Source: Bacteriovoracaceae bacterium
GTDB taxonomy: Bacteria > Bdellovibrionota > Bacteriovoracia > Bacteriovoracales > Bacteriovoracaceae
Reading direction: 5' to 3'
DNA length: 43,887 bases
Assembly (NCBI GenBank): GCA_023954635.1
Contig: JAGSHI010000014.1
Coordinates: 1-43,887, forward strand
The notes under the pieces were generated by a model. That model did no database searches and was not told the origin of the DNA. It saw only the letters and a program-made list of their open reading frames with translations. A program made the translations under genes and the position numbers. Positions 1 through 43,887 of the stretch are shown here, one piece after another (the first letter of the stretch is position 1; each line of letters begins with the position of its first letter).

Positions 1-1477
1 CAGATTGTTTTAAATCGTTAACGATCTGCTTTTCTAGGATAAGATCAACTGAGGAGAAAGGATCATCCCAAAGTAGAATTTCACCTTCAGCGATTAAACT
101 TCTAACGAGGCATAATCTCTTTGCCTGACCACCAGAAAGTCGCTTTCCATTCTCCCCGACTTCAAGCTCTAACAATTCTTTTTGAGATTCTGCGAGATAA
201 TCAAGACCCATAATTTTTAAAAGTTTATAAGCTTTTTCCTTATCTGCTTCATCTACTACTTTACCTAAAAAGATATTTGCTTCTAATGTGTCATTATATA
301 AATATGGACTTTGAGCGACATATGAAATCTTTTCATTATGCCCTTTTAAGATCTCAGCAATTTGTTTTAACACTTCAGATTTCCCACATCCTGTTTTCCC
401 AACGAACACGGACCAACTCTCTCGTTCTAACTTTAAGGTTAACCACTCTTCCCAAAACAAGACATTAAAACTTAAAGACGAATCAAGCTTGTCTGGGTTT
501 TTATCAAGAAGGTCTAATTCAATCTCACTGGGAGACTCAAGTTTTGAAACTAATTCCCTTATCCTTTTCCATGAAGCACCAGAGCGAGCAAAAACAACTC
601 CGATCCAGCTGACATACATGAGAGGTTCTAAAAAAAGAAAAATAAATCCTGAGAAAAGGATAAGTCCAGGAGCACCAAGGTCCAAAGTTCGAACAACCCA
701 TGCTCCCCACACAAGAGACATTCCAACGCCTAAAGGTATGAGAGGAATAGAGAAAGCAATACCTAAACCAGCACGATAAAAAGAGAAAAGTTCTTTATAA
801 GAATTTTTGTCAAACAAATCGATAAATGATTTCTCAGCATGAAAATTCTTAATTGTTTTTTTCCCTAAATAAGACTCCATAACAAAGTTTTGAACTTCAC
901 CTTGAAAGTCTTGTGTTTGTTTATAGTATTTTCTGTTCCGACTCACAATCAGAGTAAAGAGTAAAAAAGCTATTAACATCGGAGAAAGTGCAATGACTAA
1001 TTTAGAATTGAATGATGAAATTTTAGGAATTAATACAGCAAGAGCGATAATAACATTCCCTAACTGGAGTAAAGCAAAACCTATTAAGGCCCGAAGTTGT
1101 TCCATATCATTTTGTACGATTTGATAAAGTTGCCCTGAAGAGAATTCGAGATAACGAAGAGGTGAAACTTTCTCTAGTTTTTCAACCAACTCTACTCGTA
1201 AGTTTTTTTGCATGACTCGAGCAGGGTAAAAAAATGAAAGTCTTGAGCTTGTTCTAAAAACAATAATCCCAAAGGCCAAAAGAAAAAAGATTCCGACAGG
1301 TTGCTCAGCTAACCCATTTCCGACTTTCTCGGCCACTTCTTTGGCCAAAAACGGCAACTGACTCCCAATATAATGAGTCATAAATAGACAAGAGAAGGCA
1401 ACAATGTAGTAGTACCAGTATTCTTTAAATTGGAGAATAAGAAGTGAAGTTATACTTCTATCGAGACGGCTTTTCAT
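1..1477 (-). CDS. ABC exporter, fused membrane and ATPase domains (3' end cut by window edge)
   Basis: This is an ABC-type exporter half-molecule in one chain; 492 codons are visible and the C-terminus lies outside the window. About residues 15-300 form the membrane domain with several hydrophobic segments. The ATPase domain follows, with Walker A GKTGCGKS at 360-367, a Q-loop (YVAQSP), the signature LSGGQ at 447-451, and Walker B ending in LLWDDP. The second acid of Walker B (residue 472) is Asp where most ABC ATPases have the catalytic Glu. Such sites occur in the degenerate half of asymmetric ABC dimers, so a partner half-transporter may lie to the left. The substrate cannot be told. The start is the ATG at 1477, with no competing in-frame start nearby. 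It faces away from the tRNA gene. Confidence 0.9.
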   Translation of the reverse strand, partial: MKSRLDRSITSLLILQFKEYWYYYIVAFSCLFMTHYIGSQLPFLAKEVAEKVGNGLAEQPVGIFFLLAFGIIVFRTSSRLSFFYPARVMQKNLRVELVEKLEKVSPLRYLEFSSGQLYQIVQNDMEQLRALIGFALLQLGNVIIALAVLIPKISSFNSKLVIALSPMLIAFLLFTLIVSRNRKYYKQTQDFQGEVQNFVMESYLGKKTIKNFHAEKSFIDLFDKNSYKELFSFYRAGLGIAFSIPLIPLGVGMSLVWGAWVVRTLDLGAPGLILFSGFIFLFLEPLMYVSWIGVVFARSGASWKRIRELVSKLESPSEIELDLLDKNPDKLDSSLSFNVLFWEEWLTLKLERESWSVFVGKTGCGKSEVLKQIAEILKGHNEKISYVAQSPYLYNDTLEANIFLGKVVDEADKEKAYKLLKIMGLDYLAESQKELLELEVGENGKRLSGGQAKRLCLVRSLIAEGEILLWDDPFSSVDLILEKQIVNDLKQS

Positions 1478-1531
1478 GAGTGACGACTATATGTCTTTTC
1501 ACAAAATCAGGCAACTGACGCATCGTGGCTA

Positions 1532-1552
1532 CTTGTCATTTGAATTGACAAG
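1532..1552. promoter_or_regulatory. Inverted repeat overlapping the tRNA promoter -35
   Basis: CTTGTCA and TGACAAG are perfect 7-bp arms separated by 7 bp. The right arm covers most of the -35 hexamer of the tRNA-Val promoter. The repeat lies between the divergent ABC transporter and tRNA genes. It could be an operator or chance; no binding protein can be inferred from sequence. Confidence 0.4.
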
Positions 1553-1573
1553 CTTACCTCTGAACCTTATATT
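1545..1573 (+). promoter_or_regulatory. Sigma70-type promoter of tRNA-Val
   Basis: TTGACA (1545-1550), a 17-bp spacer and TATATT (1568-1573) form a near-consensus promoter. The predicted start, around 1580, is about 12 bp before the mature tRNA 5' end. It is one of the best promoters in the window, as expected for a stable RNA gene. The histone-fold gene 70 bp downstream of the tRNA may be partly read from it. Confidence 0.75.
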
Positions 1574-1591
1574 TTCAGCTCTTTAAAATGT

Positions 1592-1668
<77 letters not shown>

Positions 1669-1737
1669 TTTTTCCTTATTCTATTCATCATTTTATTTCA
1701 TTTAGTGCTATCCTATTTCTATTCAAGGAGAACGAAG

Positions 1738-2187
1738 ATGAGTGAAGCGAAAGCTTATTGGAGAAAATGTGCTACATGTGGAAAAGAAATTAACTTTAAT
1801 TCCATATATCAAAAATGTAGCGTCTCTAGTTGTCGAAAAAGTGTATGGTGTAGTGTTGATTGTTGGGACATTCATAACCCAGTCATGAATCATAAGAACT
1901 CTTGGGCCGAAGAAGAAACGGCCCCTGGTAGAGAACCTGTAAGAAGAATTGTCTCATCTCCTAAAAATTCTTCACCTACTCCAAACCATTCATCAAATAG
2001 TGAGATTCCTAAAGACATTTTAATAGTCGCCAGTAAACTGAAGGCCTATGTGAAAGCAAAGTACGACCTTAGTACTTCAGGAAATGTCATGGAAGCCCTT
2101 AGTGATATTATGAGAAATGAGGCCGATAAAGCATGTGAAAAAGCAATCGCCGATGGAAGAAAGACGTTGATGGACCGTGATTTCTAA
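1738..2187 (+). CDS. Zinc-finger protein with C-terminal bacterial histone fold
   Basis: This 149-residue protein has two parts. Residues 11-52 hold C11, C14, C27, C32, C38, C42, H46 and H52, spaced like a cross-brace zinc finger of the MYND/HIT or ZZ kind. After a polar Ser/Pro/Asn linker (about 57-90), residues 93-149 look like one histone fold: a helix with SKLKAYVKAK, a T/S turn, a long central helix, then ADGRKTLMDRDF. That ending matches the conserved GRKT-x-x-x-x-D-[IF] end of archaeal histones and of the Bdellovibrio bacterial histone as I recall it. The likely role is DNA binding or chromatin organisation with a zinc module for a partner; this is inference. The ATG at 1738 is preferred because AAGGAG lies just upstream; an earlier in-frame start at 1705 lacks one. 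The 3' end overlaps the next gene by 11 bp. Confidence 0.85.
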   Translation: MSEAKAYWRKCATCGKEINFNSIYQKCSVSSCRKSVWCSVDCWDIHNPVMNHKNSWAEEETAPGREPVRRIVSSPKNSSPTPNHSSNSEIPKDILIVASKLKAYVKAKYDLSTSGNVMEALSDIMRNEADKACEKAIADGRKTLMDRDF

Positions 2188-3817
2188 AGAAACTTTAAAA
2201 AAACCATTTATATTTAAACTTGGTTGTCTGGTAACAATTTTTTCAATTTGTTTCGGTTATCAAATTAAATCAGGAACCAACACACTCTTTCATAATGGAA
2301 ATTGGAAAGTTGAAAAAAGAGAACTTAAAGTTGGCGTTACAGGAAGCGATGAGTTTCTCTCAACAAGAGCACCTCTCTATAAAAATCAATTAAGCCTTGG
2401 ACGGTGGTACGGTCATCATTCAATCCGAAGTCCAAAAATTAAAGATTTAAATTCTGGAAAATTAAGATTTCGTTTAAATAGTAATCAGTACTTGTCATTA
2501 AAATTGAACAACTCTCCTTACTCGAATCATGGTGTAGTTATCAGTGCTGATAAAAACTTTATTTCTAATTACTTTACTGGTGAAGAGAAGAATTACTCAA
2601 GAGTAGTTTTAAAATCTGACCAACTAAAGAAAGAGTGGAATAAACTCTCCTTTAAAATAATTGAAAGAGAGCTCCTTTTTGAATTAAACGATAAGGCCCT
2701 CACAAAGGTCAATATTAATGGCCCAGTTAAATTTAACTCAATCACAATTCGTTCAGGCCTTCATGGCGCAATTGTTGATGACATTTATCTAAACTCTTCT
2801 TCTCATCAGTCATTTGAAGAACATTTCTTTGATCACAAGGGTGCTATACTAAACTCTCTCTATGTTTTGATTATCCTAATCATATTATTATTTCTTATTT
2901 TTCATTTTTTTCCATCTCTTGATAAGAACAATATCCTCCTACTATTAATGACCTTAATTTTTTGTCAAAACATATTTCTTTATTACGATGTCTTTATTTG
3001 GTCAAAAAAAGAAATTAGTCCTTTTAGCAAGACATTATCTGGTAAAGATATTTCAACATTAGCAACTCGACTCGAAAGAATTCGTTTTGGACTGTTTCAT
3101 CTTTTAGATTTGAACTCATTATCAAATATTCCCTCAGCTGAAGGTTTGAAACGTATTGGTTACCCAACAAAGCGGATTTACGAAGGGCCCATACTCTGTA
3201 TTGGAACGAGTAAATGCTCAAAGAGAAAAATTAAAACAGCTTCTTCAGTAACAGGAAAGGATATTTCGAAACTTGTTCTAATAGGGACTTCACAGAGTGT
3301 TGGATCAGGAGCAAGAACTATTTCAGATACATTCTTTTCAAAGTTACATTTTCACATACAAAAGAAATTAACTGGTAATAAGTTAGTCTCTCTCAACTTT
3401 AGTGAATCGGGATCTAACCCAGAAACTCTATACTCAAAATACTCTGAACAAATAAAAAATCTTAATCCAGAAATATTTATAATAAACCTAGTTAATAACG
3501 GAGACGATGTTAACTATTACAAGGGACTTAGAAAACTTGTCGAACTAGGAAAAAGTTTAAAGTCGAGAGTTTTCTTAATTCAAGAAGCAGTTAGTATTGA
3601 GTCCGATTTAAAGTTAAATAAAAGGAGAGAGTTTATATCTTCCCTTTCTGGTCCAAAGATCCACATCATTGACCTTAATTCAACATTTAGAAAGAAACCT
3701 TTTTATGCTGGGGATTTTAATTTTTGGGATTTTATTCACCTAACAAATCAAGGTCACCACAAAGCTGGTATTTTCCTAGCAGATGAAATAACAAAAAAGA
3801 TGACCCTAAGGAAGTAA
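2177..3817 (+). CDS. Membrane-anchored SGNH/GDSL-type hydrolase
   Basis: The C-terminal domain (about 362-540 of 546) carries SGNH hydrolase signs: GTSQS at 370-374 with Ser372 as likely nucleophile, an N-rich block near 437-444, and DFIH at 518-521 as the Asp-x-x-His pair. The N-terminal part has a membrane segment at about 10-28, a beta-rich region (30-210), then two hydrophobic segments at about 226-275. The hydrolase domain is therefore tethered to the inner membrane, probably facing the periplasm. Members of this superfamily are esterases or acyl transferases on glycans or lipids; the substrate here is unknown. The only plausible start is GTG at 2177, inside the histone-fold gene, which suggests translational coupling. 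The 3' end overlaps the convergent DCC gene by 12 bp. Confidence 0.7.
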   Translation: MISKETLKKPFIFKLGCLVTIFSICFGYQIKSGTNTLFHNGNWKVEKRELKVGVTGSDEFLSTRAPLYKNQLSLGRWYGHHSIRSPKIKDLNSGKLRFRLNSNQYLSLKLNNSPYSNHGVVISADKNFISNYFTGEEKNYSRVVLKSDQLKKEWNKLSFKIIERELLFELNDKALTKVNINGPVKFNSITIRSGLHGAIVDDIYLNSSSHQSFEEHFFDHKGAILNSLYVLIILIILLFLIFHFFPSLDKNNILLLLMTLIFCQNIFLYYDVFIWSKKEISPFSKTLSGKDISTLATRLERIRFGLFHLLDLNSLSNIPSAEGLKRIGYPTKRIYEGPILCIGTSKCSKRKIKTASSVTGKDISKLVLIGTSQSVGSGARTISDTFFSKLHFHIQKKLTGNKLVSLNFSESGSNPETLYSKYSEQIKNLNPEIFIINLVNNGDDVNYYKGLRKLVELGKSLKSRVFLIQEAVSIESDLKLNKRREFISSLSGPKIHIIDLNSTFRKKPFYAGDFNFWDFIHLTNQGHHKAGIFLADEITKKMTLRK

Positions 3818-4204
3818 CTGTTGTCTTTCACTTTCTGTTGGATATCGACAAGTATCCTTTTTTCCAAATAGTTTATACCTATTCTTAGCAACTAATTTGT
3901 AACCAAAGTCTCTTACCGGAAGTGGAAAAACTTTGATCCAAACAATTAAGTTCCATGGGAAGGATAAGTGAGCGGCCAGCCGAGCAATCGCCTCAGACCG
4001 AGAGTAAAGCTTACCATCATCGTACAAATAAACAGTGTCGAGATCACTAATGTTCTCTTTAGAAAGTAATTCTTTGGCCGTCTCACCCTGAAGGGAAGCA
4101 AATTTTACAATATTATCTTTTGAATAATTTAAAGAAAAGTCGACAAAACCGTTACACAAAGTACAAACACCATCAAAAAATAGTATCGTCTCTTTTTTGC
4201 TCAT
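3806..4204 (-). CDS. DCC family thiol-disulfide oxidoreductase (DUF393, YuxK-like)
   Basis: This 132-residue protein begins with the family hallmark FFDGVCTLCNGFV: Asp11, then Cys14-x-x-Cys17. The later SRSEAIARL and FPLPVRDFGYKLVAKNRYKLFG segments also match the DCC family, and full length is normal for it. Members are thioredoxin-fold proteins presumed to carry out thiol-disulfide exchange, but cellular partners are generally unknown. There is no signal peptide, so it is cytoplasmic. Its ATG overlaps the stop of the upstream 435-residue gene in an ATGA (4201-4204), so the two are probably one transcript. Confidence 0.9.
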   Translation of the reverse strand: MSKKETILFFDGVCTLCNGFVDFSLNYSKDNIVKFASLQGETAKELLSKENISDLDTVYLYDDGKLYSRSEAIARLAAHLSFPWNLIVWIKVFPLPVRDFGYKLVAKNRYKLFGKKDTCRYPTESERQQLLP

Positions 4205-5508
4205 AGTGTTCTCATTAACAATTTCAGAACTTGATCATGGGATTGGTTACATCCACCTAACTTAATTCCAGAAAAACTTCTTCTAAAATAATCGAAAAAG
4301 AGATCCTTTCCCGACTCCTTAAAGCTTTTATCAGATTGTTCACTAAGTATAGCTTTCATCGAATCAAAATTTCGAACAAGTCGTCTATATTCAAAATAAT
4401 TCATATCAAACTCTTCGGCATAACGAGGCAAAATCATATGTTCCCATAGGGCAACTATCTCTCGACTATCCAAGTTTTCTGGCACCTGATTTAACATTTT
4501 TCTAAGGTCTTCAACAGTCTGAACACTCATCATTTTTTTGGTCCAATCCATAAGCCCAGACCACTGATCTCTATTTTTTGTTAGGAATATTTGCTTAGAG
4601 AATTTTTTCCTAAATGATAACTTTAAATTTTCATCATCACTATTCAGAATATGTTGGATAAGCAAGGTAGTTTTAACTTGTTTTTCAGTCTTTAAAGTCA
4701 TTACATATTGAACATAATCATTAGTTATCCCATTACCAACCATAAACCTTAACATTGACTGATAACTTACTGAATCCTGAAAGAATCCCATTTTACCCAT
4801 CATAGATTTAACCCAAGTATTTTTAGCGACAACAATAACTTCAGACATGTCATCAACCTGCCTCATCGGATATAGAAAATTATCAGGGTTTTTTAGCCTT
4901 AACTCTTTTTGAATAATGCCTAGATTATCTTGATATTTTAAATATGCTTCTTTTGACCCAAGTGCGCTTATTATTTTTCTCTTGATGACAAGTTTTTCCA
5001 AGGAACCAGGTATCGTTGAATACATAACACTCCATGGAGTCATCGCCGATATTGGGATAAGATGAGGTAATCCCATATTAATTAAAATTCCAGGTACGAC
5101 ATAGTCAGAAGTCATTCCCATCATCACAGCAATTGCGACACCAAATCCCTTTCTCTTAAAAAGAACTTTTACTTTTAAAAAAGTCACTTTAAATAAGTCC
5201 CAAACATTATTAATTTTTAATGTTCTAAAAGGCTCTAGGAAAATACTTTTTTTAGCTGGAGTGAGTTCTAAACTATTGGCATAAAAATCTGCAAAGACAT
5301 CAATTTTTTCTTTAAATATTTTTTCAAATTTAACCTTATCGATATCGTCTAGACTTTTAAATCTTGGGTTCTCCCTCTCAATCTCATGTCCCACTTGTAG
5401 GATCACGTTCGCAAACTCCAAGGAGAACTGATATTCAGCCTTCAAATCTCCCGCCCACGAGGTCGAAAAAGTAGAAATAAATAGAAATATTACGAATACA
5501 TATCTCAT
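4201..5508 (-). CDS. Secreted protein of unknown function
   Basis: I do not recognise this 435-residue protein. Residues 1-19 are a clear signal peptide ending SWA before GDL, so it is exported. The mature part is mainly helical and charged. One region with hydrophobic stretches (about 120-168, containing VAIAVMMGM and LINMGLPHLIP) might insert into or lie on a membrane. Only one cysteine is visible near the C-terminus, so disulfides are unlikely. It overlaps the DCC oxidoreductase gene by 4 bp. The leader contains CCGATAAG 6 nt before the ATG; the same octamer precedes the divergent lipoprotein gene. Confidence 0.75.
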   Translation of the reverse strand: MRYVFVIFLFISTFSTSWAGDLKAEYQFSLEFANVILQVGHEIERENPRFKSLDDIDKVKFEKIFKEKIDVFADFYANSLELTPAKKSIFLEPFRTLKINNVWDLFKVTFLKVKVLFKRKGFGVAIAVMMGMTSDYVVPGILINMGLPHLIPISAMTPWSVMYSTIPGSLEKLVIKRKIISALGSKEAYLKYQDNLGIIQKELRLKNPDNFLYPMRQVDDMSEVIVVAKNTWVKSMMGKMGFFQDSVSYQSMLRFMVGNGITNDYVQYVMTLKTEKQVKTTLLIQHILNSDDENLKLSFRKKFSKQIFLTKNRDQWSGLMDWTKKMMSVQTVEDLRKMLNQVPENLDSREIVALWEHMILPRYAEEFDMNYFEYRRLVRNFDSMKAILSEQSDKSFKESGKDLFFDYFRRSFSGIKLGGCNQSHDQVLKLLMRTL

Positions 5509-5599
5509 CGAAATCTTATCGGTTACTCTAGCTCAAGAGGTTAAAACTCGACCCCTAAGCTCGGTTTAAAAAACTATAGAATTTCCGATAAGTTAGTCT

Positions 5600-5974
5600 A
5601 TGAAACTAATTTCATATTTAATATTTTCGGCCTTCTTTCTTCTTTCATGCTCAACACATGTTAAGCGTAGGCCATCTTCTGTAAATGCTGGTTCATGCAT
5701 GGACTTAGTATCAGGATTTGTTCCGACTAGGGCTAATCATCTTGATGCTCCTGAAATAGGAAAAATGAGGAACACTTTCAAAATTTCCGGAAAAAATATG
5801 AATGATGTTCTCGAAAATCCATTTTATAAAAGAAAAGTTTTTGATTCCCAAAATGATGAGCTCAACAAAAAGAGTGCTTTGATAATAAATATGATTGCCA
5901 AGTCTAGACCTGATTTCGACGAAAAGAGAATTTTAATGAGATATAGACGCCTATTTAATTTATGTGAAAATTAA
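5600..5974 (+). CDS. Small lipoprotein, unknown function
   Basis: This 124-residue protein has a lipoprotein signal: a hydrophobic stretch ending LLSC with Cys17 as the lipidation site, then a polar STHVKRRPSS start to the mature chain. The rest is basic and soluble, with no recognised domain. Two further cysteines remain (positions about 33 and 122). The ATG follows CCGATAAG by 7 nt, with no stronger ribosome site. It is transcribed divergently from the secreted protein ending at 5508. Its 3' end overlaps the convergent beta-barrel gene by 4 bp. Confidence 0.75.
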   Translation: MKLISYLIFSAFFLLSCSTHVKRRPSSVNAGSCMDLVSGFVPTRANHLDAPEIGKMRNTFKISGKNMNDVLENPFYKRKVFDSQNDELNKKSALIINMIAKSRPDFDEKRILMRYRRLFNLCEN

Positions 5975-7164
5975 AATGAAAAACCTACGCCTAGCTTTAA
6001 TGCTGTAGCAGACTCTGTCGCTGCAATATTAGTAAAGCTTAAAAAGAGTCTTTCCATATATGAAATTTGATATCTTTTAAACTTGTAACCAATTGTTCCG
6101 GTTAGAGTTTGGAAAGATTCTCCAACGCTTCCTCCCCATGATTGAGATCCCCCACCAACTTCAATGTAAGCTCTTCCCATCATTCTATAAAGAAGAATCT
6201 CTGTATCTATAATAAGAAAACTTTCACTTGGAGTTGTTGCCGTTTCGGATAACTGGTATTGATGGGCACCAACATTAGCTCTAATACCCCACTTACTTGT
6301 CTTTCCAAATTTCAACGAAGGAGTCCAACTTAAATTAATTGTTGCCACAGAATTACTTGAATCAGTTATTTTAACGAGGCCACCAGAAAAATTTAAAAGT
6401 TTTAGTAACGGCTCTTCATCTTTGTCATCTTTGTCTTTTTGAACAACAGTGTAATAAAGAGTGTCATCATCTGTAGACTTCTCCATAAGGAATTCCCAAT
6501 TTGGACCTCCAAGAAGTGCTTGTTCTCTCTCTATTTCAGTTTGGTCTTTTTCTTGTTGATAAAGCTTTTCCATTTCTTCTAGAGCTTCATACTGTCTACT
6601 CTTCTTACTTGCCTTTGCCTTAACTTCTTCTGCTTGAGCCAATTTCATTGTCTCTGTCATTTTCTTTTGTTTCTTTTTAACAATTCGACCTCTAATCGGT
6701 CCTGACCCAATATACTGAACTTCACTAAAGTCTTCAGGGCCTTTACTTGGTCTATACTTTCTATAACGTTTTTTTCTTTTTGAAGGTCCTTGGCTAACCC
6801 AAATTTTATGTTTCCCTGATGAACGATATTTAACTTCTTTCATTTCTGCTTTTATTCTTATTGATTCGGACTTTCGACTTCTACTTTTAGAAACTCTTTT
6901 ACATCGAAATGATTTCTTGCAAACTTGTTTTCCTTTACTTTCTTCAGAGCACCACCAATCTCCACTTCCAATTGGAAGGAATGCTCCCCTACAATATTTT
7001 GTACTTCTTAAAATTTTGTAATCAGCTCTAAGCTTAAGGTATTCGATACTCTCGTCAGTACCTTTTACAGAAACTTCATATCTCTTCTTTAGAAAGGGAG
7101 AAGCTTTCACAGAGTTCAGGAAAGCCAAAATGATTGTAAGCAAGAATAACGTAGTTGTTTTCAT
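5971..7164 (-). CDS. Probable outer-membrane beta-barrel protein with basic N-terminal region
   Basis: Residues 1-21 form a signal peptide ending VKA before SPF. Residues 22-100 include four cysteines (two close pairs). Residues about 95-165 are extremely rich in Lys/Arg, with runs such as KRKKRYRKYR and KKKQKK. Residues 165-215 look like a charged coiled coil. The last 150 residues alternate hydrophobic and polar positions, are rich in aromatic and small residues, and end in Phe (KLGVGFSF), as outer-membrane barrels do. I know no named family. The basic segment could bind LPS, peptidoglycan or nucleic acid in the periplasm; this is inference. The ribosome site is weak (AAAGAG directly before ATG). 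Confidence 0.7.
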   Translation of the reverse strand: MKTTTLFLLTIILAFLNSVKASPFLKKRYEVSVKGTDESIEYLKLRADYKILRSTKYCRGAFLPIGSGDWWCSEESKGKQVCKKSFRCKRVSKSRSRKSESIRIKAEMKEVKYRSSGKHKIWVSQGPSKRKKRYRKYRPSKGPEDFSEVQYIGSGPIRGRIVKKKQKKMTETMKLAQAEEVKAKASKKSRQYEALEEMEKLYQQEKDQTEIEREQALLGGPNWEFLMEKSTDDDTLYYTVVQKDKDDKDEEPLLKLLNFSGGLVKITDSSNSVATINLSWTPSLKFGKTSKWGIRANVGAHQYQLSETATTPSESFLIIDTEILLYRMMGRAYIEVGGGSQSWGGSVGESFQTLTGTIGYKFKRYQISYMERLFLSFTNIAATESATALKLGVGFSF

Positions 7165-7502
7165 CTCTTTAAGTTTATCTGATTATGTAAAATCAAGTAG
7201 TTCTCGGCAAAAATTCCCGACTAAGACTCAAGTGATTCTTCACGATGTAAAAGCTAAGTCTCTGATAAGACTGCAAACCGACAAAAAGAGTCCCTTCATA
7301 TCAACAAAGAGCGTTAAAAACTAGCTTCCGAGTCGATATAAGACTCTTAATTTAAAGATCAAATTGGGGGGGAAAGATGAAATTCAAACTCATGGTTCTT
7401 GCTGCCGTAATTCTTAAAACCTCTTATATTGCATCGTCCCGACAGATATGTCCTGAACTTTGGTATGGTGGCAACGAATTTCAATTATCTATGGAGGATT
7501 CC
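7165..7502. other. Divergent intergenic region before the aminotransferase gene
   Basis: This 338-bp gap separates the divergent barrel gene and the aminotransferase. It contains GAGTC at 7330-7334 and GACTC at 7342-7346 (a 5-bp inverted repeat, 7-bp gap), and further AGACTC/AGAGTC copies at 7224 and 7287. A run of seven G lies at 7366-7372, five bases before an in-frame ATG at 7377. The frame from 7377 stays open into the aminotransferase and would add 42 residues with a signal-like start. I see no tRNA-like or riboswitch core. Confidence 0.5.
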
Positions 7503-8582
7503 ATGTTCGACCGTCTTACTGTAACTAATGAGGCCTTAGCGGCAATCAAAGACTTCACACCACCAAAAGGAGAATTGGCCTTTGGTAAAGTGATGTGTCC
7601 AGTTATGATTGTGAGTGATTTTGATAACGGTGAATGGGGACCTCTTGAAATGATCCCTTATGGACCGATCACTTTAGACCCTACGACTAAAGTTCTTCAC
7701 TACGGTCAAGAAATATTTGAAGGAATGAAAGGTTACCGTACAGGCGGAAAAGGACCATTTCTTTTTAGACCAGATATGAATCAAGAAAGATTTAATTTCT
7801 CAGCCAGAAGAATGGGAATGCCAGAGGTTCCTAAAGATATATTCATGGATGCAGTTAAAGGTATGGCATCTTATTGCGCTGACTTCATTCCAAAAAGATC
7901 TGGTGAATCTCTTTATATTAGACCCTTCATGTTTGCGACCGAAGAGCATCTTGGAATTAAACCTGCAGGAAAAATGAAGTTTATGGTTATTGCTTCTCCA
8001 AGTGGAGCTTACATAAGTGCAGATTATGTAAAAGTTAAAATTGAAAGAGAATACACAAGAGCTTGCCCAGGTGGAACGGGAAATGCCAAGACTGGTGGAA
8101 ATTATGCTGGAAGTTTACTTGCCGCTGTTGAAGCTCAAAAAGCTGGGTTTCATCAAACTCTATGGCTTGATGGACTCCACAAAAGAAATATTGAAGAGTT
8201 GTCGGGGATGAATTTTTTTGCATTCATAGACAACAAACTTTATACCCCTAGCCTAACAGATACAATTCTCGATGGGATAACGAGGACCTCAATCATAAAG
8301 TTAGCAAAGGACTTAGGAAAAACAGTTGTCGAAGAAACAATGGAAATAGACTGGCTCTTGTCAAAAATTTCTGATGGTTCATGTACAGAAGCCTTCATGT
8401 GCGGAACTGCCTCGATCGTAGTTCCTATAGCCGAATTTGGTGATGTCAGTGGAGGAAAGTGGGTTCTTCCAAATAACAATGGACCAATTGCATTTTCAAT
8501 TAAAGAAACTCTACTAGGACTTCAAGAAGGTAGACTCGAAGATAAGTACGGTTGGGTTATGCCTGTCGAATTACAACACTAA
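7503..8582 (+). CDS. ilvE: Branched-chain amino acid aminotransferase
   Basis: This is a fold-type IV PLP aminotransferase of the longer BCAT type, 359 residues. It swaps amino groups between Leu/Ile/Val and their 2-oxo acids with glutamate/2-oxoglutarate in the cytosol. The PLP lysine is K196 in GTGNAKTGGNYAGS. EELSGMNFF (about 231-239) and GITRTSII (258-265) form the cofactor and phosphate-binding parts; GQEIFEGMKGYR (68-79) is another family signature. I chose the ATG at 7503 because GGAGG sits 5 nt upstream and the protein then starts where BCATs usually do. An in-frame ATG at 7377 after a G7 tract would add 42 residues resembling a signal peptide. A strong hairpin follows the stop codon. 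Confidence 0.93.
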   Translation: MFDRLTVTNEALAAIKDFTPPKGELAFGKVMCPVMIVSDFDNGEWGPLEMIPYGPITLDPTTKVLHYGQEIFEGMKGYRTGGKGPFLFRPDMNQERFNFSARRMGMPEVPKDIFMDAVKGMASYCADFIPKRSGESLYIRPFMFATEEHLGIKPAGKMKFMVIASPSGAYISADYVKVKIEREYTRACPGGTGNAKTGGNYAGSLLAAVEAQKAGFHQTLWLDGLHKRNIEELSGMNFFAFIDNKLYTPSLTDTILDGITRTSIIKLAKDLGKTVVEETMEIDWLLSKISDGSCTEAFMCGTASIVVPIAEFGDVSGGKWVLPNNNGPIAFSIKETLLGLQEGRLEDKYGWVMPVELQH

Positions 8583-8586
8583 AAAA

Positions 8587-8609
8587 AAAGGCTTCACTAT
8601 GAAGCCTTT
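8587..8609. terminator. Bidirectional terminator between ilvE and antiporter gene
   Basis: AAAGGCTTCA and TGAAGCCTTT are perfect 10-bp arms around a 3-nt loop (CTA). There is an A-run on the left and a T-rich stretch on the right, so it can end both converging transcripts. Confidence 0.88.
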
Positions 8610-8640
8610 CCTTTTCAATTAAATTATTATTCGTTTTTTC

Positions 8641-9948
8641 TCAGAGTGATGGAAGCAACTGAAATGCCAACATACACAAGAAAGTTGGAAATAAAGCTGA
8701 AAGCAATAGTCCCATAGGTGAAATCCCCTCGTCTCCAAAACTTGATTTCAAAATTCCAAACCCTGCTGGGTTTGGAGCATTCGCAATAACTGTTAAACCA
8801 CCACCAGTTACAGCACCAGCAACAAGGTTATATTTAGCAGAATCTGAAAGTTCGACTAGAGAACCTAGATAAGTGAGAGCTGCATTATCTGTAATACCAG
8901 TTAAACCAGTGGCACCAAAAAAGAGAGTAAGATCCCCTAACTTAGTTAAAATATCTTGAAGCCACCAAGCCTGCATGGTTCCAAGAGTCACTAGCCCTGC
9001 AAGAAAAAAACCAACAAGAAGAGATTCCTTTAACTTAATAGTATCTTGGTATTCTTGAGTCACAGTTGCAAAACCGAGGAAGAATAAAAAGAGACCAAGG
9101 AAAACTACCATATGGTGAGCAGTGTAAACAACAAGTCCCATAAAGATAAGGTGAATCATCGTCATCCACCAAGTTGGTACCATGTAATTTTGGTGTTTTG
9201 CTTTTATTTCTAATTTACCCGTTAACTCTTTCTTGAAAAAATAAGCAATACATAAAGTTCCAACAACTACTGCGATCGCCGCTTTATAACCAAAGTTAGT
9301 TGCCATGTGTTCGATTCCCCAGTTCCATTTTCCTGCAACCATTAAAACTGGAGGAGCAGCAAAGTGAGTTAACGTCCCACCAACTGAAATGTTCACAAAC
9401 AGAAGACCTAGCGTCGCATATTTAAATTTCTTCGACATATCACCTGAGTAAAAATAATCGAGAAGAATAAGGGCCGTCACAGTCATCGCGGCAGGCTCAG
9501 TAATGAATGATCCTAGAAGTGGTCCCATTATTAATGCCGAAACATAAAAGGCCATCTTTTCATTCATCGGTAAAACTCTTGAACAAATACTAATCATTTT
9601 TTCTGCAAGTAGAATAATCGGTCTCGTTCCAGCAATACACATAATGACAAAAACAAAAGCTGGTTCAGTAAAGTTTTGGCTTTCGAGATAATGAATAGCA
9701 CCTCCGACAACTTTATGAGCTTCATCGTAGACAACAAAGCCTTCAAAGACAGAATAAATAGCAATAAATATTGCTGCCCAAATTCCAAAAACAGCCTCCA
9801 CTTCACCTAGGAAGTGAAACACATTTTCACCAATTGAGCCTTCTGGGTATTTGTGAGCGATATGCTCGAATCTCTTGACCATAAATGTATGCAACACTGC
9901 GCACGCAAAAAGGACCGTTCCAATAATTTGAATCGTCGTAGGGTTCAT
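8641..9948 (-). CDS. Putative Na+/H+ antiporter (Na_H_antiport_3 / ion transporter superfamily)
   Basis: This 435-residue integral membrane protein has about 11-13 hydrophobic segments and no signal peptide. Features fit the PF07399-type putative Na+/H+ antiporters: an N-terminal YPEGSIGENVFHFLGEVE segment, a FITEPAAMTVTALILLDY helix with acidic and small residues, GITDNAALTYLGSLV, and ANAPNPAGFGILKSSF near the C-terminus. The paired GxxTxP/TDNAA-like elements resemble the ion-transporter fold. The predicted role is sodium/proton exchange at the inner membrane, fitting a salt-adapted organism, but this is by family only. I start at ATG 9948, where GAGG lies 5 nt upstream; a GTG two codons earlier overlaps that ribosome site. 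Confidence 0.8.
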   Translation of the reverse strand: MNPTTIQIIGTVLFACAVLHTFMVKRFEHIAHKYPEGSIGENVFHFLGEVEAVFGIWAAIFIAIYSVFEGFVVYDEAHKVVGGAIHYLESQNFTEPAFVFVIMCIAGTRPIILLAEKMISICSRVLPMNEKMAFYVSALIMGPLLGSFITEPAAMTVTALILLDYFYSGDMSKKFKYATLGLLFVNISVGGTLTHFAAPPVLMVAGKWNWGIEHMATNFGYKAAIAVVVGTLCIAYFFKKELTGKLEIKAKHQNYMVPTWWMTMIHLIFMGLVVYTAHHMVVFLGLFLFFLGFATVTQEYQDTIKLKESLLVGFFLAGLVTLGTMQAWWLQDILTKLGDLTLFFGATGLTGITDNAALTYLGSLVELSDSAKYNLVAGAVTGGGLTVIANAPNPAGFGILKSSFGDEGISPMGLLLSALFPTFLCMLAFQLLPSL

Positions 9949-10025
9949 TTCCACCTCATAAAAAAGTTAAATCAGTAACTCTTCAATTTTACTATCTAAT
10001 GGGTGGGACACAAGGGTAAAAAAAA

Positions 10026-10045
10026 GCCCACTCTTGCGAATGGGC
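10026..10045 (-). terminator. Terminator of the ferredoxin gene
   Basis: On the minus strand GCCCATTC and GAGTGGGC form an 8-bp stem (one G-T pair) closed by a GCAA tetraloop and followed by a run of T. It lies 30 bp after the ferredoxin stop. Confidence 0.85.
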
Positions 10046-10074
10046 CAATTTATTTAGAAATTACTTGTATTTTT

Positions 10075-10323
10075 TTATCCGTCATTTCCAATTGAATTAA
10101 CTGGGCATGCTTCTAATTGCTCAACACAGAGCTCTTTTTCTTCTTCTGTCTCTGGTTGCTTTTTAATGTAGGCATTGCCATCATCATCTTCTGCGAAAAA
10201 CTCTGGAGCACCGGTGTAACACACGTTACAAGCGATACATCCTTCACCATTGTCATCATCTGGATCAGTACAAAACCATGCACCAGCTATATTACTGCTA
10301 TGCTTCATTTCTTTATTTGCCAT
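10075..10323 (-). CDS. Small ferredoxin, single Fe-S cluster
   Basis: This is an 82-residue acidic electron carrier. CIACNVCYTGAPEFF gives Cys-x2-Cys-x2-Cys and a later CPVNSI gives the fourth Cys followed by Pro, the pattern of monocluster 4Fe-4S (or 3Fe-4S) ferredoxins. Two more cysteines (in WFCTD and KELCVEQ) lie outside the pattern. The redox partner is unknown. AAGGAG lies 7 nt before the ATG. It is a single-gene unit with its own terminator and a promoter region shared with the divergent phosphoglucomutase gene. Confidence 0.88.
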   Translation of the reverse strand: MANKEMKHSSNIAGAWFCTDPDDDNGEGCIACNVCYTGAPEFFAEDDDGNAYIKKQPETEEEKELCVEQLEACPVNSIGNDG

Positions 10324-10490
10324 GGGATTCTCCTTATTTATTATTCAAAACGATTAGTTATATAACAAAACTGACGTGAAAAATTAATTAAATTCATCTA
10401 GGATAATATCTTTTTATCGGTTTTCAAGAAAGCCAATTTTATGTAAATTTGCAAAAAACTTAAGTTTAAAGCACATAACGGGTGATTTCC
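10324..10490. promoter_or_regulatory. Divergent promoter region, ferredoxin / phosphoglucomutase
   Basis: This AT-rich 167-bp spacer has a perfect palindrome GTTATATAAC at 10357-10366, about 35 bp upstream of the ferredoxin start, which includes a plausible -10 for that gene. I could not pick a convincing -35/-10 pair for the phosphoglucomutase. Confidence 0.4.
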
Positions 10491-12242
10491 ATGGAACAAC
10501 AAGCAATTGAAAAGGCCAAAGAGTGGGCCAATAATGAGTATTTTGACGCTGAAGATAGAGCTGAAATTTCGAAGTTATTAGAGAACGGTGACCACAAAGA
10601 GATAGTAGAGCGCTTCTATAAAGATCTAGAGTTCGGTACTGGTGGTCTTCGGGCCATACTTGGTATGGGAACCAATAGAATGAGTAAGTACCAAATAAGA
10701 AGAGCTACGCAGGCCGTGGTTAATAGAGTTTTAGAAGTAGGTGAATCTAAAAAAATTGCTATCTCTTATGACTCAAGAAAATTCAGTTATGAATTTGCAA
10801 AAGAAGTTGCTTCAGTCTGTGCCGGTAATGGAGTTGAAGCTTATATCTATAAAAGGCTAAATCCAGTTTCTTTACTTTCTTTTTCAACAAGACACCATAA
10901 AGCTCAAGCAGGAATAATGGTTACTGCTAGTCACAACCCTCCTGAATATAATGGCTACAAAGTTTTTTGGAGTGATGGTTCACAAGTCACTCCCCCAAAT
11001 GACAAAGCTATCATTAATTTTTATCAAAGTGTTGAGTACAGCTCTATAAAGATAATGGACTTTGAAGAAGGCGTAACAAAAGGAATGATCCATTGGGTTG
11101 GTGAAGATGTTGAGAACAAATATTATGATGCCATAAAATCAAAGATTATAAATCCTGAATTATGTAAAGAGCGTGGAAAAGAATTAAAGATAGTTTATAC
11201 CCCAATTCATGGAACAGGTCTTTATCCTTGTACAAGAGCTTTAGATGATATGTCTCTTACAAACTATCTCGTAGTTAAAGAGCAAGCTGAACCTGACCAT
11301 AGGTTTCCAACTGTCTCTAGCCCAAATCCTGAAAATCCTGAAGCCTTGGCCATGGCCGTTGAATTAATGGAAAAAGAAAATGCTGATATCGTAATGGGAT
11401 CAGACCCTGATACCGACCGACTTGGTGTTGCTTTAAAACATGAAGGTAGAGTTCAATACATCAATGGAAACCAAATTGGTGTTTTAATGCTTCATTATAT
11501 TTTAAGCAATCTCAAAGAGCAGGGGAAACTTCCTGACAATTCATACTTTGTTAAGACTATTGTTACTACAGATCTTCAAAAAACAATCGCTGATGACTTT
11601 GGTGTAGAGACAGAAAATACATTAACAGGTTTTAAGTGGATATGTGGAAAGGTAAATCAAATTGAAAAAGATCAACCAGAGCGGAACTTCTTATTTGGAA
11701 CTGAAGAATCATTTGGCTACCTCAATCATGATTATGTTAGAGACAAAGATGGGGTTAGCTCAGTTACACTAATGGCCGAGATAGCTCTTTGGTATAAAAC
11801 TCAAGGACTTAATTTATTCGAAGCACTAGATAAAATCTATGAGAAGTATGGGTTTAGTCATGAGACACTTCTTAACCTGAACTATTATGGCAAAGATGGT
11901 GCAGATAAAATTGTACGAATAATGGATAACTTTAGAAAAATGAACCCAACGGAAATTTGTGGGTTAAAAGTAACAAACTTCTCTGATTGGAAAGAAAGTT
12001 ATACTAAAAATTTAGAAACGGGTGATAAAACAAAAATTGATATGCCGACGAGTAATGTTCTAGGCTTTGAATTTGAAAATGGATCAAAATTCTTTTTACG
12101 ACCATCAGGAACTGAACCAAAAATTAAATTCTACTTGCTGATGAAAGAGGAAGAAGGCTCACTAGACGAAAAGAAGGAAAGGGCCCAAAAAGTAACTGAT
12201 AGTATTCTTGATTTCATTAAAAAAGAAGCGGATCAAGCATGA
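10491..12242 (+). CDS. Phosphoglucomutase / phosphomannomutase (alpha-D-phosphohexomutase)
   Basis: This 583-residue cytosolic enzyme interconverts glucose-1-P and glucose-6-P (and perhaps the mannose esters). All four family sites are present: phospho-serine loop TASHNP at 145-150 (Ser147), Mg-binding DPDTDR at 305-310, sugar loop GTEES at 403-407, and phosphate loop RPSGTEPK at 537-544. Length and the N-terminal FGTGGLRAILG segment fit the PgcA/PGM2-like branch rather than the short GlmM type. ATG 10491 is preferred to GTG 10482 because GGGTGA sits at a normal distance from the ATG. Its stop overlaps queC by 4 bp. It supplies the step linking the glucan phosphorylase at 36618 to glycolysis. 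Confidence 0.93.
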   Translation: MEQQAIEKAKEWANNEYFDAEDRAEISKLLENGDHKEIVERFYKDLEFGTGGLRAILGMGTNRMSKYQIRRATQAVVNRVLEVGESKKIAISYDSRKFSYEFAKEVASVCAGNGVEAYIYKRLNPVSLLSFSTRHHKAQAGIMVTASHNPPEYNGYKVFWSDGSQVTPPNDKAIINFYQSVEYSSIKIMDFEEGVTKGMIHWVGEDVENKYYDAIKSKIINPELCKERGKELKIVYTPIHGTGLYPCTRALDDMSLTNYLVVKEQAEPDHRFPTVSSPNPENPEALAMAVELMEKENADIVMGSDPDTDRLGVALKHEGRVQYINGNQIGVLMLHYILSNLKEQGKLPDNSYFVKTIVTTDLQKTIADDFGVETENTLTGFKWICGKVNQIEKDQPERNFLFGTEESFGYLNHDYVRDKDGVSSVTLMAEIALWYKTQGLNLFEALDKIYEKYGFSHETLLNLNYYGKDGADKIVRIMDNFRKMNPTEICGLKVTNFSDWKESYTKNLETGDKTKIDMPTSNVLGFEFENGSKFFLRPSGTEPKIKFYLLMKEEEGSLDEKKERAQKVTDSILDFIKKEADQA

Positions 12243-12934
12243 AAAGTAAGGAACTAGCAATTTGTTTGGTATCAGGAGGGATGGACTCCCTTGTCTGTGC
12301 TGCCATTGCAAGTCAAAAGCATGAAGACTTGGCCTTTCTACATTTGAATTACGGACAAAAAACTGAAGAAAGAGAATTAAAAAGTTTTCACGAAATTGCA
12401 GAATTTTATAATGTTCCTAAGAATATGAGAAAAGTCGTTGATGTAACATTTCTCAAACAAATTGGTGGTAGCTCGCTAACTGACGATAATATTGATGTGA
12501 AAAAATATAAAGGAGACTCTGAAGAGATTCCAGACAGCTATGTACCCTTTAGAAATACTCATATTGTTTCAATGGCCGTGTCTTGGGCAGAAGTAATTGG
12601 GGCAAAAAAAATATACATTGGCGCTGTTCACGAAGATTCTTCAGGTTATCCAGATTGCCGACCTTCTTATTACAAGGCCCTAAATGCTTTAATAAAAGAA
12701 GGTACGAAAGACGGTGATATCAAAGTAATAACTCCTGTCATCGAACTTACAAAACCTGAGATAATTAAGAAGGCCATTGAACTAAAAGCACCCTTAAAAT
12801 CATCTTATAGTTGTTACGCAAGAGGTGATAAGGCGTGTGGAGTTTGTGATTCTTGTGCTCTTCGCTTACGAGGGTTTGAATTAGCAGGAATAGAAGATCC
12901 AATAGAGTATGACAAAAGACCTAGTTACAACTAA
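12239..12934 (+). CDS. queC: 7-cyano-7-deazaguanine (preQ0) synthase QueC
   Basis: QueC converts 7-carboxy-7-deazaguanine to preQ0 with ATP and ammonia in queuosine biosynthesis. The PP-loop SGGMDS is at residues 12-17, a VPFRNTHIVSMAVSWAE block follows near 103-119, and C192, C200, C203 and C206 form the C-terminal zinc site. Length (231) is typical. The ATG overlaps the phosphoglucomutase stop (ATGA), so it is translated from the same message despite the unrelated pathway. No other queuosine gene is in the window. It converges on the TPR gene with a 4-bp overlap. Confidence 0.96.
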   Translation: MKSKELAICLVSGGMDSLVCAAIASQKHEDLAFLHLNYGQKTEERELKSFHEIAEFYNVPKNMRKVVDVTFLKQIGGSSLTDDNIDVKKYKGDSEEIPDSYVPFRNTHIVSMAVSWAEVIGAKKIYIGAVHEDSSGYPDCRPSYYKALNALIKEGTKDGDIKVITPVIELTKPEIIKKAIELKAPLKSSYSCYARGDKACGVCDSCALRLRGFELAGIEDPIEYDKRPSYN

Positions 12935-13512
12935 GCCGTCTCTTCATTTGCCTCTGCCATTTTGGCCTTTGTGAAATCAATACATTGCTGAAGAGTTTCT
13001 AAAGCTTGAAGGTCACCTTTTTGAATCTTAAGTTCATAAGATTGAACAAAGTTATCCAAAGCAATCTCGTAGTGCTCTTGTTCGAATTGGCTTTTACCAT
13101 AATGTAGATAGGCAAAGTCTAAATGCTTTAAAAGTGCTGGCTCTTCAGTATTTTTTAATTTCCCTATAGCGGTTAAAAAAATGTTATCACCTTTTCCAAA
13201 TTCTTTTTTCCAAGTATAGGTAACTCCAAGACGAAGCTTAGCTCCAAGCCCGTGTGACTTCTTATTGTTTTCTTTATAAATTGAAATGGCCTCTTCTAAA
13301 ACCTCTTCAGACTCTACAAGCTCCATCATAATTCTTGAATAAATTCCAAGCAGAGAAAGTATATGGGCCTTCTTCAATGGTTCAGTTTCTTTATCAAGTT
13401 GTTCCTTGATATATCCTACACCTTGAGACATTGAGCCTCTGTCATTGGCCCTTTCTCTTAAGACATTATCTAAAGTAACGCTCATATCGAATGGAATTTC
13501 AGCAAGATTCAA
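12931..13512 (-). CDS. TPR-like helical repeat protein
   Basis: This 193-residue cytoplasmic protein has no signal peptide or membrane segment. Its helix pairs read as three to four tetratricopeptide repeats, for instance around AHILSLLGIYSRIM, HLDFAYLHYGKSQFEQEHYE and ALDNFVQSYELKIQKGDL. TPR proteins hold partners together; none can be named. The start is TTG at 13512: GAGG lies 5 nt upstream and overlaps the stop codon of the preceding DUF2298 gene. It is probably the last gene of the long minus-strand operon that begins with dnaE. Confidence 0.75.
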   Translation of the reverse strand: MNLAEIPFDMSVTLDNVLRERANDRGSMSQGVGYIKEQLDKETEPLKKAHILSLLGIYSRIMMELVESEEVLEEAISIYKENNKKSHGLGAKLRLGVTYTWKKEFGKGDNIFLTAIGKLKNTEEPALLKHLDFAYLHYGKSQFEQEHYEIALDNFVQSYELKIQKGDLQALETLQQCIDFTKAKMAEANEETA

Positions 13513-13520
13513 TATTACCT

Positions 13521-15722
13521 CTATTTAACTTTATATAATCTAGCACCAGTTGGTAGATGGTGAACTACCTTTTGAAACTTATCGGGAGATTTATCAAATT
13601 TTTCAAGACCTGGACCTCCAATTTTTATCTTTTCATACTGGCCTACAACAACGTAATCGATTTTCTCATTTTTCAATAACCGATAAACCTCATCTGATTC
13701 TATGTCTCGGTAAATCTTCTCAATAGTTCTTTTTCTAAAGGCCATTTCCTGATGCTTTAACCCTCTTTGAGTCACATGCTGTCCAGCCCATCCTAAGTAA
13801 GAAGGTATTCCTGTATAAGTACTTATTCTTGCAGATTGATATTTATATGGAGAACCATAATATTCGACAATTTTATTATTTATCAGACCATTTAACTTCA
13901 ACCAATGAATAATCTTCGCATCTCCTTCAAAAATATTTTCCATATGAGAAAGAGGCGTTCCAAATACTTTACTGGGGTTACCGGTGATACTACGAATTCC
14001 TACAAATAAAAGGCATGCGGGAACTAGAAGAATCAATACGAGACCTCTAAATAAGTACACCCCTCTCTTTTCACCCAAAAGAGTTTTCAAGCTATTAAGA
14101 AATAGAATGGCTACTCCTAGAGAAGTTATTGTAAAAAGAAATGTATTCGTTTTAAAAAGACTGTTAATCCTATCAAGAATAATTAAATTTTCAGACAAAA
14201 AGAACAGACTAATTCCACTCATTCCGAGAATGCCTGTGAGGATATAGATTTGTTTTTGATCTTTATTAGATTGAAGCAAGGAAATAATGTAAAGAGATAA
14301 GACTAAACCCATTAATAAATAAATCTCTTTCTGAGAGTTAAAAAGCCCTATGACTAGAAGTCCAATCAATGGAATAAAAAAGAAGAAGTTTATTTTGATA
14401 GTTTTAAAAGAGAAAATAATCTTATTTTTATATACGTCTATAACAAAAGAAATTATCCACAGAAAGAGTAGAACTCCATAAAACATAAAGTATTCTTTTA
14501 TTCCATTTGCTGGAGCAGTGCTTAGACTAAATGTACCTGCTGAAGAACCATTTTTAAGAATATTTCCGACCCATGGAAGAATCAATATCATCCCAGTCAA
14601 ACCTGATAAGATTGGGTTTAAAATAAATCTACGATACCTATCAATTTTGGGACCAGCAAAAAATGAATATATCCAAAAGTAAATAACAATAACAATTAAG
14701 AAAATCCCTTCCCAAATATTAACTAAAGAGAGGGCAGCCCCGGAAAGAACAACAAAAAATAAGTTTAATAAGTTTATATTTTGGAAAAATCCATAGCTCA
14801 AAACTAATGTTAAAAAACTAACAAAAAAAGGATAATTCATGACATGAGGATGAAGATCTCCAAATAATAAACTCCACAAGGGAAATTCAGCAAAAAGGTT
14901 CTCTTTAAAGACTCTCGTTGCACTCCAGAAAGTTGAGAAATTCCAAGGCACTCCATTGAATAACGCCAGAATAGTTGAAAAGGAAGGAATAAGAAAAACA
15001 AAAAGAGACAAAAATATAGAGTCACTAGATTTTTTGTTTCCTATTATTTTAAAGAAACTAAAACACCCTAAGAAAAGTAGCCACCCATTCAAAGCAAAGG
15101 CCAATGCATAACCAATGCCAGGATCAATAGAGAGAAGTTTTAACCATTTTGCCCAAATAAAAAAACCTAAATAGTAATAACTGAATGGTGATCCAGAGGC
15201 CCAAACATCTGTAGGTTGTCCACTCTCATGAAGATAGAAATAATTTAATATCCCAAAATCCATTGGTTTTTCACCAGTAGCGATTCCCAAGTGAAAAGAA
15301 GTTATTGTGAAAAGACCTAAAAAAACTACCACACTAGTACAACCTTCAGGGATAGCATTTAGAAAATCATTGTAGAAGCTTTTGATATTTTTATGAGAGC
15401 TATTGAAGAAGAAATATATTGCTGGAACTAAACTCATTGCCATCAAACTAATTGATGTATCAATTTTAAATGAATAATTGAGTAGCCAAGTAAAAAAACC
15501 TGAAAGCAATACAAAGAGAGGTATCCCTAAATATATATGAGTTTTTATTTTACTCATATGTGAAATAAGTTTTCCAAAACCCAATCCAGAAAGACTAAAC
15601 ATTAATAAAAGAGAAATTACTTTACCCCAAAAAAATATTGGTAATTTAAAATAGGTAAGATTTAGAAGCACAATTAAAACGAATATGATTAATAAAAATG
15701 TATATTGGACAATTCTATTCAT
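13521..15722 (-). CDS. DUF2298 'YYY' polytopic membrane protein, likely GT-C glycosyltransferase-like
   Basis: This 733-residue protein has about 14-18 hydrophobic segments and a soluble C-terminal region. It shows the marks of the DUF2298/Chlor_Arch_YYY family: KPMDFGILN (152-160), DVWASGSPFSYYYLGFF (172-188) with the YYY triplet, EFPLWSLLFGDLHPH (279-293), and near the C-terminus a GIPSYLGWAGQH segment. The family is described mainly from Chloroflexi and archaea and has no proven function. The acidic residue after the first helices and the topology suggest a lipid-linked-sugar glycosyltransferase of GT-C type; that is inference. Its ATG overlaps the pyrD stop (15719-15722). Confidence 0.75.
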   Translation of the reverse strand: MNRIVQYTFLLIIFVLIVLLNLTYFKLPIFFWGKVISLLLMFSLSGLGFGKLISHMSKIKTHIYLGIPLFVLLSGFFTWLLNYSFKIDTSISLMAMSLVPAIYFFFNSSHKNIKSFYNDFLNAIPEGCTSVVVFLGLFTITSFHLGIATGEKPMDFGILNYFYLHESGQPTDVWASGSPFSYYYLGFFIWAKWLKLLSIDPGIGYALAFALNGWLLFLGCFSFFKIIGNKKSSDSIFLSLFVFLIPSFSTILALFNGVPWNFSTFWSATRVFKENLFAEFPLWSLLFGDLHPHVMNYPFFVSFLTLVLSYGFFQNINLLNLFFVVLSGAALSLVNIWEGIFLIVIVIYFWIYSFFAGPKIDRYRRFILNPILSGLTGMILILPWVGNILKNGSSAGTFSLSTAPANGIKEYFMFYGVLLFLWIISFVIDVYKNKIIFSFKTIKINFFFFIPLIGLLVIGLFNSQKEIYLLMGLVLSLYIISLLQSNKDQKQIYILTGILGMSGISLFFLSENLIILDRINSLFKTNTFLFTITSLGVAILFLNSLKTLLGEKRGVYLFRGLVLILLVPACLLFVGIRSITGNPSKVFGTPLSHMENIFEGDAKIIHWLKLNGLINNKIVEYYGSPYKYQSARISTYTGIPSYLGWAGQHVTQRGLKHQEMAFRKRTIEKIYRDIESDEVYRLLKNEKIDYVVVGQYEKIKIGGPGLEKFDKSPDKFQKVVHHLPTGARLYKVK

Positions 15723-16789
15723 GATGAGAAAGTGTTCTCTATTTTATCGATAGAGGAAATAATCTCTGAAACTGAGTCGACTTGATTAGTCCTCATAATA
15801 TGATCTATTCCATGTTTAATAGAATCGAGAACTCCAGGTCCTTGGTAAATGAAAGAGGTATATAACTGCATCACTTTCCCACCGGCCTTCCAAAAACTCC
15901 ATAGGTCATCAAAAGAAGAAACTCCCCCTACTCCAATTACCTGGATTTCAGGAGATTCTTTTACACACTCTAGGACTTTAGATCTAACAATTCGGGATTT
16001 CTCTTGGAGTAACTTACCACTAATTCCACCAGGCCCTTTGTCAGGCATAATCGTTGTATTTGTAGCAATGATCCCTTCTAGTTGTTTTTCTTTTACGACA
16101 TCAACAATCCCAGGAATATCCTCGAATGAAAGGTCTGGTGCTATTTTTAAATAAAGTGGGCATGGCGACTTTAACCTTAGGTCATCTAACTCATTTAAAA
16201 TTTCTAAAAGAGTATCTTTTTGTTGTAAATCCCTAAGTCCAGGAGTGTTTGGAGAACTCAAGTTTATAACGAGGTAATCAGCATAATCTGAAAATGCAGA
16301 GTATAGTTTAAAGTAATCATCCTTTGCTTGCTCTTGGGGTGTAGTTTTATTTTTCCCAAGATTAATACCTAAGGTTTTATTATTTCGATTTGAATCAATT
16401 ACATTTTTTTGTATTATTTCGGAACCTGCATTATTAAAGCCCATCATATTTCTTAAGGACTCTTCCTTTACATAACGAAATAATCGAGGTCTTGGATTCC
16501 CCTCTTGAGGCAATGGAGTAACTGTTCCAACTTCAACTGCACCAAAGTTTATTCTTGTAAAGTAATCTATTGCTTCAGCATTTTTATCTAAACCTGCCGC
16601 AAGCCCTACAGGGAACCCCCATTTGCAATGACCGACTTGAACTTCATATTTATTATCAATTTCTTCATTGCCGAAAATTTCTGAAAATACGAGGGGGAAC
16701 CTCTTGAGAAGATTTATAGATTGATGATGTGCTGTCTCTGGATCTAGAGCAAAAGCAAACTTTTTGAACCCATTATAAAAAGAAAACAA
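15719..16789 (-). CDS. pyrD: Dihydroorotate dehydrogenase, class 2 (quinone-dependent)
   Basis: PyrD oxidises dihydroorotate to orotate in pyrimidine synthesis, passing electrons through FMN to the quinone pool at the inner membrane. The class 2 N-terminal helix region (FKKFAFALDPETAHHQSI) is present. VGLAAGLDKNAEA (61-73), GTVTPLPQEGNPRPRLFR (88-105) and NLSSPNTPGLR (176-186) with base Ser179 are family sites; a C-terminal GVGGVSS phosphate loop binds FMN. Length 356 is normal. The start is TTG at 16789 with AAGG 6 nt upstream; that site overlaps the stop of the preceding lipoprotein gene. It shares an operon with dnaE upstream and DUF2298 downstream. Confidence 0.95.
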   Translation of the reverse strand: MFSFYNGFKKFAFALDPETAHHQSINLLKRFPLVFSEIFGNEEIDNKYEVQVGHCKWGFPVGLAAGLDKNAEAIDYFTRINFGAVEVGTVTPLPQEGNPRPRLFRYVKEESLRNMMGFNNAGSEIIQKNVIDSNRNNKTLGINLGKNKTTPQEQAKDDYFKLYSAFSDYADYLVINLSSPNTPGLRDLQQKDTLLEILNELDDLRLKSPCPLYLKIAPDLSFEDIPGIVDVVKEKQLEGIIATNTTIMPDKGPGGISGKLLQEKSRIVRSKVLECVKESPEIQVIGVGGVSSFDDLWSFWKAGGKVMQLYTSFIYQGPGVLDSIKHGIDHIMRTNQVDSVSEIISSIDKIENTFSS

Positions 16790-16799
16790 TTTTATCCTT

Positions 16800-17747
16800 T
16801 TAATACAATATTACGAAGTCACCTTCATGAACCGACCCACCACTGTGGAGAATAGCAATACTCCCATCTGGCCCAAAGTAATCGATTATTTCTAAAGTCC
16901 CCTTAACATCTCCTTTTGAGATTCCAATTAAGGCTCCTGTCTCGGGATCAAAAATTTCACGTCCTTCAGTTACAACTTTTAAAATATCACTTACATTTAT
17001 GCCAGATCTACGTCCCGCATTTATATAAATTTTATTCCCTTGTATTGAAGCTACTCTACCTACCCAGTCCATTTTTTTAGAAATATCGAGCACTCTAGGA
17101 ATACTTTTTCTTACCGCCACCTGAACTGCATACCTTAACAGTCCTCTTCGATAAGTAAGCTTTTCCTCTCGGCTATTTGCAAAAAATCGATAAGTGCTAT
17201 CGTCTGCAAAGCCTCTTAATGTATCTGTGTAAATTTCTTTATTCGAGCTAACATCAAATATTCTTACTTCGACCTTAGACTCAGTATAAGATTTTGTTTC
17301 TCGAACAATTCCAATCTCATCTGTTTTTTCTCTAACTCTGGCCTCAATAACTCTCCCAAAGACAACAAAGTTAAGTCCTGAAACTTTGGCTTTTCTTGCA
17401 AGTTGAACAAGCTTAACGCCTCCTCCTGCATAAATTTCTTTTGAGCTACCAAATAATTTATTTCCCATTGGGTCAATTATAAATTGCCCTGTTCGAGCTA
17501 ATTCTCTTCGTAGTTCCTCAGTGGCCGTAATCCCAAGGTCTTCTCCACCATAAGGAGACTCGTTAAAGAAGTTTAAAAGAGCAACTTTCTTTTTAACTCC
17601 ACTAAATATTTTTCTAGCTTGTCTTCTAGGTCTTTTTCCCATGCTAGTACGGTCTATGACATTACTAGATGAACATGACTCAAGAAAAAGGCTCAATGTG
17701 ATACATAAGATCAATGTGCAGGTTTTCATGAGGTTCATATTTTTCAT
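16800..17747 (-). CDS. CsgG/FlgT-like lipoprotein
   Basis: This 315-residue exported protein has a likely lipoprotein signal, with Cys25 after LFLES; the Glu before Ser is atypical for a lipobox. Residues about 50-215 resemble the CsgG/FlgT-type domain: VALLNFFNESPYGGEDLGITATEEL-type start, a sensing of paired strands, then FVVFGRVIEA. The last 85 residues (VGRVASIQGNKIYINAGR onward) look like a FlgT C-terminal beta domain with IGISKGDVKG. Such proteins sit at the outer membrane or periplasm, e.g. around the flagellar basal body or secretion pores. TAGGAG precedes the ATG by 7 nt. It follows a second envelope protein in the same operon, with which it probably works. Confidence 0.65.
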   Translation of the reverse strand: MKNMNLMKTCTLILCITLSLFLESCSSSNVIDRTSMGKRPRRQARKIFSGVKKKVALLNFFNESPYGGEDLGITATEELRRELARTGQFIIDPMGNKLFGSSKEIYAGGGVKLVQLARKAKVSGLNFVVFGRVIEARVREKTDEIGIVRETKSYTESKVEVRIFDVSSNKEIYTDTLRGFADDSTYRFFANSREEKLTYRRGLLRYAVQVAVRKSIPRVLDISKKMDWVGRVASIQGNKIYINAGRRSGINVSDILKVVTEGREIFDPETGALIGISKGDVKGTLEIIDYFGPDGSIAILHSGGSVHEGDFVILY

Positions 17748-17773
17748 TAACTAGCTCCTAAGAGAAAAATTAA

Positions 17774-19144
17774 TCAACTTTCTGTTACTTCTTCTTCAAT
17801 TTTTTGTATCGAGAGAATGAAAGGGTTTTCAGGGGACTCAATAACCATTTTTCGATCATTCCCCAAGCTTTCATTATTTAATTTAATTAAGGTTTCTTTT
17901 ACGGCCTCATTTTCTCCTTGAAATCCAAGGATAATCCTTCCCGTCTGCCCTGCATATGTATCGAGAGAGGGAGAAAACCTTTGAGCAAGCCCTTTGTTTG
18001 AAAGAAAGTTTTTCAATGAAATCAAGTCTTGGACAGAAGAAAGATTGTTAACCGTTAATCTTACTCTTTTCATTTTTGGAGGTAACTCGACAAGAGATTT
18101 TCCCAGCTCCTGAAAATCCACCATTGGCATTCGATAAACTAAAGAGGCTAGATTTGAACTCAACTGGTGCTTATCCTCTGTTTTATAACTCTTTGATTCA
18201 GTAACAAAATCAAAGTGACGGACAAGCTTATTCGTTTTCAAGTCAAGAACTACATAGTCGCCAGAAACTTTATATTTTCTCTCTCCTAGTAGCTCATTAG
18301 TACTTAGGTTTTGAATTGTTGATGTTACTTTAAGCCATAAAGAGTCCTCAAACTCATCAGCAGGAGCTGCGCTATCTGCATCTGCATCAGGTGTTGCTAT
18401 CGTTTTCCCAGCATCTTCGGGTAAACTCAGGTAAGCATTAAGTTTCTCTTCTGACAAAAGGTCAGTTAGTTCCACATTATCGACATAACTTCCAAGGTTC
18501 TGTTTAAGCCAATTCTTCCAATGCTCTTTTACAACTGAAGTAAAATCACTTTCAACTTCAACACCTGCATCTAACCAAGTCATACTCTTCAAGTTGAAAT
18601 TAGTAGAGACATAAAGAGTTTTAAAATGTCGACTCTCTCCCTCTCTAGTAAATTTAAAGTAAAAATTCCTAAGCATTTTTTTATCTACTCTGGCATTCAA
18701 ACTTAGATATCTGGAGTTCGCCATTTGAGTAGAACGGCTCATTTTTTTTATCGAATATGAAATAATGGCCCTTTGTAATCTTCCATAAGATGATTTTGCC
18801 CTAAGACGTTTTGTTCTTAAAGCGTCTTGGTAATTTCCTCTTCTTTTTTGTGAAGTATTAGGATCATCAATTTTATATTTTTCTTTTAGAGATAGTTTGA
18901 TTGTTTCAAAGTAGTCTTCAAATTTTTTGTCATACTGTTGCCAGAATAGTTTTGTATCAAGCCCCATAGAGTCTAACTCTTTGGTCATAACATCTCTAAA
19001 TGCACTTGCTAATAATTGTTTTTTTACAAAGCCTAGTGAGTCGTTATCTTTCGCAAAGAAGTGCCCCTCTCCTTGAATATATGTAGCTGCACCAATTGAA
19101 ATGGAAAATAGTATGGATAAAAGAAAAATTATCTTCTTCGTCAT
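17774..19144 (-). CDS. Exported protein, partner of the CsgG/FlgT-like lipoprotein
   Basis: This 456-residue protein has a signal peptide (1-19, ending IGA before ATY). The first mature residues (YIQGEGHFFAKDNDS, then a helix with FVKKQLLASAFRDVM) recall the N-terminal domain of FlgT/LPP20 proteins. The middle has a beta-rich region with WLDAGVEVESDF and an acidic, Ala-rich linker (around 275-290). I do not recognise the remainder. The ATG at 19144 is chosen because a signal peptide starts there and AAGGACGGGG lies just upstream; an open frame to 19252 overlaps dnaE and is not credible as coding. Two bases-scale spacing (27 bp) links it to the next lipoprotein gene. Confidence 0.65.
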   Translation of the reverse strand: MTKKIIFLLSILFSISIGAATYIQGEGHFFAKDNDSLGFVKKQLLASAFRDVMTKELDSMGLDTKLFWQQYDKKFEDYFETIKLSLKEKYKIDDPNTSQKRRGNYQDALRTKRLRAKSSYGRLQRAIISYSIKKMSRSTQMANSRYLSLNARVDKKMLRNFYFKFTREGESRHFKTLYVSTNFNLKSMTWLDAGVEVESDFTSVVKEHWKNWLKQNLGSYVDNVELTDLLSEEKLNAYLSLPEDAGKTIATPDADADSAAPADEFEDSLWLKVTSTIQNLSTNELLGERKYKVSGDYVVLDLKTNKLVRHFDFVTESKSYKTEDKHQLSSNLASLVYRMPMVDFQELGKSLVELPPKMKRVRLTVNNLSSVQDLISLKNFLSNKGLAQRFSPSLDTYAGQTGRIILGFQGENEAVKETLIKLNNESLGNDRKMVIESPENPFILSIQKIEEEVTES

Positions 19145-19178
19145 GCCCCGTCCTTGGATAATTGAATCAAAAGCAAGC

Positions 19179-22100
19179 TTACCTGATGTTTTCCACCTCT
19201 TCCACTCTACCGTCAACAATAAATCTGACAGTATTAGATTCGAAAACCTCATTAACTTTAGCGGCCATCTGTGGTGTTGGGTTCACCAAAAACTCTTCCC
19301 CTAATGGCATCCTTGCTTTCCCCTGACTTCCTTCAAAAATAAAATGCGTTGGAACACTGCCTCTATAACTTAAAAGGATTTGCTTGCAACGCTCCAATCT
19401 TTGTGGAGTCAGCTTGTCCATTTTAACATTAATTCGGACGCCAGACACCCTGTCGTCAGCTTGTTCCTTTAATTTGTACACTTTGTTGGGAAAAAACTTC
19501 CGTGGTTCTTCCGAAAGGTTGACTTGTCCAGTCAAGATAAGCGGCTCATCCGTACCAAGTAGGTCCTCATACTCAGCAAAAGTTTTGGGGAAGACGATAC
19601 ATTCAATTTTTCCAGAGAGGTCTTCGAGAGTGGCAAAACTCATTCGATCGCCCTTCTTCGTAATTATATTCTTTTGCCCAGTTATCATCCCGGCCAATGT
19701 CATGTCTCTTTTTCCATTACCTGGAGCACTCATAACATCAGATATGCTCATAGAGGCAAGCTCACACATAACATCGCCATATCTATCCAAAGGGTGGCCA
19801 GAAACATATATACCAATAAGTTCTTGCTCCATTCTCAATTTATCAAGATCTTCAAAGTCATTAACATGTTGAATATCTAACATTTGATCCGTGTCAGTTC
19901 CGCCTTCTTCAGATGAACCCATATCAAAAAGACTAACTTGTCCAAGAGCCTTCTCTTGAGCTTTTCGAGATGCATAAGAAATAACAAGCTCCATATTTTC
20001 AAGCATTGTTTTCCTATTCAATTTTTTCTCTGACTCAGTAAAGGCCCCAACTTTGATAAGTGACTCAATCACTTTTTTATTTACTTTTTTAAGGTCAACT
20101 CGAGTACAGAAATCCACGAAACCTTCGAATGGACCGTTTTCATTCCTTTCTCGGATAAGCTCTTCAACAGCATTTTCTCCAACATTTTTAACTGCACCCA
20201 TTCCAAATCTAATGTTCTTTTCAACAACATTAAATCTCCAAATAGATTCGTTTATGTCTGGAGGAAGAACATCTATGTCATATGATTTTGCATCATTGAT
20301 ATACAAAGTAACTTTATCACTATTTGAAAGTTCAGTACTTAAAAGAGCAGCGAAAAACTCTGGCCGAAAATATTTTTTGAGGTAAGCAGTTTGATAAGAA
20401 ATGTATGAATAAGCGACAGCATGAGATTTATTAAATCCGTACTCAGCAAATTTCGCCATTAAGTCATAAAGATGTTCTGCTTTCTTAAGGTCATATTTTC
20501 TTTCCTTTGCACCTTCAAGAAAAATCCCCTTATGCCTTTCCATTTCAGAAAGCTTCTTTTTACCCATTGCTCGACGAAGCATATCCGCTTGTCCCAACGA
20601 GTAGCCAGCTATCGTTCGGGCAATGTTCATCACCTGTTCCTGATAAACAATAATTCCATAAGTATCTTTTAGGATGGGCTCAAGCGTATCGAAGGCATAG
20701 GTTTCTGGCTTTCGACCATGCTTGATTTCAACAAACTCATCATGCATCCCTGACCCCATCGGACCTGGACGATAGAGAGCATTAATCGCAGTAATATCAT
20801 CAATACTGTCTGGTTTAATTCTTTTACAAAGGTCAATCATTCCAGAAGATTCTAATTGGAAGACACCAGTTGTATGACCCTCACCAATGAAATTAAAAAC
20901 ATCAGAATCTTCATAATCAATATTTTCAATATCAAAGTCAGAGTCATGATCTCGTTTTATGAATTGAGAAGCATAGTCAATAACAGTTAATGTTTTAAGA
21001 CCTAGGAAGTCGAACTTAACCAGTCCAATTTGTTCTGAGAAATCTTTATCAAACTGAACTACTTTCTCGCCTTTTGCCCCCTTAAAAAGTGGACAATAAG
21101 TAACAAGGGGTTCAGATGTAATAATGACTCCGGCAGCATGAATACCTGCATGCCGATAAAGACCTTCAAGCCTTAATGCTATTGTAAAAATTTGTCGTAT
21201 TTTAGGATCAGAATCAATTAACTCTCCAAGTTTTGGTTCCATATCCAAAGCTTTTTGAAGTGTAATTCCAAGCTCATCAGGAATGAGTTTCGATAAGACA
21301 TCAGCTTCACCAAATGTTAGTCCATAAACTCTAGAGACATCTTTAATGACGGCCTTTGCTTGTAGTTTTCCAAATGTAATAATTTGACCAACATTATCTT
21401 CTCCATATTTTTCTGTAACATAATCGATGACTCGACCTCGTCCACTTTGACAGAAATCGACGTCAAAGTCGGGCATAGAAATACGTTCAGGATTTATAAA
21501 CCTTTCAAAGAGAAGGTTGTAAGGAATCGGATCAATATTAGTAATATCTAAGGCGTAAGCGACTAGAGAACCTGCTCCGGAACCTCTTCCAGGTCCAACA
21601 GGAATTCCATTATTTTTAGACCACAAGATAAAGTCAGATACAATTAAGAAATATCCAGGAAACCCCATCTGAACAATCATATCTACTTCATATTTCAATC
21701 TGTCATAGTACTTTTGTTTTAGTTCAGTTTCCCAGTTTGGAAGCTCTACTAGTTTTTTAAAATGAGGACCATTAAACCTTTTTTCAAGCCCTTCTTTTGA
21801 AGTTCTCTTAAAAAACTCATTTGTCGTTTCACCTGTATCGATTGGAAAATCAGGAAGGTGATAAATTTGATTTCCATCATCATCTGTCCAATTCAACTCA
21901 ACATTACACTTATCAGCAATCTTAAGCGTATTGTCACAAGCTTCAGGACAATAAGCGAATTGCTCACGCATTTGCTCAGGGGTTTTAAAGTAAAACTCCT
22001 GTGAAGTCATACGCATTCTATTTTCATCATCGAAAGTTTTACCAGTCTGAACACAAAGTAAAACTTCTTGTGCAGTAGCATCTTCTGGTGTCATATAATG

Positions 22101-22796
22101 ACAATCATTAGTTGCGACGAGAGGGATTCCGTTGGCCTGACCGTACTCAACAACTCTTTCATTTACGATTTTCTGTTCTGGTAGTCCATTCTCTTGAATC
22201 TCAAGGTAAAAATCATCTCCAAATACTTCATGAAGTTTAGTGATAGCTGAAACTGCTCTGTCGTCTTGACCAGTAAAAAAATTATAACCAACTTCACCCT
22301 TAAGACAGGCCGTAGTACAAATCAATCCTTCACTGTATTCTTTTAAAAGATCCAGATCAGCTCTTGGTTTATAATAAAACCCTTCAAGGTAGGCTCTACT
22401 CAAAAGCTTACACAAGTTTTGATAACCAGTATTATCCTTACAGAGGAGAATCAGATGGTGGATTTGCCGACTCGCTTCTTCTCCATCTTGAGAACCAACT
22501 GTCTTACTTCTTTTTGGAGCTTTTTTGTCATGACGTGAGCCAGATGTGAAATAAATCTCAGATCCTAAAATAGGTTTGATACCTGCTTTTTTACACTGAG
22601 TATAAAAATCAATCGCCCCAAACATATTCCCATGATCTGTTTGACACAAGGCCGGAACACCAAGTTCTGCTGCCCTTGGAATTAAATCTTTTAATCGAAT
22701 GGCCCCATCAAGCAAACTGTATTGAGTGTGTAAGTGACAATGAACAAAGCTGTCCGAATGTGTATCGAGGTATGAGGTTTGAGAGTTTTCGCTCAT
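19179..22796 (-). CDS. dnaE: DNA polymerase III alpha subunit
   Basis: This 1205-residue protein is the replicative polymerase. The PHP domain begins at HCHLHTQYSLLDG (19-31). The palm carries PDFDVDF at 442-448 (Asp443, Asp445) and FDFLG at 595-599 (Asp596), matching the three catalytic acids of E. coli DnaE. GPGRGSGAGSLVAYALDI (402-419) and the finger motif with AHAVAYS-type residues (NKSHAVAYSYISYQTAYLKK region) are present, as are a C-terminal OB fold (KRDMTLAGMITGQKN) and tail. Length is slightly above E. coli. AAGGAG lies 7 nt before the ATG. It heads a minus-strand operon running to the TPR gene at 12931. Confidence 0.97.
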   Translation of the reverse strand: MSENSQTSYLDTHSDSFVHCHLHTQYSLLDGAIRLKDLIPRAAELGVPALCQTDHGNMFGAIDFYTQCKKAGIKPILGSEIYFTSGSRHDKKAPKRSKTVGSQDGEEASRQIHHLILLCKDNTGYQNLCKLLSRAYLEGFYYKPRADLDLLKEYSEGLICTTACLKGEVGYNFFTGQDDRAVSAITKLHEVFGDDFYLEIQENGLPEQKIVNERVVEYGQANGIPLVATNDCHYMTPEDATAQEVLLCVQTGKTFDDENRMRMTSQEFYFKTPEQMREQFAYCPEACDNTLKIADKCNVELNWTDDDGNQIYHLPDFPIDTGETTNEFFKRTSKEGLEKRFNGPHFKKLVELPNWETELKQKYYDRLKYEVDMIVQMGFPGYFLIVSDFILWSKNNGIPVGPGRGSGAGSLVAYALDITNIDPIPYNLLFERFINPERISMPDFDVDFCQSGRGRVIDYVTEKYGEDNVGQIITFGKLQAKAVIKDVSRVYGLTFGEADVLSKLIPDELGITLQKALDMEPKLGELIDSDPKIRQIFTIALRLEGLYRHAGIHAAGVIITSEPLVTYCPLFKGAKGEKVVQFDKDFSEQIGLVKFDFLGLKTLTVIDYASQFIKRDHDSDFDIENIDYEDSDVFNFIGEGHTTGVFQLESSGMIDLCKRIKPDSIDDITAINALYRPGPMGSGMHDEFVEIKHGRKPETYAFDTLEPILKDTYGIIVYQEQVMNIARTIAGYSLGQADMLRRAMGKKKLSEMERHKGIFLEGAKERKYDLKKAEHLYDLMAKFAEYGFNKSHAVAYSYISYQTAYLKKYFRPEFFAALLSTELSNSDKVTLYINDAKSYDIDVLPPDINESIWRFNVVEKNIRFGMGAVKNVGENAVEELIRERNENGPFEGFVDFCTRVDLKKVNKKVIESLIKVGAFTESEKKLNRKTMLENMELVISYASRKAQEKALGQVSLFDMGSSEEGGTDTDQMLDIQHVNDFEDLDKLRMEQELIGIYVSGHPLDRYGDVMCELASMSISDVMSAPGNGKRDMTLAGMITGQKNIITKKGDRMSFATLEDLSGKIECIVFPKTFAEYEDLLGTDEPLILTGQVNLSEEPRKFFPNKVYKLKEQADDRVSGVRINVKMDKLTPQRLERCKQILLSYRGSVPTHFIFEGSQGKARMPLGEEFLVNPTPQMAAKVNEVFESNTVRFIVDGRVEEVENIR

Positions 22797-22963
22797 GTCT
22801 CTCCTTATGAAATTATGTGTGTGTCTAGCTTAGAAAGCAGTTTGTAGACTAGCCAATTACGGATGAAAAGTCAGTTCAATTGCCATGCGTCAAGCCGATT
22901 TCAACCACTTCATTTTCAATAAATGAGATGGTGCTTCAGAGCAAGCGCGTCAAGAGATTGAAA
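22797..22963. other. Intergenic region between dnaE and phoX-like gene, with paired repeats
   Basis: This 167-bp gap holds the dnaE leader. GCGTCAAG occurs as a direct repeat at 22887-22894 and 22947-22954. GATTTCAA (22897-22904) and TTGAAATC (22958-22965) form an inverted pair enclosing a small TCATTT/AAATGA hairpin at 22910-22926. On the minus strand this follows the phoX stop and may act as a weak transcript end; no U-run is present. Confidence 0.4.
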
Positions 22964-24544
22964 TCAAGACATCAGTTTATCTAGCAGTGGTCCATAAACC
23001 TGGATGACGGAAGGCCTTGGAATATTCTCTCCACCATCTGGCCAATTACTTCTTAGATTCTTGAGGTCTTTAGATTTCTCTCCGGGATGTTGGACTGAAA
23101 GAAAGAGTGTCTTAAAATCTGGTGAAAAACAGATTCCAGTAAACTCTGCATCGAACGGAGCACTACCAACTTGAAAAGCTTTCCCAGAGTTTGGTCCTTT
23201 CATAGGTATATAAAATAAACCATTGTTACCAAACGACTCATAAGGAGGTTTACCAATTGAACCTCCGGAAATATCTGTAACCATCCAGAGGTTATCATTT
23301 TTATCAAAGGCCAAATTATCAGGACAACTAAACCCAGATTTTTCTCCACCTACCACAAAGTCATTCGCACTAAACTCCATCGAAAGAAAGTCTCCATCTT
23401 TTTCAGAGATTCGAAGAATACTCCCATGATAGTTTCCTTTTCTTTTATTATTTGTAAGTGCAACAAATACGTTTGCAGTTCCTGGTTGAATTTCAATATC
23501 CTCTGGTCTGTCACAAGGAGTGGCCCCAACCATTTTGGCAGCAGCTCTCGTATCAATTAAGAGGTCGAGTTGAGTTTTGAAGTTTTGCTTTAAAGTTTCA
23601 TTTTTATTTATATCTAAAGAAAGCCATTTTCCATTTTTTATATCAGCGACAAAAAGTTCGCCTTCAGAAAGTGAGCCCTCTTTCTTAGAGATAAATTTAT
23701 AAATATGTTCGTTATCTCTATCGTCTCCAGAGTAAACCACGGTTCTGCCATCGCTTGCTTTTACACAAGTAGCGCACTCATGAGAGTATCTCCCGATCCC
23801 TGTATGTTTTTTGGCTTCCCCAGTAAAGGGGTTAACTTCTACGACCCAACCATACTGATATGGATGTAAATTATAAAACTTATCCCATCCGTAAGCGGCC
23901 CTCTTTTTCTTTTTTTCTTTATAGAAATATTCTCCGTAAAAATTTTCATAGTTTTCTTCGCATGTAAGAATATTTCCCCATGGCGTGACACCTCCAGCAC
24001 AGTTTGCAAGAGTACCAATAGCTGTCTTCTTTCCTTTAATAGTTTCATTATTTGAGTATGGAATTGGTGTTGTGGCGGTTAACCTTCTTCCATACTCAGA
24101 GTCAGAGTCTACTTCCCATTTACCACAGCAACCTTTCACAATTTTAACAAGTGACCCTCCTACAGAGTATCTTTCTTTATCAACTTGAGATTTTGTTCTT
24201 CTCTTTCCGTCATATCCTCCAACAAACATAGGACTTGGAGCTTCATGATTTGCCCAAAGAATGGCCTCATCATCTTTCCCCTCGATAGGAGTAAACGCCA
24301 AATAATCATTATTAAATCCAAAAGTGTCACCTTTCGAATTAATTTGATCTCCCCACTTCACGACGAGGTCATAAGTAAGACCGTAAGATAACTCAACTTC
24401 ATCAGATCTTTTTGGGGTTACAGTTTTATCAACTTTATAGTTCGTTCCAGTGGCACAAGAAGTTAGTAAGCTACTTTGAGCAAGGGCCGCAGCTCCTCCC
24501 ATAAACTGTACAAATTTCCTTCTGTTTAAATCCACATTTTCCAT
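22964..24544 (-). CDS. phoX: PhoX-family alkaline phosphatase, Tat-exported
   Basis: This 526-residue protein belongs to the PhoX family (DUF839), Ca/Fe-dependent phosphatases that release phosphate from organic esters outside the cytoplasm. The start has a twin-arginine signal (NRRKFVQFMGG, Arg8-Arg9) followed by LLTSC, so Cys30 may be lipidated. Family segments seen: NHEAPSPMF, NCAGGVTPWGNILTCEEN, GRYSHECATV-type block, YSGDDRDNEHIYKF, DRPEDIE and FTGICFSPDFKTLFLSVQHP. AAGGAT precedes the ATG. A single-gene unit. The partial Na+/Pi symporter at the window end could belong to the same phosphate economy; no Pho box was recognised. Confidence 0.88.
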   Translation of the reverse strand: MENVDLNRRKFVQFMGGAAALAQSSLLTSCATGTNYKVDKTVTPKRSDEVELSYGLTYDLVVKWGDQINSKGDTFGFNNDYLAFTPIEGKDDEAILWANHEAPSPMFVGGYDGKRRTKSQVDKERYSVGGSLVKIVKGCCGKWEVDSDSEYGRRLTATTPIPYSNNETIKGKKTAIGTLANCAGGVTPWGNILTCEENYENFYGEYFYKEKKKKRAAYGWDKFYNLHPYQYGWVVEVNPFTGEAKKHTGIGRYSHECATCVKASDGRTVVYSGDDRDNEHIYKFISKKEGSLSEGELFVADIKNGKWLSLDINKNETLKQNFKTQLDLLIDTRAAAKMVGATPCDRPEDIEIQPGTANVFVALTNNKRKGNYHGSILRISEKDGDFLSMEFSANDFVVGGEKSGFSCPDNLAFDKNDNLWMVTDISGGSIGKPPYESFGNNGLFYIPMKGPNSGKAFQVGSAPFDAEFTGICFSPDFKTLFLSVQHPGEKSKDLKNLRSNWPDGGENIPRPSVIQVYGPLLDKLMS

Positions 24545-24607
24545 AATTTATCCTTTATTTAGAAATGATAATCTACCACAATCCAATCGTGATTGCTCTC
24601 AAGAATA

Positions 24608-24616
24608 TGTTAGAAT
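24608..24616 (+). promoter_or_regulatory. Extended -10 promoter placing the start at the ATG (leaderless candidate)
   Basis: TGTTAGAAT matches TG-n-TATAAT with one change. Its last base lies 7 nt before the ATG at 24623, so transcription would begin at or next to the start codon. No ribosome site is visible in the gap, which agrees with a leaderless message. The -35 is poor. Confidence 0.45.
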
Positions 24617-24622
24617 ACTGCT

Positions 24623-25255
24623 ATGAAAAAATTGTTTAAAAATAAAATCTTCCTTTTTTCCTTATTTAACATTGTTATCGTTGGTGCACTTTACCAAAGA
24701 TGCTCGATGCAAGAGCAAGGTAAGAAATGGCCGATGAAAGGACTCAAAGAAGAAGAGAAATTAACTCCTCCTAAACAAGACCCTGCTGCCAGAATAAAAC
24801 TTGTCCCAACTACTTTGAAAACACCTTCACCGGAGCAAAAGGAAAGGATTTTAAAGTATGCGATGTTTGTTGATGAAATTAAGAGTTTTGATAAAGCTAG
24901 TATTAAACAACTAGATACCCTTTTAAATAAGGCCTATACATTTATTCCAAAAAAAGAAGATTTGAATAAGAATAAGACGGATCATGTTCATCACATTCCT
25001 GTAGAAGTGAAGTTAACTGGTGAGTTCATTGGTAAACTTGTTACTGAAACAAACTCGAATAAATCACTTCTTCCAAGAAGTAATAAGTTTTATAAAAGGT
25101 GCTCCAGTGATGATTCTTTTCCAACTACTGTGCGTGCTTTGTGCCTAAGTCATTATATTTTGACTTCTAGAAAGCTCAATATAGACATCAATTTAAAAGA
25201 GTTTCCCGCTCGAGTTGTAGAACTTTCCAAACTTACTCTTCAGTTAGAAGAATAG
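24623..25255 (+). CDS. Membrane-anchored or exported protein, unknown function
   Basis: I do not recognise this 210-residue protein. Residues 8-24 are hydrophobic (IFLFSLFNIVIVGALY) after a KKLFKNK start, then YQRCS; the Cys does not sit in a good lipobox, so an uncleaved anchor is as likely as a lipoprotein. The rest is basic, helical and soluble, with two cysteine pairs near the C-terminus (RCSSDD and LCLSHY). No ribosome site is visible and an extended -10 ends 7 nt upstream. It precedes the HAD-like gene in the same direction by about 100 bp. Confidence 0.65.
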   Translation: MKKLFKNKIFLFSLFNIVIVGALYQRCSMQEQGKKWPMKGLKEEEKLTPPKQDPAARIKLVPTTLKTPSPEQKERILKYAMFVDEIKSFDKASIKQLDTLLNKAYTFIPKKEDLNKNKTDHVHHIPVEVKLTGEFIGKLVTETNSNKSLLPRSNKFYKRCSSDDSFPTTVRALCLSHYILTSRKLNIDINLKEFPARVVELSKLTLQLEE

Positions 25256-25356
25256 TCCTTTAAATCCAGTAACTTAGACCCATTACTTTCTTACACACCT
25301 CTTTGCTTGAAATCAATGCAACGTGTAAAATACTTGAAATTATAAGAGGAGACCCT

Positions 25357-26262
25357 TTGGCCGTACGAAGGGGCTTTCGAAAGAAGGCCAAATTAAACAA
25401 ATCGCAAATGGAGCTCGAATTATTTCGACCCAAAGAGCAAGACAGGAACTTCCATCTCGGAGGAAGGAGTTTCTATTTCTTTGATTTTGATGACAACGTC
25501 GCCTACTTAACAACTCCTATCGTTCTCTTTCATAAAGAAACTGAAAGGGAAGTCTTTGTCTCGAGTGGTGAGTTCGCAAAAGAAAATAAAAAAATTGGTA
25601 ATGAAGGTCTTTATAAAGATTTTTATATGAACTTCAATGATGAGAAAGGTTCTTTCCGATATTTTAGAGATAAAGATTTCGGTTTATTAGATAAGATAGC
25701 CCGTAAAAAACAAACTTTTATTCAAGACATTGAAAAAGCACTATCTAATCCTGACTACCACTGGAAAGCTCCATCGTGGGATTGTTTTTATCATGCAACT
25801 TACAATCAAAGGCCGATGTCTGTTATTACGGCCAGAGGTCATAATGCTGAAACTTTAGTTGAAGGTATCAAGCTTATGGTTCGTGATGATCATTTACCAA
25901 TGATGCCTAACTTCTTAAGTATATATCCAGTCTCTAATCAAGACACTCGAATTGAACTTGGAGATCGTGACCTCAAGTCAAACGTTGCTGAATTAAAAAG
26001 GGCCGCAATTAGAGAGTCTGTTGAAAAAGCTATTCAAACTTACGGCTATAGTCCTCACCATAGATTTGGAATGAGTGACGATGATGAGAAAAATATTGAG
26101 CTTATTACTGAAGAAATGAAGTTTCTAAAGAGAAAATATCCAGAAATGTCTTTCTTTGTTATCCAAACATTTGAACACTCTTATGTTAAAAGAGAAGTCC
26201 TTCAACAAAGAACGAAAAGAGAAAAGCATTTAGACAGTAAAGAACAACTCGCTCTTTTTTAG
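25357..26262 (+). CDS. HAD-superfamily-like hydrolase of unknown substrate
   Basis: This 301-residue cytoplasmic protein has HAD-type motifs: FYFFDFDDNVAYL with Asp43 and Asp45 (motif I), VITARGH with Thr158 (motif II), and FGMSDDDEKN with Asp241-243 (motif IV region). The order and spacing fit a HAD phosphatase with a cap between about 60 and 150, rich in aromatic and charged residues. The substrate is unknown. I choose a TTG start at 25357, since GAGGAG lies 5 nt upstream and no ATG occurs until residue 18; an open frame extends to 25303 without a ribosome site. It converges on guaA with 9 bp between stops. Confidence 0.7.
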   Translation: MAVRRGFRKKAKLNKSQMELELFRPKEQDRNFHLGGRSFYFFDFDDNVAYLTTPIVLFHKETEREVFVSSGEFAKENKKIGNEGLYKDFYMNFNDEKGSFRYFRDKDFGLLDKIARKKQTFIQDIEKALSNPDYHWKAPSWDCFYHATYNQRPMSVITARGHNAETLVEGIKLMVRDDHLPMMPNFLSIYPVSNQDTRIELGDRDLKSNVAELKRAAIRESVEKAIQTYGYSPHHRFGMSDDDEKNIELITEEMKFLKRKYPEMSFFVIQTFEHSYVKREVLQQRTKREKHLDSKEQLALF

Positions 26263-26271
26263 ATTTTTATA

Positions 26272-27825
26272 CTATTCCCACTCAATAGTTCCAGGTGGTT
26301 TAGATGTAATGTCATAAACCACTCTCGTGATTCCTGAAACCTCATTACAAATACGACTTGAAACCTTAGAGAGAAAATCTCTTGGCATATCGGACCAAAC
26401 TGCAGTCATTCCATCACTAGAGTTTACTATTCGAACGCAAATAACATTTTCATAAGCTCTAGCGTCGCCTTTCACTCCAACCGTTTTGACAGGTAAGAAT
26501 ACGGTAAAGGCCTGCCAGCAAGCATTGTATTGATGAAAATTATGAAGTTCTTCAAACAGAATTTGGTCTGACTCTTGTACTTTTTTTACTGACTCTCTAG
26601 AAAGCTCTCCAAGAACTCTCACGCCAATCCCTGGCCCAGGGAATGGATGTCTATGAACCCAATCATGATTAAGGCCTAGTTCTTCACCAATTTTTCTAAC
26701 CTCATCTTTAAATAATAATCGAAGTGGTTCTAACAACTTCAGCTTCATTCTTTCAGGAAGTCCACCTACATTGTGGTGAGATTTTATCGTTACTGACTTT
26801 CCACCTTTCTTATGAGGAGAGATACTTTCAATAACATCTGGGTAAAGAGTACCTTGAAGAAGATGAGAGAAGTGAATTCCATGCGAATCTTCATACTCGT
26901 GAACTTTTTTCTCAAAGATCTCGATAAAAGTTTTTCCAATGGCCTTTCGCTTATCTTCAGGGTCAGCCATTCCTTCAAACGAATCAAAAAACTCATCTTT
27001 AGCGTCTATAATTTCAATATTAAGTGGTGTTTCTTTTTTCAAAAGATCAATATGGTCATAATCCTGAGGCCTCAATAGACCATTATCAACAAAGAAGCAG
27101 TGAATTTTATCTCCCAAAACTTTTTGGGCCAAGGTTGCAGCAACAAGAGAATCAACTCCTCCACTAAATGCACAAAGGACTTGTGTATCTCCAATTGATT
27201 TTACTAACTCGAAGGCCTCTTCAAGCATTGCTTTTGGAGACCAATCTTTTTTAAGTCCAGCAAGATCTTTATAGAAATAACTTAAGAGGTCTAAACCATG
27301 ATCAGAATGCTCTACTTCTGGATGAAACTGAAAACCCAAGAGTGGTCTGGTTTTATGTTTAATCCCTGCAATCATTTTATTATTAGACTCTAAAACGACT
27401 TCAAATGTATCTGGTGCTTTCGTGACATGGTCAAAGTGACTCATCCAAACATTAATCTCTTTAGGACAATGTGGGACTTCAAAATTATTAATCGTATAGA
27501 TTTTCGCGTGACCATACTCCCCTTGATACCCTTTATCGACGACCCCTTTAAACTCTCTGGCCATAATTTGCATTCCGTAGCATATGCCCAAAACAGGTAA
27601 AGATTCATCTTCAAAATATTTTTTATAATCTGTTTTATCTTCTGAAAGGGATTGAGGCCCACCAGAGAAGATAAGCGCATTAGGCTTAATTCCCTTAGAA
27701 AGACGCTCATCATATTCCTCTAAAGTAACTATCTCTGAAGAATACCCTAGCTCTCTTGTTTTACGAGTAATAAGTTGAGTGTACTGACTTCCAAAATCTA
27801 CAATCCATATCTGTCTTTCGATCAT
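26272..27825 (-). CDS. guaA: GMP synthase (glutamine-hydrolysing)
   Basis: GuaA aminates XMP to GMP using glutamine and ATP. The N-terminal glutaminase has Cys82 in LGICYGMQ and His168/Glu170 in QFHPEVEHS. The PP-loop SGGVDS is at 221-226, and the C-terminal dimerisation domain contains HRHPFPGPGIGVRVLGE and ends ITSKPPGTIEWE, as in all GuaA proteins. Length 517 is standard. It lies 12 bp after guaB in the same operon. Confidence 0.98.
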   Translation of the reverse strand: MIERQIWIVDFGSQYTQLITRKTRELGYSSEIVTLEEYDERLSKGIKPNALIFSGGPQSLSEDKTDYKKYFEDESLPVLGICYGMQIMAREFKGVVDKGYQGEYGHAKIYTINNFEVPHCPKEINVWMSHFDHVTKAPDTFEVVLESNNKMIAGIKHKTRPLLGFQFHPEVEHSDHGLDLLSYFYKDLAGLKKDWSPKAMLEEAFELVKSIGDTQVLCAFSGGVDSLVAATLAQKVLGDKIHCFFVDNGLLRPQDYDHIDLLKKETPLNIEIIDAKDEFFDSFEGMADPEDKRKAIGKTFIEIFEKKVHEYEDSHGIHFSHLLQGTLYPDVIESISPHKKGGKSVTIKSHHNVGGLPERMKLKLLEPLRLLFKDEVRKIGEELGLNHDWVHRHPFPGPGIGVRVLGELSRESVKKVQESDQILFEELHNFHQYNACWQAFTVFLPVKTVGVKGDARAYENVICVRIVNSSDGMTAVWSDMPRDFLSKVSSRICNEVSGITRVVYDITSKPPGTIEWE

Positions 27826-27837
27826 CTTATTTTTACC

Positions 27838-29340
<1,503 letters not shown>

Positions 29341-29394
29341 TTATAACTTACGCACTATCGAATGGCGAGAAAGGAAGTGAAATGCTGCAGCTTA

Positions 29395-30570
29395 TCAGTA
29401 AGCTGTTTTGAAATCCTTATCATAACTCTTGAGATCACGGATTAGGCCATTCACCTCAGAACTATGACGCATTTGCTTTTTATATTGCTTTGATAGCCCC
29501 TTCTCAAAATCATCCTCTTTGATCTCAACTTGTTTAATTGAAATACTTGCAGGCTTTCGTCTCTTTCTTACAGACTTTGAAGGCGGTTCTGGATATTTCG
29601 GTCTTTCTTGTCTTTTTACTTTTGGCGATGTCTTTTTTGGTGTCGAAGCAGGAGTTCTTTTCCAAGACTTAGAACCCCAGACTTTTACTGGTACACCGCT
29701 CTTTTTAAGAGAATTTTTCCCCTTCGCTTTTCCAACTTTTGAATAATAGAACTTTAGTAGTGATGTCTTATCATTCGAGCTAGCTGAAGCAGGTGTACGC
29801 CTAGTGTGGCTTTTCTTTGATTTTACATAAATAACTGTTCCAGGAATTGGAAGAGTCTTTGTTGATGCAATTGTTCTTTTAGCTTTTGATTGTGATGACT
29901 TTGTTGCAGCCAAGTTTGCCTTTACTCCACGATCGCCTTTATCCATAGATTTTATACCATCAAAAAGTGTCGTCACTTTTTTGAAGCTAGCAAAACCTAC
30001 AGGTGTACTTTGCCTAGGAGCTCCGTTATCAACTTCATTTGATAAAAATGAAAAATGCCCGTCATCAACGCTTAAAGGCATATTTTTATGCATTAGATTA
30101 CTAAAGAGAAAGTTTCCTTTCATCACAAGCAACTGACTTTTACTAGAATGTGGATCGAAACTTATTATTCCTTCTCCATATCCAAATTGAGTAAAAGCAT
30201 TGGCCGTCTGAACACTAAATTGTTTGCCATTGTCTTTTCTATAACTCTGAATCCAAAGATATCCTCTTCGAAGTTCAATCCCATTACTAACCATTTTAAT
30301 ATGTGACGAACCAGAAATATGATATTGATGATCGAAGTAGTCTGTTAAAGTTAATTGAGACCCACTTGAAGTTAGAACTTCAGATAGCATTGAAACTTCG
30401 TCCCCTACTTTAAGCGTTCTCGTTTTTCCATTTATTGTTTGGAAAGCGTTGCCTGAAAGCTTACTAATAATTCCGACACTACTGTCCGCATGAGCATAAA
30501 ATGCTACGAAGTGCACTAGTAGTGTAATTACAAGACTAGTTTTGTTTATATTTTTGAACAATCTCTTCAT
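29395..30570 (-). CDS. FecR-domain periplasmic protein with basic C-terminal tail
   Basis: This 391-residue protein has a signal peptide (about 1-28, ending AHA before DSS). Residues 30-165 match a FecR-type beta domain: SVGIISKLSGNAF, LKVGDEV, LTSSGSQLTL, IKMVSNGIELRRGYLWI. Residues about 215-350 are low-complexity and strongly basic (Lys/Ser/Pro-rich, e.g. KSVRKRRKPAS), followed by a short charged helix. FecR domains outside TonB systems often bind peptidoglycan or act as structural periplasmic modules; its exact role is unknown. The gene starts 35 bp inside the upstream lipoprotein gene, with AAGGG 6 nt before the ATG, so the two are probably coupled. Confidence 0.75.
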   Translation of the reverse strand: MKRLFKNINKTSLVITLLVHFVAFYAHADSSVGIISKLSGNAFQTINGKTRTLKVGDEVSMLSEVLTSSGSQLTLTDYFDHQYHISGSSHIKMVSNGIELRRGYLWIQSYRKDNGKQFSVQTANAFTQFGYGEGIISFDPHSSKSQLLVMKGNFLFSNLMHKNMPLSVDDGHFSFLSNEVDNGAPRQSTPVGFASFKKVTTLFDGIKSMDKGDRGVKANLAATKSSQSKAKRTIASTKTLPIPGTVIYVKSKKSHTRRTPASASSNDKTSLLKFYYSKVGKAKGKNSLKKSGVPVKVWGSKSWKRTPASTPKKTSPKVKRQERPKYPEPPSKSVRKRRKPASISIKQVEIKEDDFEKGLSKQYKKQMRHSSEVNGLIRDLKSYDKDFKTAY

Positions 30571-31252
30571 AATGACCCTTCAAAATGTCCCATTCTTTGG
30601 TGTTTTTATACTTTCTTCTAAACTCTTCTACTGTTGTAAAAAATTTACCTTTATGACCTTGCTTTAAATGTGTCATGGCCATCCACAACTTTGCCCCTCG
30701 GTAAAATTTAGAGGTTGGATAATTTTTAACAAGCTTTTCCATATGATAAATTGTCCACTTATCATGCTTTCCAGATTCATAGGCAGCAACTCCAGCTTGA
30801 AAATAAAATTTATCATCAATTAACTTGCTTCCTCTGAAGTTAAGCGCCATTGAGTGAAAAAACTGTGCAGACTTTTCAAAATTCTTTCTTTCAAATTCTT
30901 TTTCCGCTGTTGAAAGCATTTGCTCTGGTGTCCACTTGTAAACATCAAACTTAACTAAGTTATTAGATGGCATCGAAGGTCCAACGCTAGCAATTGTTCT
31001 ATTTGTTTTTTTCTTTTTCTCTTCGAGCTTTAACTCAAGGTAACTATTTCGAGACTTCAAAGATTGAATTTCAAACTCTAGCCTACTTATGTCTGCCTGT
31101 AGTTTTCTATTCTCTTTTGACAGTGTCAGTGAAACTCTTTCATAGTTGTTGATTCTTTTGGCCTTGTTTTCAACATAGTCAAAGTAATCGCAGCCCACAA
31201 AGGCAGTGGAAACAAACAAAAGAGTGCTGATCTTAATAATCTTGGTCTTCAT
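30536..31252 (-). CDS. Lipoprotein with coiled coil and TPR repeats (CpoB/YbgF- or BamD-like)
   Basis: This 238-residue protein has a lipobox FVGC with Cys21. Residues 35-85 form a coiled coil (LSKENRKLQADISRLEFEIQ, repeated heptads). Residues about 110-235 hold three TPR-like repeats with motifs such as LSTAEKEFERKNFEKSAQFF and VKNYPTSKFYRGAKLWMAM. The order coiled coil then TPR is that of CpoB/YbgF, which couples cell-wall synthesis with Tol-Pal; BamD is an alternative. The downstream FecR-type gene overlaps its end by 35 bp. Confidence 0.75.
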   Translation of the reverse strand: MKTKIIKISTLLFVSTAFVGCDYFDYVENKAKRINNYERVSLTLSKENRKLQADISRLEFEIQSLKSRNSYLELKLEEKKKKTNRTIASVGPSMPSNNLVKFDVYKWTPEQMLSTAEKEFERKNFEKSAQFFHSMALNFRGSKLIDDKFYFQAGVAAYESGKHDKWTIYHMEKLVKNYPTSKFYRGAKLWMAMTHLKQGHKGKFFTTVEEFRRKYKNTKEWDILKGHYEEIVQKYKQN

Positions 31253-31318
31253 TTTTTAATCCCATTAAAGTAAAAAACTCCTACGTCTTTAACCTCATCG
31301 GAAAAACTGAGAAATTAT

Positions 31319-31373
31319 TTAGGGGAATCATTCATAATCAAGTACTTAGATGGAAAATCTTGCTCTCCCCTAA
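31319..31373. promoter_or_regulatory. Inverted repeat between the lipoprotein gene and the sugar operon
   Basis: TTAGGGGA (31319-31326) and TCCCCTAA (31366-31373) are perfect 8-bp arms around a 39-bp loop, with a small inner hairpin AGAT-GGAAA-ATCT. It lies in the 233-bp spacer between divergent transcripts. It may be a shared operator or a folded 5' leader. A weak TTGACG / TAACAC promoter for the sugar operon lies downstream at 31413-31440. Confidence 0.45.
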
Positions 31374-31412
31374 GGTAACTACTTGTTATCTAATATGATC
31401 AAAGAGTTTTCC

Positions 31413-31440
31413 TTGACGAAAAGAGGCGGAAAAATAACAC
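31413..31440 (+). promoter_or_regulatory. Possible promoter of the maltodextrin cluster
   Basis: TTGACG at 31413-31418 is a good -35. With a 16-bp spacer the -10 would be TAACAC, which is weak, as expected for a promoter needing an activator. The start would be about 38 bp before the kinase ATG. Confidence 0.3.
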
Positions 31441-31485
31441 TGACGCAAAATAAATGAACAGCTTCTTTTTAAGGTATATATAAAG

Positions 31486-32517
31486 ATGAGCAACTTTAAG
31501 TTTATTCTCGGATTGGATATTGGCGGAACAAAGGTAGAAGTTTCCCTAATTAAGCTCTATGAAGAAAAAAAAGAAGAACTCATTCAGTTTACTACTGATA
31601 AGTCACATTCATACTCCTTAGAAATTATAGATACGAGGAGAATTCCAACTGAAAGAGATAACGGTTACGAAGATGTTGTGAAACGAATCGCAGGTCTTGT
31701 TAATTCAGTCCTTAGTTCAAATGAAATTACCGTGAGTGATATATCAAGTTTAGGTATAGGACTCCCTGGAAGTGTCGATCCATCTACTCAGCAAATGTTA
31801 AAAGGTAATACTAATATTTTTGTAGGAAATGATCTCAAACAAGATTTGTTAAAAGCTCTCGATGCTCACTTTGATGTTGAAATCGAAAATGATGCAAATT
31901 GCTTTGCCTTAGCCGAGTCCTTAAGTGGCTCTGGACAAAAACATAGAGACTCTACCGGAGTTGAATTTCAAGAAGAAACTTCTGTTGGAATCATTCTTGG
32001 AACAGGTGTAGGTGGAGGAATTCTTATCTCTGGAAGACTGTTAAAAGGAAAAAAGGGCGGAGGAGCAGAAATAGGGCACACCCAACTGATATCAAAAGGG
32101 TTTGATTGTTATTGCGGTCGAAAAGGTTGCGTCGAGCAATACCTTTCAGGCCCAGGTTTTAAACAGTTCTTTACCTCAAAGAGTCCTACGATGGCCGAAG
32201 ATCCGCCGAGCACAAAAGACATTTTCAAAATGGCCGAAGAGAATAACCCAGCTGCCATAAAAATGATCAATGAGTATCAAGACTTATTGGTTCAATTTTT
32301 AGCTAACTTAAATAATATTTTAGATCCTGATTATTTTGTTCTCGGAGGAGGTCTTAGTAACCAAGATCTTATCTATAAGGGATTAGAAGAAAAATTATAT
32401 AAGCAGACATTCCTCAAAGAAAGTAGACCAAAAGTCTATCAAAATACACTAGGAGATAGTGCAGGAGGCGTAGGTGCTGCTCTACTCCCCTTTATTGAAA
32501 AGGTAATTCTCAAATGA
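31486..32517 (+). CDS. ROK-family sugar kinase, probable glucokinase
   Basis: This 343-residue ROK protein has ATP-binding DIGGTK (11-16), GLPGSVDP, catalytic Asp136 in ENDANCF, LGTGVGGGIL (171-180), and the zinc site His198 with CYCGRKGC (Cys208, Cys210, Cys215). There is no N-terminal helix-turn-helix, so it is a kinase rather than a repressor. In this cluster the substrate is most likely glucose released by MalQ and the hydrolases, giving glucose-6-P. Fructose or N-acetylglucosamine kinases use the same fold and cannot be excluded. AAGG lies 11 nt before the ATG, a weak site. Its stop overlaps malE. Confidence 0.85.
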   Translation: MSNFKFILGLDIGGTKVEVSLIKLYEEKKEELIQFTTDKSHSYSLEIIDTRRIPTERDNGYEDVVKRIAGLVNSVLSSNEITVSDISSLGIGLPGSVDPSTQQMLKGNTNIFVGNDLKQDLLKALDAHFDVEIENDANCFALAESLSGSGQKHRDSTGVEFQEETSVGIILGTGVGGGILISGRLLKGKKGGGAEIGHTQLISKGFDCYCGRKGCVEQYLSGPGFKQFFTSKSPTMAEDPPSTKDIFKMAEENNPAAIKMINEYQDLLVQFLANLNNILDPDYFVLGGGLSNQDLIYKGLEEKLYKQTFLKESRPKVYQNTLGDSAGGVGAALLPFIEKVILK

Positions 32518-33689
32518 AATTTTTAATATTATTAAGTTTCCTTTGTTCAATCGGCGTACATTCAGCAGAGCTCGAGATTTGGACCTCATCCGAAAATGTA
32601 GCAAGGGCCATTAAGAAAAGAGTTGGTTTGTTTAAACAAGACTTTAAAGCAGACGTAAAAATTTCCGTATTAAATAAAGATCTTACTACTCAGTTTAAAA
32701 CAGCCGCACTTAGTGCAAAAGGTCCTGATATTTTATGCTGGGCCCATGATGTTGTTGGAGAACTTGCTCAATCTGGCCTCATTGAACCAATTGCAATGCC
32801 TCCAAAGTTAAGAAAAGCCTTATTGCCAGTCAGTCTAAAGGCGTTTGAATACAAAAGTAAATTATATGGTTACCCCTACGATATTGAAGCTGTAGCCTTG
32901 TTTTATAATAAGGACCTGCTCCCTACTCCTCCCAAAACGATGGAAGAGCTCATTCAGTTTTCTATAGAATTACGGAAGGAGAAAAAGGAAACCTATGGTT
33001 TTCTCTATGACATTGCTAATTTCTTTTTTAGTTTTCCTATTATTTCAGCTGGAGGCGGTTATGTTTTCAAACAAGGAAAAGATGGATTAAATGTTCAAGA
33101 TGTAGGACTAGCAAATAATGGAGCAATATCAGGAGCAAATTTCATACGCTCTCTTGTTGAAAAAGATGTTGTCCCCTCTTCCACAGATAGAAGTATTGCA
33201 TTTGAAAAAATGAAGCAAGGCAAACTTGCTGCAACAATTGATGGCCCGTGGGCAGTCAAAGAGTTAAAGAACATCGGACTTAATTTTGGAGTAGTTCCAA
33301 TCCCTTCAATAGGAGGAAAGACTCCTCGACCTTTCGTTGGAACACATGGTTTTATTATTAGGAGAAGTAGCCCAAATAAAGAACTCGCTAAAGAATTTAT
33401 AGAAAAATACCTTATGACAAAAAAAGGAATTCTAACCCTTTATGAAGAAGATCCTAGAGGTCCTAGTAGAATGGACGCGATGGAAATTCTAAGTAAAAAA
33501 GATCCTCTTCTTAGACAATTCATGGAGTCAGCATCGAATGGTATTCCAATGCCAAATGTTCCTGAGATGGGTGCCGTCTGGGGAGCCGCTGGGAATGCCC
33601 TCGGCCTTCTCACAAAAGGAACTTTATCTCCAAAAGAGGCTATGACCCAATCCGTCAATCAAATAAAATCAAGTCTTTCCAAGAATTAA
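32514..33689 (+). CDS. malE: Maltose/maltodextrin-binding protein
   Basis: This 391-residue periplasmic binding protein has a signal peptide (1-18, ending HSA before ELE). Family segments include AKGPDILCWAHDVVGELAQSGLIEPI, YGYPYDIEAVALFYNKDLLP and PIPSIGGKTPRPFVGTHGF in pieces, closely following E. coli MalE. It would deliver maltodextrins to MalF-MalG. The ATG overlaps the kinase stop by 4 bp. The next gene starts 85 bp later; that gap has an AAGTCT/AGACTT pair but no U-run. Confidence 0.92.
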   Translation: MKFLILLSFLCSIGVHSAELEIWTSSENVARAIKKRVGLFKQDFKADVKISVLNKDLTTQFKTAALSAKGPDILCWAHDVVGELAQSGLIEPIAMPPKLRKALLPVSLKAFEYKSKLYGYPYDIEAVALFYNKDLLPTPPKTMEELIQFSIELRKEKKETYGFLYDIANFFFSFPIISAGGGYVFKQGKDGLNVQDVGLANNGAISGANFIRSLVEKDVVPSSTDRSIAFEKMKQGKLAATIDGPWAVKELKNIGLNFGVVPIPSIGGKTPRPFVGTHGFIIRRSSPNKELAKEFIEKYLMTKKGILTLYEEDPRGPSRMDAMEILSKKDPLLRQFMESASNGIPMPNVPEMGAVWGAAGNALGLLTKGTLSPKEAMTQSVNQIKSSLSKN

Positions 33690-33774
33690 AGTCTCCACTC
33701 ATCTCTTGAAAGAAGACTTCATTTAAGCTATAAAAACGGCTCGGGAGTCAACACATTCAACGGGGCAATTATAA

Positions 33775-36606
33775 ATGAAATCGATCATTTTAATGGTGGG
33801 ATTTATCCTCTCTGCCAACCTGTACGCAAATTCCTGGAAAGACCATTTCTATACTGATGATTCGGCCTTTTACCTAAAAATTCACAAGACTGGTTTTGAA
33901 CAACGTTTCAGAGTTGAGTCTGACAAATGTTTCGACATTGAAACCGCGGAAATTCTTTTAAAAAGTAGTCCATGGGATCAGAAATTTAAGTTTAAAAGAC
34001 TTACAAATTCTGAATTAAAATCTTGGCCTGCTCTTTACAAGGAAAACTCAAGAAACTTCTGCTGGTTTGGTGTGAGAGTTAATGGCATCAATTTAAATGA
34101 TCCAAAAAATAATCTCTACTCCATTAAGCTAAAAGAAAAAAACTCTTCAAAATTTTGGTACTTCGAAGATATAAATGACTCCATTTTAGCGAAGAATAGG
34201 TTTACAGATAATCCTGTTAGGCATTGGTTAAGTCTAGGTGCACATGGAGCAACACCTGTCATAGGTGGAGGAGTTTTCTTTAAGATCTGGGAGTCAGATG
34301 TCGATTCTGTCCACCTTTTTCTAGAAAAAGACCCTACCCCTATTACAATGGACATCGATCGATCAGGTCAAAGAAAGAGTCACATTGCTTTTGTCGATTG
34401 GGCAAAAATAGGAACAAAGTATCAATACAAGTTTTTAAAGAATGGAAAGTATGTTCTTCAAGAAGTGGCTAATGATGATCGGATGAGTGATATCAAAGTT
34501 GACCCGATGGCCAGGGCCCTGGATTACGATGCCAAAGGTGGAAAGCATAATGGATATATAAATCCTAAAGCAGTTGTTAGAGGTCTAGATCTAATCAATT
34601 TTAAGTACGACTCAAAAATTGAAGAGATGAAAAAGATTGATCGAGACAATTGGATAATATATCAAGTTTGGCCTCTTACTTTTAATCCAAAGAAAAAAAA
34701 TGGGAAGTACGTTCAGGGAACATTTAACGATGTTGCTGAAAAAATCCCATACATGAGTAATCTAGGAGTAACTGCTGTAGAGTTTCTACCAGTTCATGAG
34801 TCTAGATTTCATGCTTCATGGGGTTATGCAATGGATAGCCTCTACCTTATCGAGAAAACCTATGGTGAAGCTCAAGACCTAATGAAGCTCGTAGACAAGC
34901 TTCACTCAAGAAAGATTCGAGTCGTCTTAGATGTGGTTTTAAACCACGTTAATAATCAACTTATTAGAGATCCACTTAGTGAAGTGATTCACGAGTCAAA
35001 ATATTACAAAGGCAACACTGGGTGGGGTCCAAAACCACGATTTGAAAGTGTTATGGTCCGAAAGTGGATTCTAGATTCACTGGTTTCTTTAGTTAGAGAA
35101 TTTCATGTCGATGGTTTTAGATTTGATATGGTGGAACATATCTATCTCGACAATCCGGCTGGGTATAAATTTCTTCAAGAGCTAAACCTTCTTTTAAAAG
35201 AAGTTAATCCAGACTTCCACACATCTGCAGAACAACTACCAGATAATGCTTGGGTAACATTTCCAATTAAAGATGGTGGTTTAGAGTTTGATTCACAATG
35301 GAATGATAAATTTAAAAACTTTTTCGAACTAGAGTTCGACTATTATCGTGAGCACAACAGAAGCCTTGATACATCTCCCCTCATAGGAAGTTTGAAAGGA
35401 TTTTCAAATCATCGACACGACAGTGGTGAGCACCATTTTGGTGGGCCACTAAGAACTGTAAACTACTTGGGAAGCCACGATGTAGTTGGAAATAAAGATC
35501 CAATTTTGAGAATGGTCAGTCCATACGAGTCTTATGAATGGGAAGGAAGTAATCACTTTTTCAGAGTAAGACCTTTAAGTGACCCAGATAATAAAGAGGC
35601 AAAATTTAGACAAATCCATAATCATTTTACTCACTCAGTGGGTAGAACTAGTTATGGGATCCTTTTTACTAAACCGGGAGACTCTCTTTTCTTTCAAGGT
35701 GAAGAAATGGGGAATGATTTAAATATTGAGAATGAATGGTCATACATTAATGCTAAAGATGGAAATACTATTCCTACACAAAATGTTGATATTCACAGGT
35801 ATGTTTCATCTCATAGAGTTCCCTGGGAGTACCTCACTCCTGACACATCTCAAGAACTTTCATTTTTAAGTTCTTCAGAAAAAAAGATGTTCAAGGGCTA
35901 TAATAAGTTTTTCAAAAAAATTCTACAATTAAAGAAAGACTTTCCTGAGATCAACCTTTCAGATGCCAATAATGTAAATAGTCTTGAAGGCGGTAGTGTA
36001 ATAACCTACGAAGTTGGTAGAGGAAGAAATGAGTTTTTTGTCATAATCAACCTTGGAGATGCAAAAACCTCTCAATGGATAAATTTCCCTGGCCATGCCA
36101 ATGACTGGTGGGAAGAAGTTCTTAACTCATCTTCTTATGATTATGGCGGCAACACCAATAAGTATCTTAATATCATTTCAGAACTTGGAGGAAGAGCTAA
36201 TCATGTAAGGCTTGAAGGCACTTCAATTTCAGTATTCAAGAAAAGTGTAGATGCAAAAATCTCAAAAGATTTATTTCTTAGAGGATCTTTGTCAAACTGG
36301 GATGCATTGGAAAACTTTAAGCTTGAGATGGCCAGTGACCGTGGTGATATTTATGTTGTACATTTCGATGTCAAATCTGACGGAGATCATGAGTTCAAAC
36401 TAGGAACATCTGATTGGGAAATTGAGATGGGTATTAGTACATCGAGATTTTTTGCTCCTCTAATAGAGCTCTTCGAAGAAAACAATGGATATCTAAGTTA
36501 CAAACCCGCTTTACCTAATATGAAAGTGAAGCTTACTAAAGGCAGTTACAAGTTTCTATTTAACATTGGAAATTTTAAGTACAGCTTTTTAAAAATCAAT
36601 AATTAA
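33775..36606 (+). CDS. Exported GH13 glucan-active enzyme (amylase/branching/debranching type)
   Basis: This 943-residue protein has a signal peptide (about 1-18, ending LYA before NSW). A beta-rich N-terminal region precedes a CBM48-like domain (about 145-275). The catalytic barrel spans about 290-690: DVVLNH at 386-391, nucleophile Asp451 in GFRFDMVEHI, acid/base Glu486 in TSAEQL, and Asp569 in LGSHDVV, so the triad is complete. A further beta domain near 845-943 (FLRGSLSNWDAL) resembles a starch-binding module. The layout recalls GlgB-type branching enzymes and pullulanases; exact bond specificity cannot be read. Periplasmic location suits trimming of imported or prey-derived glycogen before uptake by MalEFG. 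Confidence 0.85.
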   Translation: MKSIILMVGFILSANLYANSWKDHFYTDDSAFYLKIHKTGFEQRFRVESDKCFDIETAEILLKSSPWDQKFKFKRLTNSELKSWPALYKENSRNFCWFGVRVNGINLNDPKNNLYSIKLKEKNSSKFWYFEDINDSILAKNRFTDNPVRHWLSLGAHGATPVIGGGVFFKIWESDVDSVHLFLEKDPTPITMDIDRSGQRKSHIAFVDWAKIGTKYQYKFLKNGKYVLQEVANDDRMSDIKVDPMARALDYDAKGGKHNGYINPKAVVRGLDLINFKYDSKIEEMKKIDRDNWIIYQVWPLTFNPKKKNGKYVQGTFNDVAEKIPYMSNLGVTAVEFLPVHESRFHASWGYAMDSLYLIEKTYGEAQDLMKLVDKLHSRKIRVVLDVVLNHVNNQLIRDPLSEVIHESKYYKGNTGWGPKPRFESVMVRKWILDSLVSLVREFHVDGFRFDMVEHIYLDNPAGYKFLQELNLLLKEVNPDFHTSAEQLPDNAWVTFPIKDGGLEFDSQWNDKFKNFFELEFDYYREHNRSLDTSPLIGSLKGFSNHRHDSGEHHFGGPLRTVNYLGSHDVVGNKDPILRMVSPYESYEWEGSNHFFRVRPLSDPDNKEAKFRQIHNHFTHSVGRTSYGILFTKPGDSLFFQGEEMGNDLNIENEWSYINAKDGNTIPTQNVDIHRYVSSHRVPWEYLTPDTSQELSFLSSSEKKMFKGYNKFFKKILQLKKDFPEINLSDANNVNSLEGGSVITYEVGRGRNEFFVIINLGDAKTSQWINFPGHANDWWEEVLNSSSYDYGGNTNKYLNIISELGGRANHVRLEGTSISVFKKSVDAKISKDLFLRGSLSNWDALENFKLEMASDRGDIYVVHFDVKSDGDHEFKLGTSDWEIEMGISTSRFFAPLIELFEENNGYLSYKPALPNMKVKLTKGSYKFLFNIGNFKYSFLKINN

Positions 36607-36617
36607 GAGAGATATAT

Positions 36618-39230
36618 ATGAAAACAAGAACACTACCAAAAACACTAGAAACACTAAATTCAATTGCCGGCAACTACTGGTGGAGCTGGAACCAAGAATC
36701 TTGGAAACTCTTTGAGCAACTAAACCCAAAAACCTGGGCAGAGACAAGAAACCCAGTTCTCACACTTCTTCAAGCCGAAGATTCTGCGATTAATAAACTT
36801 TCTGAAGACAAAGGTTATCTAGGTCACCTTGAATGGGTTACTTCAAACTTCAATAATTATTTAAATCGTGATGAAACTTGGTTCTCTAAGAATCACAGTT
36901 CAACGGCAACTAAAGAAAATCCTATCGCTTATTTTTCAGCTGAATTTGGAATTCATGAAGCTTTACCTATTTACAGTGGTGGTCTTGGAGTTCTTGCTGG
37001 TGACCACGTAAAGTCATCTAGTGATTTAGGTATTCCAATGGCATTTGTTGGACTTTTCTATAAAAACGGATATTTCACACAACAAATTGACGGAGAAGGT
37101 CAGCAGGTAGATGTTTACGGTGACTTTGATGCTGAAGAACTTTCTTTGACTAGAGCATTAGATAAAAATGGTAAAGAAGTACTTGTTGAAGTTTCTCTTC
37201 CTGAGAGAAAAGTATCAATAAAAGTATGGAAAGCAATGGTTGGACAAAACCCTCTTTACTTACTTGATACAAACCTACCTGAAAACTCTAAAGAGGACCA
37301 AGATCTTACGGCCAGACTTTATGGTGGCGACAGAGAAATGAGAATGTCTCAAGAGATTGTTCTTGGAATAGGTGGTGTTAAAGTTCTTGCGGCAATGGGA
37401 GTAACTCCATCAGTCTGGCACATGAATGAGGGACATTCAGGCTTCTTTCAATTAGAAAGAACAAAAAGAGCAATGGAAGAGCACAATTTAAATTTTGAAG
37501 AAGCAAAAATCTTCTGTGCAAGTAATTGTCTTTTTACAACTCACACTCCTGTCCCAGCTGGAAATGAATCTTTCTCACTTCCCGTTATGCATAAGTATTT
37601 TCATGAATATATTAAAGAGTTGGATATTTCATGGCATAGATTTATTAATCTCGGTCTTGTCGATGAGAAAACTGATCATAAATTCTTTAGTCTTACTGTT
37701 TTTGCATTAAATTTTAGCCGATTCCATAATGGGGTGAGTGAACTTCATGGAAGAATTGCGGCTAAGATGTGGAAGAAGCAATGGCCAGAAGTTCCAGAAA
37801 TGGACAATCCTATTTCTCATGTTACCAATGGTGTTCATGTTCAAACATGGACGTCTTTAGAAATGAAAAACATGTATCGTGAATTTATGGGTGGCGATTG
37901 GGAAGACCAGCTTGCAAACCATTCTTGGTGGGAAAAGGCACATAATATTCCAAATACAGAAATGAAGAAAACGAAGATTCAACTTAAAAATAAAATGATT
38001 TCAATGGTTAGAACTCAGTTGAAAGAACAACTGAAGAGAAATGGTGAATCACAAGATGCAATAGCAGAAGTTGACAACTATCTAAGTGAAAACTGTCTAA
38101 CGGTAGGGTTTGCTCGTCGGTTTGCAACTTACAAAAGAGCGACTTTAATATTTAAAGATTTAGACAAACTTGAATCTCTTGTAAATGATCCAAACAGACC
38201 AGTTCAGTTTATCTTTGCTGGGAAAGCACACCCTGCAGATATTCCTGGTCAGACATTTATAAAAGAAATTTATCAAATAAGTAGAACTCCTCGTTTCAGA
38301 GGTAAAGTTATTATTTTAGAAAATTACGATATGAACATATCTCGCCATATGGTGAGCGGTGTAGATGTTTGGTTAAACAACCCAAGACGTCCAATGGAAG
38401 CGAGTGGAACAAGCGGACAGAAAGTACCTTTAAACGCCGGACTAAATTTTTCAGTACTAGACGGCTGGTGGCGAGAAGGGTTTAACGGACAAAATGGTTG
38501 GACCATTGGAGAAGAGAAAGATTATCCAAACGATGATATCCAAGACTTCGAAGATGCACACGACTTTTACCGAACTCTAGGAGAGACGATTGTCCCTCTA
38601 TATTATAATGGAAAGTTTGAAGATGGTGTGTCAGATGCGTGGATAGATAAATGTAAAGAGAGTATCGTTTCAAATATTTCACATTTTTCAACGCAAAGAA
38701 TGGTTCAAGACTATATGAATGAGTTTTACACCAAGGCCTGGAGCTATGGTGAATCATTCAGAGAGAATGAGTTATCAAAAGTTAAAAGTTACATTGAGGA
38801 GAGAAGATTTCTCCAACGTAATTGGCCCGTAGTTACATTGAACTCTGTTCAGATAAGTGGAGCTCATCTAGATGTTGCTTCTGATTTTGAAGCAATGAAA
38901 GATACTCCTTCCCACCATGTTGAATACCCTAAAGATGCAAGTCTTCCAGGTCGAGTAATAGAAACAGTTGAATCTGATATCGAATTTAATGCTTATTTAG
39001 GAGATATTTCTCCAGAACAGGTCAAAGCTGAACTCGTTATATCTGATGGCGTAGATAACATTACTTATTCTGAGTTTTCTTGTCTTAATAGAGATCAAGA
39101 TGGAACTTGGAAATTCAAAACTCAGTTTAAGTCTCCTGATGGAAAACCAAGAAGACTAAGAGTGCGAATGTATCCAACGATGGATCATCTAGCTTCTAAG
39201 TTTGAGTTTTCTACTTGTTCTTGGTTATAG
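36618..39230 (+). CDS. glgP: Alpha-glucan phosphorylase (GT35, DUF3417 type)
   Basis: This 870-residue enzyme splits alpha-1,4-glucan with phosphate to glucose-1-P. Residues 1-100 form the DUF3417 N-terminal domain (NYWWSWNQESWKLFEQL) of the MalP-like phosphorylase group. YFSAEFGIHEALPIYSGGLG lies at 105-124, HMNEGHSGF near 268, and the PLP lysine K602 in GTSGQKVPLNAG. No signal peptide, so it is cytosolic. It starts 12 bp after the GH13 gene and ends 8 bp before malQ, inside one operon. Its product would be used by the phosphoglucomutase encoded at 10491. Confidence 0.95.
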   Translation: MKTRTLPKTLETLNSIAGNYWWSWNQESWKLFEQLNPKTWAETRNPVLTLLQAEDSAINKLSEDKGYLGHLEWVTSNFNNYLNRDETWFSKNHSSTATKENPIAYFSAEFGIHEALPIYSGGLGVLAGDHVKSSSDLGIPMAFVGLFYKNGYFTQQIDGEGQQVDVYGDFDAEELSLTRALDKNGKEVLVEVSLPERKVSIKVWKAMVGQNPLYLLDTNLPENSKEDQDLTARLYGGDREMRMSQEIVLGIGGVKVLAAMGVTPSVWHMNEGHSGFFQLERTKRAMEEHNLNFEEAKIFCASNCLFTTHTPVPAGNESFSLPVMHKYFHEYIKELDISWHRFINLGLVDEKTDHKFFSLTVFALNFSRFHNGVSELHGRIAAKMWKKQWPEVPEMDNPISHVTNGVHVQTWTSLEMKNMYREFMGGDWEDQLANHSWWEKAHNIPNTEMKKTKIQLKNKMISMVRTQLKEQLKRNGESQDAIAEVDNYLSENCLTVGFARRFATYKRATLIFKDLDKLESLVNDPNRPVQFIFAGKAHPADIPGQTFIKEIYQISRTPRFRGKVIILENYDMNISRHMVSGVDVWLNNPRRPMEASGTSGQKVPLNAGLNFSVLDGWWREGFNGQNGWTIGEEKDYPNDDIQDFEDAHDFYRTLGETIVPLYYNGKFEDGVSDAWIDKCKESIVSNISHFSTQRMVQDYMNEFYTKAWSYGESFRENELSKVKSYIEERRFLQRNWPVVTLNSVQISGAHLDVASDFEAMKDTPSHHVEYPKDASLPGRVIETVESDIEFNAYLGDISPEQVKAELVISDGVDNITYSEFSCLNRDQDGTWKFKTQFKSPDGKPRRLRVRMYPTMDHLASKFEFSTCSWL

Positions 39231-39238
39231 GTTTTTGA

Positions 39239-40750
39239 ATGAACGGGATTGATTCTAAACGGCGATATGGAGTCCTCCTCCACCCGACAGCGCTTCCTTC
39301 AAATTGGGGAATCGGTGATATTGGAATTAGTTCCAGAAAGCTAATCGATTGGCTTCATGCAAGTGGAGCCGCTGTGTGGCAACTTCTTCCAACTGGTGTA
39401 GTGGATAAATGGGGTTGCCCATATTCATCATACTCGGCCTTCGGGGGAAACCCGATGCTTATTTGTATCGAAGACCTTGTTGAAAAAAAGCTGCTTACCC
39501 CAAACGATATTTCGCCCAAACTCCCCTCTCAAGGACAAGTTAATTTCAAAACTTCTTGGAATAGAAAAAGAAATGTTCTTTTAAAGGCCTTTGAAAACTT
39601 TAAAAAAGATAAGGCCAACGAAGAACAGTTTAATCAATTCTTGTTAGATGAAGGTCATTGGGTTCACGATTTAAGTAACTTTCTTGTTTTAACAGAGTTG
39701 CATGGAGACGATTGGACAAATTGGCCTCTCGGTTTCAAACAAAGAGATGTTGAGACCTTAGAAAAGTTTGAATCAGATCATAGTGAGGATATTACATTCC
39801 AAATTTTTCTACAATTTCTGTATGAGCAACAGTGGCTCTCAATGAAAAACTATGCCAAGAAGAATGATGTAGAGCTTTTTGGAGATATTCCAATCTTTGT
39901 CGCTCATCATAGTATGGACGTATGGAGACATCCCGAACAGTTTAAATTAAACGCAGCGGGAAAAATGGAAATCGAAACAGGTGCTCCACCAGATGCTTTT
40001 AGTGATGCTGGCCAAAAATGGGGTACCCCCAATTACAACTGGGAAAAAATGAGGTCCTTAAATTTCCAGTGGTGGGTTGATAGAGTTCAATACCTTTCCA
40101 ACAAATTTGATCTTTTAAGGCTTGATCACTTTTTGGGTTTTGTTCACATTTGGGAATCTCCAAAAGAAGATGTCGATGCAAGAAATGGTGGTTGGTCTCC
40201 AACTCCTGGTCGAAAGATGTTTGAAGTAATACTTGAAAAACTTGGAAAACTTCCATTTGTCGCCGAAGATCTTGGAGAACTAAATGATGATGTTCATAAG
40301 CTAAGAGATGACTTTGAACTCCCAGGTATGAAAATTCTCCAGTTTGCATTTGGAACAGACGAAGCTAATCAACACCTTCCTGAAAATACACCTGAGCATT
40401 TTGTTGTTTACACGGGAACCCATGACAATAACACTCTGAAGGGATGGTATAAGGAAAGACAAGTCTCAATGGCAGAAGAAGAGCTAGATTCAATGTTCAA
40501 CTTATTATCTAAGTACAGTAATAGTACAGAAATTCATGAAATGTTTTTAGAAACAGCAATGCAAAATAAAAACTTCCTTTGTGTTTTTCCAATTCAAGAT
40601 ATTTTCGGGCTAGATGAAGAATCAAGGTTTAATACTCCAGGAACAACTGGTGACAAGAACTGGACCTGGATTATGCCTGAAAGCCTGCTGACAGACTCAA
40701 GAGCAGACGAAATGAAGAAAATGGCAAATAGATCAGGGAGATTGAAGTGA
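39239..40750 (+). CDS. malQ: 4-alpha-glucanotransferase (GH77)
   Basis: MalQ rearranges maltodextrins, releasing glucose and making longer chains for phosphorylase. The 503-residue protein begins RRYGVLLHPTALPSNWGIGD, a GH77 signature. The catalytic residues are Asp296 in LLRLDHFLG, Glu343 in FVAEDLGE and Asp396 in TGTHDNNT. It is the compact plant/Thermus-type length without the E. coli N-terminal extension. Cytosolic. It is followed by malF with a GTGA overlap. Confidence 0.95.
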   Translation: MNGIDSKRRYGVLLHPTALPSNWGIGDIGISSRKLIDWLHASGAAVWQLLPTGVVDKWGCPYSSYSAFGGNPMLICIEDLVEKKLLTPNDISPKLPSQGQVNFKTSWNRKRNVLLKAFENFKKDKANEEQFNQFLLDEGHWVHDLSNFLVLTELHGDDWTNWPLGFKQRDVETLEKFESDHSEDITFQIFLQFLYEQQWLSMKNYAKKNDVELFGDIPIFVAHHSMDVWRHPEQFKLNAAGKMEIETGAPPDAFSDAGQKWGTPNYNWEKMRSLNFQWWVDRVQYLSNKFDLLRLDHFLGFVHIWESPKEDVDARNGGWSPTPGRKMFEVILEKLGKLPFVAEDLGELNDDVHKLRDDFELPGMKILQFAFGTDEANQHLPENTPEHFVVYTGTHDNNTLKGWYKERQVSMAEEELDSMFNLLSKYSNSTEIHEMFLETAMQNKNFLCVFPIQDIFGLDEESRFNTPGTTGDKNWTWIMPESLLTDSRADEMKKMANRSGRLK

Positions 40751-42249
40751 CTTCTAAAGTTTTAAAGTTATTTCTTTTTTCATATTTAATCGCTGGGCTT
40801 GTTCTAAGCTTGTATTTATTTAATTCAACCCATGTTTTCATGGGAGTTTTAAGTCTTGTCATTACAGTCGCCAGTGGAGTTATTTTCTTTTCAAAGAAAG
40901 CTCAAGCCATGAGATTCATGTACCCGGGGCTACTTACCTTTGTTCTGTTCATGATTCTTCCGATTATCTTTACTGTCTATATAGCCTTCACAAACTTAAG
41001 TACAGGCCACTTTCTCTCAAAGGAGCGAGTACTTGAAATCTTATCTTCAGAAAAGGTAATCCCAAAAGATGCCGTTTCAATTGAGTTCGATATTTTCCCA
41101 GGAAATCCGGCAGTCCTCGTTGCCTATGGTCTCGATGGGGACTATAAAACTTACCTTGAAGAAGGAAGTAATATATATAACCTTCAGCCCTTTCGAGACA
41201 AGTTACCGGAGCAAGCACCTCTAGGACCTAATGAAGTGTTCTCAAAGAGAGAGTTCTTAGAAACAAAAAGATTTGTCATGCCAGACGGAGAGATCCTTCG
41301 TTACCACAGAACAGATCTACTCATTCAGTCTAAAAACAGATACATTTTAATAGATGAAAATACGCTAAAGGATACTGTCACTTCCTTAACTTGGGGAGCA
41401 GATGATGAATCCGGCTATTTTAAATCTGGAAATGAAACATTAGCTCCAGGTTATTATGTCTTAACAGGTTTTAAAAACTTCACAAGCCTGTTCTCTGACA
41501 ATCGACTAAATTCGAATTTCTTTAAAGTTTTACTATGGACTTTGGGATGGTCATTCTTAAGTGTTTTATTTACTTTTTCTTTTGGAACTTTTTTGGCCAT
41601 TGTCATTAATGATAAAGGGCTTAAATTAAAATCTATATATCGAGTACTTTTTATTATTCCTTATTCGATTCCATTCTTTATTTCTGTTTTAATTTTCAAA
41701 GGTATGATGAATAAGGATTTCGGTGCAATCAACCAAGTTTTAGTAGAGTTAGGTTTTTCAAAGGTCCCTTGGCTAGAGACTCCGATTATGGCCAAAGTTT
41801 CTTGTTTGGTTGTAAACCTATGGCTAGGCTTCCCTTACATGTTTTTAGTCATCACTGGAATTTTACAAAGCATTCCAGAGTCCCTTTATGAAGCCGCCAA
41901 ACTAGACGGTGCAGGAAGATTTTCAACATTCAAAAATATTACGCTACCTCTCATCATGAGTGCTGTTGGACCATTACTTGTTGGGTCCTTTGCTTTCAAC
42001 CTTAATAATTTTGTAGGTATATACCTTCTCACCGGAGGAGGACCTCCTATTCCTGGAGCAACGACTGCCGTAGGAGAAACTGATATTCTTATAAGTTATA
42101 CTTACCGACTTGCATTTGAAGGTGGTCAAGGTCAAAACTTTGGACTCGCGAGCTCAATCGCTCTCTTTATTTTTGCCATCGTTTCAGTTTTAACATTAAT
42201 TAATTTTAAACTTACTGGAATGGGTTCTGACAATCAGGAGGCAACATGA
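40747..42249 (+). CDS. malF: Maltodextrin ABC transporter permease MalF
   Basis: This 500-residue inner-membrane permease has three N-terminal hydrophobic segments (about 8-25, 32-48, 58-80), a large soluble loop (about 85-240) like the MalF P2 loop that contacts MalE, then the permease domain. The ATPase-contact EAA loop reads YEAAKLDGAGRFSTFKNI. The start is GTG at 40747, overlapping the malQ stop by 4 bp. The matching ATPase MalK is not encoded nearby. Confidence 0.93.
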   Translation: MTSKVLKLFLFSYLIAGLVLSLYLFNSTHVFMGVLSLVITVASGVIFFSKKAQAMRFMYPGLLTFVLFMILPIIFTVYIAFTNLSTGHFLSKERVLEILSSEKVIPKDAVSIEFDIFPGNPAVLVAYGLDGDYKTYLEEGSNIYNLQPFRDKLPEQAPLGPNEVFSKREFLETKRFVMPDGEILRYHRTDLLIQSKNRYILIDENTLKDTVTSLTWGADDESGYFKSGNETLAPGYYVLTGFKNFTSLFSDNRLNSNFFKVLLWTLGWSFLSVLFTFSFGTFLAIVINDKGLKLKSIYRVLFIIPYSIPFFISVLIFKGMMNKDFGAINQVLVELGFSKVPWLETPIMAKVSCLVVNLWLGFPYMFLVITGILQSIPESLYEAAKLDGAGRFSTFKNITLPLIMSAVGPLLVGSFAFNLNNFVGIYLLTGGGPPIPGATTAVGETDILISYTYRLAFEGGQGQNFGLASSIALFIFAIVSVLTLINFKLTGMGSDNQEAT

Positions 42250-43178
42250 GTGAAATTGCCTTGAAAAAACAACAATCAAAATCTACCGGTTTTCAGTTTA
42301 AGAAAAAGCAAATGGAGTCTCTCGCAAAACATCTACTTCTCTGTAGCTTGTTGATGATTGTACTTTTCCCAATTGTTTATATTATCTCCATTTCATTTAA
42401 CGCATCTGGATCGATTGGTTCAAAGTTAATTCCCGAAAGCTTCACCTTAAACCACTGGAAGTATATTTTAGGGATACCTTATCTTGATTCTGCAACAGGA
42501 AAAGAAGTTCTCTCACCTTTTCCAATATTACTTTGGCTCTGGAACTCAATTAAAATTAGCTCTATTTCAGCTGTTATGATGTTGCTCCTTTCAACAACCT
42601 CGGCCTATGCACTTTCTCGCTTTAGATTCAGAGGGAGACAGTCTTCACTACTCGTTTTAATGATTATTCAAATGTTTCCCAATATTATGGCCATGGTTGC
42701 TTTTTATTTTATGCTCGATTTTCTAGGAGGATATTTTCCATCTCTTGGAACTGATAGCCATGGCGGTCTCATTTTAGTTTACCTTGGGGGTACTCCATTC
42801 AATATTTGGTTGATCAAAGGGTATTTTGACACGATACCCAAATCTATCGAAGAATCTGCAATCATGGACGGATGCACTAAATTTCAGGCCTTTTGGAAGA
42901 TCGTTTTACCTCTTTCCACCCCAATATTGGCCGTTGTTGGACTTTTAACGTTTATAAACACTTTTAGTGATTTTATTTTGCCTTCAATTTTACTAAAATC
43001 AGGAGACAAACTGACATTTGCTGTAGGTATTCAAATTTTTATTTCGGATGCTTTCAGCGGAAGATGGGGACCGTTTGCTGCGGCCTGCTTCTTAGGAGCA
43101 TTTCCAATATCAGCGATATTTTTTACCATACACAAGTATATCATTTCAGGTCTCGCCATGGGCGGCACCAAAGGATGA
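42246..43178 (+). CDS. malG: Maltodextrin ABC transporter permease MalG
   Basis: This 310-residue permease pairs with MalF. It has six predicted membrane helices; the EAA loop is ESAIMDGCTKFQAFWKI. The segment NASGSIGSKLIPESFTLNHW after the first helix and the ending GLAMGGTKG match MalG, whose C-terminal tail reaches the ATPase. Its ATG overlaps the malF stop (ATGA), with CAGGAGG just upstream. It ends 25 bp before the small Cys-repeat gene. Confidence 0.94.
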   Translation: MSEIALKKQQSKSTGFQFKKKQMESLAKHLLLCSLLMIVLFPIVYIISISFNASGSIGSKLIPESFTLNHWKYILGIPYLDSATGKEVLSPFPILLWLWNSIKISSISAVMMLLLSTTSAYALSRFRFRGRQSSLLVLMIIQMFPNIMAMVAFYFMLDFLGGYFPSLGTDSHGGLILVYLGGTPFNIWLIKGYFDTIPKSIEESAIMDGCTKFQAFWKIVLPLSTPILAVVGLLTFINTFSDFILPSILLKSGDKLTFAVGIQIFISDAFSGRWGPFAAACFLGAFPISAIFFTIHKYIISGLAMGGTKG

Positions 43179-43203
43179 GGACATAATCCACGGGAGGACA
43201 CAC

Positions 43204-43587
43204 ATGAAAAAACTTATCGCCACACTGGCCTTTGTACTTGTTTCGACAAATGCACACGCTATCTTTTTACAGTCTTGTTACAATCACACATTTGGTGACG
43301 AAGCCGTAAGTTACAGCTATCAAAGTTGTTCCAATTCAAATTTCAGAGAAATTGAAAGAAATATTGAAGAGCCAATGTTTCTTCAACATTGTTCCAACTT
43401 TGGAGATCAAGTTCAATACTCATATACGAGCTGTATGAATAGAAATTTCAGAGAAATTGAAAGAAAACTTGAGCAACCAGTATTCTTAAGCCACTGCTCA
43501 AACTTCAGACCTGACACTCTTGATTTTTCTTTTGAGTCTTGCGTGAGAAGAAATTACTCAGAAATTGAAAGAAAACTTAGAAACTAA
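43204..43587 (+). CDS. Small secreted protein with three cysteine-containing repeats
   Basis: This 127-residue protein has a signal peptide (1-19, ending AHA). The mature part is three tandem repeats of about 35 residues (21-58, 59-93, 94-127). Each begins FL-x-x-C, has a second Cys 14-17 residues later, and ends with NFREIERKLE or a close variant. Cysteines are C25, C42, C63, C77, C98 and C113, so one disulfide per repeat is plausible. A 24-bp stretch is identical at 43338-43361 and 43443-43466, pointing to recent duplication. I know no family. GGGAGGA precedes the ATG, and it follows malG by 25 bp, so it may be the last gene of the mal operon. Confidence 0.8.
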   Translation: MKKLIATLAFVLVSTNAHAIFLQSCYNHTFGDEAVSYSYQSCSNSNFREIERNIEEPMFLQHCSNFGDQVQYSYTSCMNRNFREIERKLEQPVFLSHCSNFRPDTLDFSFESCVRRNYSEIERKLRN

Positions 43588-43600
43588 AATTTAATCATCA

Positions 43601-43623
43601 GACCGGGAGCATCGTTCCCGGTC
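43601..43623 (+). terminator. Terminator after the Cys-repeat gene
   Basis: GACCGGGA and TCCCGGTC form a perfect 8-bp GC-rich stem with a 7-nt loop, 13 bp after the stop. Only a short T-run follows (ACCCTTT), so the U-tract is weak. It probably ends the maltodextrin operon. Confidence 0.7.
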
Positions 43624-43697
43624 ACCCTTTAAAATCAGACACATACGAAAGCATCATTAAAAATCCTAACCAAATCCTAATATGAATTTAATGGTCT

Positions 43698-43725
43698 TTG
43701 ATTATATAGTAAGCGTAATCATATT
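43698..43725 (+). promoter_or_regulatory. Probable promoter of the Na+/Pi symporter gene
   Basis: TTGATT and CATATT are spaced by 16 bp. TGATTA (43699-43704) and TAATCA (43716-43721) form a 6-bp inverted repeat inside the promoter. AAATCCTAA is also repeated directly just upstream. No Pho box consensus was recognised. Confidence 0.4.
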
Positions 43726-43762
43726 TAATAAACTCACCAACTCAAAGCATCAAAGGTAAGTC

Positions 43763-43887
43763 TTGGAAGCATTTAAAATCATTTATTCTGTTCTCGGTGG
43801 TCTAGGAATTTTCTTTTTTGGAATGCAGTCCATGAGTGAGGCCCTTCAGTCAGTGGCCGGCGACATGGTTAGAAAAACGATTGCAAC
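43763..43887 (+). CDS. Na+/phosphate symporter (NptA-like), 5' end only
   Basis: Only 41 codons are inside the window. The chain starts with a short polar segment then VLGGLGIFFFGMQSMSEAL and AGDMVRKTIA, the typical first helix and loop of Na/Pi-cotransporter family proteins. It would import phosphate with sodium at the inner membrane. The start is TTG at 43763, with AAGGTAAG just upstream and no ATG in a better position. The rest lies beyond the window edge. Confidence 0.8.
   Translation, partial: MEAFKIIYSVLGGLGIFFFGMQSMSEALQSVAGDMVRKTIA

Follow-up and report, generated by a model that had tools for sequence, protein, structure and literature searches.

A zinc-finger histone of the Bdellovibrionota and a possible docking role for its finger

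The zinc-finger histone gene and its surroundings

The window analysed here is a stretch of 43,887 nucleotides from a Bacteriovoracaceae bacterium (GenBank assembly GCA_023954635.1, contig JAGSHI010000014.1, forward strand). It contains a gene for a protein (P0001, the window protein) in which an N-terminal cysteine- and histidine-rich module is joined by a linker to a C-terminal histone fold. The coordinates of these features are collected in Table 1. An alternative in-frame GTG is present at 1705, but we prefer the ATG as the start because the starts of relatives fall near it. The gene is single-copy in its genome (a 3.7-Mb draft in 219 contigs, 98% complete). All or part of the window protein is matched in 44 of the 59 nearest relatives. 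Relatives that match across both finger and histone are found in various parts of the phylum Bdellovibrionota.

Table 1. Features of the zinc-finger histone locus (positions in the window; residues of the window protein)
Feature	Position	Strand	Basis and remarks
tRNA-Val (GAC)	1592..1668	+	ARAGORN; 69 bases upstream of the histone gene
Ribosome-binding site AAGGAG	1725..1730	+	Read directly; 8 bases 5' of the ATG
Zinc-finger histone gene	1738..2187	+	149 aa plus stop; translation
Predicted zinc-finger module, residues 8–52, CxxC-x12-CxxxxC-x5-CSVDCWDIH-x5-H (short-loop form)	1759..1893	+	Same eight ligands in every sequence of alignments A1 and A3
Finger-module end WAEEETAP, residues 56–63	1903..1926	+	P63 invariant; shortest stand-alone fingers end a few residues beyond
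Fast-evolving linker, residues 64–90	1927..2007	+	dN 0.52, against 0.12 in the finger and 0.075 in the histone (window vs L031, the nearest relative)
Linker motif RRIV, residues 69–72	1942..1953	+	[RK][RK][ILV][ILVM] recurrence among fused linkers
Histone fold, residues 91–149, bacterial-dimer type, short alpha-3	2008..2184	+	Gapless match to HBb (8fvx/8cmp)
Loop-2/alpha-3 motif R141-K142-T143...D148 (RD clamp and DNA contacts), with R147	2158..2181	+	Alignment; HBb contacts from PMC11317129
546-aa membrane protein gene	2177..3817	+	Next gene; 11-base overlap with the histone gene

Among the relatives examined, the tRNA-Val gene and the overlapping 546-aa gene are shared with the nearest relative (L031) only, and the histone/membrane-protein gene pair is absent from other genera. 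A functional linkage to either neighbour was rejected on this ground; the membrane protein probably lies outside the system, and the context is uninformative on function. Comparison of the gene neighbourhoods of relatives found no conserved operon around zinc-finger histone genes. The C-terminal half of the membrane protein reads as SGNH-hydrolase-like from its sequence, and the gene overlap is retained in L031.

Other histones occur in this genome and its relatives. The genome of the window encodes two face-to-face (FtF) singlet histones, L033 (G000:C33:5166-5378), which has a lysine-rich N-terminal tail starting MAKKKAKKKATKKK, and L034 (G000:C91:1758-1943). Bacteriovoracia relatives encode tandem histone doublets of 137–146 aa (L030 and L165–L172) with two bacterial-dimer-type folds per chain, which resemble a covalent HBb dimer and are found in many genomes of this family. 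In these doublets the alpha-1 lysines (SKxK) and the RKT loop are present in both folds, in contrast with DUF1931 doublets, which are without DNA-binding residues.

A histone fold with a conserved DNA-binding face

A phmmer search of the whole protein against PDB sequences matched HBb (Bd0055; 8cmp/8fvx), a Bdellovibrio histone of known structure, with an E-value of 1e-6. Residues 91–149 alone aligned to HBb without a gap (E 1.4e-7), and the family profile matched it with an E-value of 2.7e-18, in agreement with the initial annotation, which had placed a single histone fold at residues 93–149. Residue numbers in the window protein are those of HBb plus 90.

HBb touches the DNA backbone only, its main contacts being N22, R57, S9, T53, T8, S24, K10, K12, K52 and K16 (PMC11317129). 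Eight of these ten are retained in the window protein (S99, K100, K102, K106, S114, K142, T143 and R147) and two are altered (T8 to A98 and N22 to S112), while the RD clamp of HBb, R51/D58, is retained as R141/D148. As these contacts and the clamp are kept, the DNA-binding face is very probably functional, and by homology with HBb the protein would be expected to dimerise and to bend DNA.

A predicted cross-brace zinc finger with no match to the Pfam ZZ model

The eight predicted ligands of the finger (C11, C14, C27, C32, C38, C42, H46 and H52) occur without exception in 19 full-length relatives and in 23 fingers, fused or stand-alone. Pairing them by the published scheme (sites 1+3 and 2+4) yields a predicted C4 site (C11, C14, C38 and C42) and a predicted C2H2 site (C27, C32, H46 and H52) in the cross-brace order that had been proposed for residues 11–52, and the finger is predicted to bind zinc. 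The dN/dS of the finger is ~0.1 against the nearest relative, and both finger and histone are conserved in sequence far beyond chance. Together, the open reading frame, the HBb match and the invariant ligands bear out the original reading of the gene, in which a bacterial histone fold is joined to a zinc finger. The loop before C38 has five residues in the window's family and nine in most others; the third pair, C38-x3-C42, is invariant, with the sixth ligand at CxxxC in every relative.

Proteins of this architecture were defined as ‘ZZ histones’ by Schwab et al. in 2024 (main text of PMC11390915). The zinc-finger class of prokaryotic histones mentioned in the initial annotation thus exists, the window protein is a member of it, and its architecture was already described in that year. 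The name itself is another matter: none of the 23 fingers matched the Pfam ZZ model (PF00569), up to an E-value of 5, so the ‘ZZ’ identity of the finger is without support from sequence. Their Pfam matches were weak, sub-threshold ones to other zinc fingers, including MYND (2/23) and HIT (1/23), and hhalign against approximate ZZ, MYND and HIT sequences gave no significant match. The whole protein had no match above cut-off in Pfam or NCBIfam; a weak match to Rhodanese_C over the cysteine-rich part fell below cut-off and was taken as chance. AlphaFold2 models were poor both for the full protein (four sequences, mean pLDDT 49.6) and for the finger (two sequences, mean pLDDT 47.2), and at this low confidence displayed a histone-like long central helix and, in the finger, a weak hairpin and a helix.

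A recurrent basic-hydrophobic motif in the linker

The linker motif [RK][RK][ILV][ILVM] occurs in 45 of the 61 distinct fused linkers, as against a mean of 0.58 and a maximum of 4 in shuffled linkers, and 16 of the 17 stand-alone fingers with a tail carry a C-terminal [ILV][ILV][RK][RK] (PKVILRR-like), where 0.70 would be expected; the rows are related, so these counts overstate independence, and the linkers are otherwise widely divergent. The residue order is opposite in the two (RRI-V in linkers, VILRR in tails), and the motifs may therefore be different elements. Finger-less histones (L091–L093) retain the linker motif; the shortest finger-only proteins are without a motif. In a set of stand-alone fingers (L119–L122, L127, L128, L130 and L145–L152), the finger is followed by a conserved stretch, EEW..xLxGE..PRxRK, then by a disordered region and VILRR.

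Finger and histone occur fused, separate and alone

We searched 369 Bdellovibrionota genomes with finger-only and histone-only profiles. The finger is present in 174 of them and is fused to the histone in about 145 (a hand count from a comparison of searches). In 19 genomes the finger is a separate gene, and no histone gene of the bacterial-dimer type lies closer to it than about 6 kb; in one of these genomes (G326), finger and histone genes lie ~740 kb apart on one contig. A bacterial-dimer histone is found in 304 of the 369 genomes, that is, in most of the phylum, so finding both genes apart in one genome argues only weakly for a link, and in separate-gene genomes the histone may simply be the phylum's ordinary HBb relative. 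One further candidate for a separate gene (L107 in G116) was set aside as an assembly fault or a deletion, its histone reading on into a methyltransferase on a contig of 3.4 kb.

Nine finger-bearing genomes are without a bacterial-dimer histone. Of these, three have a face-to-face histone elsewhere, and the other six belong to genus g37, where queries with HBb, FtF and family sequences detected no histone (four of the six genomes are at least 93% complete). The finger-only proteins at g37 loci L088, L089 and L090 are 72–97 aa long and end a few residues past the invariant proline, and their genes are flanked, in conserved order, by proton-pyrophosphatase-like and ExbB/ExbD-like genes. Conversely, histones without a finger occur at L091–L093, and since they have downstream genes in common with the finger-bearing loci L070 and L076, finger loss is indicated. 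The finger tree requires at least six changes of state, two of them forced by well-supported branches, and is badly resolved; its alignment columns are too few to tell whether fusion or splitting came first, and it was rejected for that purpose.

No relative of the window protein was found in the phages and plasmids searched, and the viral contigs searched held histone-domain relatives only, none with a finger. Two of these (L066 and L067, positions 4980-5168 of viral contigs of ~44 kb) are 62-aa phage-encoded histones, ~52% identical to the window histone domain, whose genes adjoin those for an AAA ATPase, a thymidylate synthase-like protein and a phosphoesterase.

A published survey gives a similar distribution. 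Hocher et al. report Bd3044 as a second, longer histone of low abundance, found in 37% of Bdellovibrionota (sections of PMC10627809 on this gene), which is similar to our count of fused genes in about 145 of 369 genomes. B. bacteriovorus HD100 expresses a ZZ histone at a low level (main text of PMC11390915), and by elimination this is Bd3044. A review (PMC11318664) gives the deletion of both Bd0055 and Bd3044 as lethal, whereas the original, in its account of the deletions, describes attempts for bd0055 only (PMC10627809).

A possible chromatin adaptor

The most likely reading, which we hold with somewhat more confidence than doubt, is that the window protein serves as a minor adaptor that bends DNA and, through its finger and motif, docks a putative partner. 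Two copies of such a ZZ-class histone would pair through their histone folds, contact the DNA backbone on the minor-groove side and, judging from the contact residues, bend the DNA as HBb does, each copy bearing a two-zinc cross-brace finger and the RRI-V motif on a flexible linker of ~27 residues. Finger and motif would take no part in packing DNA and would dock a partner protein, with the adaptor either positioning the DNA bend at the partner or bringing the partner in. In other lineages, where the finger and a similar motif make up a protein of their own, the docking part would work away from the histone.

Several results argue for this adaptor. A finger that occurs separately, even without a detectable histone, is probably a docking piece for a putative partner. 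Finger and histone are tightly constrained, with the linker between them loose yet keeping its motif; finger-less relatives keep that motif at loci that elsewhere bear a finger; Bd3044 is reported to be of low abundance; and there is no conserved operon. Counting against it are the opposite motif orders, the motif-less shortest fingers and the low-confidence finger models. The initial annotation had suggested recruitment of the DNA-packing unit to a partner or a DNA end, of which the partner is plausible, backed by the separate fingers elsewhere and the conserved linker motif, while nothing supports the DNA end.

The finger could alternatively bind DNA itself, making the protein a regulator that bends DNA at specific sites. 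Because the histone of HBb contacts the backbone only, specificity could come from another DNA-reading part, and the linker motif is basic; however, the finger has a net charge of ~+1 and an acidic AEEE end, and its invariant residues besides the ligands (23 fingers) are mostly hydrophobic or structural, so we regard this as unlikely. Somewhat less likely again is a finger that reads the lysine-rich tails of other histones, as the eukaryotic ZZ domain does on H3, and so brings the protein to chromatin of face-to-face histones. The two FtF singlets of the same genome, one with such a tail, would offer a target, and Schwab et al. report a structural likeness of ZZ histone fingers to the HERC2 and p300 ZZ domains (main text of PMC11390915). 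The same text states, however, that the H3-pocket residues are not conserved and that half of the carriers are without a second histone; the failure of all 23 fingers to match the Pfam ZZ model also speaks against a tail reader, and genus g37, which keeps the finger with no histone detected, weakens the idea further. Slightly less likely still is a finger that, with no partner, passively stabilises the protein, helps it to dimerise or senses zinc or redox state: two clustered, thiol-rich predicted zinc sites are invariant, but histones without a finger at the same locus and fingers without a histone indicate that each part can be stable without the other.

Returning to the adaptor, we suggest more tentatively, as an idea that may well prove wrong, that the finger is a bacterial docking module in its own right, distinct from ZZ, which together with a basic-hydrophobic peptide would link a putative partner to the nucleoid. 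Working in different lineages fused to a histone, beside a separate one or without one, such proteins would form a bacterial chromatin-adaptor family. The recognition of bacterial histones is recent, and the examples investigated to date do no more than bend or wrap DNA; if the proposal is true, a histone with a docking module would mean that the targeting of histones to partners exists in bacteria too. The natural fused, separate and single-part versions are ready-made constructs for testing what the module binds.

Comparison with known systems

The MYND and HIT fingers (PF01753 and PF04438) share with the window finger an aromatic-CS-x2-C before the histidine and the cross-brace order, but the window finger differs in its second pair, C-x4-C, and in having histidine instead of cysteine as its last ligand. 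The eukaryotic ZZ domain is likewise a two-site cross-brace finger; its third cysteine pair is spaced C-x2-C, in contrast with C-x3-C in the window finger.

HBb (Bd0055; PDB IDs: 8cmp, 8fvx, 9ezz and 9f0e) has in common with the window protein a gapless alignment of 56 residues, the eight contacts, the RD clamp and a one-turn alpha-3. It differs in having neither finger nor linker and in the two altered contacts, and it is abundant, whereas reports describe its ZZ counterpart in that species as scarce.

The closest system is that of the ZZ histones themselves, a subfamily of the alpha-3 histones exemplified by D0LYE7, with an N-terminal C4 and C2H2 finger and a C-terminal bacterial-dimer-like histone as in the window protein; RKTxxxD, the alpha-1 lysines and the spacing C-x2-C-x12-C-x4-C are identical (main text of PMC11390915). 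The class residues R141, K142, T143, D148, K100, K102 and K106 are all present. At the position of the FtF residue N52 the window protein has D139, and N is never found there in the 19 relatives; position R48 is occupied by K in the window protein and by R in some relatives. D0LYE7 has nine residues before the third cysteine pair, as against five in the window protein, and its ligands are given as C20, C23, C36, C41, C51, H59 and H65, with the sixth printed as C53 (C43 in the profile), that is, CxC (PMC11390915, main text). Relatives with the nine-residue loop have the same spacing as D0LYE7 except at this sixth ligand, where CxxxC would put it at C55, and the printed CxC position is probably a misprint. 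No mention of a linker motif or of stand-alone fingers for ZZ histones was found in the main text of PMC11390915. Set against that text, what is added here is the CxxxC position of the sixth ligand, the failure of the fingers to match the Pfam ZZ model, fingers that are separate or in genomes with no histone detected, and a linker motif that recurs.
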